64,000 nucleotides of DNA from Fuerstiella marisgermanici (GTDB taxonomy: Bacteria; Planctomycetota; Planctomycetia; Planctomycetales; Planctomycetaceae): NCBI RefSeq assembly GCF_001983935.1, contig NZ_CP017641.1, forward strand, positions 7,614,001 through 7,678,000, read 5' to 3'. How positions within the stretch are numbered: position 1 is the stretch's first letter; every line of letters begins with the position of its first letter. The position numbers and the translations under genes are program-made. Shown here in pieces: positions 1 through 64,000 of this stretch. The notes under the pieces were generated by a model that did no database searches, was not told the DNA's origin, and was given only the letters and a program-made list of their open reading frames with translations.

Positions 1-1631
1 GCCAGCGGCGGTACGTCGGCCGGAGGTGGTTCCGGCGGATCGTTAAAGATGACGGCCGCCAACCATGCTCCGCGCGTAATCGGCTTTGTGCGTTCCGGGC
101 CCGACGTCATTGTCATCACGGCTGCATTCGTGATGACACCGCCGTAACGACGATCGGTGACAGGCCTTCGAACGAAGGGAATCGCGACAACTTCATTCTT
201 CTTCGGTGCTGAAGAATTCTGGTAGTAGATAAGTTCCAGCCGGTTGGATCGATAGCTGAAGTCTGCATCGATCAGGTCCAGGATCGGTCGGTCTTCGATC
301 AGCACCGTTTCAAACAGAAGCAGAGGTTCCAGCATCATGTGCATGCTGTTGCGGTACTTGGAAAAGTAGAAGTCTGGAAACCGTTCACGATCCGGGACGG
401 ACGAAATAATGCGATCAAGCTGCAGCCATTGAGCGGGAAAGCTGTCGCAGAATCGCTTCAGTTGCGGATCGTCGAGCATGCGATCGACTTGTGCGGAGAG
501 CACGGCCGGCTGGCTGAGTGTTCCGTCTGCCGCAAGGTTCAGCAACGTCTGATCGGGAATACTGCCCCAAAGGAAGAACGACAGCCGCGAAGCCAGTTCG
601 AAGCTGTCGGATTGCTGCGTTGCTTGTTCAGCCTCATTGTAAAGGTAGAGGAATTTCGGCGAGGCGATCGCTGCCGACGCGACTGCTTTCATGCTGTCGG
701 TGAATGAGGTGCCCTGCTCCATTAACTTGAGCACGTGATTTGTGTAGCGATCCAGCAACTCATCCTGCACTGGGCGGCGAAATGCATGAGTCAGAAAACC
801 GGACAACCGGTGCCGCACTTCGACTTCAACAGGTTTATCCGGTGCGGGGTGAGCGAAGAAAGTTTTCCAGATGCCGCAGGTTTTCGCGTTGAAGTCCGGG
901 CTCTCCACAATCGTGCGGCTCAGATTCAAAAACGATTCGTACAACAGCGGCGAAAGTGAAAGGTGATCGCCTCGATTGTCGAAGCCATGTTCTGCCCGCA
1001 AATCCTGAGGGAACGGAGCGACTCCGGCTAGTCGAGCTTCAATCAATTGCGACTTGCCCAACGGTCGACTTCCAACCTTCACCCGATCGGGCATCTTGCG
1101 GCTGGCCGGTTGAAAGTATTTACTATGATCACGAACCATCCGTTCCGGCAGCGCGAAGACGACTCGCTTAAGCTGAAACAGATCCTGCACCGCGTTGTTG
1201 TACTGAAATCGGTTCATCCGACGAATCGGAGTATCTTTTGCGGCTCTGTCTTTAGTCAGCGCCGTATCCAGCAGCAATCGAAATTCAGCCAGTAGCTTCT
1301 GTCGCAATTTGGGCGGCAGCGGCGGTTCATCTTCCGGCGGCATCGCGTTGGTATCGAGTGCCTCGATCAGCTGACTAAGCAGCTCCGCATTGTCCGTCAG
1401 ATTTTCCGCCGCACGCAACTGCAACAGGTTTAGCTCGGCCTCGATGACGTCCTTCGCCCCGTGACATTTGCCGCAGTGTTGCTTGAATGCCGGCTTGACG
1501 ATCGTCGAAAACGAATCGACATCAGCGGCCTTAACGGACGGCATCCCTACAGTCGCGGTCACCAGCAGTAAGGCTGCCAGCTTTAGCGCTGCGGGTGACG
1601 TGCGTAGCCGACAGGTTGGTGTGCCGTTCAA
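1..1631 (-). CDS. DUF1587/DUF1592/DUF1588-type planctomycete cytochrome-like protein (3' end off window)
   Basis: The reading frame is open from 1631 to the left edge, so the C-terminus is missing and at least 543 residues remain. I place the start at a TTG at 1631, because a GAGGA Shine-Dalgarno lies 7-8 bases upstream and a signal-peptide-like hydrophobic stretch follows (residues about 15-29, LKLAALLLVTATVG). A CGKCH c-type haem motif lies at residues 53-57. Further on come a PIRRMNRFQYNNAVQDLF block (DUF1587-like) and an FLTHAFRRPVQDELLDRY block (DUF1592-like). This domain order is typical of large planctomycete exported proteins of unknown biochemical role that usually travel with DUF1501/DUF1552 partners. 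The partner should lie to the left, outside the window. The function is unknown; a c-type cytochrome role in the periplasm is inferred only from the CxxCH motif. Confidence 0.85.
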   Translation of the reverse strand, partial: MNGTPTCRLRTSPAALKLAALLLVTATVGMPSVKAADVDSFSTIVKPAFKQHCGKCHGAKDVIEAELNLLQLRAAENLTDNAELLSQLIEALDTNAMPPEDEPPLPPKLRQKLLAEFRLLLDTALTKDRAAKDTPIRRMNRFQYNNAVQDLFQLKRVVFALPERMVRDHSKYFQPASRKMPDRVKVGSRPLGKSQLIEARLAGVAPFPQDLRAEHGFDNRGDHLSLSPLLYESFLNLSRTIVESPDFNAKTCGIWKTFFAHPAPDKPVEVEVRHRLSGFLTHAFRRPVQDELLDRYTNHVLKLMEQGTSFTDSMKAVASAAIASPKFLYLYNEAEQATQQSDSFELASRLSFFLWGSIPDQTLLNLAADGTLSQPAVLSAQVDRMLDDPQLKRFCDSFPAQWLQLDRIISSVPDRERFPDFYFSKYRNSMHMMLEPLLLFETVLIEDRPILDLIDADFSYRSNRLELIYYQNSSAPKKNEVVAIPFVRRPVTDRRYGGVITNAAVMTMTSGPERTKPITRGAWLAAVIFNDPPEPPPADVPPL

Positions 1632-1847
1632 AATCAGTTCCTCATCGGGAGGTTTGTCCTGCTCAACCCAACAAGTGTCACGATTCGGGCGGTGATTGCA
1701 ACACCTTGTTCGATTTCGCGCCGGGTGGTCCACAACCGGAGGCACCAGTTTGTCACGCGTATTCCAGAATTGTAAGCTCCGCACCCTGTCTGGTGCTGTT
1801 TTCGTGCCGTGTCATTCGTTTGTTACCTGGATCCGCAGTCTCTGCCC

Positions 1848-3278
1848 ATGGCTTTTCCCCGAATATCGTCTTACAAAAATGTTGACCAGTTTCGCGAACG
1901 CCTCAGCGAACTCAGCCTGGACCTGCCGGTGGACGACGAGGTGCAGTCCGGAGACGATGCCGTGCTGGCTCAGCCGCTGGTGAGCAAAGCGGGGCTGATT
2001 GGCAACCGATTTTGCATTCTTCCCATGGAAGGCTGGGACGGCACGGCTGACGGCAAGCCCACGGACCTCACTCGTCGTCGCTGGCAGAACTTCGGTCTAA
2101 GCGGCGCGAAACTGATCTGGGGTGGCGAAGCCGTGGCCGTCCGGCATGATGGGCGAGCTAACCCGAATCAATTGCTCATTAACGATACCAACCTGAAGGA
2201 CATCGAAAGTCTTCGGACACTTCTGGTCGCGACGCATGCGGAGCACTTTTCCAAGACCGACGATCTGTGCGTTGGTTTGCAACTCACTCATTCCGGTCGT
2301 TACGCCAAGCCCAACGACAAACACACGGCAGAACCACGCATTGCGTACCGACATTCGGTGCTCGATCAGCGACTCGGCATCGACAGCGATGACAAGTTGT
2401 TAACCGACGACGACCTCAAGCAGCTGATCGATGACTTCGTGGCCGCCTGCGTTCTGGCTCAGAAGGCCAGCTTTGCATGGGTCGACGTGAAACACTGTCA
2501 CGGGTATCTCGGCCATGAACTGCTTTCTGGTTTCGACCGCGATGGTGAGTTCGGTGGCAGCCTGGAGAATCGCACACGGTTCCTACGCAACATCGTGGCG
2601 GGTATTCGCAGCGAAGCGCCTGGCCTGGAAATCGGCGTGCGAGTCAGCGTGTTCGACTTTGTGCCGTTCGAACCGGGCGACAACGAAGAACGTACGGGTA
2701 TACCATCGGCGACTGCACCTTATCAACATGCCTTCGGCGGCGATGGCAGTGGCCTGGGAATCGATCTGAGCGAGCCTTCAAAATTCGTCGACCTGCTGGA
2801 AGAGCTGGACATCGATCTGTTGTGCACGACCTGCGGCAGTCCTTACTACAACCCTCATATACAACGCCCGGCTATCTTTCCGCCGTCGGACGGGTATCAA
2901 CCGCCGGAAGATCCGCTGGTGGGAGTCCACCGTCAGATCGCCGCAACCGCGGAACTGAAAGCGAAGCACCCGAGCATGATCGTCGCCGGCACTGGCTATT
3001 CGTACCTGCAGGAATGGTTGCCAAACGTCGGGCAGGCGGTCGTGAAAAACAGCATGGCGGACTCCGTTGGCCTCGGCCGCATGGTGCTGTCATATCCCGA
3101 ACTGCCCGCCGACGTGCTGGCCGGAAAGGTGATGGCTCGGAAGAAAATCTGCCGCACGTTCAGTGACTGCACAACGGCACCAAGAAACGGCATCGTCTCC
3201 GGCTGCTATCCGCTCGATCCGTTCTACAAAGCAATGCCCGAACGTGAGCAGTTGCTGGCGATAAAGGCAGACATGTGA
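1848..3278 (+). CDS. NADH:flavin oxidoreductase, Old Yellow Enzyme family
   Basis: The protein has 476 residues if started at the ATG at 1848 (MAFPRISSYKN); an earlier in-frame start at 1809 would add 13 residues with no family resemblance. It has features of FMN-dependent Old Yellow Enzyme/2,4-dienoyl-CoA-reductase-type barrels: PMEGWDG near the N-terminus, LQLTHSGRYAKP in the middle, and the HGYLGHELLSGFDRDGEFGG segment that in this family lines the active site, followed by SLENRTRFL. A C-terminal FMN phosphate-binding region (GLGRMVLSYPELP) is also recognisable. Members reduce activated C=C bonds using NAD(P)H in the cytoplasm. There is no Fe-S/FAD extension, so it is the single-domain type. 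It stands alone, divergent from the DUF1592 gene. The substrate cannot be predicted. Confidence 0.9.
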   Translation: MAFPRISSYKNVDQFRERLSELSLDLPVDDEVQSGDDAVLAQPLVSKAGLIGNRFCILPMEGWDGTADGKPTDLTRRRWQNFGLSGAKLIWGGEAVAVRHDGRANPNQLLINDTNLKDIESLRTLLVATHAEHFSKTDDLCVGLQLTHSGRYAKPNDKHTAEPRIAYRHSVLDQRLGIDSDDKLLTDDDLKQLIDDFVAACVLAQKASFAWVDVKHCHGYLGHELLSGFDRDGEFGGSLENRTRFLRNIVAGIRSEAPGLEIGVRVSVFDFVPFEPGDNEERTGIPSATAPYQHAFGGDGSGLGIDLSEPSKFVDLLEELDIDLLCTTCGSPYYNPHIQRPAIFPPSDGYQPPEDPLVGVHRQIAATAELKAKHPSMIVAGTGYSYLQEWLPNVGQAVVKNSMADSVGLGRMVLSYPELPADVLAGKVMARKKICRTFSDCTTAPRNGIVSGCYPLDPFYKAMPEREQLLAIKADM

Positions 3279-3296
3279 GGATCGTAGCTTGAGCAA

Positions 3297-3491
3297 GGGG
3301 CAACGCCCCGCTCGTTTACCTGGCCCAGCCCAACGGGCTGGGTTCCCGTCCAATATACGTCGAAGGGCCAACGGCCCGGCAGTTTGGTCGAGCGACGATG
3401 TGCAAATGGTCGGACCTTCGGCGCTACGCGGGGCGTCATCCAGCTCCCAGCCCGTTGGGCTGGGCTATGCGAATCGCTGGGCCGTTGGCCC
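3297..3491. repeat. cluster of five short palindromes (REP-like)
   Basis: This gene-free stretch between 3279 and 3619 holds five perfect short hairpins: GGGGC-AAC-GCCCC (3297-3309), CCCAGCCC-AAC-GGGCTGGG (3324-3342), GGGCC-AAC-GGCCC (3365-3377), CCCAGCCC-GTT-GGGCTGGG (3447-3465) and GGGCC-GTT-GGCCC (3479-3491). The first three carry an AAC loop. The last two are exact reverse complements of the second and third. Frames through this region give PAQRAG-like peptides that are artefacts of the repeat rather than genes. The cluster directly follows the oxidoreductase stop codon and could act as a transcript-end structure or be a REP-type mobile repeat. Confidence 0.8.
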
Positions 3492-3619
3492 GAGAATACG
3501 AAACCACACGACGTCAACGAATACATCCCAAGCTGCGAATCACAACAACCGGTTTTACCGCGCATCCAGCGACACTCCTGTTGCACATGCCAACCGTCCG
3601 CCGGGGCCGCCCCGCTACT

Positions 3620-3973
3620 TTAATCCGCCGGGATGTACTTATTGAATGCCTCAGCGTAGTCCTCGCGAACCGGGCTGAAGACATCCAGAGCGACGGCAGG
3701 CCCGTCGACGGCGACTGCTTTGTGAGGCGTGTTGGGCGGAATGATGTACATCTGGCCGGCTTCCAGAATTCGAGCCTCACCGTCGATCGTTAATTCCAGT
3801 TTGCCTTTCAGCACGATGCCGCCCTGTTCGTGAGGGTGATCGTGCGTCGGGATGGCGGCTCCTTCGTCCATGTCAACGTGTGACAGCATGAGGTTCTCGC
3901 CGTAGGGCGTGCGCAGGCGGCAGCCGGGGAGCGGTTCGATGGGCGTCATGTTTTCGATGTCGATGAAAGGCAT
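3620..3973 (-). CDS. small cupin-domain protein
   Basis: The protein has 117 residues, starting at the ATG at 3973 (MPFIDIENM); a longer frame to 4021 has no support. It is a single conserved beta-barrel of the cupin_2 type. The first metal-binding motif is visible as PTHDHPHEQGGIVLKG (H-x-H then E), and the second as PPNTPHKAVA with its histidine. It has no signal peptide, so it is probably cytoplasmic. Single-domain cupins of this size bind a divalent metal and range from dioxygenase or isomerase to small-molecule sensor, so no substrate is assigned. It is divergently arranged with the metal exporter at 4074, with about 100 bases between the two starts. Confidence 0.85.
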   Translation of the reverse strand: MPFIDIENMTPIEPLPGCRLRTPYGENLMLSHVDMDEGAAIPTHDHPHEQGGIVLKGKLELTIDGEARILEAGQMYIIPPNTPHKAVAVDGPAVALDVFSPVREDYAEAFNKYIPAD

Positions 3974-4073
3974 TGGGCGGACTTTCTGAAAGAAGGGGCG
4001 AAGAGCGGCGTTTGTCCGCAACCACCGAATTCCTATGGTCGAAGCAACTGCAGCGTACTAACATTTCTACACA

Positions 4074-5303
4074 ATGATCAACGCACTTTGGACCATCTGG
4101 CTGGAACTCGCCCCGTGGCTGCTTTTAGGAGCCATCGCCGGAGGATTGTTACACGCGCTGCTGCCAGCGGGATGGCTGCAGAAGCATCTGTCCGGTCGCA
4201 TGGGTGTTTTGAAAGCCGTGTTCCTGGGCGTGCCTCTACCGTTGTGTTCCTGCGGAGTCATTCCAGTGGGACTCGGCCTGCGGAAGAACGGAGCCAGCAA
4301 TGGCGCAGCCGTCGGCTTTCTAATTAGCACGCCTCAAACGGGAATCGATTCCATTCTGGTCAGCGCCTCATTTCTTGGCTGGCCGTTTGCGATTCTGAAA
4401 GTTGCCGTAGCGTTTGTGACCGGATTGGTGGGCGGCTTGACGGCCGATCTGGTTGCCCCGTCGTCAAGTATCGAAGACGCCGTGCCATCGCAAGTCGCAA
4501 AGAGTTCAACCGGGCGCTTTCGTGCGGTGATCGATCATTCTCTTGAGCTGATTGAATCCATCTGGGGCTGGCTGGTGATTGGCGTGATTGTGTCGGCCGC
4601 GATCACGTGGCTTGTGCCCGAGAATTCACTGGCTGACATCCCCGCAATGTCCGGTGTGGCCGCTTTGTTGATCACGCTGGTGATTTCGCTGCCTTTATAT
4701 GTGTGTGCAACGGCTTCGGTACCCATTGCCGCAGCGCTGGTCGCAAGCGGTCTGCCCACTGGAGCGGCGCTCGTATTTCTGATGGCTGGCCCGGCCACCA
4801 ACGTGGCGACTCTTGGAGCCGTTTATCGGGCGCTGGGTGGACGGACTTTGGCTGTTTATCTGCTGATGATTGTCGGCGGCAGTCTTGTCGCAGGCGTCGC
4901 ATTCAACCATCTGATTAATCCGTCCGTTATGGCGTTGCACGCTCACGACCATGGAGCCACATGGTGGCGAATTGCGAGTGCCGTTGGGCTTGCCGCGTTG
5001 ATTGCATGGTTCGCTGTTCGAGATCTGCGACACTGGCTGAAGCGACGCCGCCGTCCAACAATGCCTATTGAAGATTTGCAAACGATCTCAGTGGCAGGCA
5101 TGACGTGCGATGGCTGTGCGGCTAAGCTGGCTCGCGGCCTGGAAGCTCATCAGGACATTCAACGCGCTGATGTGTCGTTTGCAGACGGCCGAGCTGTTGT
5201 ATGGGGTTCGGCGAGTCACGATACGGTGTGTGACCTGGTCGAACAGGTGGGGTTTGTTCCTGAAGCTAAAGCCAGCAACGACACAGCGTCGGCTGCGAAG
5301 TAA
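4074..5303 (+). CDS. SO_0444-type Cu/Zn efflux permease with C-terminal HMA domain
   Basis: The protein has 409 residues with about ten hydrophobic segments, of the YraQ/DUF318 permease type. The conserved core VPLPLCSCGVIPVG carries a C-x-C pair in the membrane region, followed by LISTPQTGIDSI. A second matching half contains SLPLYVCATASVPIA and GPATNVATLG. The C-terminal 65 residues form a heavy-metal-associated domain with the GMTCDGCAAKL motif, whose two cysteines bind soft metals. This permease-plus-HMA arrangement matches the SO_0444 family annotated as Cu/Zn efflux transporters. It acts in the inner membrane and probably exports copper or zinc. I saw no metalloregulator gene beside it; the divergent cupin is its only neighbour with a shared upstream region. 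Confidence 0.85.
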   Translation: MINALWTIWLELAPWLLLGAIAGGLLHALLPAGWLQKHLSGRMGVLKAVFLGVPLPLCSCGVIPVGLGLRKNGASNGAAVGFLISTPQTGIDSILVSASFLGWPFAILKVAVAFVTGLVGGLTADLVAPSSSIEDAVPSQVAKSSTGRFRAVIDHSLELIESIWGWLVIGVIVSAAITWLVPENSLADIPAMSGVAALLITLVISLPLYVCATASVPIAAALVASGLPTGAALVFLMAGPATNVATLGAVYRALGGRTLAVYLLMIVGGSLVAGVAFNHLINPSVMALHAHDHGATWWRIASAVGLAALIAWFAVRDLRHWLKRRRRPTMPIEDLQTISVAGMTCDGCAAKLARGLEAHQDIQRADVSFADGRAVVWGSASHDTVCDLVEQVGFVPEAKASNDTASAAK

Positions 5304-5431
5304 ACTTCATCAGTTTCGCCGACCGTCGTGCGAAGTCCTTGGTTCTCGATGAACAGCAAGTATCAGGACGAGCAGTAGAGACGAAGGTCGAGGGTGACCC
5401 CAGCAGCCATCAGAATGAAAAGAGCCCCTTC

Positions 5432-6850
5432 ATGCTACGAACCCTGGCAACCTGCATCATCTTTGTCACATTAACGCTTGCGAGTCGCGCCGGTGATCAG
5501 CCAAACGTCCTAATCATCATGGCGGACGACTGCACCCATAACGACCTGCCTTTGTACGGCGGTCAGAATGCGAAGACGCCTAATATCGATGCCTTTGCAG
5601 CTCAGGGCCTGACTTTCAACCGGGCGTATCTATGTTCGGCGATGTGTCAGCCGTGCCGAGCTGAATTGTTTACCGGGCAGTATCCGCTGCAAAACGGCTG
5701 TGCATGGAACCATTCGGCCAGCCGCCCGAACGTTAAGAGCATGCCGCAGCATCTTGGAAAGATTGGGTACCGAGTTGGCCTTGCCGGAAAAATTCATGTG
5801 AAGCCGGAGACCGTATTTCCGTTTCAAAAAGTCGAGGGCTTCGACAAAAACTGTGTACGCAACCCAACCAGGACGCACGACGTGTCTGGTGTGAAGCAGT
5901 TCATGATGGAGGACTCCCAACCGTTTTGTCTGGTCGTGGCTTTGGTGGAACCGCATGTGCCATGGGTGATGGGCGATGCATCGCAGTACCCGCCGAATAA
6001 AATCAAGCTGCCGCCGAATATCGCAGACACCAAACGCACGCGAGAAGACTTCGGACGCTACCTTGCCGAAATCACTTACATGGATGGTCAGGTGGGCGAA
6101 ATTCTGAGTGCGTTGGATGACAGCGGCAAAGCGAACGACACGCTGGTGCTGTTCACTTCCGAACAGGGTTCGCAGTTCCCCGGCTGTAAGTGGACCAATT
6201 GGGATACCGGGCTACACACGGCACTGGTTGCTCGTTGGCCTGGCAAAGTTCAAGCTGGTCAACGCACGAATGCGCTGGTGCAATACTGCGACGTGCTGCC
6301 AACGCTACTGGACCTCGCGGGTGAAATGCCTTCCCCCGACATATTTAACGGAGTCAGTTTTCGCAGTGTGCTGGAAGGAGCGGCCGCCAGCGAACGCAAA
6401 TACGTTTACGGGATGCACAACAACCTTCCGGAAGGCCCGCCCTACCCGATTCGTTCGGTCACCGACGGCGAATTTCGCTACATTCGCAACCTGACTCCTG
6501 ATGAGCTGTACATCGAAAAGCATCTGATGGGGACGAAGGGCGACGGCGGACTCAACAATCCATACTGGGGCACCTGGACATGGCAAACTCAGGAAGACCC
6601 CGCTACGTATCAACTGGTGAAACGCTACATGCTGCGGCCTGCGGAACAGCTCTACCACACGACCAAAGATCACTATGAAATGAATAACCTCGCGGCCGAC
6701 GCCGACTTGTTGGCTCGCAAGCAAGAGCTATCTGCTGCATTGGATCAATGGATGAAGTCTCAGGGCGACCCCGGCATTCCGCAGGACACGATGAAGTCAC
6801 TGCAGGCCGCGCGAAAGGGAAACCACCTGTACGCACCGGGCGGGAATTAG
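5432..6850 (+). CDS. exported formylglycine-dependent sulfatase
   Basis: The protein has 472 residues from the ATG at 5432, which immediately precedes a signal peptide (residues 1-20, LATCIIFVTLTLASRAG). It has the alkaline-phosphatase-fold sulfatase core: metal ligands D32/D33 in IIMADDC, the formylglycine motif C72-Q-P-C-R76, GLAGKIHV, VEPHVPW, LVLFTSEQG and LPTLLDLAG. The catalytic cysteine must be converted to formylglycine by another enzyme not encoded here. The motif residue before Arg is Cys, an uncommon choice. Such enzymes hydrolyse sulfate esters in the periplasm and are highly amplified in marine planctomycetes, where they act on algal sulfated polysaccharides. The substrate class cannot be fixed from sequence alone. 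It is one of three sulfatases in the window. Confidence 0.92.
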   Translation: MLRTLATCIIFVTLTLASRAGDQPNVLIIMADDCTHNDLPLYGGQNAKTPNIDAFAAQGLTFNRAYLCSAMCQPCRAELFTGQYPLQNGCAWNHSASRPNVKSMPQHLGKIGYRVGLAGKIHVKPETVFPFQKVEGFDKNCVRNPTRTHDVSGVKQFMMEDSQPFCLVVALVEPHVPWVMGDASQYPPNKIKLPPNIADTKRTREDFGRYLAEITYMDGQVGEILSALDDSGKANDTLVLFTSEQGSQFPGCKWTNWDTGLHTALVARWPGKVQAGQRTNALVQYCDVLPTLLDLAGEMPSPDIFNGVSFRSVLEGAAASERKYVYGMHNNLPEGPPYPIRSVTDGEFRYIRNLTPDELYIEKHLMGTKGDGGLNNPYWGTWTWQTQEDPATYQLVKRYMLRPAEQLYHTTKDHYEMNNLAADADLLARKQELSAALDQWMKSQGDPGIPQDTMKSLQAARKGNHLYAPGGN

Positions 6851-6996
6851 CTATTGCCGAACCTTGCTAACCAAAGGCGGCATGTGGTTGATTGACGCTT
6901 TTTCGAAGGTCGCCAGGCGAGCTTGCGCTGGCCGAGACTCCGGGGCGCGTCCGGGAATTGCTTGAGGTTGCTGTCAAAGAATCGCGGGATTTTGAG

Positions 6997-7007
6997 TCGT
7001 TTAACCC
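6997..7007. repeat. left fragment of hairpin-ended element copy A (split by the insertion sequence)
   Basis: TCGTTTAACCC here matches the first 11 bases of the intact copy at 9332-9450. It is separated from the rest of copy A (9061-9168) by the insertion sequence. The preceding GAG also matches the intact copy. Confidence 0.75.
7002..7007. repeat. target-site duplication TAACCC, left copy
   Basis: This hexamer abuts the left inverted repeat of the insertion sequence. The same hexamer follows the right end at 9055-9060. The intact sister element at 9332-9450 contains it only once, at 9337-9342. Confidence 0.7.
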
Positions 7008-9054
7008 AACTTCCCCAACTCGAGTCACGAAGGCAGTGTTTTGTGGGGTGAGCGGCCAGAAGTTTCCACTACATTTGCTTTTGGATTATTTTTGAGGGCA
7101 GTTTGAGGCTCAGCTTTTCCAGAAGAATCTGCTGATGGTCGGACGGCTTTGAGACGCAGCGAGTACGGATCTCCGGGCCGGTGCGAGTGGGCAGGACGAC
7201 GTCCATCGAACGGATCTCCGACAGCTCCGCAAGCACACGGCGCGGTTCGTCGCCCAGCCCTGCTTTGCTGCACAACTGACCAAGCGTCTTCCACAGGACG
7301 TATGCCAGAAAACACACGAAGATGTGTGCCAGAACACGTTCCTCCTTCTGATGCCAGATCGGGCGGATCGAAAGATCGCTTTTGTGGATTCGGAACGCGG
7401 CTTCCGCTTCGGTCAGTTGGATGTACGCCTTCCAAAGTTCTTCGTCGGACCAGTCGCTGACATTCGTTCGCAGCAGATAGCATCCGGAACTCAGAGTCGC
7501 CCAGTCACGCGTAGCTTCGATCTTTGACCATTCGATGCGTGCGGCCCCGTCATCTGTCTTCGTGACTTTCACGTCGAAGAGCTTTGCCGCTCGAGTGTTC
7601 TTTCCGAGCAGCCGGCCGATCTCACGTTCGACCTTCATCGGGTCGCGTTTCTGTTTATCGCACCGCGCCGTCATGCGGATGAGCGACTCTTCGATCTTCT
7701 TTTCGAAGCGCTGTGTGATCGCTTCTTCCTTCATTGATCGATCGCGACTGCGACACAGGATGAATGTCTCCGGCGATGTGTTGCAGTCTTCCGATTCATC
7801 CGGATCGTCGCTGCCGGGCCACGGCACGACCTTGACTTCCAGGCCATCGCGAATGCTGGTCCAGTCTTCCTTCAGCAGCTCGTGTTCAAACTTCTTCAGC
7901 ATCGATTTGGGAGTGCCGACGATGTAGCGTCGACCGCCTTCGCGCAGGAATTCGATGTTGTCTTCCGACACCATGCCGCGATCCATGACCCAGATGCGAT
8001 CGCTTTTCCCGTAGCGTGCTTCCATCGTTTCGACGATGTGTTCCACGGTAGTAACGTCGGCCGTATTGCCGGCAAACACCTTGTATCCCAGCGGCATTCC
8101 GCATCGAGACACCACCAGCCCGATGCAGACCTGCTTGCAGTCGCTGCGGTTATCGCGCGAATAGCCACGCTGAGCCAGCGGATTGCGTTCGGCCTGACCT
8201 TCGAAGTAAGTGCTGGTGACGTCATACATCAGCAGGTCGTATTCGAGATCGAACAGATGGCCAAGGCGATTCTTCAGATGCGTTTCCAATGCGTCCTTGT
8301 GCGGCAGCAGCTGATCGAGTGTGCGGTACAGCCGATTATCGTTCACACGTTCTTCGCTCACGCCGAGCAGATCCCGCAGTGCCGTTTTCGGATACCATTG
8401 TTCGGCGGTGAAGAGTTCGCTGGCAGGTTCGAGCAGCCGCGCAATGATCAGAATCAGCGAACTCACATCCCAGCCGACCAGTTCACGACCTTCAGGGATC
8501 GCGTTGCTCAGGAACGTATCCAGTTGCAGCGTGCGAATCAGGTGCAGAGCCATCCACGGCCCGCCGAACTGTCGCAGGTTTTCCACACGAACTCCGGCGG
8601 CGTTGACTTCGACCCATCGCGGAGTCACGGCAGACGCATCATCATCGAACTCGAATCGCATCTGTCGACTGAGCGGTTGTGACTGATCAGCGGTGACACC
8701 GGGTGCAACCTCATCGCTACCGGCCAAAACTTCCGCCGCCTGATGGACGCCCAGTCGACCGGCTTCGTCAAGCTTCCCCAGCCACGCGACCACCCGCTGC
8801 CGCGGCCCACTGGCCGAGCGATACGATTCGACCAGCGCCCAGTAGGCGTGGCGACGACCGTTTTTGATTCGATGGCATTGGCGAATGAACATGATCGCAA
8901 ATGCTACCGACCGATCTCTGACCGGCCAGATCAGAGGTCGTCACTACATCGTGTTTCAGATTTCAAACGCTGGACTTTTGAAACTTCGATAACAAAAACA
9001 CGCCGAATAAATTCTCTGCAACCACATTTTGTGCCGCTGCTGGGGAAGTTGGGC
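7008..9054 (-). mobile_element. IS1634-family-like insertion sequence, complete
   Basis: A 13-base inverted repeat bounds the element: CCCAACTTCCCCA at 7005-7017 and its reverse complement at 9041-9053. The direct repeat TAACCC flanks it at 7002-7007 and 9055-9060, consistent with a 6-base target duplication. Because the repeat end and the target share CCC, the exact boundary is uncertain by about three bases. A single transposase fills the interior. The insertion splits the left arm of a hairpin-ended element, whose intact copy lies at 9332-9450, and this gives the uninterrupted target directly. The element is about 2.05 kb, appears undamaged and may be active. Confidence 0.88.
7069..8892 (-). 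CDS. IS1634-family transposase
   Basis: The protein has 607 residues, the usual length for IS1634-type transposases of the IS4 superfamily (DDE_Tnp_1 fold). The first catalytic Asp is in [14 protein letters not shown] and the second is in [13 protein letters not shown]. The catalytic Glu region is in [22 protein letters not shown], the Y(2)R(3)E(6)K-like block, followed by [20 protein letters not shown]4277-like N-terminal part (residues 1-120) includes the [11 protein letters not shown] start typical of the family. It cuts and rejoins element ends bearing the CCCAACTTCCCCA repeat. The frame is intact and begins with ATG, so it is potentially functional. Confidence 0.93.
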
Positions 9055-9060
9055 TAACCC
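9055..9060. repeat. target-site duplication TAACCC, right copy
   Basis: This is the matching copy of the hexamer at 7002-7007, directly after the right inverted repeat of the insertion sequence. It continues into the remainder of the interrupted hairpin element. Confidence 0.7.
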
Positions 9061-9168
9061 GTAGCCGGAGGCGCAGGCGTTGCTGAGGACGGCTGAGTCG
9101 CAGCGGAAGCGGAACACTCAAGTGTGCCGATCAGCGGACGCCTGGGCCTTCGGCTACGGGTTAAACGA
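9061..9168. repeat. right part of hairpin-ended element copy A
   Basis: This continues copy A after the insertion sequence. From TAACCC onward it differs from copy B at seven positions over about 114 bases. It ends with the same inverted arm (GGCTACGGGTTAAACGA). Similarity continues about 19 bases beyond the arm (TCCGCTGGCTT... GCCGCCAAA). Confidence 0.8.
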
Positions 9169-9331
9169 TCCGCTGGCTTCGCCGCCAAATCACGCATTGA
9201 ACTATTGGCTCAGCGGCAAGGTTTTAGGTGGCCCGTCAGCGAAGTGCCGCCCAGTAGGTCCTTTCTGCCAGGCAGGATTTTCGGCATAGTATGTCGAGTC
9301 TATTACAGCCGGATAGATACGAGTCTACGAG

Positions 9332-9450
9332 TCGTTTAACCCGTAGCCGAAGGCGCAGGTGTTGCTGGGGACGGCTGAGTCGCAGCGGAAGCGGAACATT
9401 CAAGGGGGCCGATCAGCGGACGCCTGCGCCTTCGGCTACGGGTTAAACGA
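9332..9450. repeat. intact hairpin-ended element copy B (MITE-like)
   Basis: This 119-base unit has perfect 28-base inverted ends, starting TCGTTTAACCCGTAGCCGAA at 9332 and closing with its complement at 9450. About 60 non-palindromic bases lie between the arms, and it encodes nothing. A second copy lies 160 bases upstream and is interrupted by the insertion sequence. Size, inverted ends and multi-copy nature suggest a non-autonomous miniature element or an extended palindromic repeat. No matching transposase ends were identified in the window. Confidence 0.75.
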
Positions 9451-9472
9451 TCCGCTGGCTTGGCCGCCAAAG

Positions 9473-9487
9473 GTCGCCTTCGGCGAC
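9473..9487 (-). terminator. small hairpin downstream of the kinase gene
   Basis: GTCGCC-TTC-GGCGAC forms a perfect 6-base stem 14 bases past the kinase stop codon. On the minus strand it is followed only by CTTTGG, so it is at best a weak terminator. Confidence 0.3.
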
Positions 9488-9500
9488 GTGCGATCGGCAG

Positions 9501-11972
9501 TCATTCGCCGTGCGAAGCGAGAAACTCGCGGAGGCGTTTCTTAGCAGCCAATGTGTATCGGTGGTCGGAACCGCGCCCCTTCGATAACACCGCAACGGCC
9601 TCGCGCAGAAGCTGTTCGGCGTCGTCTAAACGTTCCGACCCGATCAGTGCATCGGCCATTGTGTTGCGAACGTCCATTGTGCGGCCGCGCTCCGGGCCGA
9701 ATTTTTCGTTGTGTAGTTGAAGACACGGCTCCACCAGCGACAGGGCTTCTTCAAATTCGCCCAATCCCACCAGGATTCTGGATAAGGCGAGATGCGTCTC
9801 CAGCGTCTCCCGATGCGAAGCACCCAGCAATTCACGTTGCTCATCAAAGACAATGGCAAACTGTTCCTTTGCCGCTTCCAATCGCCCTTGGTCCTCCAGG
9901 ACATTGGCGAGCGAGTGTCTCCACTCCAACACATCCGCCCGCATTTCCCAGCCTGGTTCGCCATCCGCTGCCATAAACTTTTCAGCCTGCCTCAACACCG
10001 TTTTCAATTCCTGTTCGGCAAGTTCCAGTTTGCCATTTCTGGCGTGGAAGATTGCTAGATTGTGCCGCAGCGTCAGCGTGTCTCCCGAACCCTGCTCGGC
10101 CAGTTTGAGTGCGCGACGAAAAAGTTCCTCAGCCTTGTCTCGCTCGCCCATGCTGTTCCATGTTGCGGCCAGGTTGTTCATGGCTGAGTTCGTGTCCGGA
10201 TGGGTTTCACCGAGGGACGTTATCCGCTGATTCAGCACGAACTCACGTAGTGATGCCGCTTCCGTCATGCAGGCAGGGTCGTGAGTCTTTCGCAGCGATC
10301 CGGCCAGCCGATCCATCACATGCAACGTTTCGGCAGCGGTTTCGCCATAAGCTGTTCGGCTTGCCTTCAATGCAAGACGGTACTGCTCGATGCTCAACGT
10401 GAGTTGATCCAGATCGCGCAGCGTGCGGCCCAGCGTCGCACGCACGTTTGCTTCAATGCGAGGATGCTTTTCGAACGCATCGTCGACACGTGGGATGGCA
10501 GCGTAAACGGCGTGTCTGATGGTGGCATCCTGGCCTTCGGGCGAATTCTGCGCAGCCGCCAGGATATCGAGCACGAAATTGTTGACGGCTGCCGTAGTCG
10601 CGGCTTCCTCTTCCGCACGAGCTGCCTCTTCTGCCGCCCGTGCTGCTTCCGTCTCGGCTCGAATGGCCTGATGTTGATAGGCGACTGCGTTCGCTTCGGC
10701 TCGCTGCCACTGAATAAATATTCCGACGGCACCGACAGAAAAAGCTGCCAGCATACCAACCGACAACGCGGCGATGGTAGGTTTACGACGGCACCAGCGA
10801 ATCAGCTTTTCGCCCGATCCAACCGGGCGAGCCTTCACAGGACGGCCATCCAGAAAAGCGTCGAGTTCTTCTGCCAGTTCCGCCGCCGAGGCATATCGCG
10901 TGGCGGGATTGTTTTGCAGGCATTTCAGACAGATGGATTCCAGATTCACCGGCACGGAAGGCACCAGAGCTCGCACGGGCACGGGATCGCTTTCGCGCAC
11001 CATAGCGAGTGTGTCTGGAATGTTGACGCCACGAAACGGAGGCCGTCCCGTCAGCGCCGCGTACAAGACCGCGCCCAAGCCGTAGATATCCATCGCGGGC
11101 GTCGGAGTGTCGCCGGTGGTTTGTTCGGGCGACATGAAGCCCGGTGTGCCAAGCATTGTGCCCGACACTGTTTGGCTGTCGACGTTTAAGTTTCGAGCCA
11201 GTCCGAAGTCACACAGCTTGGCGTTACCGTCTTCGTCCATCAACACGTTTGCTGGCTTCAAGTCGCGATGAATGACGCCAAGTTCGTGGGCGGCCGAAAT
11301 TGCGCTGGCGATCTGAGCGACTATTTCCGCCGCTCGACGCGGTGACAGTACTTCGTCCTGCAATACGTCGCCTAAACTGCCGCCCTGCATCAGTTCCAAA
11401 ACGAGGTACGGCCGTTTCTGATATTCCCCCGTTTCAAAGATTTGCACGATGTGAGGGTGATTTAAGCCAGCGATCGTGCGAGCTTCCGCCTGAAATCGAG
11501 GCACAGCATCCGCCATCGGGAAAGCAACGATCTTGATCGCCACTGACCGACCGAGTTCCTCATGCTCCGCCTTGTAGACGACCCCCATGCCGCCTTCGCC
11601 GATTCGCTCCTGCAATTGATAGGCCCCAATCTGCTCTAGTACGGGGAGCTCGGGGAGCGGTGGCCACGGTGACGAATCGCTGCAGGACTTCGTGTCGATG
11701 GCAGATTCCGGTTCCTTCCGATCCGACACCAGCTGATCGAGAACGCCGACGTGTTCCGGAAAATGAACGTGGTAGTTTTTCGCCGCCATCGTCCGCCCAG
11801 ACTTCAGGCAGCGTTCCTGATCGATCTGCACCAGCTCGCGAAACAACTCCGCCCGCAATTCCGGATCGACCCTGTTCAGCATGGACGATATCGCCGCCGG
11901 ATCATGCTTCTTCCACCCGCGATCGAATTCGTCGCACAGGTCATCAATCTGGTTGCGAGTTTCGATGTCCAA
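9501..11972 (-). CDS. membrane Ser/Thr protein kinase with C-terminal TPR repeats
   Basis: The protein has about 823 residues. A TTG at 11972 is preferred as start because GAGGA lies 8 bases upstream; a TTG at 11987 is also in frame. The Hanks-type kinase domain spans residues about 117-375, with GEGGMG (P-loop), K147 in VAIKI, HRDLKPAN (catalytic D237) and DFG (D255). One membrane helix (about 399-420) is followed by an Ala/Glu-rich coiled coil and then several tetratricopeptide repeats to the C-terminus (ALKASRTAYGETAAETL, ELFRRALKLAEQG and others). The TPR part would sit outside the cytoplasm or across the internal membrane. An ECF sigma factor lies directly upstream on the same strand, a pairing known in planctomycetes where the kinase is thought to control the sigma factor. 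Confidence 0.93.
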   Translation of the reverse strand: MDIETRNQIDDLCDEFDRGWKKHDPAAISSMLNRVDPELRAELFRELVQIDQERCLKSGRTMAAKNYHVHFPEHVGVLDQLVSDRKEPESAIDTKSCSDSSPWPPLPELPVLEQIGAYQLQERIGEGGMGVVYKAEHEELGRSVAIKIVAFPMADAVPRFQAEARTIAGLNHPHIVQIFETGEYQKRPYLVLELMQGGSLGDVLQDEVLSPRRAAEIVAQIASAISAAHELGVIHRDLKPANVLMDEDGNAKLCDFGLARNLNVDSQTVSGTMLGTPGFMSPEQTTGDTPTPAMDIYGLGAVLYAALTGRPPFRGVNIPDTLAMVRESDPVPVRALVPSVPVNLESICLKCLQNNPATRYASAAELAEELDAFLDGRPVKARPVGSGEKLIRWCRRKPTIAALSVGMLAAFSVGAVGIFIQWQRAEANAVAYQHQAIRAETEAARAAEEAARAEEEAATTAAVNNFVLDILAAAQNSPEGQDATIRHAVYAAIPRVDDAFEKHPRIEANVRATLGRTLRDLDQLTLSIEQYRLALKASRTAYGETAAETLHVMDRLAGSLRKTHDPACMTEAASLREFVLNQRITSLGETHPDTNSAMNNLAATWNSMGERDKAEELFRRALKLAEQGSGDTLTLRHNLAIFHARNGKLELAEQELKTVLRQAEKFMAADGEPGWEMRADVLEWRHSLANVLEDQGRLEAAKEQFAIVFDEQRELLGASHRETLETHLALSRILVGLGEFEEALSLVEPCLQLHNEKFGPERGRTMDVRNTMADALIGSERLDDAEQLLREAVAVLSKGRGSDHRYTLAAKKRLREFLASHGE

Positions 11973-12181
11973 ACTATTCGTCCTCAACGAGGGCCAGTCG
12001 CTTGATTCGGGCTTCGGCTACAGCGTTTCACGCTGACTTGTGGCCGCGGAAATCGGTTTTTGTCCAACGTGGGCCGGTTCCCACGAACCAGAACCGTCCA
12101 CAACAAAACGTAAATTGCTACAGCGTCTGAAAACACGTCCTCTGGTTGCTCTGATGGGACACACAACCACAGAATAGTTTC

Positions 12182-12802
12182 CTACTCGTCATCAACCTGT
12201 CCCAGCCACGTGTCGCGAATCAAATCCAGTTTGCGTCGAATGGAACGTTCTGAAAGGTTGGTCCTCTGTGCGATTTCCGGCGTTGAATATCCATCCATCC
12301 GCAACTTTGCGATGTCACGCATCTCGTCGTTTCGCAAAGTCTGCATGAGTAGCTCGTAATCCTCCTGCAAAACGGCCAAAGTTTCCGGGTCGGGATCGGA
12401 ACTTTCTAAATCATCGAGCGACATCTGCATCGAAGGGCTGCCACCGGCTGACAGATCCGCTTCCCCAACGACCTTTCCGCTGCCTCGTTTTTGAGCCACA
12501 TTGCGACGAATCCGGTTCACGCATTTGCGATGAGTCATCGTGGCTAGCAGCACCCACAGTTCTTCCCGATTGGTGATCTCCTGAAATCGATTCGCGGCGG
12601 CTCCAGCACACAGGCTGTCCATCACACTCAGCGCCACGTCTTCTTCGTCTTCGACCCGCTTTTCAGCATTTCGCAGATGGCTCTGAGCCAGCCGGACCAA
12701 CTTCTGAAAATACCGGCCCCAGACATTCGCCACAACAGTGTTGCCGCCGTCGCGAAGGTCGACCAGCCAGCCGGAGACGGATTGTTCGGAAGAAGGTTTC
12801 AT
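12182..12802 (-). CDS. ECF-type RNA polymerase sigma factor (planctomycete Sigma70_ECF type)
   Basis: The protein has 206 residues with an ATG start at 12802. Region 2 is seen as WGRYFQKLVRLAQSHL through DEEDVALSVMDSLC and WVLLATMTHRKCVNRIRR. Region 4 (DIAKLRMDGYSTPEIAQRTN then LSERSIRRKLDLIRDTWL) contains the helix-turn-helix that reads the -35 element. The linker QKRGSGKVVGEADLSAGG and the overall layout fit the ECF subfamily described from Rhodopirellula. It is followed 209 bases downstream on the same strand by a Ser/Thr kinase with TPRs. ECF groups adjacent to such kinases are known in Planctomycetota, so regulation by phosphorylation or by direct binding is inferred. No anti-sigma gene is adjacent. 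Confidence 0.92.
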   Translation of the reverse strand: MKPSSEQSVSGWLVDLRDGGNTVVANVWGRYFQKLVRLAQSHLRNAEKRVEDEEDVALSVMDSLCAGAAANRFQEITNREELWVLLATMTHRKCVNRIRRNVAQKRGSGKVVGEADLSAGGSPSMQMSLDDLESSDPDPETLAVLQEDYELLMQTLRNDEMRDIAKLRMDGYSTPEIAQRTNLSERSIRRKLDLIRDTWLGQVDDE

Positions 12803-13206
12803 AGGGTTGGCCCTGAGTTACGGAAGACGGCGACGCGTCGACTGCGAATCGTACCGGCAGGGAGCTTCCGTGTAACCCGTTCAGGCGTCGCGGCGTCGAT
12901 AGCCAACCTCTGTTGCTGTCGACGAATGCTGAAAAACGCAGGGAAAACCGAAGCAATCCATGACGTTGTGAAGTGCACGCCAAATTCGCCCCGTTTCCCC
13001 TTGCGTGGCGGACGGTTCGGGCTGGTGGGAAACAGCACTCATCGTCTGAGCCGTTCGTTGGGCGGCCACACGTCAGTGAGAATCGCTGCAAGAACCCGTT
13101 TGATAGCCTGCCAAAGGTGCGTGGATTGCATGCTGCGTAGCTAGGTGTCGGGATCCCCGGGAGTGCGGAAGTTCAATGGCGTGGGGACGGATGGTCGTCG
13201 GTCCGC
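12803..13206. other. intergenic stretch with no recognised feature
   Basis: This is about 400 bases between the divergent ECF sigma gene and the His-rich hypothetical gene. Short open frames on both strands have no family resemblance. It must hold the promoters of both genes, but I could not identify convincing -35/-10 boxes. Confidence 0.4.
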
Positions 13207-13788
13207 GTGGCAGACATTGACCCGCACGCAGCGCACGGCAGCCACCATGGCACTTACCACCTTCACAACGGCCACTACTATTACACGCCACGAACGGTCT
13301 CAATCAGCATTGGTGTTGCACCTCGACCGACTCAGGTCCAGTTCGGCAGCTTTTCGCATGTCGACGACCTTGCCAGCTGTCTGGAAGAACTCACCAACGA
13401 ATTCCTGCTGGACCTGCACTACAACTATTCTCACAACCATGGCTTTATGGAAACATACGCCGAAGGCTATCACCTGCTGGAAGTTGCCAAGTACATCCAC
13501 GATGCTGAACACGCCAATGATCAAGCCGCCATTCGATCTCAGCTGGACGGCATGGACGCTTTGTTCCATCACCTGCAGGACGACGTGTGCGGCTGGTCGC
13601 GTCGTCACCATCGTCAGGTCGGCCAGCTTGGCATACTGTCGAAGATGGACATGATTGAGTCGATTCTGTATCACCTGATGAATGATGTCGGGGTTCAGCA
13701 AGCTCCGGAGTCTGCACACGGAATAGCACCGCCACCCGGTGGCGCTGGGCCCGCGCCGCTGACGACGGCGCCACCTCCGACGCGTTAG
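13207..13788 (+). CDS. hypothetical His/Tyr-rich protein
   Basis: The protein has 193 residues from a GTG at 13207. The frame is open back to a stop at 13138 with no ATG, and no good Shine-Dalgarno was found, so the start is uncertain. The N-terminus is rich in His and Tyr (HAAHGSHHGTYHLHNGHYYYTP). The middle is helical and His-rich (YNYSHNHGFMETYAEGYHLLEVAKYIHDAEH). The last 35 residues are a Pro/Gly/Ala tail. There is no signal peptide or membrane segment. The many histidines with conserved-looking helix spacing suggest metal binding, but this is inference. I do not recognise the family. It is flanked by the ECF sigma gene upstream and a DUF4261-like gene downstream, all separately spaced. 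Confidence 0.7.
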   Translation: MADIDPHAAHGSHHGTYHLHNGHYYYTPRTVSISIGVAPRPTQVQFGSFSHVDDLASCLEELTNEFLLDLHYNYSHNHGFMETYAEGYHLLEVAKYIHDAEHANDQAAIRSQLDGMDALFHHLQDDVCGWSRRHHRQVGQLGILSKMDMIESILYHLMNDVGVQQAPESAHGIAPPPGGAGPAPLTTAPPPTR

Positions 13789-14048
13789 TCGCTGATTCCA
13801 ATTTCAGCCATATCTGAATTCAGACCACGTGCGATTGTGCACGTCGCGGGCCAGCACGGTCGGGTGGCTTTGACGTCGGATTGCCTATGATCGATTGGGC
13901 CACAATTGCCAAAGCGATTCAGCCCGGCTGCAGGGCGTCCCACCAAATTCTCCTTCACTGGTGAATCGAACGCTTTTTTGCTTCATGCTGCGACTGATTG
14001 CACGGCCGCGCCCTTTCGTTTTGCGATGCCGGTCGGCACAATATTGGC

Positions 14049-14780
14049 ATGAGCGCAACCAATTCCAACACGACCATCTCGTTTCGCATACCAGGCAACT
14101 GGGAAGAGCCACGCAAACTTGTCGAAGCTTTACCGGACGACCACCGATTGACGGCTCATTCGCTGGTACTTCCTGACGGCCAGGAAGTTGAGTTCAATGC
14201 CGTGCCGCCGGATGAACATTTTGCCGACGTCTTTCAGTCGTCATGCCGCACGCCGCTGTCAGAAGGTGAGGCGGCTGCCGTCAATTCGTACACAGTAAAC
14301 GTCGTGTTGAGTGGGCCGGGCGGTTCCCTGGAAAATGCCAGAGCAATGATGCGAGCTGCGTCAGCGATCATCCGTGCAGGCGGTGCCGGAGTGTTTATCG
14401 ATAACAGTGCGCTGGGTCACGCCGGACATGTGTGGTTGGAAATGACGGACACGGACGATGTGGACGCCATGAGTTTTGCGTTTGTGAGTGTCGTGAACGG
14501 TGAGTCCAAAATCTGGACGGTGGGCATGCAGGCACTCGGGTTCGCTGATCTGGAAATGGATCACGCCTGCGGCCGGGGCGACGACGTCATCGAAGTGCTG
14601 CGATACATCTGCAGTAGCGATCGCCCTGTTGTTGACGGACACATCATCGCCAGTGAAGACGGGCCTCGGTATCAGATCGTCGCAAAAAAAGACAGCATGT
14701 CTCCATCAGGGAGTCCGATGTTTAACCCGCATGGCCGCTATCAGATGAAGAGCGTCCGTCGCGTTGCGGAAGAAAACTGA
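14049..14780 (+). CDS. hypothetical protein resembling DUF4261 proteins
   Basis: The protein has 243 residues from the ATG at 14049 (MSATNSNTTISF); an upstream start at 13998 adds unlikely residues. No signal peptide or membrane helix is present. The central block VNVVLSGPGGSLENARAMMRA, then ASAIIRAGGAGVFIDNSALGH and FVSVVNGESKIWTVGMQALGF, resembles the DUF4261 type. Those proteins have a conserved glycine-rich turn and are of unknown function, often in stress or immunity-like neighbourhoods. I assign this from memory of the family and not from a search. It is convergent with the PVC dehydrogenase gene, with stop codons 23 bases apart. Confidence 0.72.
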   Translation: MSATNSNTTISFRIPGNWEEPRKLVEALPDDHRLTAHSLVLPDGQEVEFNAVPPDEHFADVFQSSCRTPLSEGEAAAVNSYTVNVVLSGPGGSLENARAMMRAASAIIRAGGAGVFIDNSALGHAGHVWLEMTDTDDVDAMSFAFVSVVNGESKIWTVGMQALGFADLEMDHACGRGDDVIEVLRYICSSDRPVVDGHIIASEDGPRYQIVAKKDSMSPSGSPMFNPHGRYQMKSVRRVAEEN

Positions 14781-14803
14781 CATCGCTGCCGGCGAGTATT
14801 TCT

Positions 14804-17491
14804 CTACTTCGTGGTCTGGTTGCGCAAGCCGGTGGGGGAAGCGTCCGCGTTGTGCTGCAGAAAGGCGATCAGGTCACGCAATTCGCGGATGGTCAGCGTG
14901 TCAGCCAGACCGTTGGGCATGAACGATACGCGTGCATCCACAATCGATTCCACGTCGCCAGTGTTGAACGTAACCGTCCGACCGGTTGCGTCTCGAAGCT
15001 GTTCCTTTGTGTAGGATCTCAACCGAATGCCCGTGAAGGTACGACCGTCCTTCAATACGATCGTCCGCGGCTGGAATTCCGGTGCCATGTCCGCGCTTGG
15101 TGTCAGAATGGACTTTAGCAGGCTGGCTCGTTCGTCGGTGGTGTTACGTTCTCCGAGCGATGTGAGATCCGGTCCCACTACGCTGCCTCGCCCATGATGT
15201 CGATGGCAATTGCTACACGAAGTCACTCGCGCGTGATGAAAGATACGGCGACCGGCGGCTGCGTTTGGTGGTGATTCGATTTCGTCCAGTAATGACTGCC
15301 ACGCTTTGATGTCTTCCACAGCAGGCCGACCGTCTTTTACCGATTTCAGGTCTGTCACTGCCTGGACGAGATCGCTGGAAGTCGGATGCCGCTGTCCGAT
15401 TTGCTTCACAGCGGCGAGTTGTTGTTGGGAAAGCTCCTGAGAACGCAGGCACCGCAGGGCTTCCTCACGAACCTCGCGTTGTTCGTAGTCGCACAGTCGA
15501 AGCAGCAGGTCGAGGTGGTCGGCTGAGACAGCTGCCAGGCCAGCCACCGCTTCAGCTCGCAGAACGGGATCACGATCTGCGTCGTCTGCAATCTCCGTCA
15601 GCAGCGCATGGGTCGCCGGGGCGTTGGCGGCGCACGTTCGAACTACTTCGAGAGATAACATCGCGTCATTCACCTCCAGCAGTGTACGAAGCAGATCGAC
15701 GTTAAGTCCGGGCGGGAAGGATCGCACCAGTGGCCCATCATCGCTGGTTGGCCGTGGCCCGGTCGGCAGCAATCGCAGTGCGAAGGCTCGCAGAACGGGA
15801 CTGCTGTCATTGTCTTTGACTCGAGCCAGCAAGAGATCCAGATCGCGAACTCCGGCTCCCGGTTTGTCGTTCAGAGTATTCCAGGTCGCGAGGGCGGCTT
15901 CGAACAGGTCGTACGTGATGTCGCTGCGGTTAAGGATCGCCTCGACTTCGGGTAGGAATGCCTTCTGTTCGGCAAATGCAATCCACTTCAGCGCTTCGAA
16001 TGTCACATGCGGGTCCGTATCCGTCAGAAGAGCCTTGATCCAGGTTTCCGGCCCAGCCTTTGCCAGCGCTAGTGCTTGAGCGGCATGTTGGCGTTCGTCG
16101 GCTGACCAGCGGCGGAATTCCGGAACCGTCCACGATGGGGATTTTCTGGACAGCGCCACCAAAGCGGCTCGAGCGATAAACGGGTCATCGTCACCTGCAT
16201 GCTGCATCAACTGCGATCGATCAAACGAACCTTCGTCCTTTCGCAGGCGTTCAGCCAGCCTGGCGGCGTTATTCTTAGGCTCCAGTTCCAGCGGTCCCAG
16301 CCAGTCCTTCGCTTGTGTCAGATCAATTTCCAGCTTCCAAAGACGCCCCAGTCCGTGCGCGTTGTAGCGGCCGTCGACCCAGTCGGCCAGATACCAGACG
16401 CGACGGTTGTCGTCATCGTTGGAAGGATCGCGAGCAATGCAGGTCGGACGAAAATAGCGACCGCCCTGCACAATGGTCTTCAGGTCGGCGTCGTAAGAAG
16501 CACCTCGGCGACGCAGTGGCATGAAGTCGATGCGATGATCGCCCCATGATGGCACCAGCAACCCGCGCCCCAGTGTTGCAACTCCACAGGGAGCTTCACC
16601 CGTGGGATGCACCATCGGCAGCGAGCCCGGCAATTCGCCATTCCAGCAGACGAACGGGTGATGTGCCTCGCCACCGAACTGCCGCCGGTATCCGTAGTCT
16701 CCGCCGTCGACAACATGCAGCAGGCGGCACGGCGGGCGTTCGCCTGGATCATTTTCGACGGTAAAGATTTCGCCGTCACTTCGCACACAGGTCCCGAAGG
16801 GATTCCAAACGCCGCGCGTGAGCTGCCGCAGGTTTTCTCCGTCCGCAGAACATCGAAAGACGCCGCCCTGACCGGCACCGCGAATCGCAACTTGATCCGT
16901 GCCGGTAAGCTTCCACGGATTGGCAAAGTTTTCACCCAGACCGAAGATCAGGTCACCGTTGGGATGCCATGCCAGTCCTGAGAGACCGTTGTGGGGATAG
17001 ACGGCATCAGAATTCAATACGACAAGGTCCTGTTCTATGTCCGCCTTGCCGTCTTTGTCCGAATCTTTGATGCGCAAAATGCGGTCACGTTCGGCAAGGT
17101 AGACCCAGCCATCAGGGCCCAGTTCCAGGTCCATCGTCGCTGTCGTGGCATTGTAGAACGCCGTTCGCGTTCTCGGATTGCGTACGTCACTGCGGTTCGA
17201 GTCGCCGTCGTTGCCGGCCTCGGGGGTGTTCGCTCCAAAGACCAGGATTTCATCATGGCTTGGCCCCGTGTAGTCATCAGCAGGCAGGTGAGTGTGCGTT
17301 GCCACAACCCAGATGCGGCCCTGACTGTCCACATCAAGCCCGGTGGGGGTCACGAGTTGTGGATGTTCGGCTACGAGGGACAGTTCGACTCCTGGCTGAA
17401 GTGACTGAACCTCGGGTTCGGGATCAGCAGCCGCGACGTTCTCTGCGGAAACAAAACAGGCAAGTAGAAACTGAAGCACATGTCTTGGCAT
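14804..17491 (-). CDS. PVC-type membrane-bound dehydrogenase/HEAT/cytochrome c protein
   Basis: The protein has 895 residues from the ATG at 17491, which has GAGG six bases upstream; a TTG at 17503 would add four residues. An N-terminal signal peptide (VLQFLLACFVSAENVAAA) precedes a six-bladed propeller-like dehydrogenase region (residues about 35-390: TPTGLDVDSQGRIWVV, GLAWHPNGDLIFGLGEN, RGVWNPFGTCVRSDGEIF). The middle consists of HEAT-like helical repeats (about 430-740). The C-terminus is a cytochrome c domain with the CSNCH haem motif in GRRIFHHARVTSCSNCHRHHG. The architecture matches the large TIGR02604/TIGR02603 proteins amplified in Planctomycetota and Verrucomicrobiota. They are presumed periplasmic oxidoreductases, perhaps for sugars; the natural substrate is unknown. 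It lies just downstream of the ribosomal operon terminator but is separated from it. Confidence 0.9.
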   Translation of the reverse strand: MPRHVLQFLLACFVSAENVAAADPEPEVQSLQPGVELSLVAEHPQLVTPTGLDVDSQGRIWVVATHTHLPADDYTGPSHDEILVFGANTPEAGNDGDSNRSDVRNPRTRTAFYNATTATMDLELGPDGWVYLAERDRILRIKDSDKDGKADIEQDLVVLNSDAVYPHNGLSGLAWHPNGDLIFGLGENFANPWKLTGTDQVAIRGAGQGGVFRCSADGENLRQLTRGVWNPFGTCVRSDGEIFTVENDPGERPPCRLLHVVDGGDYGYRRQFGGEAHHPFVCWNGELPGSLPMVHPTGEAPCGVATLGRGLLVPSWGDHRIDFMPLRRRGASYDADLKTIVQGGRYFRPTCIARDPSNDDDNRRVWYLADWVDGRYNAHGLGRLWKLEIDLTQAKDWLGPLELEPKNNAARLAERLRKDEGSFDRSQLMQHAGDDDPFIARAALVALSRKSPSWTVPEFRRWSADERQHAAQALALAKAGPETWIKALLTDTDPHVTFEALKWIAFAEQKAFLPEVEAILNRSDITYDLFEAALATWNTLNDKPGAGVRDLDLLLARVKDNDSSPVLRAFALRLLPTGPRPTSDDGPLVRSFPPGLNVDLLRTLLEVNDAMLSLEVVRTCAANAPATHALLTEIADDADRDPVLRAEAVAGLAAVSADHLDLLLRLCDYEQREVREEALRCLRSQELSQQQLAAVKQIGQRHPTSSDLVQAVTDLKSVKDGRPAVEDIKAWQSLLDEIESPPNAAAGRRIFHHARVTSCSNCHRHHGRGSVVGPDLTSLGERNTTDERASLLKSILTPSADMAPEFQPRTIVLKDGRTFTGIRLRSYTKEQLRDATGRTVTFNTGDVESIVDARVSFMPNGLADTLTIRELRDLIAFLQHNADASPTGLRNQTTK

Positions 17492-17705
17492 GAAGGGCCT
17501 CAATGATCTGACGATGGAGGGATTTACAGGCAGGTTGATCCGACCGGCGTTGTATGTGGATGCGAGTTACACGCCGGTTATACAGCGGGTCTGGCGACCG
17601 GAGCATCATAGCACGATGAAGTCGAGGAATGCGAAGGCCGCATCCCGCTACGCGCAGGCTGATCACTTGGGGGCCGATTTCCCGTCGTAGGCAATCGACG
17701 CCTAC

Positions 17706-17752
17706 AAAAAAAAAGCGACGCCGTCAGAAGTTGATTCTGACAGCGTCGCTTT
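17706..17752 (-). terminator. intrinsic terminator of the rpoBC-rpsL-rpsG operon
   Basis: A long hairpin has arms AAGCGACGC and GTCAGAA (17712-17728) pairing with TTCTGAC and GCGTCGCTT (17734-17752) around a short GTTGA-type loop. On the minus strand it is followed by a run of nine U residues (A-run at 17706-17714 on the plus strand). It sits about 35 bases past the rpsG stop codon and closes the cluster. Confidence 0.9.
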
Positions 17753-17786
17753 AGTTTTGCATTCGATGAAGTTGCTGGCGGCTGGC

Positions 17787-18260
17787 CTACCAGGCAAAGT
17801 GCGAGAACGCTTTGTTGGCGTCGGCCATGCGGTGTACGTTTTCTCGCTTGTTCATTGCGGAGCCCTCGCGACGGAACGCGGAAAGCAGCTCGTCAGCCAG
17901 AGACCGTCCCACCGGGCGGCCTTTGCGGCCTCGGACGGCTTCCAGAATCCAGCGGATTGAAAGTGCCTGCTGTCGTTTTGCACTGACAGGGGTTGGAACC
18001 TGATAGGTTGCACCGCCGACTCGCTTAGAGCGAACTTCAATTGCTGGCTTCACGTTGTCCACAGCCGTGACAAACACGTCTAAAGGATCTTCGTCAGGAA
18101 GCTGTTTGCGGATGATTTCCATCGCATCGTAAACAACTCGCTGCGCGACGCTTTTCTTGCCATCGTACATCAGGCAGTTGACAAACTTAGAAACGAGTTT
18201 GCTGTTGTACCGGGTATCCGGCTTCAACTGCATGGGGCTGGCTGTGAACTTTTTGACCAT
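17787..18260 (-). CDS. rpsG: 30S ribosomal protein S7
   Basis: The protein has 157 residues, the usual length for bacterial S7. Conserved blocks include [44 protein letters not shown] and [21 protein letters not shown], and the C-terminal helix has [24 protein letters not shown]7 nucleates assembly of the 30S head by binding the 3' domain of 16S rRNA. It is the last gene of the cluster, 52 bases after rpsL and followed by a strong terminator. The usual next gene of the str operon, fusA, is absent here. Confidence 0.98.
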
Positions 18261-18312
18261 GTTGGTAAGTACTACTTAACGAATATTGGAAGTCTTATGA
18301 GGAACTCTCAGC

Positions 18313-18684
18313 CTATTTAGGACGTTTCTGGCCGTAACGGCTTCGAGCCTGTCGCCGATCACTCACACCAAGTGTATCCAGCACACCTCGAACAACTTTG
18401 TATCGCACACCTGGCAGGTCGCGGACTCGACCACCACGGACAAGTACGATTGAGTGTTCCTGCAGATTGTGGCCTTCACCCGGAATATAGGCTGTGCATT
18501 CTTTGCCATTGGACAGACGAACACGAGCCACTTTTCGAAGGGCTGAGTTCGGCTTTTTAGGCGTCACAGTCTTTACCTGCAGGCAGACGCCTCGTTTTTG
18601 AGGAGAGCCTTCCAGCAGCGGAGTCTTATTCTTACTCTTTTGCTGTTTGCGAGGTTTTCGGACCAGTTGATTAATTGTCGGCAT
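18313..18684 (-). CDS. rpsL: 30S ribosomal protein S12
   Basis: The protein has 123 residues from the ATG at 18684 ([12 protein letters not shown]), the canonical S12 N-terminus; longer frames upstream are artefacts. The decoding-centre segment [33 protein letters not shown] is intact. It includes the lysine in TPKKPNSA that is linked to streptomycin resistance when mutated (wild-type Lys here), and the second loop [18 protein letters not shown]12 monitors codon-anticodon pairing in the 30S A site. It follows rpoC after about 140 bases and precedes rpsG. Confidence 0.98.
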
Positions 18685-18826
18685 GACACATTTTTCCGGA
18701 CGGTGCGACCTTATTGGGCCGTGTACAAAAATTGAATCGGGCACTCTACTGGTGCCTGGTTTAATCGTCAACCTTGTGTTGCAGCATTCAGCGTTTTTCG
18801 CAGCGTTGGTGCCGCTGCTGTCGAAA

Positions 18827-23140
<4,314 letters not shown>

Positions 23141-23345
23141 GTCCCGACTCCTCAACACCTGATGTTTGAATGATCGGCCACCAATTGAATGCTGGCCGCT
23201 AAAGTTCTGGTTGCTCGCGAGGTCGCCATTCGGAACATGCTGTCCGAACGCTGTATCACTGCCGTCGCGTTGGCTGGCCTGAGTTTTACAGACTCAGCGA
23301 AAGACCAGGCAGCGCGACGACAGCGCTGCCCGCATTCGGACTCGC

Positions 23346-26300
23346 CTAGTGGTTCGTTTTTTCCAGCTGCAGATTCAGGCACAGGCCGCGAATCTCGTTG
23401 TTCAACACGTCAAAACTGGCGGGTGTGCCGGCCTCAAGCGTATTCTCACCCTTCACCATCGACTCGTAGATCTTGGTACGACCTTCAACGTCGTCGCTCT
23501 TCACCGTCAATAATTCCTGAAGGATGTAGGCGGCCCCATAGGCTTCGAGTGCCCACACTTCCATTTCTCCGAAACGCTGACCGCCGAAGCGAGCTTTACC
23601 GCCGAGTGGCTGCTGCGTAATCAGTGAGTATGGACCCGTCGCTCGGGCGTGGACCTTGTCGTCGACAAGGTGATGCAGCTTCAACATGTAGATGTTGCCG
23701 ACTGTCGTCTTCTGTTCCATCACGTCGCCAGTTCGCCCGTCACGCAGAAAGGCCTTGCCTTCCTCCGGCAGGTCGGCTTCTCGTAACGCCGCACGAACCT
23801 CTTCTTCGGTCGCACCGTCAAACACAGGACAGATGGCTCGGTAGCCCAGCTTGCCGGCCGCCCAGCCAAGATGAGTCTCAAGAATCTGGCCGACGTTCAT
23901 TCGGCTGGGAACACCCAGCGGGTTCAGAATGATGTCGATTGGTGTGCCGTCTTCCAGGTACGGCATGTCTTCGACAGGCAGCACCTTCGAAATCACACCC
24001 TTGTTCCCGTGGCGTCCAGCCATCTTGTCGCCGACGGAGATGTGACGCTTGGATGCAACATAGACCTTGACCATCTGCAGCACACCACTCGGCAATTCGT
24101 CGCCTCGCTTCATGCTGTTCAGACGGTGGTCTTCGTCGTCGATGACAACCTCAACGGCAGGCCATTCTTCCTTGATCAGTTTGCGAGCAGCCGTCTTCTT
24201 CTGAGCGCTGCGAATGTCCAGCCCTTCAAAGTAGCCGAGGAATCCGCGGGCGAATTCGGCGACAGCTTTTTCGTCTTCCAGCGTGCCCATGTCGCGGCCA
24301 TCCGGGTCGGTCAAAGCGTCTCCCAGTTCCGCCTTCATGGATTTGGCGAATGTGCGGAAGACTTCCGTGATCCGGGCGTCGCCTTCCTGCTCAACCTTTT
24401 TCAGTTCATCTTCGAACTTCTTACGCTCGATGTCCGAAAGGCTCATGCGACGAGAAAAGCGTTCGGTGTGAATCACAATTCCGCCGACACCGCTGGGGAC
24501 CTCCAGCGATTCATTCTTCACATCTTCGCCCGCTCGACCGAAGATCGCGTGCAGCAGCTTTTCTTCCGGTGTCAGCTCAGACTTGGCTTTTGGTGATACC
24601 TTGCCGACCAGAATGTCGCCAGGGAGCACGCGAGTACCAATCCGCACGATTCCGTCGTCATCGAGGTGGTGCAGTGCCTTTTCGCTGACGTTGGGGATGT
24701 CACGAGTGAACTCTTCCCGCCCCAGCTTGGTTTCGCGAATTTCCACGTCGAACTCATCCAGGTGAATGGACGTGTAAACGTCTTCCTTCACAAGGCGTTC
24801 GGACAGAATAATAGCGTCTTCGAAGTTGTAGCCAGACCACGACATGAAGGCGACCATCACGTTTCGGCCCAACGCGAGTGTGCCTCGCTTGGTTGCCGCA
24901 CTGTCGCACAGCAGTTGACCGGCTTTCACCTTGTCGCCGACGGAAACGATTGGCTTCTGGTTCAGGCAGGTGCGTTCGTTTAGACGCACGAACTTTCGCA
25001 GCGGAAATCGACGGCCATCGATTTCGATGTTATTAGCATCGACGTAGGTCACAGTCCCGGCTTTTTCCGCCCGCAGCAGCATGCCTGAATGCTGAGCCAC
25101 GTAATCTTCCATCCCGGTACCGACCACAGGTCGTTCCGTGATCAGCAGCGGCACAGCCTGCCGTTGCATGTTTGAGCCCATCAACGCTCGGTTTGCATCG
25201 TCGTGCTCAAGGAACGGAATCAACCCGGCAGAGACTCCAACCATTTGGCAAGGAGCAACGTCAGTGAATTCTACTTTCGCTTTGGGAATCCAAACCACGT
25301 CGCTCTTGTAACGAGCCAGTACCAGGTCTGCGACGAGCGCACCGTCTTTGATCGGCGTATCCGCTGGAGCCACGTGCACGAACGATTCTTCGTCGGCTCG
25401 CAGCCACACGACTTCGTCCGTCACTTTACCGTCGGTGACTTTGCGATACGGGGTGATCAGAAAACCGTAATCGTCAACCTTGGAGAAGATTCCCAAGCTG
25501 GAAATCAGTCCGATGTTCGTGCCTTCCGGCGTTTCGATCGGACAAATTCGACCATAGTGAGAAATATGAACGTCACGAACTTCGAAGCCCGCTCGTTTAC
25601 GGTTCAGGCCGCCTGGGCCGAGAGCACTTAAGCGACGCTCGTGAGTCAGCATGGAAAGCGGATTCGTCTGGTCAACGACCTGAGACAATTCGCTTCGACC
25701 ATAGAAGAAATCGATCGCCGCCGAAACACTTTTCGGATTGATCAGTGTGCGCGGCGTCATGCCGTCGACTTCCTTCAGGCTCATGCGTTCCTGCACCGTG
25801 CGACGCAGCTTCAAGAAGCCCTTACGGATTTCGTCTGCAGCGAGCTCATCGATCGTGCGCAAGCGACGATTTCCGAGGTTGTCGATGTCGTCAATGTGCG
25901 CGGTTTCATCATTCAGACGCAGTCGCATCAGATAACGAATGGCGTTGATGAAGTCTTCAGGACGCAAGGTCATTTCGTCATCAGGGACTTCCTGATTGAA
26001 CTTGCGATTGATGCGGAATCGACCAACTCGACCGAGGCGATAACGGTTCAGGTCAAAGAATTTTTCTTTGAACAGATCGGCCGCTTTGTCCAGATTCGGT
26101 GGGTTGCCTGGGCGTAGACGCTGGTAGATCCGAAGAAGTGCTTCTTCGTGAGTTGCCGTGGTGTCCTCAGCCAATGTGTTCAGAATCAGCGGATCCTCTA
26201 CATCAATGGCAACTTCGATCGACTTCAGGCCAGAAGCCAGCAGGGCCTCGACCATGACTTCCGTCAGCTGGCAGCCGGCATCGCACAGGATTTCACCGGC

Positions 26301-27068
26301 CAGATCATGCTGTTCCGGATAGACAATGTCCTCAACAACCCATTGGCCCAGCAAGGTCTTGGGATCAGACTTTGAAGTGATCTTCAACTCTTCTGTATTG
26401 TGATACAGTCGGATCAATGCCGCGTCGGACGAATAGTCAGGTGACATCGCTCGCAGCAGCGTTAACGCCGCGAACTTTCCGCTCTGGTCGATTCGAACAG
26501 CGACGGCATCCTTCTTCGTGCAGATCAACTCGATCCAGCTACCACGCTCAGGAATGATACGGCACGACTGCGTCTTTCGGTCGCTGCTGGCCGTTTCTTC
26601 GGCCATGACAAAGTCCACGCCGGGTGAACGATGCAACTGGCTCACGACAACTCGCTCAGCCCCGTTGACGATGAACTCACCCCCGCCAATCATGATGGGA
26701 ATATCGCCGAGGTACACTTCTTCTTCGACCGGCTGCTCTTTGATAAGTCGCAACCAGACTCGAAACGGCATGCCGTACGTCAACCGAAGTTGACGACATT
26801 CAGCCGGCGTGTAACGAGGTTTTCCCAGCTCGTATCGAACGTATTCAAGACGAAACTGCCCGTCGTAACTTTCGATCGGGAAGACTTCACGGAGAATCCC
26901 TTCCAAACCCTGTTCAAGGCGATCTCTTGATGTGCGATCCAGCTGCAAGAATCGCGCGTAAGATTCAGTCTGAATGCGTGTTAGCGCAGTGATCTCATAG
27001 TCAGCCTGAATTTTGCCGAAGTTCCGAACCGTGTCCTGGTCGATAGTACGAACAGAGGGTACTGGCAT
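23346..27068 (-). CDS. rpoB: DNA-directed RNA polymerase subunit beta
   Basis: The protein has 1240 residues from the ATG at 27068 ([11 protein letters not shown]), with GGAAGG 11 bases upstream; an in-frame TTG at 27092 would add eight residues. Landmarks are the rifampicin region [28 protein letters not shown], the [13 protein letters not shown] block, [18 protein letters not shown], and the [23 protein letters not shown] segment. The C-terminal block [32 protein letters not shown] contacts beta'. It is somewhat short compared with the E. coli protein (1342), like many non-proteobacterial beta subunits. A hairpin in the spacer before the gene probably modulates read-through from rplL. Confidence 0.98.
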
Positions 27069-27391
27069 CTGAGGAAAGGCCTTCCAATTCAACGATTACG
27101 AAACAAAATGAGAGGTTCGCCGACCGGCAGAAAGTGAGCGCGCGACAAAAGACACTTGCTCTTCGTAGAGCAACTGCCTTGGCGTCACCATATTTCGATG
27201 GCAGATATGATTTTATAACCCAGTCAGCCGTCGACCAAATTTCGAAAGCACCGTCCATTACAAACGCTGCCAGTTTAACAGCAGAATTGTAACAGTACGG
27301 TACGTACAAGGCTAATCACGAGAAGGCTGAGGCAGCCGAAGCTGCCTCAGCTTCCCAGCGAAGCTTCAACACAGAGCCGAAAAGGCCCGCG
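27069..27391 (-). promoter_or_regulatory. rplL-rpoB spacer with possible internal promoter
   Basis: This 323-base spacer lies between rplL and rpoB. On the minus strand it contains TTGGTC followed 15 bases later by TATAAA (roughly 27206-27232), a weak match to a sigma-70 promoter that could give rpoBC independent expression. The hairpin at 27326-27351 lies in the same spacer. No open frame here resembles a protein. Confidence 0.35.
27326..27351 (-). terminator. UUCG-capped hairpin after rplL (attenuator-like)
   Basis: A perfect 11-base stem GCTGAGGCAGC/GCTGCCTCAGC encloses CGAA on the plus strand, which reads C(UUCG)G in the minus-strand transcript, an exceptionally stable tetraloop. No U-run follows, so a partial terminator, a processing site or an mRNA stabiliser is more likely than a full stop. 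It lies 40 bases past the rplL stop codon, the position where E. coli has its rplL-rpoB attenuator. Confidence 0.7.
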
Positions 27392-27811
27392 TTACTTGAT
27401 CTCGCAGGTGCCGCCAGCACCTTCGATTTCTTCTTTCAACTTGTCGGCGTCTTCTTTTGAAACGCCTTCCTTGATTGCCTTTGGGGCACCTTCGACCAGA
27501 TCTTTGGCTTCTTTCAGCCCCAGACCAGTCGCAGCGCGAACTACCTTGATGACGGGAATCTTGTTTCCGCCATCGCCGGTGAGAACGACATCGAATTCGG
27601 TCTTTTCTTCGGCCGCTCCGCCGCCATCGCCGTCGCCACCACCAGCGGCAGCCATCATGACGGCTCCCCCACCAGCAGGCTCGATGTTGTGAACTTCTTT
27701 CAGATAGTCCACAACCTTTTTGGCTTCCAGCAGAGTCAGGCCGACAATCTTGTCGCCGAGGTCTTTGGTTGCCGCATCAAATTCTGTTGCTTCTGCTTCA
27801 GCAGTTGACAT
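27392..27811 (-). CDS. rplL: 50S ribosomal protein L7/L12
   Basis: The protein has 139 residues from ATG, with AAAGG nine bases upstream. The N-terminal dimerisation helix pair ([26 protein letters not shown]) is followed by an Ala/Gly-rich hinge ([15 protein letters not shown]) and the globular factor-binding domain ([43 protein letters not shown]). It is longer than the usual 120-130 residues because of an N-terminal extension ([14 protein letters not shown]) and a Gly/Asp-rich hinge. Several copies sit on L10 in the ribosomal stalk and recruit EF-Tu and EF-G. It is cotranscribed with rplJ upstream. Confidence 0.97.
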
Positions 27812-27930
27812 AAGTCATTACCTTTCGTTTCTGTAAAGAAGCTACCGCCAGAAGAGAGGATCTCTTCGTAACTGATTCATGCCGAGATCGGCTAAACTTG
27901 CTCAGACTGAACTGCCAGTCTCAGCCGCGA

Positions 27931-28446
27931 CTAATCTTCGTCGCCCGAGATTTTTTTCAGGCATCCAGCCAGCTGGCCGCCTGGTCCTTGCATGGCCCCT
28001 GCCAATTGACGCCCTGGAGCGAGCATCAAACCAGCCAGCTCACTGATCAGTTCGACACGCCCCGGACTCTTGCTCAATGACTCAACACCCGCTGCATCCA
28101 AGCCCTGACCTTCAACCGTTGCACCCTTGATCGCCAGCCCTTTTAGCTGCTTCGACCATTTTGTGATTTCTTTTGACAGGGCGACAACATCTTCGCCTCC
28201 CCACATCAAGGTCGACGGGCCAGCAAGGATGTCCTCCAGGCCTGTGATGTCCATTCGTGACAACGCATTGCGTGCGATCGAGTTCTTGACCGTCAACGCA
28301 GAAATGTTTGCGTCGCGAAGACCGATACGTAGCTCGTTTGCCGAGATTGCATCCATCTTCGAGCAATCGACGACCAGCATGTCACGATGCTCGCCGATCC
28401 GAGACTGAATGTCTTCGATCAGCATGTCTTTTATTTGACGACTCAT
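27931..28446 (-). CDS. rplJ: 50S ribosomal protein L10
   Basis: The protein has 171 residues from the ATG at 28446 (MSRQIKDMLIEDIQ), six codons inside a longer GTG-initiated frame. Its N-terminal RNA-binding domain includes LVVDCSKMDAISANELRIGLRD and VKNSIARNALSRM, and the segment GPSTLMWGGEDVVALSKEITKW is recognisable. The C-terminal helix that carries L7/L12 dimers includes APGRQLAGAMQGPGGQLAGCLKKI. L10 binds 23S rRNA at the GTPase centre and usually represses its own mRNA. A hairpin in the preceding spacer may serve that purpose. It is followed by rplL after about 120 bases. Confidence 0.96.
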   Translation of the reverse strand: MSRQIKDMLIEDIQSRIGEHRDMLVVDCSKMDAISANELRIGLRDANISALTVKNSIARNALSRMDITGLEDILAGPSTLMWGGEDVVALSKEITKWSKQLKGLAIKGATVEGQGLDAAGVESLSKSPGRVELISELAGLMLAPGRQLAGAMQGPGGQLAGCLKKISGDED

Positions 28447-28508
28447 CTCTTGGAACCTCACCAACGCCAGACGGAACAGCCAGCGTCAAAGCCATGAACC
28501 ACACGAAT

Positions 28509-28535
28509 GTACGAGGAGACGCTCTCCACTCGTAC
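28509..28535 (-). promoter_or_regulatory. hairpin in rplA-rplJ spacer, candidate L10 leader
   Basis: GTACGAG-GAGA-CGC-TCTC-CA-CTCGTAC folds into an 11-base stem with a two-base asymmetric bulge. It lies about 60 bases upstream of rplJ within a 130-base untranslated spacer. Bacterial rplJ leaders are bound by the L10-L12 complex to control translation, so this may be part of such a leader. I did not verify the full consensus. Confidence 0.4.
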
Positions 28536-28576
28536 TTATCTTCTTCATCAAGGCCAACGAACGGCCGAATCTGTAC

Positions 28577-29281
28577 CTAAATTACGACCGAGATAGACGG
28601 CATCATCGTTGCGGTCAGGCTCATGTTTCGCATGTAGACACCCTTTGAAGACGATGGCTTCAGGGTTCTTACGAGCTGCAACAGTGCTTCGATGTTTTCC
28701 AGCAACTGATTTGAATCGAATGACATCTTGCCAACGATGCAGTGCACGTTTGAGCCAGCATCAACGCGGAACTCAACTTTACCCGCCTTGTATTCTTTCA
28801 CTGCCGTGGCAATATCCTGGGTCACGGTTCCAGCACGTGGCGAAGGCATCATTCCACGCGGGCCAAGAACTCGTCCAAGTGGGCCAACAACGCCCATCAT
28901 ATCGGGAGCCGCGATAGCGACGTCGAATTCCAGCCAACCGTCCTTAATCTTGTCAGCCAGCTCTTTGCCACCGACAAAATCAGCACCTGCCTCTTCAGCC
29001 GCTGCAACTTTGTCGCCCTGAGCGAAGACCAGGACACGCTGAGCCTTGCCGATACCATGTGGCAGAACAATGGAGCCACGCACCATCTGATCAGCCTGCT
29101 TCGGGTCTACGCCCAATCGGAGTGCCACTTCAACCGCCTGATCGAAGCCGCACGGCTTAACACCTTTGGGCAGTCCCTTTTCAAGAGACTGCAGTGCTTC
29201 TACAGCCGCTTTCAGCTCCAGGGCATCATATTCGGCCGCCTTTTTGGATACAGCCTTCATTCTTTTTGAAATACGAGCCAT
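28577..29281 (-). CDS. rplA: 50S ribosomal protein L1
   Basis: The protein has 234 residues from the ATG at 29281 (MARISKRMK), with GAGG upstream; a GTG one codon earlier is possible. Signature segments are [45 protein letters not shown], the domain II block [28 protein letters not shown], and the RNA-contact region [23 protein letters not shown]1 forms the mobile stalk near the ribosomal E site and in E. coli represses the L11-L1 operon. It lies 75 bases after rplK, consistent with one transcript. Confidence 0.97.
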
Positions 29282-29356
29282 CACTTTACCTCAAGAGGGT
29301 CGTGCCCTCAGATCAAATCAAAACCGCAATCTACTACCCAGCACTGCTAACTGAGT

Positions 29357-29782
29357 CTAGTCCACCACGTCGATGCCCATGCTTCGTGCCGTGCCGGCGA
29401 TAACTTTAACCGCCTGTTCGACTGAGCTGGAGTTCAGGTCGGCGTACTTCATCTTGGCAATTTCCGCTAATTGGTCAGTGGTAACGGTTCCCACTTTATT
29501 CTTCAGCGGGTTGCCCGAGCCCTTCGCGATGCCAGCCGCTTTTTTGAGCAGGACTGCCGCTGGTGGACTCTTCAGGATGAAGTCGAACGACCGATCGTTG
29601 TAAACCGTGATGACGACAGGAACGGTCGTTCCCATCATTTCACGCGTTTGGTCATTGAACTGCTGAACGAACTGGCCGATGTTCACACCGTGCGGGCCAA
29701 GCGCGGTACCAACCGGCGGCGCCGGAGTTGCCTGTCCGCCCGTTACCTGAACCTTAATTTGCGTTACTACCTGCTTGCCCAT
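29357..29782 (-). CDS. rplK: 50S ribosomal protein L11
   Basis: The protein has 141 residues from the ATG at 29782 ([25 protein letters not shown]). The proline-rich N-terminal linker [20 protein letters not shown], the [14 protein letters not shown] segment and the C-terminal rRNA-binding motif ([16 protein letters not shown]) are all conserved. L11 binds the GTPase-associated region of 23S rRNA and is the binding site of thiostrepton-like antibiotics. It follows nusG and precedes rplA, the standard order. Confidence 0.98.
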
Positions 29783-29891
29783 AGCCAGCAATTCCAAACA
29801 TTCAAATAAAACAGCTGCTCAAAACAACAATTGAGCTTATCGGGTTGCCAGGTTTTCGCGGCTGTGTTGCTCGCGACCACCCTGCTCAAAA

Positions 29892-30458
29892 CTATACCGA
29901 CTCGACCTGCCAGTGATCTAACTCAACGGGAGTGGACCGCCCGAACACTTCGACCAGCACAGACACCTTACCACTATGTTGATCGATCGCATCAATTGTG
30001 CCTTCGAATGCTTCGAACGCACCTTCGCGAATTTTTACTACGTCGCCGACCTCGAATTCAATCTTCACTTTCGGAGCAGAATCGGCGTCTTCTTCTGCTT
30101 TGCCGAGCATGCGGTCGACTTCAAACTGCTCCATTGGCATCGGCTTGCCAGCCGCACCCGCGAAGTCACCGACACCGCTTGTGTCTCTTACCAGATACCA
30201 GGTTTCATCATTCAGAATCATGTTGATCATGATATACCCGGGAAACAACTTGCGGTTGTGTTCGCGAGCTTTGCCGCTTCTGGTGTCGACCACCTTTTCC
30301 GAGGGGATCATGATCTCCCCGAAGCTCTCCTCCAGATCTTCCAGCCTGATTTTTTTCAGCAACGCATCCCGAATCGTGCGTTCCCGGTTCGTTTGAACCT
30401 TCAGCACATACCAGAGCTTCTCCTCGGAGGAGCCGGATTCGGGGGATTCATTGGACAT
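29892..30458 (-). CDS. nusG: transcription termination/antitermination protein NusG
   Basis: The protein has 188 residues from the ATG at 30458 (MSNESPESGSSEEKLWYVLKV); an upstream in-frame start at 30548 has no support. The NGN domain spans residues about 15-120, with KLWYVLKVQTNRERTIRDAL and RKLFPGYIMINMILNDETWYLVRDTSGVGDFAG. The C-terminal KOW domain has FEVGDVVKIREGAFEAFEGTIDAIDQHSGKVSVLVEVFGRSTPVELDHWQV. NusG clamps RNA polymerase to aid elongation and links it to Rho or the ribosome. It sits between secE and rplK as in most bacteria. Confidence 0.97.
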   Translation of the reverse strand: MSNESPESGSSEEKLWYVLKVQTNRERTIRDALLKKIRLEDLEESFGEIMIPSEKVVDTRSGKAREHNRKLFPGYIMINMILNDETWYLVRDTSGVGDFAGAAGKPMPMEQFEVDRMLGKAEEDADSAPKVKIEFEVGDVVKIREGAFEAFEGTIDAIDQHSGKVSVLVEVFGRSTPVELDHWQVESV

Positions 30459-30598
30459 CACGCAACCGCCAACATTGAACTTACGAACCACGCCCGAAAA
30501 CCGAAGCGGGGTATCCTGACTACGAACAGCGCTGATTTCAACCGGCAAACAACTCGGAGTCAGGCTTTTGAAGCACTCAGCCGAAACCGAGAGCCGAT

Positions 30599-31033
30599 TT
30601 ACTCGTAGTCAATGAAATTAATTAATGAAAAAAACCATCGCCAAACCAGGTCCACGCCAAACAGGAACAGCCCGAGAAACAGCATTGTGACAATCACAAC
30701 GACCGTCGATTGCATGACCTGCTTGCGTCCTGGCCAAACGACTTTTTCCAGCTCCGACTCCACGGAGATCAGGAAGTCGGCGAACTGCGGAATGTTGACA
30801 ACGCGGAACGCGACCCAGCAAACAGCAAGGCCAACGGCAAGTGGCACACCAACCCGGATGGGTTGAGTCTGGCCCCCCAGTAAGCCGACAGATAAACTGA
30901 AACACCCAAATGCGACCACCATTGCGATCGCCAGGAATGTCACCTGCCGAACCATCCGCCCTTGGGTTGGCTTGTATAAACCAAACCGAAACAGCTCCGG
31001 GATTAAGGACGCTGCTGCGCCTTTACTGGACAT
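30599..31033 (-). CDS. secE: preprotein translocase subunit SecE
   Basis: The protein has 144 residues. The conserved SecE core is at the C-terminus: FLISVESELEKVVWPGRKQVMQSTVVVIVTMLFLGLFLFGVDLVWRW, an amphipathic helix followed by the essential membrane helix. Unlike the one-helix minimal form, it has two additional N-terminal membrane segments (QVTFLAIAMVVAFGCFSLSVGLL and VPLAVGLAVCWVAFRVV), giving three in total as in E. coli. It stabilises SecY in the inner membrane. It lies between tRNA-Trp and nusG, and this context confirms the call. Confidence 0.95.
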   Translation of the reverse strand: MSSKGAAASLIPELFRFGLYKPTQGRMVRQVTFLAIAMVVAFGCFSLSVGLLGGQTQPIRVGVPLAVGLAVCWVAFRVVNIPQFADFLISVESELEKVVWPGRKQVMQSTVVVIVTMLFLGLFLFGVDLVWRWFFSLINFIDYE

Positions 31034-31083
31034 CCATTCAGACTCTCAGTTAAACGAACTGACGCTACAATTCCGCAGAGAAG

Positions 31084-31156
<73 letters not shown>

Positions 31157-31172
31157 CCAGGACCTAATAAAA

Positions 31173-31325
31173 TTACTTCTTACGCGACTCTTTGTGCAGT
31201 GTGTGTCTGCGAAGCTTCGGGCAATACTTCTTCAACTCAAGGCGTTCTGTTCCGCGAGTCTCTTTGATTACCCGATAGTTTCGAAGACCAGTCTCCGTGC
31301 ACTCAAGCCAAATATATTCTCTCAC
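31173..31325 (-). CDS. rpmG: 50S ribosomal protein L33
   Basis: The protein has 50 residues from a GTG at 31325 preceded by AAGGGG seven bases upstream; a longer frame to 31367 is unlikely. The family pattern REYIWLECTETGLRNYRV, then KETRGTERLELKKYCPKLRRHTLHKE, is clear. L33 proteins come in a zinc-binding form with two CxxC pairs and a cysteine-free form. Here only the first cysteine of each pair remains (C9 with T12, C35 with L38), so zinc binding is probably lost or altered. It lies between tuf and tRNA-Trp. Confidence 0.93.
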   Translation of the reverse strand: MREYIWLECTETGLRNYRVIKETRGTERLELKKYCPKLRRHTLHKESRKK

Positions 31326-31427
31326 AGGGAAACCCCTTTGCTTCAAAGCAGAAGACTGCCTGCCCACCAGTCAGAGATAAACAGACAGTCAACTCTTAAC
31401 GCAACAGCCCGGCCGTGGCCGGAAAAT

Positions 31428-32624
31428 TTACTCAATAATCTTAGTTACAACGCCAGAACCAACAGTTCGTCCGCCTTCGCGAATCGCGAATCGGCTACCC
31501 TGCTCCATGGCGATCTGCTTACCCAGTGTTACTTCAACTTTCACATTGTCACCAGGCATACACATTTCTGCACCGCCCAGAAGGTCGGTTGTGCCGGTTA
31601 CGTCTGTTGTGCGGAAGTAGAACTGAGGGCGATAGCCTGAGAAGAATGGCGTATGTCGGCCACCTTCTTCTTTGCTGAGGACGTAGACTTCGCCTTCGAA
31701 TTTTGTGTGAGGCGTGATGGAGTTCGGAGCTGCCAGAACTTGGCCACGCTGCACGTCTTCCTTCTTCAGTCCACGGAGCAGCAGGCCAACATTGTCGCCA
31801 GCTTGTCCGGTGTCCAGAGTCTTCTGGAACATTTCAACACCAGTACAGGTTGTTTCCTGAGTGTCTCGCAGGCCGATGATGGAGACTTTCTCGCCAACCT
31901 TGACTACACCCTGCTCAATTCGGCCAGTGGCAACAGTACCACGACCTTCAATTGAGAAGACGTCTTCGATTGCCATCAGGAAAGGCTTGCTTTCGTCTCG
32001 TTCTGGCTCAGGGATGTAGCTGTCCAGGGCTGCCATCAGCTCTGTGATGCAGGCGCTGAATTTTTCGTCTGAAGGGTTGTCCAGAGCGCCTTTGGCATTT
32101 CCCTTTACCAGAGGAATGTCGTCGCCAGGGAAGCCGTACTTTGTCAGCAGTTCGCGGACTTCCAGTTCAACCAATTCCAGCAGGTCTTCGTCGTCGACAA
32201 GGTCAACCTTGTTCATGAAGACAACCAGAGCTGGTACATCAACCTGGCGAGCCAGCAGGATGTGCTCACGGGTTTGTGGCATCGGGCCACTGTCGGCTGC
32301 AACAACCAGAATCGCACCGTCCATCTGGGCGGCACCAGTAATCATGTTCTTAATGAAGTCCGCATGGCCCGGACAGTCGATGTGTGCGTAGTGTCGATTT
32401 TCGGTCTCATACTCAACGTGGCTAGCCGCAATCGTTACTGTCTTGGTGGCGTCACGTACGGTACCACCTTTGGCGATGTCTGCATAACTCTTTGCTTCAC
32501 CCAGCCCCTTGGCTGCTTGTACGGCCAGAATCGCTGCCGTTGTTGTTGTTTTACCATGGTCAATGTGACCAATGGTGCCCACGTTCACGTGAGGCTTAGT
32601 ACGCTCAAAATTCGCCTTTGCCAT
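31428..32624 (-). CDS. tuf: elongation factor Tu
   Basis: The protein has 398 residues from the ATG at 32624, with GGAG seven bases upstream. GTPase motifs are complete: GHIDHGKTT (P-loop), DCPGHADF (G3) and NKVD (G4), and the switch I region ([29 protein letters not shown]) is slightly divergent from the usual EKARGITI sequence. Domains II and III are present ([66 protein letters not shown]). EF-Tu delivers aminoacyl-tRNA to the ribosome. It lies 116 bases downstream of tRNA-Thr(GGU), the tufB-type location. No second copy is in the window. Confidence 0.98.
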
Positions 32625-32740
32625 CTCCAAACTCCACGGCGGTCACAGACAGCATTCAGCTCTGCGACCTGACAAAACGTTCAAAAAACTCAAATACGGC
32701 GTCTTCACACAAGACGCCACCTCACGCTAACACTAATCAA

Positions 32741-32813
32741 AGCTGCTGATGGGATTTGAACCCATGACCTCGTCCTTACCAAGGACGCACTCTACCGACT
32801 GAGCTACAGCAGC
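32741..32813 (-). tRNA. trnT: tRNA-Thr (anticodon GGU)
   Basis: A 73-base cloverleaf. Acceptor GCTGCTG pairs with CAGCAGC; anticodon stem CGTCC/GGACG encloses TTGGTAA with GGT at the anticodon; the T arm has GGGTTCAAATCC. It is the last tRNA before tuf, equivalent in position to E. coli thrT. Confidence 0.97.
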
Positions 32814-32842
32814 GATCGAAGAAGTGGCCTCATTAAAACAAG

Positions 32843-32913
32843 AGCGGGCGATGGGAATCGAACCCACACGACCAGCTTGGAAGGCTGGAGTTCTACCATT
32901 GAACTACGCCCGC
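32843..32913 (-). tRNA. trnG: tRNA-Gly (anticodon UCC)
   Basis: A 71-base cloverleaf with a short D loop. Acceptor GCGGGCG pairs with CGCCCGC; anticodon stem CCAGC/GCTGG encloses CTTCCAA with TCC at the anticodon; the T loop is GGTTCGATTCC. Its position corresponds to E. coli glyT. Confidence 0.97.
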
Positions 32914-32962
32914 ATCCGATCTCTCGTCACAACCGACATTTAAACCAGAAGCAACGAAAGAG

Positions 32963-33045
32963 TGGGGGCAGCAGGATTCGAACCTGCGAAGGCATAAGCC
33001 ACCAGATTTACAGTCTGGCCCATTTGGCCGCTCTGGAACACCCCC
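32963..33045 (-). tRNA. trnY: tRNA-Tyr (anticodon GUA)
   Basis: An 83-base class II tRNA with a long variable arm. Acceptor GGGGGTG, anticodon loop CTGTAAA with GTA, and T loop GGTTCGAATCC. Its position corresponds to E. coli tyrU. Confidence 0.97.
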
Positions 33046-33110
33046 TGAATCAGCTTACAACTTTGTAGACTGAAGTACTTCGACACACCCCGCTCTACAA
33101 ATGTTCACAA

Positions 33111-33183
<73 letters not shown>

Positions 33184-33211
33184 GCACACCGATCGCTGAA
33201 ACGAGCCGGGC

Positions 33212-33239
33212 AGTATAGCAATCGCGATTGTGCAGACAA
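33212..33239 (-). promoter_or_regulatory. sigma-70-type promoter of the tRNA-tuf-secE-rpoBC cluster
   Basis: On the minus strand TTGTCT (33239-33234) and TATACT (33217-33212) are separated by 16 bases, a close match to TTGACA-N17-TATAAT. The expected transcription start is 20-25 bases before tRNA-Thr(UGU). GC-rich CCCGG directly after the -10 box resembles a stringent-control discriminator. Confidence 0.75.
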
Positions 33240-33652
33240 GGCTGATCCCGTAAAGCCTTGCCGGAGTTTCAATTTAGGAAAAACCGGCGAGTTTGCCGTT
33301 GTCATTCGCACGTCGGATCGATCTTTTGCCGGTATCTCCCGTTTCAAGATTGATTGCCGGCTGGTAACTGTCCGCTGCCGCCGGAATCGAATTTCCAATC
33401 CTCCTGTTCTCGGCATTGAACGTGCGACAAAACAGTAAAAAGATTGGATCTGCTGCGGAGTTGTACGATTTTTCACCCAGCGATATGGTGAAGTCTGCAA
33501 GTCGCAATAGTGCACCTCATCGCAGCATCACTCCCCGTTTTGCTCCGGGATCGAGGCCACGGTGCCCTCTTTACAGCGTCACTGCGGTTGTGGATTTCAC
33601 CCAAGTTTCTGTTCTCATTTCTGCGAGAACCTGGTTTCAGCACGACGCAAAG
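33240..33652. other. intergenic stretch with no recognised gene
   Basis: Between the tRNA-cluster promoter and the sigma-factor terminator I see no coding pattern on either strand. Only short chance frames are present. Confidence 0.4.
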
Positions 33653-33680
33653 AAGCCCGACTGTTTGAAAAGTCGGGCTT
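33653..33680 (-). terminator. hairpin terminator after the sigma factor gene
   Basis: A perfect 10-base stem AAGCCCGACT/AGTCGGGCTT with an 8-base loop lies 33 bases past the sigma factor stop codon. On the minus strand CTTCTTTG follows the stem, a short imperfect U-tract. Confidence 0.75.
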
Positions 33681-33712
33681 CCGTGATGGGGGACACTCTA
33701 TTTCAGCTGCCG

Positions 33713-35377
33713 CTAAATCCCCGGAATGTCTACCTGTTTCCGCATGGCGATCCGCCGAAGCTTCTCAAGGGTTCGGACTTCAATCTGCCGGACCCTTTCT
33801 TTGGTGACACCCAGTCGGTTGCCAACTTCTTCCAGCGTTTCCGGTTCGATTCCTTTGCTGAGCCCGAATCGGTACGAAATTACCTTCCGCTCGCGGCCGT
33901 TTAGTTCTGCCAGGATTTCCAGAATCGCATTTCGCTGAGCTTTGTTGACCAGTTCGTCTGCGAACGCGTTACCGCGACCGTCCTGGAAGTCGTAGAAGAC
34001 TTCGTCGCATCCCGTGCGGAACCGGCCCTGTTGAGTGTGCTCGGCAGGTACGGATCGAGCGAAGTTTTTCATGATCGCCCACGACGCGTACGTCGAAAAC
34101 TTATTGCCACGAGCGTAGTCGAATTTCTCGATCGCCCGGATCAGTGACATATTTCCATCGCTGACCAGTTCGAAAAAGTTGACACCGGGTTTGAGGTGCC
34201 GTTTGGCTATCGACACCACTAGCCGCAAATTCGACCGGGTTAGCAGGTTCTTAATGCCGTTGGCTTCGTCCAACAGCGTTTCAATTTTCTTTGCTGTCCG
34301 AGTACTCACGCGAGGCGCGTGAAGAGTCTTTTGCAGTTCTGCCGCTTGATATTTCAGGAAGTTCATCTTCCGGAAGTAGTACTGTTCCTGTGCCTTATTC
34401 AGTAAGGGTGCGGTGTACAGCTCGGCCAGGTAAGCAGGCAAGCCATTCGGGACACGGACAGATGCCGCTTTTTTGTCGTAGTCCGGGGCCACACCGCAGA
34501 TTAGCCGGTCAGCGTTAGGTAATCGGAATTCGTCGCTGTCCATGAAGTCGATGGGCGTCGCCTTCAGCCGCCTGATTCGAACGTCTGCCAAAATCGAATG
34601 TACGACGGGCTTGGTGCGGCCAAAACGACGTGCGAGGTCTGGGACCGATACACCTTGAGTATAAAGGTCGTACAGCAGCGACTGGTGCTCCGACGAAATC
34701 TGCCCGCTCGGCTTTTTAAACAAAGCGTTTTCCGGGTGCATTCGGTCGTAGTCCCGCAGCGTGTAACGAATTGTTTCCATCGCTCGGTCGTGGCGTTTTC
34801 CCAGCGTTCTGCTGACTTCCGTCAGTCCCTGGCCGTTTGCCACCAATGAACGAGCTTCGAGGATAATGGCTTCGCGTTCAGATTCTGACATCTGTCGGAA
34901 GTTTCCGCCGCGGTCGATGTCTTCGCGATTCAGGGCGACAAAACGGTCCAGCGTCGATTTGGGGATGACGATCCGCTTGCGGCCATCAATTTTCACTCGA
35001 CGGCTGGCCAGGCCTTTGCTTCGCCAGCGATCAACGGTCTTCGCGGACACATTAAATTTCTCGCTGACTTCCTGCACAGTGAGGACGGGTTCGCCCAGAT
35101 CAGCTACAGAGAGATCGAGGCTTCCAGACAGGTCTTCTACAAAGCAACGGAGGTCGTGGGCCAGGTTGGTGCCGGAAATGCAAATTCCGGCCTGTGAATC
35201 GGGGCGATAGCCGGTAACGGACGAACACACGTCGCCAAATGAGTAATCTGAGGAACCGTCAACGGAGAGCAGGAACTTCTCTGCCTGCAGAATTTGCCGA
35301 TTTCGCACCGCTTGTGGGGCGAAACGAACCTGCTGCTCAGCCAATTCTTTGATGGTTTTCGATCGATAGCGTGACAT
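33713..35377 (-). CDS. sigma-70 family factor with extra N-terminal helix-turn-helix modules
   Basis: The protein has 554 residues from ATG, with a full-length AAGGAGGT ribosome site upstream. The C-terminal half is a group 2/3-like sigma factor: region 1.2-like LPAYLAELYTAPLLNKAQEQ (313-332), region 2 with LLTRSNLRLVVSIAKRHL, ELVSDGNMSLIRAIEKFDY and FSTYASWAIMKNFAR (372-440), and region 4 with LNGRERKVISYRFGL plus TLEEVGNRLGVTKERVRQIEVRTLEKLR (490-545). Region 3 appears short. The N-terminal half carries an excisionase-like helix-turn-helix (LTVQEVSEKFNVSAKTVDRWRSKGLASRRVKIDG, 99-132) and two more HTH-like segments (164-212 and 228-272). This architecture suggests a sigma factor that also binds DNA upstream of its promoters. 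It is convergently placed far from other regulators. Confidence 0.9.
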   Translation of the reverse strand: MSRYRSKTIKELAEQQVRFAPQAVRNRQILQAEKFLLSVDGSSDYSFGDVCSSVTGYRPDSQAGICISGTNLAHDLRCFVEDLSGSLDLSVADLGEPVLTVQEVSEKFNVSAKTVDRWRSKGLASRRVKIDGRKRIVIPKSTLDRFVALNREDIDRGGNFRQMSESEREAIILEARSLVANGQGLTEVSRTLGKRHDRAMETIRYTLRDYDRMHPENALFKKPSGQISSEHQSLLYDLYTQGVSVPDLARRFGRTKPVVHSILADVRIRRLKATPIDFMDSDEFRLPNADRLICGVAPDYDKKAASVRVPNGLPAYLAELYTAPLLNKAQEQYYFRKMNFLKYQAAELQKTLHAPRVSTRTAKKIETLLDEANGIKNLLTRSNLRLVVSIAKRHLKPGVNFFELVSDGNMSLIRAIEKFDYARGNKFSTYASWAIMKNFARSVPAEHTQQGRFRTGCDEVFYDFQDGRGNAFADELVNKAQRNAILEILAELNGRERKVISYRFGLSKGIEPETLEEVGNRLGVTKERVRQIEVRTLEKLRRIAMRKQVDIPGI

Positions 35378-35382
35378 GCGTG

Positions 35383-35390
35383 ACCTCCTT
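35383..35390 (-). promoter_or_regulatory. perfect Shine-Dalgarno of the sigma factor gene
   Basis: AAGGAGGT on the minus strand lies five bases before the ATG at 35377. It is an eight-base match to the 16S anti-Shine-Dalgarno, stronger than at most genes in the window, and fixes the start codon. Confidence 0.85.
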
Positions 35391-35768
35391 TTTGGTAGAC
35401 CGGCGATTTGCCGGCCTGCTGCACAAACCTATAGGCAAAGTTCGTGCCGGACGCCCTGCAACCTTCCTGGCTGCGACACTTCCGATACACCCGAAACCCG
35501 TCGTGGGTCTATGTTTCTGAACCGCAAAGCGAATTCAGAAATCACCATCAACACTCGCATACGACACAAGGTTGCTGTTGTAAATACGTAAAACAGAGAC
35601 GCTTCGGTTGCAAAAACGTTCGTGAAAAATCGACATATTCACTAGTTTCGCCACCGACGCGGGTCAATCCCCATTCGACGTATTCACCAGCAGGGACGGC
35701 CGTTCCCCCGTATTCCTTACAGCGCCTGACGACAATTTGATGTCTGAGTGTTGTCCGATTGATGTCAC
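35391..35768. other. intergenic stretch upstream of the sigma factor gene
   Basis: It holds a small CCGGC-GATTT-GCCGG hairpin near 35400-35415, in the likely 5' untranslated region of the sigma factor. The rest shows no coding pattern, and no confident promoter was identified. Confidence 0.35.
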
Positions 35769-37208
35769 TCACGCGAAGATGTCATCGACGACTCGGCCTT
35801 CCACGTCGGTCAATCGGAAGTCCCGGCCCCCGTAACGATAGGTCAGGCGTTCGTGGTCGAGACCTAAAAGGTGCAGGATTGTGGCGTGCAGATCGTGGAC
35901 GTGCACCTTGTTGTGAGCCGCGTAGAAGCCGAATTCGTCGGATTCGCCGTAGCTAAATCCCGCCTTCACGCCGCCACCAGCCATCCAATAGGTGAACGCG
36001 TGCGGATTGTGGTCGCGCCCGTTTTTCTGTTCGCCCTGAGATGTGGGTGTGCGGCCGAATTCTGCTCCCCAAATCAATAACGTGTCCTCCAGTAGACCGC
36101 GTTGCTTGAGGTCTGTCAGCAGGCCAGCGATCGGGCGATCGACTTGTTCGGCGAGTTCCGTGTGTTTTTTTCTGAGATCCCCGTGTTGATCCCAATAGCG
36201 GTGAGATACCTGCACAAAACGCACTCCAGCTTCTGACAATCGCCGAGCCAGCAGGCACTGGCGGCCGAAGCTGTCAGTTGGCCCGTCGTCGATGCCGTAC
36301 AGCGTATTTGTGGCTTTCGATTCCTGACCGATGTCCAAAATCTCAGGGGCTTCCGTCTGCATGCGAAACGCCAGCTCAAACGATTCGATCCGTGCATCCA
36401 GTTGAGCGTCTGCTGAAGTGCGGATGCCCGGTCGTTTCAATTGATCGAGGTCCCTCAATAGATCGAGCTGCATCGACTGAAGTGATTCCGAGACGACATC
36501 ATTCGATAGATTTTGAATGGCGGGTGCAGCGTCTTCCTTCTTTCGTTTTGGTGATCCGATACGTGTCGCCTGATGAATTGGCGGAAGGAAGGCGGATCCG
36601 AAGTTTCGCACGCCGCCATGCCCCAGTGTTGGAGCGATCGTGATGAAGCTCGGCAGGCTTTCATTGGCTGTGCCAAGGCCGTAGCTAATCCACGCTCCCA
36701 TGCTTGGCCGCACAAATGTGTCCGACCCGGTGTGGACTTTCAGGAGAGCTCCACCGTGAGCCTCATTCGATCCGTGAATGGACTTAATAAACGTGATGTC
36801 ATCAGCACAGCGACCGACGTGCGGAAACAGGTCACTAACCCACGCGCCCGACTGGCCGTACTGTCGGAACTTCCACGGGCTGGCGAGCAGGTTACATGTC
36901 TTCGCAAACTGAATGCGCGGCTTCGCAAACGGCAACGGCTTTCCGTCGCGAGCGTTCAGTTCCGGTTTGTAGTCGAAGGTATCGACATGAGACGGGCCTC
37001 CATGCATGAACAGAAAGATGACTCGCTTCGCCCGTGCAGGAAAGTGGCCAGGGTGAGCCAGCAACGGGCTGACGGCTTTTCCGCCCGTTGACGTTTCAGG
37101 TTGCGCAGCGCATGCTGATTGCCGATTCAGGAGATCTGCCAGCGCGAGCGACCCGAAACCCGCTCCGGCGCGGTTCAGCATCTGTCGTCGGCTTAGATGT
37201 GTCGTCAT
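35769..37208 (-). CDS. DUF1501 Tat-exported protein
   Basis: The protein has 479 residues from the ATG at 37208, with GGAG seven bases upstream. It begins with a twin-arginine type signal ([22 protein letters not shown]). The sulfatase/phosphatase-like DUF1501 core follows: [55 protein letters not shown] and [19 protein letters not shown], and [28 protein letters not shown] at the C-terminus. These proteins belong to the alkaline phosphatase superfamily by fold; the true activity is unknown. The gene starts 34 bases after the PSD1 gene ends, the standard two-gene operon found many times in planctomycete genomes. The pair is believed to act on the extracytoplasmic side. Confidence 0.95.
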
Positions 37209-37242
37209 GAGTTGACTCCGGCACGTGAATGTGTGGCCCACG

Positions 37243-39675
37243 CTATTCTACAAAGATGAATTCGTTGGTTGCGATCAGAGTGCGACACAACGCCGCCCAT
37301 GCCTGAACTCGCCGCTCCTCAGAATCTTCAACGCTCGAAAGGTTCTGATCCGCATCCGCCAGAAACCGCTGCGCGCGTTGTTGTTCTTCTTCCTTCGGTG
37401 GTCGCGAAAATAACCGTTCGAACGCCATACCAATCAGTTGACGGTCGCTGTTTGCGGTGTCGGTTGAACTGTTTTTTAGCAGTTCCTTTGCGACGTTTTC
37501 GGCCTGTCGAATCACGATAGGACTGTTCATCATGAACAGCGATTGTTGCGGAATTGTCGTGGTGGGACGCTGTTCGATGTGGTTCGATGTTTCCACATAA
37601 TCGAACGTGCTGAACATTTCGTACAACGCACTGCGATTGATGGGAAGATAAATCGCCCGCCGATTGGAATTGGTGTTGGCGGCAATGTCGCCCATTGTCA
37701 TGTCGAGGGCTCCGCCCACAAACAAAATCGAATCACGGATCGGTTCGGCTTCCAGTCGACGGCGGTTCTGCCGTCGGAGCAGGCGGTTTTCCGGATCTTC
37801 GACTTCTGCGGCTGGGCTTGCCTCGCTGCTCATCTGGTACGTCGCCGACAGCATGATCAGTCGGTGCATGTCCTTAAGCGACCAGTTGCGGCGGACCAGT
37901 TCTTTTGCCAGCCAGTCCAGCAGTTCCGGGTGAGTGGGCGGTTCGGATTGAAGTCCAAAATTGGACGGGCTGCGGACCAGCGCATTTCCAAAGTGCCACA
38001 TCCAGATTCGGTTCGCCATCACTCGCGTTGTGAGTGGATTTTCCTCTGAAACGAGCCATCTCGCGAGCTGCAGCCGGCCACTGCTTTCGTTTTGAATAGG
38101 CGGCGCTGCTGCCGTTTTTGTCAGAATCGTCGGCATCGCTCGTGGAACAACGTCGGGACTTAAAGTGAGGTGGTTGGCGCGAATGTGGACCGGCAAATCG
38201 GTCGGCTTGTCTTCGTCTACCGCCATCACCATGTCGAATGCTGGCATTTCCTTCGTCAGCTTTTCAACGACCTCTTCCTGTTTCTTCAGGTCGGCGTCCG
38301 AAATCGGTTCTGTGGCTTTGGCTCGCGCCTTTTTCATCCGCTTGAGTTCAGCTTTCGCTTCGTCGATGCGAGGCTGATAAGCCAATCGTTGAGCTTCGAT
38401 TTCTTTCGACGGACGCGGACGTTCCAGCCACTTCGAAACGAAGTCGCGATTGGCCATCGACTGCGTGCTGTAAAAGATACCGGCCAGAGCGTAATAGTCT
38501 TCGGCGCTGATCGGATCGAACTTGTGATCGTGGCATCGGGCACAGGCGACCGTTAATCCAAGCATGGTGCGGCTGACGGTGTCAATCTGCTCATCAACGA
38601 TGTCGATGATCATCTTGTCCTTGTCCTGCTCGGCCAGCATCTTCGGGCCAATGACCAGCATCCCGGTTGCGGTGATCAGGTCGCCCGCTGCACGTTCATC
38701 ATTCGGAACGGGAAGCAGATCGCCCGCAAGCTGCTGCACGATGAAATCGTTCAGCGGGAGGTCGTCATTGACCTTCTGCACCACCCAGTCGCGAAACCGC
38801 CATGCGTTCGGCAGGCTGTGATTTTCATCTGCCCCGTTTGTGTTCGCGTACCTCACCAGATCCAGCCAGTGCCGTCCCCAGCGTTCCCCATAACGGGGCG
38901 AAGCGAGTAGCCGGTCGACAACTTTCGCGAACGCATCCGGAGAATCGTCAGCAAGAAAGGCGTGGACTTCGTCCACCGTGGGCGGCAGTCCAATCAGGTC
39001 GAATGTTGCTCGGCGAATCAAAGTGCGCTTCTCGGCCCGAGGCGCAGGTGCGTGGCCCGCAAGGCGTAGCTTCTTTGCGACGAATTGGTCAATGGGATTC
39101 TTTGCCCAGTCAGCTTCTGCGTCGTCGATTTCAGGAGGCGCATTGTTGCTAATCGGTTTAAAGGCCCAGTGTTGTGCGGCTGCATCCCAGTCGACGGGTT
39201 TTAACTTACCATGAATTGTTTCCGTGCGAGGATCGACGGCGCCGTTTTCGATCCATTTCGCGAAGTCGGCGATGACGTCGTCAGGCAGTCGCCCCTTCGG
39301 CGGCATTTCAAACGATTCGTGTTTCAGTGAACTGAGTAACAGGCTGTCGTCGGGGCTTCCCGGTTCCACGGCCGGACCGCTGTCCCCGCCTTTTCGAATC
39401 GCATCCCTGTGGTCGAGTTGCAGGCCGCCTCGAACGATCTTTGAATTCGCCGAATGGCATTCATAACAGTGCTTAACCAGCACGGGGCGAATTTTCGATT
39501 CAAAGAACTGAACGTCTGCCGGGTTGAGCGTCTTAGGCCCATCGTCTGCCGCGAGCGCCGCGCCCGCAATCAGGTAGGCGCAGACAAGCATGCCTCGCAG
39601 TTGCCAGCCTCGAAGTCTTCGAACTGCACGTGTCGCATCGGCGCCTAAACAAACTCGATCGCTAACGTCGCCCAC
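37243..39675 (-). CDS. PSD1 and planctomycete cytochrome C domain protein (DUF1549/DUF1553)
   Basis: The protein has 810 residues from a GTG at 39675 preceded by GGGGAG with 7-base spacing. A signal sequence ([17 protein letters not shown]) leads into the PSCyt1 domain with CYECH haem motif in [26 protein letters not shown]. The DUF1549 domain follows ([54 protein letters not shown]), then a charged coiled linker (about 400-480), and the DUF1553 domain ([31 protein letters not shown]). It ends with the usual [13 protein letters not shown] tail. The protein is exported and probably haem-bearing; its substrate is unknown. It is first in an operon with the DUF1501 gene. Confidence 0.95.
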
Positions 39676-40034
39676 TTCGAATCTCCCCGCTGAGTCAAGC
39701 CTGACACGTTATTCTTAATCCGTCAACGGCGCGAAAGCAAGGACGCGGGCGCAGCGCCACAGTGCCTGCGGTAGGTAAGCTAGGTCTGAGGTGTGCGGTC
39801 AGTACGATCCTACCGCTCCAGCGACCAACGGGAGCACCGCCGGCGCTTCAGCTTTCCCAACGTCACCCGCCCACCACGCCAATCGCCTGTCGGTGCGCAC
39901 CGACCTGCGGGAAATGAGGCACTCTTTCGACGATTTTGGTGTAAATCAGGGTGCTGGAATGTGGGCTGCCGTGTACAGTCGTTGCACAATCTATCTTGAT
40001 TGTGTTTGCCTTCTGTCCTTCTGCGGAGTCTGAC
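39676..40034. other. intergenic stretch with no recognised feature
   Basis: This region divides the divergent PSD1 gene and the small membrane protein gene. It presumably holds both promoters, but I saw no convincing boxes, repeats or reading frames. Confidence 0.35.
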
Positions 40035-40466
40035 ATGCCACCGGAAACAACGTACCTGGCCTTTGGAGCCTGTGTGGCGGCCGTCGGAATTGCGTTGATC
40101 GTGGTGCATGTGCGTTCGCACCGAAAGCATCAGGCTGACGACGAATTGTCGGAGTCCGATCACCAGTTCTTCGACCATCAATACGCTCGCCGAATGCAAA
40201 CATCGGCGCTGACTGTGACTCTCGGCGCGTTGATCGGCCTGTGCGGATATTTGCAGGTCTTTGAGGACTCACCGGTGTTTGCCACCGTCTATGTGATCGG
40301 CCTGTTGTTGCTGGCGATGTGGCTGATTCTGTTGGCTGTCAGCGATGCGATTGCGACTCGCGTTTACGCCAGCAAGCTCGATCGCAAGAATCGAGCGGTC
40401 AAGAAATCATTGCAGGACGCTTTGGCTGAGGTGCGAGAGGCTCACGGCCTGGACGCTCAGAATTGA
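40035..40466 (+). CDS. small integral membrane protein of unknown function
   Basis: The protein has 143 residues from the ATG at 40035 (MPPETTYLAFGACVAAVG). Three hydrophobic segments are visible: residues about 6-22 (LAFGACVAAVGIALIVV), 59-78 (TVTLGALIGLCGYLQVF) and 86-106 (TVYVIGLLLLAMWLILLAV). Between the first and second is a charged cytoplasmic loop rich in His and Asp (HRKHQADDELSESDHQFFDHQYARR). The C-terminus is a basic amphipathic helix (KLDRKNRAVKKSLQDALAEVREA). I do not recognise the family. It stands alone on the plus strand. Confidence 0.75.
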   Translation: MPPETTYLAFGACVAAVGIALIVVHVRSHRKHQADDELSESDHQFFDHQYARRMQTSALTVTLGALIGLCGYLQVFEDSPVFATVYVIGLLLLAMWLILLAVSDAIATRVYASKLDRKNRAVKKSLQDALAEVREAHGLDAQN

Positions 40467-40623
40467 CGCACGTTCTCGCTCATCGGGCAACAACTCCGAC
40501 GCGCTCAAGCCTCTCCCGAACATCGCTTCGCTGGTTCGGCCCCTCCCGCGATGAATCGCCGGAGGGGTGCGTGCTGTTTCAGGCTCGTGCGCAGAAGCTT
40601 GAGGTGACTGCTGCTACGGTGCG

Positions 40624-41013
40624 TCAGCCAATGACGTCTTCCAGAATCTTTCGCCGTCGACTTCGCTTACGAGTTCGATGAGCCAGGCGGTCGTCATATT
40701 CGTTGCCTTCGGCGAAGAATGATCCGGCCAGCAGGCGATAGAAAAACAGCAGCGAGAAGGCTCCCATTGTCGCGGCGAAGAAGCCCTTTACACTGATGGG
40801 ATCAATCTGAGCGTCGCGCCAGAAGAACAGCAAGGTGCCGCAGCCGATCACGCTGCCGCCGATTCCCATGAGCATCGTGCCCACGGCACCGCCTGGATCG
40901 CGTCCTGGCATAATGGCTTTCGCGGCGAGGCCTGTCAGCGTGCCGAATCCAACCCAGCGCAGCAGCTCATTCAGGCTGTTGCGAATGATTTCCATGACTT
41001 CGGTTTCGGACAC
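40624..41013 (-). CDS. GlsB/YeaQ/YmgE-like small membrane protein
   Basis: The protein has 129 residues from a GTG at 41013 that has AGGAGG seven bases upstream. The segment GFGTLTGLAAKAIMPGRDPGGAVGTMLMGIGGSVIG is the glycine-rich repeat of the transglycosylase-associated (GlsB/YeaQ/YmgE) family, whose members are small inner-membrane proteins linked to stress. A third hydrophobic stretch (FFAATMGAFSLLFFYRLL) and a basic tail (RLAHRTRKRSRRRK) extend it beyond the usual 80-90 residues. The biochemical function of the family is unknown. It is convergent with the preceding membrane protein gene. Confidence 0.82.
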   Translation of the reverse strand: MSETEVMEIIRNSLNELLRWVGFGTLTGLAAKAIMPGRDPGGAVGTMLMGIGGSVIGCGTLLFFWRDAQIDPISVKGFFAATMGAFSLLFFYRLLAGSFFAEGNEYDDRLAHRTRKRSRRRKILEDVIG

Positions 41014-41204
41014 AATGGGCCTCCTGCCCTGTTTCGTCGGCGAACGCATGTCAGATTAGTCTGCAGTGACGGACCGTCCAATACTGTCTTCGTCACAACC
41101 AGGCGTTCGCGTCCAGCTCGCCTGTTTCTCCGACTCACTTCAGGCGTAGTCTGCGAGTTCACCGGCAGAATGTGCCGGTCTCCGTGCGGTCTGCTGTTTG
41201 CGGC

Positions 41205-42938
41205 TCAGCGATTGCCTGCGGCATAGGGTTCCCATGTCACGCCGACGCGAGTCGCCCACTGCTCCCATTGCGAAACCATGGTAGCCACACGCTGCGGGTA
41301 TTTGTCGGCCAGGTTGTTGAGTTCACAGCGATCTTCGGCGAGGTTGTAGAGTTCCCACGTCAATGGGGCGGGCATCCGTTTTGAGTAGACAACTTTCCAG
41401 TCTCCGTCGCGAAATGCGTGAGCCGCCTGGTGATCAAATCCGATCGAACGCGGCGGCAATTTTTTGCCACGCATCGCGGGAAGAAGGCTTGTTCCTTCCA
41501 GCGGCTGAATCTCACGGCGCGCGAATTGTTTCGGGTACTCCGCACCTGCGGCCTCAATCAGTGTCGGCATCACGTCCATGAAATGAGCCGAGTCTCGCAC
41601 CCAGTTGTCGCCAGATTGCGTTGCACCTTCACGCGAGTCGTTGTCCGAATCGCTTTGTGCGTTGCGGCCCGCTGAGCCTATCTGACCGCCGGGCCAGTGC
41701 GCGATAAAAGGCGTGCTGATACCGCCTTCATAGGTGAAGTGTTTGTACATTCGGAGCGGCGTGTTGCCGAGATTCGCCCATGCGCTGCCGTAGGATTGGT
41801 GAGTGCCGCGACCGCCAATGTTTCGTAATTCGTCGCCCGTTCGCAGAATGGTTTCACCGCGCCGCGAACGCCCGTCGAAGCCAAACGGCCCCCATTCGTA
41901 GCACGCGCCGTTGTCGCTGAGAAACAAAACGAGCGTGTTGTCAAAGTCATTCGCCTTCTTCAGGTGCTGCGTGATCTGGCCCACGCCAGCGTCGACGCTG
42001 TTTACCATCGCGGCGAACACGGCCATTCGTCTGGCGAGATCTCGCTGTCGATCTTTGCTGAGCGAATCCCACGCCGGATTCTGTTCGCCGGGATAGCCGT
42101 TGGCGATGTCGTCTCGATCGACGGGGACGATCTCGCGAGGTGACATCTTCCAATGCGGGCCACTGATCAAGCCCAGTTCCTGCATCCGCTCGTAGCGTTC
42201 CTTGCGCAGTACGTCCCAGCCACGCAGGTAAGTTTGTTCGTACGTGTCCGCTCGATCGGCCGGAGCCTGCACCGGAAAGTGGGGCGACGAATGACCGAGA
42301 AACAGGAACCAGGGCTTGTCCGTCTTTTGCCCCTGCTTGATAAATTCGATGGCATAATCGTTGAACACATCCGTCGCATAGAACTGATCCTCTGGCGGAT
42401 CGATTTCTTTCGCTCGCCCACTTGGCAGCCGGATGTAGTAGTCTGCGTCGTATTGATCGTGTGAGTGGTCTTTGGTGTAGCCGTAGAATTCGTCGAAGCC
42501 GCGCTTGATCGGTCCGGTTTCGGGATGCATGTGCCACTTGCCGACGTAGTAGCAACCGTATCCAGCGGGCTTCAGCACTTCTGCCATCGTCACACAGTCG
42601 TCACGAAGCCGGCCGAGATAACCTGGACCACGCTTTTGATTCGGCTTGTTTGTGGTGAAGTCGCCAATGCCTGCCTGAGTCGGATACAACCCCGTCATCA
42701 GCGAAGCACGGCTGGGACAGCATCTCGCTGAGTTATAGACCTGTGTGAACTTCACGCCGCCACTGGCCAGAGCATCTATGTTGGGCGTGTCGATTTCACC
42801 GCCGTAGCAGCCGAGGTCAGAATACCCGAGATCGTCGGCCAGAATCACGATGATGTTCGGCTGCTGCTGAGCCACTGCGTTCACAGCAACGCCGGAAACA
42901 AAAGCGAGAAGCAGGCAGCCGGTTTTCCAGGCAGACAT
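41205..42938 (-). CDS. exported arylsulfatase
   Basis: The protein has 577 residues from the ATG at 42938, with AGGG upstream; an in-frame TTG nine bases earlier is less likely. A signal peptide (WKTGCLLLAFVSGVAVNAVA) precedes the sulfatase fold: metal ligands in IIVILADDLGYSDLGCYGG, formylglycine motif C73-C-P-S-R77 in NSARCCPSRASLMTG, YVGKWHMHPETG, FLGHSSPHFPVQAP and TLVLFLSDNG. The length and motif spacing resemble the large planctomycete arylsulfatases of the arylsulfatase A superfamily. Substrate is probably a sulfated polysaccharide or sterol ester in the periplasm. It needs a formylglycine-generating enzyme not encoded in this window. Confidence 0.94.
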   Translation of the reverse strand: MSAWKTGCLLLAFVSGVAVNAVAQQQPNIIVILADDLGYSDLGCYGGEIDTPNIDALASGGVKFTQVYNSARCCPSRASLMTGLYPTQAGIGDFTTNKPNQKRGPGYLGRLRDDCVTMAEVLKPAGYGCYYVGKWHMHPETGPIKRGFDEFYGYTKDHSHDQYDADYYIRLPSGRAKEIDPPEDQFYATDVFNDYAIEFIKQGQKTDKPWFLFLGHSSPHFPVQAPADRADTYEQTYLRGWDVLRKERYERMQELGLISGPHWKMSPREIVPVDRDDIANGYPGEQNPAWDSLSKDRQRDLARRMAVFAAMVNSVDAGVGQITQHLKKANDFDNTLVLFLSDNGACYEWGPFGFDGRSRRGETILRTGDELRNIGGRGTHQSYGSAWANLGNTPLRMYKHFTYEGGISTPFIAHWPGGQIGSAGRNAQSDSDNDSREGATQSGDNWVRDSAHFMDVMPTLIEAAGAEYPKQFARREIQPLEGTSLLPAMRGKKLPPRSIGFDHQAAHAFRDGDWKVVYSKRMPAPLTWELYNLAEDRCELNNLADKYPQRVATMVSQWEQWATRVGVTWEPYAAGNR

Positions 42939-43010
42939 GGTGTTCAACCCTGTTGATTACGGTGTGAGATCGTCAACGATTTACGCTCATGTTTCGTATT
43001 AGGCGTCCAG

Positions 43011-43886
43011 TCAGGCGTTTAGCCACTGTCGCAGGCACCATCGCAGGCCATGCTGAATATCCAGTTTCGGAATGATGGCCTCCAGCGGCTGATCAGCCAC
43101 TTCAATAGTCAGTCCGGCGTCTGGCATGTTGGCAAGCCCCAGCACGGCGGCGGAGGGAAACATTTCTCGAGCTGCCTGCAACGACGCTTCGACCAGCGGC
43201 CCCCACGGATCAAGATCGTGGATGACGACATTCACCGGGCCACGCGAAGTTTCCTGCGGACGAGTCCGCTGCCCCGACTTGACGGCAATCAGCGGCATTT
43301 CGAGCGACTTCAAACCCAGTTCACGTGTCGCCTGGGCCATCGTGCGCCGCAGAGTGCGATCGGGGCTGATGATCGCTCCGTTCATGGCCTGCAGCTTCGG
43401 CAGTGGAGCCCAGTCGTCTCCGTTTCCTAACCGATGGACGAAGATCTCATCGCGCGCTGACGTTGGCGGCAGTGCGTCGAGGTCGCGGTCGGCGTTCTGC
43501 AATTCCTGTTCGATAACTGACTGAGCCAGCCGCAGAGGTACTCGCACAGCATCGGGCCACACGTTGCGATTGCGGCCGTCTGATTCGCAGGCCGAACTAT
43601 AAATGCACAGCAGTCGGCTAAACAGAGTGCGACCAATCAGCTGGTTGACTTCGGCGGCAGAGAACTGATCCGACCACGACTGCATCACGATTGTGAGGTC
43701 CGCATTGGCCAGTTTCGGCTCGTCCTGCTGCAATGCCGCTTCGATGCCGGAAAATTCGCTGATCGAAGCGGTCTGCGAACACAGCCACTGCGACAACGAT
43801 CGGAATTCGCGGCGTTTTGCATCGCCGATGAGTGCCAATTGATGGGTGGCGGGTTCAGCGGGGACGGTGGAAGAGGGGGCTGGCAT
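43011..43886 (-). CDS. hypothetical protein with receiver-like C-terminal region
   Basis: The protein has 291 residues from the ATG at 43886 (MPAPSSTVPAEPA); a longer frame to 44054 is unlikely. No signal peptide or membrane helix is present. It has two alpha/beta segments. The first is around LTIVMQSWSDQFSAAEVNQLIG (about 65-90). The second is the C-terminal VNVVIHDLDPWGPLVEASLQAAREMFPSAAVLGLANMPDAG, which resembles a degenerate response-regulator receiver fold with an Asp after the first strand. I do not recognise the whole protein. It is divergent from the sulfatase at 44070, with 183 bases between the two starts. Confidence 0.7.
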   Translation of the reverse strand: MPAPSSTVPAEPATHQLALIGDAKRREFRSLSQWLCSQTASISEFSGIEAALQQDEPKLANADLTIVMQSWSDQFSAAEVNQLIGRTLFSRLLCIYSSACESDGRNRNVWPDAVRVPLRLAQSVIEQELQNADRDLDALPPTSARDEIFVHRLGNGDDWAPLPKLQAMNGAIISPDRTLRRTMAQATRELGLKSLEMPLIAVKSGQRTRPQETSRGPVNVVIHDLDPWGPLVEASLQAAREMFPSAAVLGLANMPDAGLTIEVADQPLEAIIPKLDIQHGLRWCLRQWLNA

Positions 43887-44069
43887 CGTTGATTTACTAT
43901 CTGCGACGTGGCGACTATTCTGTAGCGTTGGTGAATTGTAAGCAGTTTGGGTTCTTTCAGTGAGTGCTCTTTCCAAATTGCAGGCGCCTTCGGTGTGGCT
44001 AGCGGGGACATGTTTCAAGCGGTCGCTAAGTTTACGGTTCAGGCACGGCCTCACAGAGGAGTTTTGTAA

Positions 44070-45845
44070 ATGTCGTTTCTCACGCGAATTGCCGTTCTCT
44101 TTCTCCTGTTAGCAGCGGCGGCGGCCAATGCGGCTGACAAGCCCAACGTTGTTATCGTGATCACCGATGATCAGGGATACGGCGACTTGTCATGCCACGG
44201 TAATCCCATTCTGAAAACGCCCGCAATTGACAAGCTGCATGGGGAGTCGGTCCGGCTGAAGGATTACCATGTGTCGCCCACGTGTTCTCCTACCCGCAGC
44301 GCATTTCTTACCGGACACTGGACCAATCGCACAGGTGTGTGGCACACGATCATGGGCCGGTCGATGCTGCGGGAAAATGAAGTGACGATGGGCCAGGTCT
44401 TCAAAGACGCAGGCTACGCCACCGGCATGTTCGGTAAATGGCACCTTGGCGACAACTATCCCTATCGCCCCGAAGATCGCGGCTACACCGAGGTGCTGCG
44501 GCACGGTGGTGGCGGAGTCGGCCAGACGCCCGATTACTGGGACAACGCCTACTTCGACGGCAGCTACTGGCACAACGGTACGCCGGAATCTGTGAAGGGA
44601 TTTTGCACCGATGTTTTCTTCGATTACGCAAAGACGTTCATCAAGTCGTCGAAAGAAGCGAACAAGCCGTTTTTGGCCTACATCGCAACCAACGCGCCTC
44701 ATGGCCCGATGCACGCTCCGGAAGAATCTTCCTCACCATATAAAGATGTCGGCAACGTTGGGCTGCAGAACTTCTTTGGAATGATCGCAAACATCGACGA
44801 TAACGTCGGCAAGCTGCGAACTTTCCTCGACGAACAGGGATTGACCGAGAACACGATCTTTATCTTCACGACCGACAACGGATCGTCGTCCGGCTGGCGG
44901 ACGTTTAACGCGGGCATGCGAGCCGGCAAAGGCAGCGAATATGACGGCGGCCATCGAGTTCCCTTCTTTGCCCATTGGCCGAAAGGCAAGCTGACTGGCG
45001 GGCACGATGTCGAACCGATCACGGCTCACGTCGACATCCTGCCGACGTTAATCGATCTGTGCGAAATCGCTCCGCCAGAAGGCGTGAAGTTTGACGGCCG
45101 CAGCATCGCTCCTTTGCTGGATCCAACAACTGGCACCGACTGGCCCGACCGAATTCTGGTGACCGACTCGCAGCGAGTAAAAGACCCGATCAAGTGGCGC
45201 AAAAGTTCCGTGATGACATCGCAGTGGAGATTGATCAACGGTAAGCAGCTATACAACATCAAGGCGGACCCGGGGCAGAAATCTGACGTCGCCAGTGGCC
45301 ACCCGGATGTCGTGGCGCGGCTGACCGAATTCTACGACGCCTGGTGGGAAGACCTGCTGCCCAGCTTCAGCAATGACACGGCCATTTATCTGGGGCACCC
45401 GAATGACAATCCGGCTCGCCTGACGTCGCACGATTGGATCACGACCGGCTCCACACCCTGGAATCAGCAACATATTCGCAAGGCAATGAATGGCGACCGG
45501 AATACCGGTTTCTGGAATGTTCTGGTCCACGAAGCCGGCGACTACGAAATCCGTCTTCGTCGCTGGCCGGAAACTGCCGACAAGCCCCTCAACGCGTCGT
45601 TGCCGCCGGGGGCCGACGTGCCAGGTGTGAAGGCGTATCGTACTCAACCAGGCAAAGCGATTCAGCCGGTCAAGGCCTCAATTAAAGTCGGAAAAGTCTC
45701 GGCGAAAGCGGACATTCAACCCGGTGATCGCGAAGTGGTTTTCAACCTTACTCTACCGCAGGGCAAGACTCGCATGACCGCCCTGTTCACGACGGCAGAC
45801 GGTGAGGAGTTCGGGCCGTACTATGCTTACGTTCAGAAAAAATAG
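44070..45845 (+). CDS. exported arylsulfatase with C-terminal extension
   Basis: The protein has 591 residues from ATG with GGAG upstream. A signal peptide (ITRIAVLFLLLAAAAANA region, residues 1-22) is followed by IVITDDQGYGDLSCHGNP (metal ligands D33/D34), the formylglycine motif C72-S-P-T-R76, MFGKWHLGDNYPYRPEDRGY, and IFIFTTDNGSSSGW. After the catalytic fold, about 120 residues (from about 470) form a beta-rich appendage (HEAGDYEIRLRRWPET... FTTADGEEFGPYYAYV), seen in many planctomycete arylsulfatases. It likely removes sulfate from a polysaccharide in the periplasm. It heads a plus-strand stretch together with the zincin gene 100 bases downstream. Confidence 0.94.
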   Translation: MSFLTRIAVLFLLLAAAAANAADKPNVVIVITDDQGYGDLSCHGNPILKTPAIDKLHGESVRLKDYHVSPTCSPTRSAFLTGHWTNRTGVWHTIMGRSMLRENEVTMGQVFKDAGYATGMFGKWHLGDNYPYRPEDRGYTEVLRHGGGGVGQTPDYWDNAYFDGSYWHNGTPESVKGFCTDVFFDYAKTFIKSSKEANKPFLAYIATNAPHGPMHAPEESSSPYKDVGNVGLQNFFGMIANIDDNVGKLRTFLDEQGLTENTIFIFTTDNGSSSGWRTFNAGMRAGKGSEYDGGHRVPFFAHWPKGKLTGGHDVEPITAHVDILPTLIDLCEIAPPEGVKFDGRSIAPLLDPTTGTDWPDRILVTDSQRVKDPIKWRKSSVMTSQWRLINGKQLYNIKADPGQKSDVASGHPDVVARLTEFYDAWWEDLLPSFSNDTAIYLGHPNDNPARLTSHDWITTGSTPWNQQHIRKAMNGDRNTGFWNVLVHEAGDYEIRLRRWPETADKPLNASLPPGADVPGVKAYRTQPGKAIQPVKASIKVGKVSAKADIQPGDREVVFNLTLPQGKTRMTALFTTADGEEFGPYYAYVQKK

Positions 45846-45945
45846 TGGACTCGCCGCCTTCGTCCCGGGCTTGTTCGAGATGACACTGATAGCCCCCGGC
45901 GCGAGGTCGGGCGACTATCCATAATTCGCTTGTCCGGTAGTCACA

Positions 45946-46803
45946 ATGTTACGACTTCTTGCTTTGATCACGCTGTTGACGGGTACCGCTGCCGCTCAGG
46001 TGACGGCGCCTCCGGCTGAGCTGAAGCTCGACCCGTTTTACGCAAAATTCATTTCTGCGAACGGCTACCCGATTGTCGCCTCCGCAAAGGTGAACGACTA
46101 CGCGCTGAAAGAAGCCGCCTACCTGGTCAACCTGATGCTGGCTCATCGACCGGACGTCAAAGACGCGATGGTCAAGAGCGGCTCGCGGCTGATCATTATG
46201 TCCCACGACGAATTCACGACCGACGTTCCGGAACATTCGCACCTGCGACCCCGGGATTACTGGGACGCTCGGGCTCGAGGGCTCGGCGGATCGCAAACCG
46301 ACCCGGTCTGCAGCTGCGGCGAAGAAAACCTGCTGGCGTTTGTGGGGGATCCGTACGCTGCGGAGAACATTCTGATCCACGAGTTCGCTCACAACATTCA
46401 CCTGCGAGGGATGGTGAATCTGGATCCGACATTCGATGATCGCCTGGAGCAGGCATACGAAGCAGCGATGGAGGACGGCCTGTGGAAAACGAAATATGCG
46501 TCCACAAATCGTGATGAGTACTGGGCCGAAGGTGTGCAAAGCTGGTTCGACAACAACCGTCCGCCGGATCACGACCACAATCATGTGGATACTCGGGACG
46601 AACTCCGCGAATACGATCCTCGCCTGGCAAAACTCTGCGAAGAAGTGTTCGGCGAAACAAAGCTGGTCTACACAAAGCCGGCCACTCGACTGACCGGGCA
46701 CTTGGAAGGATACGATCCGTCACAGGCACCAACATTCAAATGGCCGGAACGTTTGGAAGAGGTCAAAAAGAAGATCCGCGAGGAAGCTGTGAACCGCAAG
46801 TAG
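45946..46803 (+). CDS. exported zinc metallopeptidase (HEFAH)
   Basis: The protein has 285 residues with a signal peptide (RLLALITLLTGTAAAQ). The zinc-binding motif HEFAH lies at 145-149 within NILIHEFAHNIHLRGM. A plausible third ligand, E195, lies in RDEYWAEGVQSWFDNN, a gluzincin-like arrangement reminiscent of anthrax-lethal-factor-type domains. Near the N-terminus is a SASAKV-type beta segment, then a long helical region with HAHRPDVKDAM-like spacing. A CSCGEENLLAF stretch (residues 122-132) may add a disulfide or a metal site. It probably hydrolyses peptides in the periplasm, with unknown substrate. It follows the sulfatase closely and could be coexpressed with it. Confidence 0.82.
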   Translation: MLRLLALITLLTGTAAAQVTAPPAELKLDPFYAKFISANGYPIVASAKVNDYALKEAAYLVNLMLAHRPDVKDAMVKSGSRLIIMSHDEFTTDVPEHSHLRPRDYWDARARGLGGSQTDPVCSCGEENLLAFVGDPYAAENILIHEFAHNIHLRGMVNLDPTFDDRLEQAYEAAMEDGLWKTKYASTNRDEYWAEGVQSWFDNNRPPDHDHNHVDTRDELREYDPRLAKLCEEVFGETKLVYTKPATRLTGHLEGYDPSQAPTFKWPERLEEVKKKIREEAVNRK

Positions 46804-46945
46804 CACCTAAATGACTTCTCACCTATTAAGCAACACACATCGCCCCCAATTCCAAAGGTGTCTCTTGGATTGAGTACCTTCCATGTTCGAATCTTTACGG
46901 TCCGCAGAAGTTCGTTCGCCTGGTGAATGCAGTCTCACGATCCCG

Positions 46946-48064
46946 CTACGCGTGTCGAACGATTTCTGTCAGGCGTGATAAAACGTCCTGCGGCTGAAGC
47001 AGCGCGGGGTGATGCAGCGTCATGAGGCAATCGTGCAGGTCCGACGCATTGGGCAACTCACCCACGGCGCGAAACCGTCGCTGGCTGTGAATTTTGTGCA
47101 GCGCTGAAAACGCTGGATCGAGTGCTACGCCCTGCCGTCGCAACGCTTCCGAATAGGCCTCACGAGTTCGGCCTTCCGGTCCAACGATGTAACGGAATGC
47201 GACTTTGTAGTAGGCCGGAGACGCATCTGGTTCTGCATGTGGGGAAGGCGAAAGTGCTGGCTGCAACGGTGCTTCACGCGGCCAGGTCTGAAGCAGGTGT
47301 TCCACGTTCTGCAGGCGAAGTTGGTTACGGTCAGCAAGTTGATTCAGTTGCGGCAGCAATACGGCGGCCTGCATTTCCGACAAAGGGTAGGCATCGTTTC
47401 CTCGTTGCGTATGCAAACGAATTCGTTGAGCCAACGTGGGGTCGTTGGTGATAACTGCCCCGCCCCGCCCTGCCGTGAGAAGTTTGCTGCCACCGAAACT
47501 CAGCACCCCAATATTGCCGATGGACCCCGCCATCCTTCCATTCAAAATGGCGCCCGGAGACTGGCAGGCATCTTCGACTACGGGAAGACGGTGCTCGTCC
47601 GCGATCGCCTGAATTTCAGCCATGCGGGCGAAGCTGCCATGCAAATGAGAGCAAATGATCGCACGTGTTCTAGCCGTGATCGCGTTTGGCAACTGAGTCG
47701 GATCGAGCACTGGTAGACCCGGCAATGTGTCGACCAGCACCGGCGTTGCTCCCAGTGTCACTACGTTGGCAAAATTCGCTTTGAATTCGTAGGCGGCCAG
47801 AATGACTTCGTCGCCGGGCTGTACCTTGACGGACCTCAACGCCAGTTCCACCGCCGCAGTGCCGCTGCTGCACAGAACGACATGGTCGACATTGTGAAAT
47901 TCCGCCAGTGCGCGTCGCAGGTTGTCGCAATGAGGACCGTGGTAGCGTCCCCAGCTTCCGTCATGCAGCATGGCCGCAAACACATGACGAATCGCATCGT
48001 CTGTGATCGGCCATGACGGCGGTTTGATCTCGCCGTCGGATGTTGAGCCACCGTCGCTGGTCAT
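46946..48064 (-). CDS. DegT/DnrJ/EryC1/StrS-type aminotransferase
   Basis: The protein has 372 residues from an ATG that overlaps the stop codon of the upstream Rieske gene (ATGA). The PLP-dependent fold I aminotransferase core is visible: LCSSGTAAVELALRSV (phosphate cup), DEVILAAYEFKANFANVV, the aspartate D165 in VVEDACQSPGA, and the PLP lysine K194 in LSFGGSKLLTAGRGGAVITND. The C-terminal half includes RYIVGPEGRTREAYSEALRRQGV, PAFSALHK. Such enzymes make amino sugars, usually for surface polysaccharides or antibiotics. No other sugar-nucleotide genes are adjacent, so the product is unknown. The pairing with a Rieske protein is unusual and is the best clue to its job. Confidence 0.92.
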   Translation of the reverse strand: MTSDGGSTSDGEIKPPSWPITDDAIRHVFAAMLHDGSWGRYHGPHCDNLRRALAEFHNVDHVVLCSSGTAAVELALRSVKVQPGDEVILAAYEFKANFANVVTLGATPVLVDTLPGLPVLDPTQLPNAITARTRAIICSHLHGSFARMAEIQAIADEHRLPVVEDACQSPGAILNGRMAGSIGNIGVLSFGGSKLLTAGRGGAVITNDPTLAQRIRLHTQRGNDAYPLSEMQAAVLLPQLNQLADRNQLRLQNVEHLLQTWPREAPLQPALSPSPHAEPDASPAYYKVAFRYIVGPEGRTREAYSEALRRQGVALDPAFSALHKIHSQRRFRAVGELPNASDLHDCLMTLHHPALLQPQDVLSRLTEIVRHA

Positions 48065-48501
48065 GGCGAATCGCGTTCCGGTGGCGTTTCGTCCGGTTCG
48101 CCGGCCTTCTCCGGATCAGCGTTCGTCGGATCGGCTGACTCCGAATCGGTGGACTTCGGCGTATCCGGCGGAGGAACGGCCACTTGAATTTCATTGCCTT
48201 CGACACGGACGTCGTATGTCGGAGTCTTGATGCCGCTTTTTGAGTTATCCAGCCATGTGCCGTCTTTGATACTGAAGCACCAGGCGTGCCACGAACACAT
48301 CACCGAACCGTCCTCTGCCACCGGACTTTCGGACAGGGATGCTCCCATGTGAGGGCAAAAATCGTTGATCGCAAAGTACTCGCCGTTGTGCAGGAACAGG
48401 CCCACCATTGTTCCGCTGACCGGAAAACAGCGCCCTTCACCCTCGGGGATATCGCCTACTTTTGCTACTGTCTGAAATTCCAAGGTGCCGTACTCAATCA
48501 A
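48061..48501 (-). CDS. Rieske [2Fe-2S] protein
   Basis: The protein has 146 residues from a TTG at 48501; a TTG at 48483 (giving MEFQTVAKVGD) is an alternative and better fits the family start. The cluster ligands are complete: FCPHMG (C49, H51) and CSWHAW (C69, H72), spaced as in small Rieske ferredoxins and NirD-like subunits. The region FPVSGTMVGLFLHNGEYFAIND precedes the first motif. The last 45 residues are a Pro/Asp/Glu-rich disordered tail (DTPKSTDSESADPTNADPE). It probably carries electrons to an oxygenase or reductase in the cytoplasm. The stop codon overlaps the start of the aminotransferase gene, so translation is coupled. Confidence 0.92.
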   Translation of the reverse strand: MIEYGTLEFQTVAKVGDIPEGEGRCFPVSGTMVGLFLHNGEYFAINDFCPHMGASLSESPVAEDGSVMCSWHAWCFSIKDGTWLDNSKSGIKTPTYDVRVEGNEIQVAVPPPDTPKSTDSESADPTNADPEKAGEPDETPPERDSP

Positions 48502-48846
48502 AATCGAAATGGAAGGATTCGGCCCGCATCACTGATGCCGGTTGTCGCCGTGTTATTGGCGAAAATCAGCGCCGAACAGCGGCTTTTGTTGACTGTTTTT
48601 GTCGCTTTGGCGAGCAATTGTGGCGGTCGGCGTTGCGAACGTCAAACCGTGAAATCCCTGACCACTTTGGCAAGCAAAACGCGGAAACGACTCATCTAAG
48701 CTCAGCAGGTCGCTACAATCCAGGTCTATTCCTTTCCACAAATACCCAAAACAAAAAACGCAGCCGGACAGAAAATCCCCGCGTAGCAGCGTGATCGGAA
48801 CCCTCACGCCAACCACGCGAACCATCCGGCCTGATGTCAGGCCCCC
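48502..48846. other. intergenic stretch between divergent Rieske and obg genes
   Basis: No coding pattern was seen on either strand. Promoters for both flanking operons should lie here; a TACAAT near 48712 is a possible -10 element for obg but lacks a clear -35 partner. Confidence 0.35.
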
Positions 48847-49863
48847 ATGTTTGTTGATCGAGTGACAATTTCGTGTCGCGCTGGCGACGGCGGAAACGGC
48901 TGCAGTAGTTTCCGCAAAGAAGCTCACGTTCCGCGCGGAGGCCCGGACGGTGGCGACGGCGGACGTGGCGGCAGTATTATCGTGAAAGCCGACCGGAATC
49001 TGGGGTCGCTCGGCAACCTCGTCGGCCATCATCACTGGAATGGCGAACGAGGGCAGCACGGAATGGGCAGCCTGAAAACGGGTAAAAGCGGCCAGGATTC
49101 CTTCATTCTTGTGCCGCCGGGAACGCTGGTGAAGGATCTGGAGCACGGCCACCTTCTGAAGGATCTGCAGGAGCACGGAGAATTCGTCACCGTGGCCAAA
49201 GGCGGTTACGGCGGACGCGGTAACAAGCGGTTCGCAACGTCCACCAATCGAGCACCCCGCGAATGCGAACAGGGACATCCCGGCGAAAAGCGGGATGTCG
49301 TGCTGGAACTTAAGTTGATCGCCGATGTTGGCCTTGTCGGAAAACCTAACGCCGGCAAGTCGACGCTGCTAAGCCGCATGTCGCGAGCGACGCCCGAAAT
49401 CGCCGATTATCCCTTCACCACGAAGTATCCGAATCTGGGCATGGTGCAGGTGTCGATGGATCACGAGTACGTGTTGGCCGATATCCCGGGGCTGATTGAA
49501 GGCGCATCGGCTGGGGCAGGCCTGGGCCACGAATTCCTGAAGCATATTGAGCGAACTCGGCTGATTGTTCACATGGTCGAACCGTCGCCGATGGATTTTT
49601 CGGACCCGCTAAGTAACTACGATCAAATTCGCGAAGAACTTGAAAAATACAATCCCGTCCTGGCCACTCGCCCTGAAATTTTGTGCGTGACAAAGGCCGA
49701 ATTACCAGACGCGGAAACGTGTGCAGAATTGCTTCGCGAAACGTCGGGCAAGGACGTACATTTGATTTCGGGCGTCACCGGCCAGGGGCTTGCTGAGTTA
49801 AACCAGATGATCATTCAGCGGTTAGCCGAACTGGATGAAGATTTGTCACCGATCACCACGTGA
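48847..49863 (+). CDS. obg: GTPase ObgE/CgtA
   Basis: The protein has 338 residues. The glycine-rich Obg domain spans residues 1-160 (DRVTISCRAGDGGNGCSSFRKEAHVPRGGPDGGDGGRGGSI pattern, then KGGYGGRGNKRFATSTNRAPRECEQGHPGE). The G domain follows with GLVGKPNAGKSTLLSRMSRA (P-loop), DYPFTTKYPNLG (switch I), ADIPGLIEGASAGAGLGHEFLKHIERT (G3), and CVTKAEL as a variant G4. The C-terminal OCT domain of some Obg proteins is absent. Obg helps 50S subunit maturation and stress signalling. It is followed immediately by ispH. Confidence 0.97.
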   Translation: MFVDRVTISCRAGDGGNGCSSFRKEAHVPRGGPDGGDGGRGGSIIVKADRNLGSLGNLVGHHHWNGERGQHGMGSLKTGKSGQDSFILVPPGTLVKDLEHGHLLKDLQEHGEFVTVAKGGYGGRGNKRFATSTNRAPRECEQGHPGEKRDVVLELKLIADVGLVGKPNAGKSTLLSRMSRATPEIADYPFTTKYPNLGMVQVSMDHEYVLADIPGLIEGASAGAGLGHEFLKHIERTRLIVHMVEPSPMDFSDPLSNYDQIREELEKYNPVLATRPEILCVTKAELPDAETCAELLRETSGKDVHLISGVTGQGLAELNQMIIQRLAELDEDLSPITT

Positions 49864-49868
49864 GTACC

Positions 49869-50810
49869 ATGAAGATTCTCCTCGCAAACCCGCGTGGCTT
49901 TTGTGCCGGCGTGAACATGGCGATTGAATGCCTCGACGAAGCCATTCGGCGAGTCGGACTAGGCATCTACGTTTATCACGAAATTGTCCACAACAAATAC
50001 GTCGTCGATCGCTTCACAAAGCAGGGAGTGAAATTCGTCGATTCACTGGAAGAAGTTCCGACGGGATCGATCCTGTTATTTAGTGCTCATGGCGTTTCTC
50101 CCGAAATCCGCGCCTTAGCCAAAACACGAAATCTGCAGACGGTCGATGCCACCTGTCCGCTGGTGACGAAGGTTCACCTTGAGGCGATTCGTTATGCCAA
50201 CGCGGGCTATAACATTGTGCTGATCGGCCACGAAGGCCACGACGAAGTGATCGGAACAATGGGCGAAGCTCCTGAAAGCATCACGCTTGTGGAAACGCCG
50301 GAAGAAGTGGCCAACCTGCCCTTCACGCAAACCGATAAGCTCGCCTTTCTGACTCAAACAACTCTTAGCGTGGCCGAAGCCAGCGAAGTGATTGTGGCTT
50401 TACGGAACCGCTATCCGCAGATCGATTCACCGAAAAAAGAGGACATCTGTTACGCCACGACCAACCGCCAGGAAGCCGTGCAGATGTTGGTGGAATCTGC
50501 TGATGTGCTCATTTGTTTGGGCAGCCAAAACAGCAGCAACAGCCGTCGGCTGATGGAAATTGGAGCCAGCCAGGGAGTCCCTTCTTATCTGATTGACGGA
50601 GCGGCTGAGTTGCAGTCGGAATGGTTCGAACAGGATTCCACGGTCGTCATCACGGCTGGCGCGAGTGCCCCTGAGGTTGTTGTCGAAGAATGTATCGACT
50701 ATCTGAAACAGCACTTCAACGCGGTCGTCAGTGAAGAGACTCTGCGAGAAGAAAACGTGCACTTCAATTTGCCTAAAGAGCTCCATCAGCTAGGCGTTCT
50801 GAAGAGCTGA
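49869..50810 (+). CDS. ispH: 4-hydroxy-3-methylbut-2-enyl diphosphate reductase
   Basis: The protein has 313 residues from the ATG at 49869 (MKILLANPRGFCAGV), the canonical family start; a GTG at 49860 overlaps the obg stop codon and may be the real coupled start. The three cysteine ligands of the [4Fe-4S] cluster lie in GFCAGV (C12), VDATCPLVTKVH and DICYATTNRQEAV. Other conserved segments are LFSAHGVSP, IGHEGHDEVIGTMGE, TQTTLSV, GSQNSSNSRRL and ITAGASAPEVVVEE. IspH performs the last step of the MEP isoprenoid pathway in the cytoplasm. The sequence is strikingly similar to the gammaproteobacterial type. It forms an operon with obg. Confidence 0.97.
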   Translation: MKILLANPRGFCAGVNMAIECLDEAIRRVGLGIYVYHEIVHNKYVVDRFTKQGVKFVDSLEEVPTGSILLFSAHGVSPEIRALAKTRNLQTVDATCPLVTKVHLEAIRYANAGYNIVLIGHEGHDEVIGTMGEAPESITLVETPEEVANLPFTQTDKLAFLTQTTLSVAEASEVIVALRNRYPQIDSPKKEDICYATTNRQEAVQMLVESADVLICLGSQNSSNSRRLMEIGASQGVPSYLIDGAAELQSEWFEQDSTVVITAGASAPEVVVEECIDYLKQHFNAVVSEETLREENVHFNLPKELHQLGVLKS

Positions 50811-50874
50811 TCGGCGGGCGGTTGGTGGTGGTATTCGGCAATAGAATCAGTTCAGTGTGAACGGTGTGAGTCCT

Positions 50875-51303
50875 TCACTCGTCATGGAGTTGTCGTTTGG
50901 CCTCGTCGATTGATGTCTCGATTGCTGCATACATTCCCGGAATGTTGATTGGCGAGCCCTCTATGCCCCTTCGCAGCATCATAGAGATTGGATTCAATTG
51001 CAGCGTCGTGTGCTCATATCGAAGGCAAAGATCCGCCCCGAATTCGTCTTTCACGTGCCACCAGTCGAACCCATCAAGATTGCTGACCATAATTCTTCCA
51101 AGTGCGACACCTAGCCCCTCACAACCGTGTTTGCCGCGATCAATTATGTCATTGTCTAGAAGGCGTTGGAGCAAGTGCATCGCGTCCTTGGACTGATCAA
51201 GCTCTTCGTCGTACTCTTCTCGAACAAGGTTCACAATCCCCATCCACCTTGATGCCAGCCATTTGAACTCATCGTGACTCGGTGGTCGATATTCAGGTTC
51301 CAT
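50875..51303 (-). CDS. DUF3806-like hypothetical protein
   Basis: The protein has 142 residues from the ATG at 51303, with GGAGG five bases upstream. No signal or membrane segment. The block GCEGLGVALGRIMVSNLDGFDWWHVKDEFGADLCLRYEHTTLQLNPISMMLRRGIEG matches the DUF3806 pattern, in which glycine, tryptophan-histidine and a late proline are conserved. Function of the family is unknown. It is convergent with ispH. Confidence 0.75.
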   Translation of the reverse strand: MEPEYRPPSHDEFKWLASRWMGIVNLVREEYDEELDQSKDAMHLLQRLLDNDIIDRGKHGCEGLGVALGRIMVSNLDGFDWWHVKDEFGADLCLRYEHTTLQLNPISMMLRRGIEGSPINIPGMYAAIETSIDEAKRQLHDE

Positions 51304-51811
51304 ATTGCCTCCAGTGTGGCAATTCGCCGCCAGCGTGATTAAAGAATGATGGAGGTTATCGCTGTCTTGCAGCCGGCACAAATTGCGCGACATATATTGT
51401 ACTGTGGCCCGCTAGCGAAGCCAGTTCCGCATTGGCCCCGCCATTGCGGGCGAATCCTTGAGGCGTGGCCGTAGCAACAAGGTTGTTGCATTCATCGCGT
51501 GCTGCCTTCAAGCAAGAAAAACTATTGATTTCTACTTACTAGCTATTCGATTTACAGCTGTCCTGCTAGGCGAGTTCTTCGCTGGACTGGAAGAAGGTGC
51601 CGACTGTGAGATTGTGAATGTTGGTAACCACTGGTTGACTACAAGCCTGCTCGCGAGTGCTACGCTGCCAACGTCTTAGGTAAATTGGAGGTTGATAGTC
51701 CGACTCGGAGTGATCTCGCTACAGTTGCCGGCAATTCTATAATTCCTCCTGTTTTCTGAAGAAGTCCCCTGCCCTGCGGCGTGTTAATTCTGACGGCACG
51801 CATGTCAGACA
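51304..51811. other. intergenic stretch upstream of the ECF operon
   Basis: A perfect TATAAT lies at 51738-51743, about 70 bases before the ECF sigma ATG, but there is no clear -35 element at the right distance. No open frame here resembles a known protein, and nothing else is recognised. Confidence 0.35.
51738..51743 (+). promoter_or_regulatory. candidate -10 box (TATAAT) of the ECF sigma operon
   Basis: This perfect -10 consensus is in the leader of the ECF sigma gene. A recognisable -35 element is missing, so an activator-dependent or chance match is possible. Confidence 0.3.
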
Positions 51812-52327
51812 ATGAATCGAGCGGCAAGTTTGCGGGATGAACTGGAAAATACATACCGTTCGCACCGTCAGGGTTTGTTTTCCCTGGCGATGTCGATCAC
51901 AGGATGTCGCCAGTCGGCCGAAGATGCCGTGCATTCGGCGTTCGAACGTTTGTGCCGCTCCACCAGACCGGACGGGGATGTCGTGAACTATGTGTTTGCG
52001 GCCGTGCGCAACGCGGCTCGCGATGCACTACGTTCGAATCAACGCGCCGCAAAATCGCGCGAGTCCATTTTCAACGGGGCTGTTTCGGACGGCACGGAGA
52101 CTACTGATCCAGCCAGCGACGTGTTGAACGCGGAACGTGACCAGATCCTTCGAGCTGCCATGGAAGATCTTGGCGACGATGCTCGTGAAGTTGTGGTGAT
52201 GAAGATTTTTGCAGAACTGACGTTCGATGCGATCGGTGAGGTGCTAAATCAACCGGCGAAGACCGTAGCGACTCGGTATCGTCGAGCGTTAATCAGACTG
52301 GAAGAAAAACTGCGAGGTCAGTTATGA
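51812..52327 (+). CDS. ECF sigma factor of the haem-linked pair
   Basis: The protein has 171 residues from ATG. Region 2 spans residues about 10-80 (NTYRSHRQGLFSLAMSITGCRQSAEDAVHSAFERLCR, then VVNYVFAAVRNAARDALRS). Region 4 runs from about 115 to 165 (LRAAMEDLGDDAREVVVMKIFAELTFDAIGEVLNQPAKTVATRYRRALIRLEEKL), with a helix-turn-helix. The stop codon overlaps the start of the next gene (ATGA), so the pair is translationally coupled, the classical layout of an ECF sigma with its anti-sigma. No known regulated target promoter can be read here. Confidence 0.92.
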   Translation: MNRAASLRDELENTYRSHRQGLFSLAMSITGCRQSAEDAVHSAFERLCRSTRPDGDVVNYVFAAVRNAARDALRSNQRAAKSRESIFNGAVSDGTETTDPASDVLNAERDQILRAAMEDLGDDAREVVVMKIFAELTFDAIGEVLNQPAKTVATRYRRALIRLEEKLRGQL

Positions 52328-52848
52328 CAGAGTCACGTATCGAAGATTTGCTGCGGCAGATGCCGCTGGCCGAACCATCAACGGAACTGGATGGACGCGT
52401 CACCGCGTCATTGAACGCGGCACCAGTCGCAAGCGTGCTGCGCGGTCGACGTTCGGTTTCGTGGAGTGTGCTGACGGCTGTCGCGGTGTTGTGTTTGCTG
52501 ATTGGAGCGGTGGCTGGCCATTTAACGGGCAGTAACCAGGCGATGGCCGGAGCGTCTTCAGCATCACCACAGTCTGAACCAGATTCGACTTCACAAAGCG
52601 ATGCTGCAGTAGGTGTGCGGATTGTTGAAATCACGAACGATGATGTCTTGCAGCGAGTTCAGGGGCCGGGGGTTGCAATGCTGTGTGCGATGAAACTCAT
52701 CGGTTCCAATGCCACAAACGAACAATGCCTGCAATGTCACGCGGGGTTGCCGGACGCGAAAATGCGGTTTCGTGAACAACACATGAATGACGCTCGATTT
52801 GCCACTTGCATGTGGTGTCACGAAACCGACGAAACGGCCCGCCCGTAA
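52324..52848 (+). CDS. membrane protein with two CxxCH motifs, candidate haem-sensing anti-sigma factor
   Basis: The protein has 174 residues, overlapping the sigma gene by four bases. A short cytoplasmic N-terminus (about 45 residues, MTESRIEDLLRQMPLAEPSTELDGRVTASL) precedes one membrane helix (about 48-66, SVLTAVAVLCLLIGAVAG). The periplasmic part of about 105 residues ends with two c-type haem motifs: CLQCH (135-139) and CMWCH (162-166). No zinc-binding HxxxCxxC anti-sigma motif was seen in the N-terminus. Location and coupling suggest an anti-sigma factor; the haem sites suggest redox or gas sensing. A mono- or diheme electron carrier without regulatory role is the alternative. Confidence 0.85.
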   Translation: MTESRIEDLLRQMPLAEPSTELDGRVTASLNAAPVASVLRGRRSVSWSVLTAVAVLCLLIGAVAGHLTGSNQAMAGASSASPQSEPDSTSQSDAAVGVRIVEITNDDVLQRVQGPGVAMLCAMKLIGSNATNEQCLQCHAGLPDAKMRFREQHMNDARFATCMWCHETDETARP

Positions 52849-52855
52849 CTCAATT

Positions 52856-54979
52856 TCATTTGGCGGTGAAAATATCAACCGTGCCATCCCAGGTCACAAC
52901 GCTGTCGCTCGCCGATGCGTTTTGGCCTGATGGGATTTTCAGCAGTGCGGGCAGGTCGCCATATTTGACGGCTCCGGGAAGGAAGTCAGCGTGTTTCCAA
53001 CTGGTCAGATTCGCAAAGCGGAAGTCACGGTTGTCGACGGCGACTGTTTTGAACTCGTCGCCCGCGATCACTCGGGCCGCCGCCAAAAGCGGAGTTCCAC
53101 CGTTGACTCCCAAAGCGTGCAATGCTTTCGGGCTGTGTTCGTCGCCATTGATCCAGGCCGTGACGGTCAGGATGTCGTGAACTCGGCGAGCAAACACGGT
53201 GTCGTTGTAGCAGTAGGTGTAACCAGCGAATTGTCGCGGGTTGGCAACGGTCGGATTTTCTTTCAGGGCCACGCCATTGGTCGTGAACTCGCCCTGACCG
53301 TACAGATCGACTCCAACAACAGAAAATCCCTGGTCGATCAGTTTCAGCAGGTCGGCGTGAGGCTTCCCATTCGGAAACATGCCCGCTTTGCCCTGGCCAT
53401 CGATCCACAGAACGACCTGTTGATTCCATTCAACGGCTTTCGGGTAAACCGAAACGATGGGCAGTTGTTCGCCTTCGGTGGTCAAGGTGATGATGTCACC
53501 AAATTCCCAGTAGCCGGCTCGTTCTTCTTTCCACACTTTGGTGCGCTGCACGTCTTCCGACTTCGGCACGTTGCGGCCGATCAGAGTTTCCCATGCAGTG
53601 CGGATCGTGCTGAAGTAGTTTTGAGTTTCGGTGTCGCCTTCAGGGGCGTGATGGTGCAGCGCGTCGAGATCGCGTTCGTTCAGTTGCTGCAGCAGTTTTC
53701 GTTCGTAATCGGCGCCGCCATCGGGAGCCGGATGTTCATCGTTCCAAACCGTGTATTCTTCGGGCGTCAGTGGCTTCCAGTCCTGTTCGATGATCGGTTT
53801 TTCAAAGCCGAGATCCATGTGTTTGTTGAACCATTCGTACATGATTTTGCGTGTGACAGCGTTGTAGTTGTGAGGGAAGTGCAACATCGGTTCGCAGGAA
53901 ACGTTGTCGGGCACGCCGAGCATCGCGTACAGCTTCTGCAGTTCCGGATAACCTTTGGTCATCATTTCTTTGGTCCAGTCGTTGGCCGCCGTCATCCCCT
54001 GTGGTTTCGGAGCAAACAACGCCGCGAGTTCCACGTTGCCGGTGCCAACTCGCAGCAGGCTGCAGTTTTCGCACGTGCAACCGCCCTGCATGCTGGTGGA
54101 CACCATGCCGTTGGGGAATCCTGCGATGTGACGGTCGTCGATGGCTCCCAGCAGAATGGTTTGAGTTCCGCCGCCGCTGCCACCCGTGACTGCCATGCGA
54201 GAGGCGTCGACATCTGGCAGGCTTTCCAGAAAGTCGAGTCCTCGGACGCAGTTCCACGTTTGCAGACCAAGAATACTGTGCAGTCGCGATTCTGCCTGAG
54301 GACTGTAGAAGCCCCAGCGATCGTTGGTTTCGAATTCGGGGCGTGGCTTGCCGTATCCGTGGGCCACCTGACGCGAAATCTGATGACTGTCAACGTAGCC
54401 CAGCATGTCAAAAATAAACGTCACGCAACCCATGCGAGCCAATTGGGCACACCGCGCCAGCTTGGGGAAACGTCCGGACCGTTTGTGAAGTTCAGCACCG
54501 CTTTTGATCAACTCATCCATCTTCGCTTCGCCGTAATCCTGTTGCCGTCCGCCGTGACCGTGAGGACACAACACGGCTGGACGTTTCGAAGTGGCTTCGC
54601 CGTCGGGACGGAACAACAAGCCGCTGACAAAGTGGCCAGGCAGGCTTTCGAAGTACACTTTCTCGACTGTGAATCCGTCGCGTTGAACTTTGCCGTGAAT
54701 GACAGTGTTCAGTGGCGTTTTTTCCGGCATGGGGTACAGGCCGGTTGCGATCTGGACGCGGAGTTTGAGTTCCGCCTTTCGCTGTTCCCATTCGGCCTTC
54801 GACGCGGGTACTTCAAACGGAAAGTAGCCATTCAGGTCTTTAGGAGCTTTCAGCCGCACGTCGTCCGGTTGTTGACCGACGTCGAAGACTCGGTGCTGAG
54901 CGGGGTCGCCGTCGGCCGTCGCATGGGCGATGGTCGTCGCAGAAATGGCAAACAGCAGGAAAAGACGGGTATTTTGCAT
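52856..54979 (-). CDS. acetyl-xylan-esterase-like alpha/beta hydrolase
   Basis: The protein has 707 residues from the ATG at 54979, directly before a signal peptide (LFLLFAISATTIAHA); an upstream in-frame extension to 55189 is not supported. The first hydrolase half has RPAVLCPHGHGG, the nucleophile S268 in MAVTGGSGGGTQT, and a possible lid with CTCENCSLLRVGTGNVEL. The second half (from about 480) contains a further alpha/beta-like region (VVLWIDGQGKAGMF, FSVVGVDLYGQGEF, ALGVNGGTPLL) without an obvious serine nucleophile, so it may be a non-catalytic duplicate. Family members deacetylate plant or algal polysaccharides. Together with the sulfatases it fits polysaccharide breakdown in the periplasm. 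Confidence 0.85.
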   Translation of the reverse strand: MQNTRLFLLFAISATTIAHATADGDPAQHRVFDVGQQPDDVRLKAPKDLNGYFPFEVPASKAEWEQRKAELKLRVQIATGLYPMPEKTPLNTVIHGKVQRDGFTVEKVYFESLPGHFVSGLLFRPDGEATSKRPAVLCPHGHGGRQQDYGEAKMDELIKSGAELHKRSGRFPKLARCAQLARMGCVTFIFDMLGYVDSHQISRQVAHGYGKPRPEFETNDRWGFYSPQAESRLHSILGLQTWNCVRGLDFLESLPDVDASRMAVTGGSGGGTQTILLGAIDDRHIAGFPNGMVSTSMQGGCTCENCSLLRVGTGNVELAALFAPKPQGMTAANDWTKEMMTKGYPELQKLYAMLGVPDNVSCEPMLHFPHNYNAVTRKIMYEWFNKHMDLGFEKPIIEQDWKPLTPEEYTVWNDEHPAPDGGADYERKLLQQLNERDLDALHHHAPEGDTETQNYFSTIRTAWETLIGRNVPKSEDVQRTKVWKEERAGYWEFGDIITLTTEGEQLPIVSVYPKAVEWNQQVVLWIDGQGKAGMFPNGKPHADLLKLIDQGFSVVGVDLYGQGEFTTNGVALKENPTVANPRQFAGYTYCYNDTVFARRVHDILTVTAWINGDEHSPKALHALGVNGGTPLLAAARVIAGDEFKTVAVDNRDFRFANLTSWKHADFLPGAVKYGDLPALLKIPSGQNASASDSVVTWDGTVDIFTAK

Positions 54980-55371
54980 GGCGGGAGTCTCAAAATCAGG
55001 AGGCGGGACGAGGGTTGGCTCTTGCCGAAACGGTGTCGGTACAAGTTGCGCAATCGCTACAGTTTGTATCGTAGCGAGAACGAATTCCAACCCAAACCAA
55101 CGGCGGAAGGGTGCCGAAGTTTCATCCGCCGTAGTGTGGAGCTCGGGGGCGACGCCGGGCTCGGATTTCGGGACCGCTGGAATTCTCATTCCGGCGAGCC
55201 AACCGGGCGGCGCATGATTTTCGGTCGATTCGTGCGTACAATACGTGGTTCCTGCCTTTCGAATGCCGCGAGCCGACTTCGGCCAACCAGTTTTGACTCA
55301 GCGGCGGTCCATTCGTTTCCCACCGCTTAATTTCGCATTCCTGCCCACCTGACGGTCATTGCTCCGTATTT
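54980..55371. other. intergenic stretch with no recognised feature
   Basis: It lies between the divergent hydrolase gene and the lipoprotein gene. Frames on both strands run through parts of it, but they are extensions of shadows or upstream extensions of genes without family support. Confidence 0.35.
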
Positions 55372-55929
55372 ATGTCTGCAGTTTTTATTAGCCCCAAAGC
55401 TACGGTGTTGCTGGTCCTTTTTCTGTTTGTCGGCTGCGGGCCGGAAGCCGAGATTCGCCAGTACACGATCAAATCCGAAAACGAACGCGTCTTCACCAGC
55501 GATCTGCTCCGTGACGAATTCGGCTCAATCCCATTTGAGTGGGACGTGCCCGACGAATGGACGATCGCAGAGAACGACCAGTTCAGCAAAGTGGCATGGA
55601 GCGTCGGGCCGAAAGCTGAGCAGGTTCGGATCACGCTTAGCGACCTGCCCATCGCCGCCGGACTCGTGCCGCAGTTGAATCGCTGGCGCGGGCAGATTTC
55701 GATTGAACTGGATTCCAAAGACGATCCGATGGACGGCACGGAAACGCTGAAGGTCGGCGACATTGACGCGACATACGTTGATTTCAAAGGCCCCGACGCA
55801 ACAATTTTGGGGCTGTTGATTCCCTTCGAAAGCAAGATGTGGATTTTTAAGCTGACCGGCAGCAATGAACTGGTGGACCAACAGAGAGATGCGTTTCGGA
55901 AGTTCGCAGAAAGCGTCACGGTTCCGTAG
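55372..55929 (+). CDS. hypothetical lipoprotein
   Basis: The protein has 185 residues. The N-terminus has a lipoprotein signal (TVLLVLFLFVGCGPE) with the lipobox cysteine at about residue 22, so it should be lipidated and anchored on the outer face of a membrane. The remainder is a mixed alpha/beta domain (IPFEWDVPDEWTIAENDQFSKVAW, then VGDIDATYVDFKG, then MWIFKLTGSNELVDQQRDAF), resembling small planctomycete proteins found beside cytochrome c biogenesis genes. It precedes the CcsBA fusion by 191 bases on the same strand and may assist in cytochrome c maturation; this is inference from position. Confidence 0.75.
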   Translation: MSAVFISPKATVLLVLFLFVGCGPEAEIRQYTIKSENERVFTSDLLRDEFGSIPFEWDVPDEWTIAENDQFSKVAWSVGPKAEQVRITLSDLPIAAGLVPQLNRWRGQISIELDSKDDPMDGTETLKVGDIDATYVDFKGPDATILGLLIPFESKMWIFKLTGSNELVDQQRDAFRKFAESVTVP

Positions 55930-56120
55930 CTTGACTCACCAGAACCAACCCGTTGCCATGCGTAACAGGCCGACAGAATTGAGTGCTTATTGGCTCACTA
56001 CACGGCCTTCCAGATAAGCTGACACACATACATCGTCCGAGTGAAATTTTAACGACGTCGTAAGGGGCTGGGATCGGAAAGATCGAGCTGCGACGCCGCG
56101 ACCAAGCAGGATAAAGACAC

Positions 56121-59100
56121 ATGTCATCAACAGCACTCCCCGGCGACCTGTCTTCCCGTGAGCGCGCGAGCGCGGGCGAGGATTCAATCACGGCGTTTAC
56201 GTGGAAGTGCATCTATGCACTCGCGTCGCTGAAGCTGACGTGCGTGATGTTCCTGCTGGGAATGTTTGTCGTGTTCGTGGGCAGTTTGGCTCAGGCTCGA
56301 CGCGACGTCTGGCTGGTGGTTGGACAATACTTCCGCACCTACGTGGCGTGGATCGACGTGGCCGACTTCTTTCCACCATCGATGTTCCCGAGCCTCGTTG
56401 ACTACGATTGGAATTCGCTTGGTGCGCTACGGATGATCCCGTTCCCCGGCGGCTGGACGATCGGCTGGATCATGCTGGCGAACCTTACGGCCGCTCACCT
56501 GCTGCGATTTAAGATTCGGGCCGTTGGTGGGAAGTTTGCAGCGGGCATCGGCATCGCCGCTTTGGGAATTCTGTTGACGGCTGCGGTCGTGATCACTGGC
56601 AATCAACAGACGGGCGTTGAACACGGCGATTCCGTCCTGTCTCCCATGCAGATCTGGTACCTGATGCTGGGCGTTTTGGGAGTGGCTTCCGTCGTGCCTT
56701 TGGCCGTTGCGTTTACGAAATCGAGTGTGTCAAAACCCGAACGGATTCTGTTGGGCGTCATCGGCGTCCTGCTGGGCGGAGTGCTGGCCTACTTCGTGAT
56801 CGGTGGCGAGGACGCTCGCTTGAATCTTTCGTCGATGCGGATTCTATGGCAGCTGCTGAAAGGCACTGCTTGTGCGGTTGTGATGTTGATCGGAAGCAAT
56901 CTGCTGTTTGGCAAACGAGGCGGCATTGTGCTGCTGCATGTCGGCGTGGCGCTGCTGATGTTCAGCGAATTGCAGGTGGGTTTCTACGCCAAAGAAAACA
57001 TGCTGACTCTGCAGGAAGGTCAAACGTCGTCCTTCATGCGAGACACCCGTGAACGCGAGTTGGCAATCGTGCACCGCGACGGCGACGAAGAGCACGTGAC
57101 CGCCATCCCTGAAGCACGTCTGGTCGCGGCTGGCGAAGCGACCGATGCCGAGGACAAAATCATTCCGCTGAAGGATCTGCCGTTCGTTGTGCGAGTCGAA
57201 TCCTTCCTCCGCAACAGCCGTTTGCGACCGATGCTGCCGGACGACGATAAGCAGGCCACGAGCGGTCTCGGCACGTTTGCGGCGCCCGTGGAAATTGACC
57301 CTGTCACGGGCATGGATGATTCGCATGATATGAGTTCTCTGCGAATCACGCTGCTGGATGCGGAAAGCGGCAAAGAACTGGACACTCTGCTGTGTGCTCA
57401 GGACGTCAGCGAAATGCGTTCGGTGCCGATTGCTGAACAAGCGACCGTCGGCGACGACGACTATCAGTTCTATCTGCGATTCCAGCGCAACTACAAAGAT
57501 TACGAAGTCGAACTGCTGGACGTCAGTCGCACCAACTACGTGGGATCAGCTACACCGCGAGACTACCGTTCAAAGATCGTGATCCGCGACAGCGAAACGG
57601 GGGAAGCGGAAGAGTACGCGTTGTGGATGAACAACCCACTTCGATACAAGGGCGAAACGTTTTACCAAAGCGGTTACAACGAACTGCCGAACGGTACAGA
57701 AATGACCACGCTGTCAGTGGTGCGAAACACCGGCTGGATGCTGCCGTATATCGCGTGCATGATTGTGGCGGTCGGCATGTTCGCTCAGTTTGGTCAGACG
57801 CTCGGCCGGTACCTGTCGCGTCTTGATCGAACGGGCGATCCTTCGCCCCGCCCCGTGGTCGATGGCGGCGCTTCAAGTCTGCCTGAAGGGATTCGCGGTT
57901 CGTCCGCTTCGGAAGCCGCTGCGGTTGCATTGGCGAAAGTTGCTGCGAAGGAAAATGAAGAGCCCGAACAAAAATCTATCTGGCCAATTGTCGTTCCCAT
58001 CTTTCTGGTGCTGCTAAGTGCCGGCTGGTTGGCGGGTAAAACTCGCACGCCAAAACCAAATCCGGATTCAATGAACCTGTACGGGTTTGCTCAGATTCCG
58101 GTGGCATGGAAGGGGCGAGCTCAACCGGTGGATTCGTTCGCTCGCACACAACTATTGATGACGTCACACAAGTCGACCTTCCGAGGCGAACTTAGCGCGG
58201 GCGAACTGGATCACCCGGAAAAGCGGGAAGAGATTCTGGCAGCAGTGGCCAAGTACTGGCCTTCGGTAGATGCCGAGGAACTCGAAGATTTTTCCGGTGA
58301 ATACAACGACTGGATCGAACGCATCATGAAGGACACGTCGTCAGGACGGGAAGCGGTCGAGGAACGGATGCGGGACATCATGGTGGAACGCATGCCAGCC
58401 GTACGCTGGTTTCTGGACGTGGCCGCTCGGCCCGAACTGGCCAAGCGACATCGCATCATCAAGATCGACGATGACCAGGTGCTGTCTCTCCTGGGGCTCG
58501 AAAAACGAGCCGGGCTGACGTATTCCGTTGACGAAGTTCAGGAGAATCTGGAAGAGCTGCAGGATATCAATCGCGAAGGTCTGAAGCTGGAGATGGCGGA
58601 TCAACAGCACCGCATGACTCAGCTGCAACGCCGCGTCGTGGAACTGTTCCGCACGGTCGGTCGAGTTGATTCTTTGCAGAATATTTTCCTTGTCCGTGAT
58701 TCCGAAAGCCTGCTGGATTCCGTGGTCAAAGCCTGGTGGGTGTTGAATCGCCTGGGCGACAGTCCTGCAATTATGGCTGTGCCGACCGGTTCGGAGAACG
58801 AACAACGAAGTTGGGAAACATTGATTGCGGCGAGTGCTTTGCGGAACGTGTCAAAGGAATTTCGCGATGCCGATTTGGACAGTCGTGATCAGGTTGAAAA
58901 CTATGTGAGCAACGTGCTGCCACGCAAACTAGTGACGGACGCGGTGGCTGGCAGCGTGGCGATTCTGAAGTCGTCCGAAGCTGCGAAGGCCAAAGACGCG
59001 GGCGAAGAGATGGCTGCCGACGCGGTGACAACGAAGGCAAAAGCCGCTGCGGAATCGATGGAAGATCCGTTCCTGAAGAAGGTGCTGACCATCATCGGCG

Positions 59101-60479
59101 ATGCCGAACCTGAGGAAACGGCTGAACAGATGCTGGCCGATGTGTCTGACGATGAGGTTCGGCAGATTGCCAGCGAACGCATTTCGTCTGAGATGTTCCA
59201 GGTGTTTGAAGAACTGCGTCAGAACGGTTCGGATAAGCGTCTGGCGACAATTCGCACCAACCTGCAGGCCGTCGGCGGCGACGACGAAGCGGAGTTGGCA
59301 GTCAGGATGAACAGTGAATTGCTCAAGGTCGTGCTGGACGATCTGGACAAACGCGTGGGTGGTCTGATCTACGGTGACGATGGCTTCGAAGCGTTCGAGC
59401 AGGGTTCCGAATCGATGATCAACATTCTGACCGCATGGCGCGAAGGCGATGTGCAATCCTTTAACAGCAACGTGTCAGAATACCGCGAATATCTGTCCGC
59501 TCATCCGTTGCCACACGTCAATGCGTCACTGGTTAGCGAAGAAGCGTTCTTCAATTACTTCGAACCATTCATGAAGGCGATTTATCTGTATCTGCCGGTG
59601 ATGGTGTTGTCATTCTTAAGCTGGATCGTGTGGCCGAAGACGTTGCGGCGCAGTGCATTTTGGTTGATGGGGCTGGCGTTCGTTGTACACACGGTGGCGC
59701 TATTGATGCGCATGCATATTTCCGGGCGTCCACCGGTGACGAATCTATATTCTTCGGCCATCTTCATTGGCTGGGCCGTAGTCGGCGCCGGGTTCTTTGT
59801 CGAGAAGCTATTGAAAAACGGCATCGGCAATATTCTGGGCGCGTCGGTTGGCATGGCGACGCTGGTGATCGCTCATTATCTCGCTCGTGATGAAGGCGAC
59901 ACGATGGGCGTTATGCAGGCGGTGCTGGACACGACCTTCTGGCTGGCGACTCATGTGGTCTGTATCACGCTGGGGTACGCGGCCACGTTTTTAGCAGGAG
60001 CGATGGCAATCGCATACTGCTTTATGGCGAACTTCGGCGGCCCCAAAGCCAAGGCCGATCTGCCGAAGCTTGGCAAGATGATTTACGGCGTGCTGTGCTT
60101 CGCCGTGTTCTTCAGTCTGGTCGGAACGGTTCTCGGCGGACTGTGGGCCGACGATTCATGGGGCCGTTTTTGGGGCTGGGATCCGAAGGAAAACGGAGCG
60201 ATGCTGATCGTGATGTGGAACGCATTGATCCTGCACGCTCGCTGGGACAAGATGATCCGCGACTACGGCACGGCTGTGCTGGCAATGTTCGGCAACATCG
60301 TGACGGCGTGGAGCTGGTTTGGCGTGAACGAACTGAAAGCCGGTCTGCACACCTACGGCTTCACCGAAGGCCGGTTGCTGGCTTTGTTGGTGTTCATGTC
60401 ACTGCAGACCATCATCATTGCCGGTGCCATGATTCCGGCGATTGGCAAGTCGGCGAATGACAGGATTGAACCGGTGTAG
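56121..60479 (+). CDS. fused cytochrome c biogenesis protein ResB-CcsA (CcsBA)
   Basis: The protein has 1452 residues from ATG, with AGGA 8-9 bases upstream. The N-terminal ResB-like part (1-570) has several membrane helices and a soluble loop (LRITLLDAESGKELDTL, YKGETFYQSGYNELPNG). A second segment starts with IWPIVVPIFLVLLSAGWLAG and IPVAWKGRAQPVDSFARTQLL, a phrase typical of fused CcsBA proteins. Then a helical, charged domain of about 450 residues (about 690-1130) without membrane helices follows. The C-terminal CcsA half (1150-1452) has the haem-handling tryptophan-rich motif WGRFWGWDPKENGA and eight or so helices. It exports haem and attaches it to CxxCH proteins on the outer face, matching the many haem proteins in this genome. 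Confidence 0.93.
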   Translation: MSSTALPGDLSSRERASAGEDSITAFTWKCIYALASLKLTCVMFLLGMFVVFVGSLAQARRDVWLVVGQYFRTYVAWIDVADFFPPSMFPSLVDYDWNSLGALRMIPFPGGWTIGWIMLANLTAAHLLRFKIRAVGGKFAAGIGIAALGILLTAAVVITGNQQTGVEHGDSVLSPMQIWYLMLGVLGVASVVPLAVAFTKSSVSKPERILLGVIGVLLGGVLAYFVIGGEDARLNLSSMRILWQLLKGTACAVVMLIGSNLLFGKRGGIVLLHVGVALLMFSELQVGFYAKENMLTLQEGQTSSFMRDTRERELAIVHRDGDEEHVTAIPEARLVAAGEATDAEDKIIPLKDLPFVVRVESFLRNSRLRPMLPDDDKQATSGLGTFAAPVEIDPVTGMDDSHDMSSLRITLLDAESGKELDTLLCAQDVSEMRSVPIAEQATVGDDDYQFYLRFQRNYKDYEVELLDVSRTNYVGSATPRDYRSKIVIRDSETGEAEEYALWMNNPLRYKGETFYQSGYNELPNGTEMTTLSVVRNTGWMLPYIACMIVAVGMFAQFGQTLGRYLSRLDRTGDPSPRPVVDGGASSLPEGIRGSSASEAAAVALAKVAAKENEEPEQKSIWPIVVPIFLVLLSAGWLAGKTRTPKPNPDSMNLYGFAQIPVAWKGRAQPVDSFARTQLLMTSHKSTFRGELSAGELDHPEKREEILAAVAKYWPSVDAEELEDFSGEYNDWIERIMKDTSSGREAVEERMRDIMVERMPAVRWFLDVAARPELAKRHRIIKIDDDQVLSLLGLEKRAGLTYSVDEVQENLEELQDINREGLKLEMADQQHRMTQLQRRVVELFRTVGRVDSLQNIFLVRDSESLLDSVVKAWWVLNRLGDSPAIMAVPTGSENEQRSWETLIAASALRNVSKEFRDADLDSRDQVENYVSNVLPRKLVTDAVAGSVAILKSSEAAKAKDAGEEMAADAVTTKAKAAAESMEDPFLKKVLTIIGDAEPEETAEQMLADVSDDEVRQIASERISSEMFQVFEELRQNGSDKRLATIRTNLQAVGGDDEAELAVRMNSELLKVVLDDLDKRVGGLIYGDDGFEAFEQGSESMINILTAWREGDVQSFNSNVSEYREYLSAHPLPHVNASLVSEEAFFNYFEPFMKAIYLYLPVMVLSFLSWIVWPKTLRRSAFWLMGLAFVVHTVALLMRMHISGRPPVTNLYSSAIFIGWAVVGAGFFVEKLLKNGIGNILGASVGMATLVIAHYLARDEGDTMGVMQAVLDTTFWLATHVVCITLGYAATFLAGAMAIAYCFMANFGGPKAKADLPKLGKMIYGVLCFAVFFSLVGTVLGGLWADDSWGRFWGWDPKENGAMLIVMWNALILHARWDKMIRDYGTAVLAMFGNIVTAWSWFGVNELKAGLHTYGFTEGRLLALLVFMSLQTIIIAGAMIPAIGKSANDRIEPV

Positions 60480-60516
60480 CGGTCGTGGTGTTTTCTGGCC
60501 GTTCTTTCGGGCAGTC

Positions 60517-60542
60517 GCCTGACTCACGCGAGTCAGGCTTTT
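60517..60542 (+). terminator. intrinsic terminator of the CcsBA gene
   Basis: A perfect 9-base stem GCCTGACTC/GAGTCAGGC with loop ACGC, followed by TTTT, lies 38 bases past the ccsBA stop codon. Because the next gene is convergent and starts its stop at 60545, the hairpin also lies just after that gene on the minus strand, though without a U-run in that direction. Confidence 0.82.
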
Positions 60543-60544
60543 AA

Positions 60545-61111
60545 CTACGCGGCCACTGTGAAGACCCACAGGATCCCCAGCCACACAATTCCCAAAGCGT
60601 GCCAGAACCACGCGGCAAAGGCGACGCCGAAATAGTATTCGTGGTCATAGCGGTCGTAAAACGATGCCAGCGTAACCCACATCAGGACAGACTGGGCGAT
60701 CAGGAAATGCATCGCATGCATCGCCACAAACATGAACACGAACCCGTGCGTGTTCAGTTGTGAAGTTTGCTGAACTGTCGTGCCCTTCAGGAAACTCCAC
60801 ATTCCGAACGACTGGACTCCTACAAACAGCGTTGCGAAACCCAAAGCCAGAAGAAGGGCTCGTCGAAATCTGGCCTGACGCTCGACCTTCACGTTTGTCA
60901 AAGCGGCGTGAAGGAACCAGCTTCCCAGCAACAAAAACACGGTGCAGAATTGGAAGGCGGCAGGCAGTCGCAGGCGGTCACTGGGCGGTGGGGCTTTGAA
61001 TATCAATGCCAGTGACCACGCCACAGCGATGCAGACCGCAACTTGAAGAACTGTCGCCAGGAAGAAGCGACGAACCATCAGGCTTTGGTTTTCTGCCCAG
61101 CGTGAAGACAT
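60545..61111 (-). CDS. haem-copper oxidase subunit III-like membrane protein
   Basis: The protein has 188 residues from the ATG at 61111 (MSSRWAENQS); MVRRFFLAT at 61078 is an alternative. Five membrane helices can be seen, e.g. FFLATVLQVAVCIAVAWSLALIF, AAFQFCTVFLLLGSWFLHAALTNV, and ALLLALGFATLFVGVQSFGMW. The core NTHGFVFMFVAMHAMHFLIAQSVLMWV and YYFGVAFAAWFWHALGIVWLGILWVFTV resemble cytochrome oxidase subunit III (CoxC/CyoC type), including a His-rich helix. No subunit I or II gene lies nearby, so it is an orphan. It is convergent with the CcsBA gene and divergent from the glutathione peroxidase gene. Confidence 0.82.
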   Translation of the reverse strand: MSSRWAENQSLMVRRFFLATVLQVAVCIAVAWSLALIFKAPPPSDRLRLPAAFQFCTVFLLLGSWFLHAALTNVKVERQARFRRALLLALGFATLFVGVQSFGMWSFLKGTTVQQTSQLNTHGFVFMFVAMHAMHFLIAQSVLMWVTLASFYDRYDHEYYFGVAFAAWFWHALGIVWLGILWVFTVAA

Positions 61112-61276
61112 ATGTCGGGGCCACAAAATCGGGGCTGTGGACTTGCCAGATGAGATGTTCCGGCAAGAATGAGAACATTCGCGACGGGCGAATTGGCGGA
61201 GTCCGGACACCGATGTTCACATTGTAGTGATCACCTCCGAGTTTGTCCGGCGTTTTTAGCACAGGAGAAACCCAGA

Positions 61277-61849
61277 ATGAAACTGTTTAGTCTTGCGGCT
61301 CTGACCGCACTTATGATTGCAGGAGCAAACGGCATGGCGGACGATGAGAAGCAGGAAGCGAAGACACCAGATTCCGTCCACGACTTCAAAGTGAAATCGC
61401 TCGACGGCAAAGAGGTGGAACTGGAAAAGTACAAGGGCAAAGTGCTGCTGGTGGTGAATGTGGCCAGCCAGTGCGGAGCAACACCGCAATACACTCAGTT
61501 GCAGGAACTGCACGACAAGTACGCGGACAAAGGGTTGGTTGTCATGGGCTTTCCATGCAATCAGTTTGGAGCTCAGGAACCCGGCAGTGCGGAAGAGATC
61601 AAGGAATTTTGCTCAACGAAGTACCGAGTCAAGTTTCCGATGTTTTCGAAGATCGACGTCAACGGCGACGAACAGGCACCGATCTATGATTTTCTGAAGA
61701 GTAACTCAGACGATCACACAAACATCGGCTGGAACTTCGAGAAATTCATCGTCAGCAAAGATGGCAAAGTGGCCGCTCGGTTCAAAACGCGAACCAAACC
61801 AAATGCTCCAGAGGTATTGAAGATTCTCGAAGAGGAACTGGCGAAGTAA
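61277..61849 (+). CDS. exported glutathione peroxidase (Cys type)
   Basis: The protein has 190 residues from the ATG at 61277, with AGGAG nine bases upstream. A signal peptide (KLFSLAALTALMIAGANGMA) precedes the thioredoxin-like fold. The active site is VNVASQCGATPQYTQLQEL with C66 in place of selenocysteine. The GFPCNQFG motif with a possible resolving cysteine, and WNFEKFIVSKDGKVAARF with the catalytic Trp, are intact. Cys-type enzymes use thioredoxin more often than glutathione. It probably reduces peroxides in the periplasm. It is a single-gene unit with its own terminator. Confidence 0.93.
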   Translation: MKLFSLAALTALMIAGANGMADDEKQEAKTPDSVHDFKVKSLDGKEVELEKYKGKVLLVVNVASQCGATPQYTQLQELHDKYADKGLVVMGFPCNQFGAQEPGSAEEIKEFCSTKYRVKFPMFSKIDVNGDEQAPIYDFLKSNSDDHTNIGWNFEKFIVSKDGKVAARFKTRTKPNAPEVLKILEEELAK

Positions 61850-61883
61850 GTCTTGTGTTGCACGCAGAATGAATCTGTATGAG

Positions 61884-61914
61884 GCCGAGGGCAAGCGGGC
61901 CCTCGGCTTTCTTT
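61884..61914 (+). terminator. intrinsic terminator of the glutathione peroxidase gene
   Basis: A perfect 9-base stem GCCGAGGGC/GCCCTCGGC with loop AAGCGG is followed by TTTCTTT. It lies 35 bases past the stop codon. Confidence 0.9.
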
Positions 61915-61962
61915 ATGCGCTGCACGTTTGGCGATGAACTCGAATTACGACACATCGCCGGC

Positions 61963-63132
61963 CTATCGCAAGTGCCGCGACTGGTTCACTGCATTCAGCA
62001 GCTTGTCGATATCCTCTTGTGAATTGTAAAGATGAGCTGATACACGCAGGAAGCGTCGCCCATTCCAGGCGGCGACCGGAAGTTCGATGCCGTGTTCATC
62101 GCGAAGTTCCAACTGTAATGGATCCGGATGCCCGTGGTAGCCGGGTTTCCAGTCGGCCGGTTGAGGCAATTCGACGGCGCACATACTGACAACGTCGGCT
62201 TCGGTCGACGTGCAAAACGGACCAATGCCGTCCATGGCCAGAAGTTCTCGACGAGCATGGCAGATCAGCTTGTGGGCGTGCTGGCGGAACGTGTCGAGGC
62301 CGAGTTCACTAAAGAATTCGATGGCGGCAGGAATGGAGAGTAACGGCGCGGGGTCTCGCGTTCCCAGCCAGTTGATGCGGTCCTGCCAGCACGATGGTCG
62401 ACCGGCAATCGAACCACCCCAGCTTGTGATCGGGCAACGGATCTTGCCGTGGTGTTTTGGGTGAGCCCACAGAAAACCGCTACCGAACGGAGCACACAGC
62501 CATTTGTGACAGCTGGCACAATAGTAGTCACAGCCGATATCGTCCAGATGGACGTCGAGCATCGCGATGGCATGCGGGCCGTCGATCGCCGTCAGGATGC
62601 CGTATCGTTTCGCAAGTTGGCAGATGGCTTTCACGGGCAGAATGGCAGCCGTCGGCGATGTGACATGACTGATGACAATCATCTTCGTGTTGTCGCTGAT
62701 GGCGTTTTCAAGGGCCGTGACGATGCCTTCGTCGTCCAGCGGGAACGGCAGTTGAGCGGTGATGATTTTGGCGCCGGTCTGCTGACTTTTGTGGTTCCAG
62801 ATGTTGCGGACGGCTCCGTATTCGTGATCGGTCAGCAGCACTTCGTCGCCCGGCTTCAGGTCGACGCTTTCGGCAACGATGTTCATCGCGACGGTAGCGT
62901 TGTCGACCAAAGCCAGACGAGCGGCTTTTGTGTGCAGGAATTTTGCCAGGTGTTCGGCGGCGACGTGCAGTTCGGCTTCCATGTCCTGGCAGAAGAATCG
63001 CATCGGCTGGCGTTCCAGCCTTGCGGACCACTCTTCACGTGCTTTGCGTACCGCGATCGGCGAAGGACCAAATGAGCCGTGATTTAGGTATGTAGTTGAT
63101 GGATCAAGATTCCAGTGGTCGGCGTGTGGCAT
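61963..63132 (-). CDS. class V aminotransferase, isopenicillin N epimerase-like
   Basis: The protein has 389 residues from the ATG at 63132 (MPHADHWNLDPSTTYLNHGSFG), with AGGGA seven bases upstream; a much longer in-frame extension lacks family support. The PLP-dependent fold I features are LVDNATVAMNIVAESV, DEVLLTDHEYGAVRNIW, DGPHAIAM (the pyridine-binding aspartate) and the lysine in CASCHKWLCAPFGSGFLW. The tail WNGRRFLRVSAHLYNSQEDIDKLLNAV is typical of isopenicillin N epimerase-like proteins, a broad group that includes cysteine desulfurase-like enzymes. The true substrate is unknown. It lies directly after the MATE transporter gene on the same strand, 155 bases apart. Confidence 0.9.
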   Translation of the reverse strand: MPHADHWNLDPSTTYLNHGSFGPSPIAVRKAREEWSARLERQPMRFFCQDMEAELHVAAEHLAKFLHTKAARLALVDNATVAMNIVAESVDLKPGDEVLLTDHEYGAVRNIWNHKSQQTGAKIITAQLPFPLDDEGIVTALENAISDNTKMIVISHVTSPTAAILPVKAICQLAKRYGILTAIDGPHAIAMLDVHLDDIGCDYYCASCHKWLCAPFGSGFLWAHPKHHGKIRCPITSWGGSIAGRPSCWQDRINWLGTRDPAPLLSIPAAIEFFSELGLDTFRQHAHKLICHARRELLAMDGIGPFCTSTEADVVSMCAVELPQPADWKPGYHGHPDPLQLELRDEHGIELPVAAWNGRRFLRVSAHLYNSQEDIDKLLNAVNQSRHLR

Positions 63133-63287
63133 GGAGTTTCCCTGGCCTGAATTTTCAGAGTCGTGCAGTTTCGCTTTTCTGGATTTGGTCGTGTGCGAAG
63201 CCACGTTTGAATCGTCGCTTGTCTGCCTGCGAATCACTGGCGATTCGGTGCTTGCTTGGTGTTGCGCGTACCTGCGGCCGGACGCCG

Positions 63288-64000
63288 CTATGTCAGGTGA
63301 ATCTTCTTCCACTTCCCGGACAGGAATCGCCACAACATCGCGGACCCCATCAGCATGATGTGAGCGGTACACGTCAGCCACAGGTGCTGAATGGTGGCTC
63401 CTTCGCTGCGAACGATCAACCATGCCGGCAACGTCATAACAAACCAGCTCGAAAGCATCGTGATCAGCATCGGAAACAACGTGTCTCCTGCCCCCCGCAG
63501 CGCGGACGCAAAGACGACTGCAAGAGCATCGAAGATCGAATAAATGGCGACAAACGTCAGTAAGCGACTCGCCGCCGGAAGGATGCTCTCAATGCTGGGC
63601 CCGGAATCGGAGTTAGGATCGGTGAACGCCAGGAACGGTTGCAGACAGGTTTCTGGAAAGAACACCAGCAAAACAGCAGCGACACCCGTCCACACGATGC
63701 CCATTCGAATTGCGTTCCACGTCGTGCGAATCGCGGCGCTTTGCAGATTGGCTCCGATGTGATGTCCCACCAGCGTTTGAACGGCCGTCCCGAAGCCGAG
63801 CAGTGGAACAAAGATGACAGCGTTGACGCTGAATGCCAGATTTGTGGCGGCCATATCGTCGCGACTTAGACTTCCCACGATAAACAGAAATGCGAGGAAG
63901 CCTGAGTTGTCAACAAAGTAGTGCAGTCCGCTGGGGACGCCAAACTTCAGGTACTTTTTGAGTATCTGGGCGTCGGGTTTCCAGGTCGATCGCAGTGGGT
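63288..64000 (-). CDS. MATE-family efflux transporter (5' end off window)
   Basis: The frame is open to the right edge, so the N-terminus is missing and about 237 residues remain. Membrane helices and MATE-like motifs are visible: YLKFGVPSGLHYFVDNSGFLAFLFIVGSL at the edge, then AFSVNAVIFVPLLGFGTAVQTLVGHHIGANLQSAA, which holds the conserved G-x-x-x-G-A-x-x pattern, IFDALAVVFASALRGAGDTLFP, and the tail HLWLTCTAHIMLMGSAMLWRFLSGKW. The transporters export drugs or metabolites using a Na+ or proton gradient. It overlaps nothing and precedes the aminotransferase gene. Confidence 0.9.
   Translation of the reverse strand, partial: PLRSTWKPDAQILKKYLKFGVPSGLHYFVDNSGFLAFLFIVGSLSRDDMAATNLAFSVNAVIFVPLLGFGTAVQTLVGHHIGANLQSAAIRTTWNAIRMGIVWTGVAAVLLVFFPETCLQPFLAFTDPNSDSGPSIESILPAASRLLTFVAIYSIFDALAVVFASALRGAGDTLFPMLITMLSSWFVMTLPAWLIVRSEGATIQHLWLTCTAHIMLMGSAMLWRFLSGKWKKIHLT

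Follow-up and report, generated by a model that had tools for sequence, protein, structure and literature searches.

An ECF sigma factor gene in Fuerstiella marisgermanici is paired with the gene of a putative anti-sigma factor carrying c-type haem motifs

A stretch of 64,000 nucleotides, hereafter called the window, from the single 8.92 Mb contig of the Fuerstiella marisgermanici genome (G000; NZ_CP017641.1) contains an ECF sigma factor gene followed by a gene for a small membrane protein with two CxxCH motifs. The question raised by this locus is whether the second protein, hereafter called the partner, is an anti-sigma factor that senses through covalently bound c-type haem. Membership of the first protein in the ECF group was indicated by its length of 171 amino acids and by matches to Sigma70_r2 (2.4e-10; PF04542, 40.5 bits against a cut-off of 24), Sigma70_r4_2 (8.4e-8; PF08281, 32.2 bits against a cut-off of 25.7) and TIGR02937 (1.4e-23). 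The two open frames share the four bases ATGA, the sigma stop codon TGA ending at 52327 and the partner ATG starting at 52324. The partner has a single strongly hydrophobic segment (KD maximum, residues 49-67), which forms a helix at residues 47-69 in a low-confidence structure model, with three Lys/Arg in the 15 residues preceding this helix and none following it. The predicted cytoplasmic tail is about 46-48 residues long, and no His or Cys was observed in residues 1-48. In the model, two short helices precede the membrane helix and a third is placed at residues 33-39; this single-sequence model (pLDDT 52.6) was too poor for a fold search. The outer part, of about 105 residues, carries CLQCH and CMWCH toward its end. 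A preliminary description of this DNA had claimed the overlapping gene pair, a 45-residue tail with one helix and an outer domain, the two motifs, and a CcsBA gene nearby, and each of these features was recovered (Table 1).

Table 1. Positions in the window of the sigma factor and partner genes, their promoter-like site, the sites discussed within the partner, and the syntenic neighbours.
Feature	Position	Strand	Basis
ECF-type promoter-like site, TTCTGAAGAA-N16-CGTGTT	51754..51785	+	Conserved upstream of the sigma gene
ECF sigma factor, 171 aa	51812..52327	+	Pfam Sigma70_r2 and Sigma70_r4_2; TIGR02937
Putative anti-sigma factor with c-haem motifs (partner), 174 aa	52324..52848	+	Open reading frame; next to the sigma gene in orthologues
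N-terminal segment, residues 1-46, putative sigma-binding part	52324..52461	+	Invariant E7, L22, D23; recurrence in distant relatives
Membrane helix, residues ~47-69	52462..52530	+	Hydropathy; low-confidence model
Cys121, possible haem ligand	52684..52686	+	Invariant in 6 copies of the window's genus
First CxxCH (CLQCH, residues 135-139)	52726..52740	+	Seen only in the window's genus
His153, candidate second haem ligand	52780..52782	+	Invariant in 13/13 aligned partners
Second CxxCH (CMWCH, residues 162-166)	52807..52821	+	Invariant in 13/13 aligned partners, three genera
Putative lipoprotein gene, syntenic neighbour	55372..55929	+	Directly downstream of the pair in 7 relatives
CcsBA-type cytochrome c synthetase, 1452 aa, syntenic neighbour	56121..60479	+	PF01578 2e-22; PF05140 1.7e-8

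A sigma factor profile searched against 170 genomes of the family matched 22 at E<=1e-20, and the 15 whose best piece exceeded 110 bits were taken as close orthologues: six from the window's genus, the genome G025, six from genus g50 (G119, G121, G125, G130, G131, G132) and two from genus g6 (G011, G013). The next gene, in the same orientation, encodes a one-helix partner in all 15 of these, and the partner contains CxxCH in all but G025. The overlap is four bases in nine of ten loci compared, the window and G025 included, and one base in G013. The remaining seven genomes (77-94 bits) carry different ECF genes, and no in-frame next gene with CxxCH was found beside them; among these seven no partner was discernible in G079, and a CxxCH in G118, in a frame crossing the sigma gene, was set aside. 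Within the window's genus the partner was found in five of the seven other genomes (G014, G015, G016, G018, G019) and not in G017 or G020. All six copies of this genus have both CxxCH sites, with P115, V117, C121, C135, C138, H139, G141, A145, F149, H153, C162, C165 and H166 invariant in the outer part. The eight g50 and g6 partners have a single CxxCH, located 4-5 residues from the C-terminal end, and a His that precedes the first Cys by nine residues, matching the second site of the window protein (H-x8-CxxCH). Arg-Phe occurs between this His and the CxxCH in the window protein and all eight of these partners, and not throughout the window's genus. Thirteen partners were aligned, leaving out the G016 copy, which is split, and that of G025, which has no site. 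The invariant residues of this alignment are E7, L22, D23, G61, G65, H153, C162, C165 and H166, only the last four of which are outside the membrane.

The preliminary description had proposed that the pair, the overlap and both CxxCH sites be sought in homologues. Three genera share the pair, its overlap and the second site, while the first site was found only in the window's genus. Homologues without CxxCH, named there as evidence against its reading, do exist in part: the eight partners of two genera lack the first site, and G025 and the more distant relatives examined lack both. Two haem sites were ruled out as a core feature, since the first is confined to one genus. An in-frame stop was observed within the sigma gene of G015, and in G016 the sigma gene is without a long piece of region 2 and the two parts of the partner lie in different frames; either decay of the system or faulty assemblies may explain these defects. 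A search of genome contigs with the window protein gave no match, and a profile of the six g50 partners gave seven contig loci, none beyond G125, G132, G131, G130, G121, G119 and G117. The system is lineage-restricted and patchy, and in some relatives apparently decaying.

Chance origin of the CxxCH motifs was ruled out by their conservation together with shuffling of the partner protein (n=200,000), in which at least one CxxCH arose in 772 shuffles and two in none. The window genome has 68 places encoding sigma region 4, 19 of which yielded no candidate next open frame, and only the one described here is followed by a small one-helix open frame with CxxCH. Two others are followed by large open frames with CxxCH: at L157 (G000:C1 near 5909936) the sigma gene is separated by 57 bases from a frame of at least 463 residues with two such motifs, and at L192 (G000:C1 near 1839702) a 597-residue frame with one adjoins the sigma gene. 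In 12 of the 13 aligned partners Lys/Arg residues are more numerous on the N-terminal side of the helix than on its C-terminal side (the exception is L022 of G018), which places the CxxCH sites outside the membrane in the predicted topology. By motifs and predicted topology, the partner thus has CxxCH on the outer side, as in c-type cytochromes. The second site retains the entire CxxCH, and not CxxC alone, in all 13 aligned partners, and the first does so in six of six copies; judged by the alignment, the first site is a gain of a whole CxxCH in the window's genus. One CxxCH preceded by a lone His at a distance of nine residues is uncommon among monohaem proteins, a point that counts against the haem-sensor account.

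It might be argued that the Cys and His residues of an anti-sigma factor of this kind serve as metal ligands or are linked in a disulfide, with no haem, so that the protein would be a periplasmic metal or thiol-redox sensor. Haem on the partner is a prediction, and a His with CxxCH, being chemically able to form a metal site, could make one here. The CxxCH His is needless for a thiol switch, however, and yet it is kept at all aligned sites, and the window's genus has gained a second whole CxxCH. Moreover, a CxxCH outside the membrane of a CcsBA-bearing cell is expected to be haemylated. Because the full CxxCH is kept, its predicted location is outside and CcsBA is present in the genome, haem is favoured over zinc or a disulfide, and the metal or thiol reading is considered improbable.

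No known anti-sigma or cytochrome model from Pfam or NCBIfam reached its cut-off with the partner. Scores were below the cut-off for PF14522 (18.2 against 24.8 bits), PF09699 (12.2 against 20.6) and PF02085 (13.5 against 22.9), and for sCache_heme PF11845 (14.5 against 24.1 bits, residues 130-154 only). Weak cytochrome matches were seen in five of the 13 partners (best 7.8e-5, PF14522) and add little beyond the CxxCH itself. Solved structures searched with the partner profile gave no relevant match. The want of a matching anti-sigma domain model would fit a protein that is no anti-sigma factor, being instead a small membrane-anchored cytochrome co-transcribed with an ECF sigma gene by happenstance. 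An electron carrier would have no need of the N-terminal segment, though, and the start-stop overlap is conserved; the segment and helix also recur beside sigma genes with the outer domain exchanged. On this evidence a mere cytochrome is very improbable.

The recurrence was observed with partner profiles searched against 392 genomes of the phylum (alignment of the window's genus) and 397 genomes of the class (alignment of 13 partners). No further CxxCH partner was found among 30 of the matching loci examined for an adjoining sigma gene. The N-terminal segment and helix adjoin an ECF sigma gene in G025, G491, G358, G243 and G756, all with CxxCH-free outer parts, and likewise in G474; in G379 a sigma gene adjoins the profile match, and in G117 the class-wide profile found a C-terminal relic only. 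A profile of the C-terminal part matched 11 of 294 phylum genomes, the window genome included, and in the eight inspected of the ten others the matches are proteins with 3 to 18 CxxCH. Recurrence of the segment and helix with differing outer parts suggests a module consisting of a sigma factor and a minimal partner with a lineage-variable outer domain, whose c-haem form, in the genomes covered, occurs only in part of one family. A tree of 18 sigma factors placed the window's genus in one group (85/85) and g50 in another (93/88), with g6 not grouped; the position of G025 is unsettled in this tree, which therefore does not distinguish gain of CxxCH from loss. The anti-sigma reading follows from the position, the overlap, the single helix and the N-terminal segment recurring with exchanged outer domains. 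This part of the preliminary description is thus strengthened by the conserved pair and overlap and by the segment beside distant sigma genes, with the first CxxCH removed from it as a general element. That the partner is a haem-bearing anti-sigma factor, whatever the signal, is considered probable.

The genes downstream offer a functional hint. The pair is followed directly, on one strand, by the putative lipoprotein gene and ccsBA in G130, G125, G131, G121, G119, G011 and G013, and the pair and the lipoprotein gene stand together in G132. An abhydrolase gene on the opposite strand (52856-55189 in the window) lies between the pair and lipoprotein-ccsBA in G000, G015, G016 and G019 and does not intervene in the seven g50 and g6 relatives compared. 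In G014 the abhydrolase gene alone adjoins the pair, and in G018 and G025 none of the three genes adjoins it within the stretch examined. The window genome has one PF01578 match in addition to CcsBA; CcsBA itself has a long stretch uncovered by Pfam models between its ResB match (459-525) and its CcsA-type match (1207-1410). The putative lipoprotein has no NCBIfam match and a sub-threshold Pfam match only. Its gene is upstream of ccsBA in many relatives and is possibly an accessory gene of cytochrome c maturation. As a query it matched 145 of the 170 family genomes, many matches being weak and of partial length. Thirty loci upstream of the lipoprotein gene were compared, of which eight have sigma and partner genes, two have C-terminal relics of the partner (L094 in G117, 1.4e-18; L145 in G133, a weak match of 1.4e-4) and 20 have neither. 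These 20 include G000, G015, G016 and G019, where the pair is beyond the abhydrolase gene, G014, where it is on another contig, and G020 and G124, for which little or no upstream DNA was available. The simplest account of these sequences would be an ancient pair beside ccsBA that was lost several times.

The same haem-bearing anti-sigma factor could also have haem attachment itself as its signal, with CxxCH serving as a bait substrate of CcsBA. The haemylated partner would keep the sigma factor bound, and in the unhaemylated one an unfolded tail would be cut and the sigma factor released. The triggers would be haem lack, failed thiol reduction or an overloaded synthetase, and the switch would report on cytochrome c maturation. 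The synteny with ccsBA in seven relatives of two genera and a single site close to the C-terminus in g50 and g6 favour this, as does G025, one case, in which the partner without CxxCH is not beside ccsBA. Against it, the pair and ccsBA are parted in the window's genus by the abhydrolase gene on the opposite strand, the matrix scan described below found no sigma-type site before the lipoprotein gene or ccsBA, and a bait alone would hardly account for the conserved His and the second haem site. Attachment as the signal is regarded as unlikely, and slightly more so in the form of a haem-maturation checkpoint in which the outer CxxCH is the synthetase bait, transcription directly reads haem attachment outside the membrane and the second haem site would have been added later in one genus.

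Upstream of the sigma gene a promoter-like site with the cross-genus consensus TTYCTGAAKAA-N16-CGTGTA was observed. Using a matrix trained on ten sites, a site of at least 19.8 bits was found at this place in 12 of 15 sequences (the window and 14 loci); G015, which has a 17-base spacer, and G019 are among the 12 but were outside the training set, and the matrix scan found no site in G014, G119 or the relic locus of G117. Within the 64 kb of the window the site scored 25.3 bits and the next best 13.9 bits. Allowing up to two mismatches, the local pattern had two matches in the window against 1.13 expected, and at least two in 35 of 100 shuffles. A pattern match within a single window is therefore weak, and the evidence lies in conservation across genera. 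Genome searches with a profile of 11 promoter sites, the window's own included (R1), scored 150 of 2,128-3,300 first-look candidates per genome, and the following results apply to those 150. At E<=10 the window genome gave its own promoter (16.7 bits) and one 12.7-bit match inside an open frame. In 14 relatives the own promoter ranked first in nine, ranked second in one (G018) and was missed in four (G011, G014, G015, G119). Seven other matches in relatives are in or across open frames, with no common gene visible, and neither the window genome nor the 14 relatives yielded a regulon wider than the own promoter. A conserved site that the profile ranks first suggests autoregulation, the pair probably being transcribed from this site by its own sigma factor. 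In G025 another promoter-like site, of 18.7 bits (L119 9395-9426, -), faces a divergent gene for the fatty acid cis/trans isomerase CTI (PF06934, 5.6e-155), and in that genome the sigma factor may act on this gene. CTI is a c-haem enzyme. It was rejected as a shared target, with no site of at least 9 bits at the CTI locus of the window genome. In several relatives a different element ending in TAGAAT was seen by eye before the lipoprotein gene.

The account we prefer, held at not quite an even chance, is an autoregulated ECF sigma/anti-sigma switch in which the anti-sigma factor carries an outer covalent c-type haem and senses through it. From the sequences we infer haem attachment, sigma binding, signal, release and targets alike. 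The N-terminal segment of about 46 residues would hold the sigma factor at the membrane, and the CcsBA machinery would haemylate the CxxCH sites outside it. A change at the haem, by oxidation or reduction or by binding of NO, CO or O2, would alter the outer domain or expose it to proteolysis, and the released sigma factor would transcribe its own operon from the consensus site. Two features speak for a sensor of the redox or ligand state of the haem: the conserved His and the addition of a second haem site. The preferred account is weakened by G025, a close sigma orthologue with a CxxCH-free partner, and by the pair being lost or broken in several relatives with no wider regulon found. Control by redox state, oxygen or NO, as put forward in the preliminary description, may thus have an alternative in haem supply or cytochrome c maturation; a metal or thiol site has a lower probability, as has a plain cytochrome in the membrane. 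Should the partner bind both haem and the sigma factor, c-haem would also serve in bacterial signalling through sigma factors, in a protein of about 200 residues that acts as a compact switch responding to redox state, a gas or haem supply, and monitoring of cytochrome c maturation by CcsBA bacteria would become testable.

No c-haem anti-sigma factor was found in the literature searched, a scope outside which most subscription papers lie, and neither 'heme' nor 'cytochrome' occurs in the available passages of PMC8103513. Zinc class I anti-sigma factors, whose motif is given as Hx3Cx2C in the available part of PMC7406223, share with the partner a gene beside an ECF sigma gene and often one membrane helix. 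The partner differs in having an N-terminal segment without His or Cys and its Cys/His motifs on the outer side; class I identity was ruled out, because no Pfam or NCBIfam model matched and Hx3Cx2C is absent. In the class II system CnrH/CnrY, as described in the same passages (PMC7406223), a short cytoplasmic anti-sigma segment of less than 50 residues likewise precedes the membrane helix, and two helices of CnrY bind sigma regions 4 and 2. The length of the partner segment fits this class, and the partner model has two short helices and a third, but the model is poor (pLDDT 52.6). No haem is described for CnrY in those passages, and the likeness rests on length and layout. Small multihaem cytochromes (c7) share two CxxCH and a His preceding the second, whereas the partner scores below the cut-off and has a helix and N-terminal segment beside a sigma gene. 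The CxxCH-free planctomycete partners of G025, G491, G358, G243 and G756 have in common with it the ECF neighbour, a PSxxLDxRV-type segment and one helix, and differ in an outer part without CxxCH. Covalent c-haem sensing is known on kinases, chemoreceptors and second-messenger enzymes, the outputs described for sCache_heme (DUF3365/Tll0287, PF11845), with no mention of sigma factors in the available part of PMC12889525. That domain has a Cache fold and another length, yet it is an extracytoplasmic signalling domain with covalent c-haem at CxxCH, as is proposed here for the partner.
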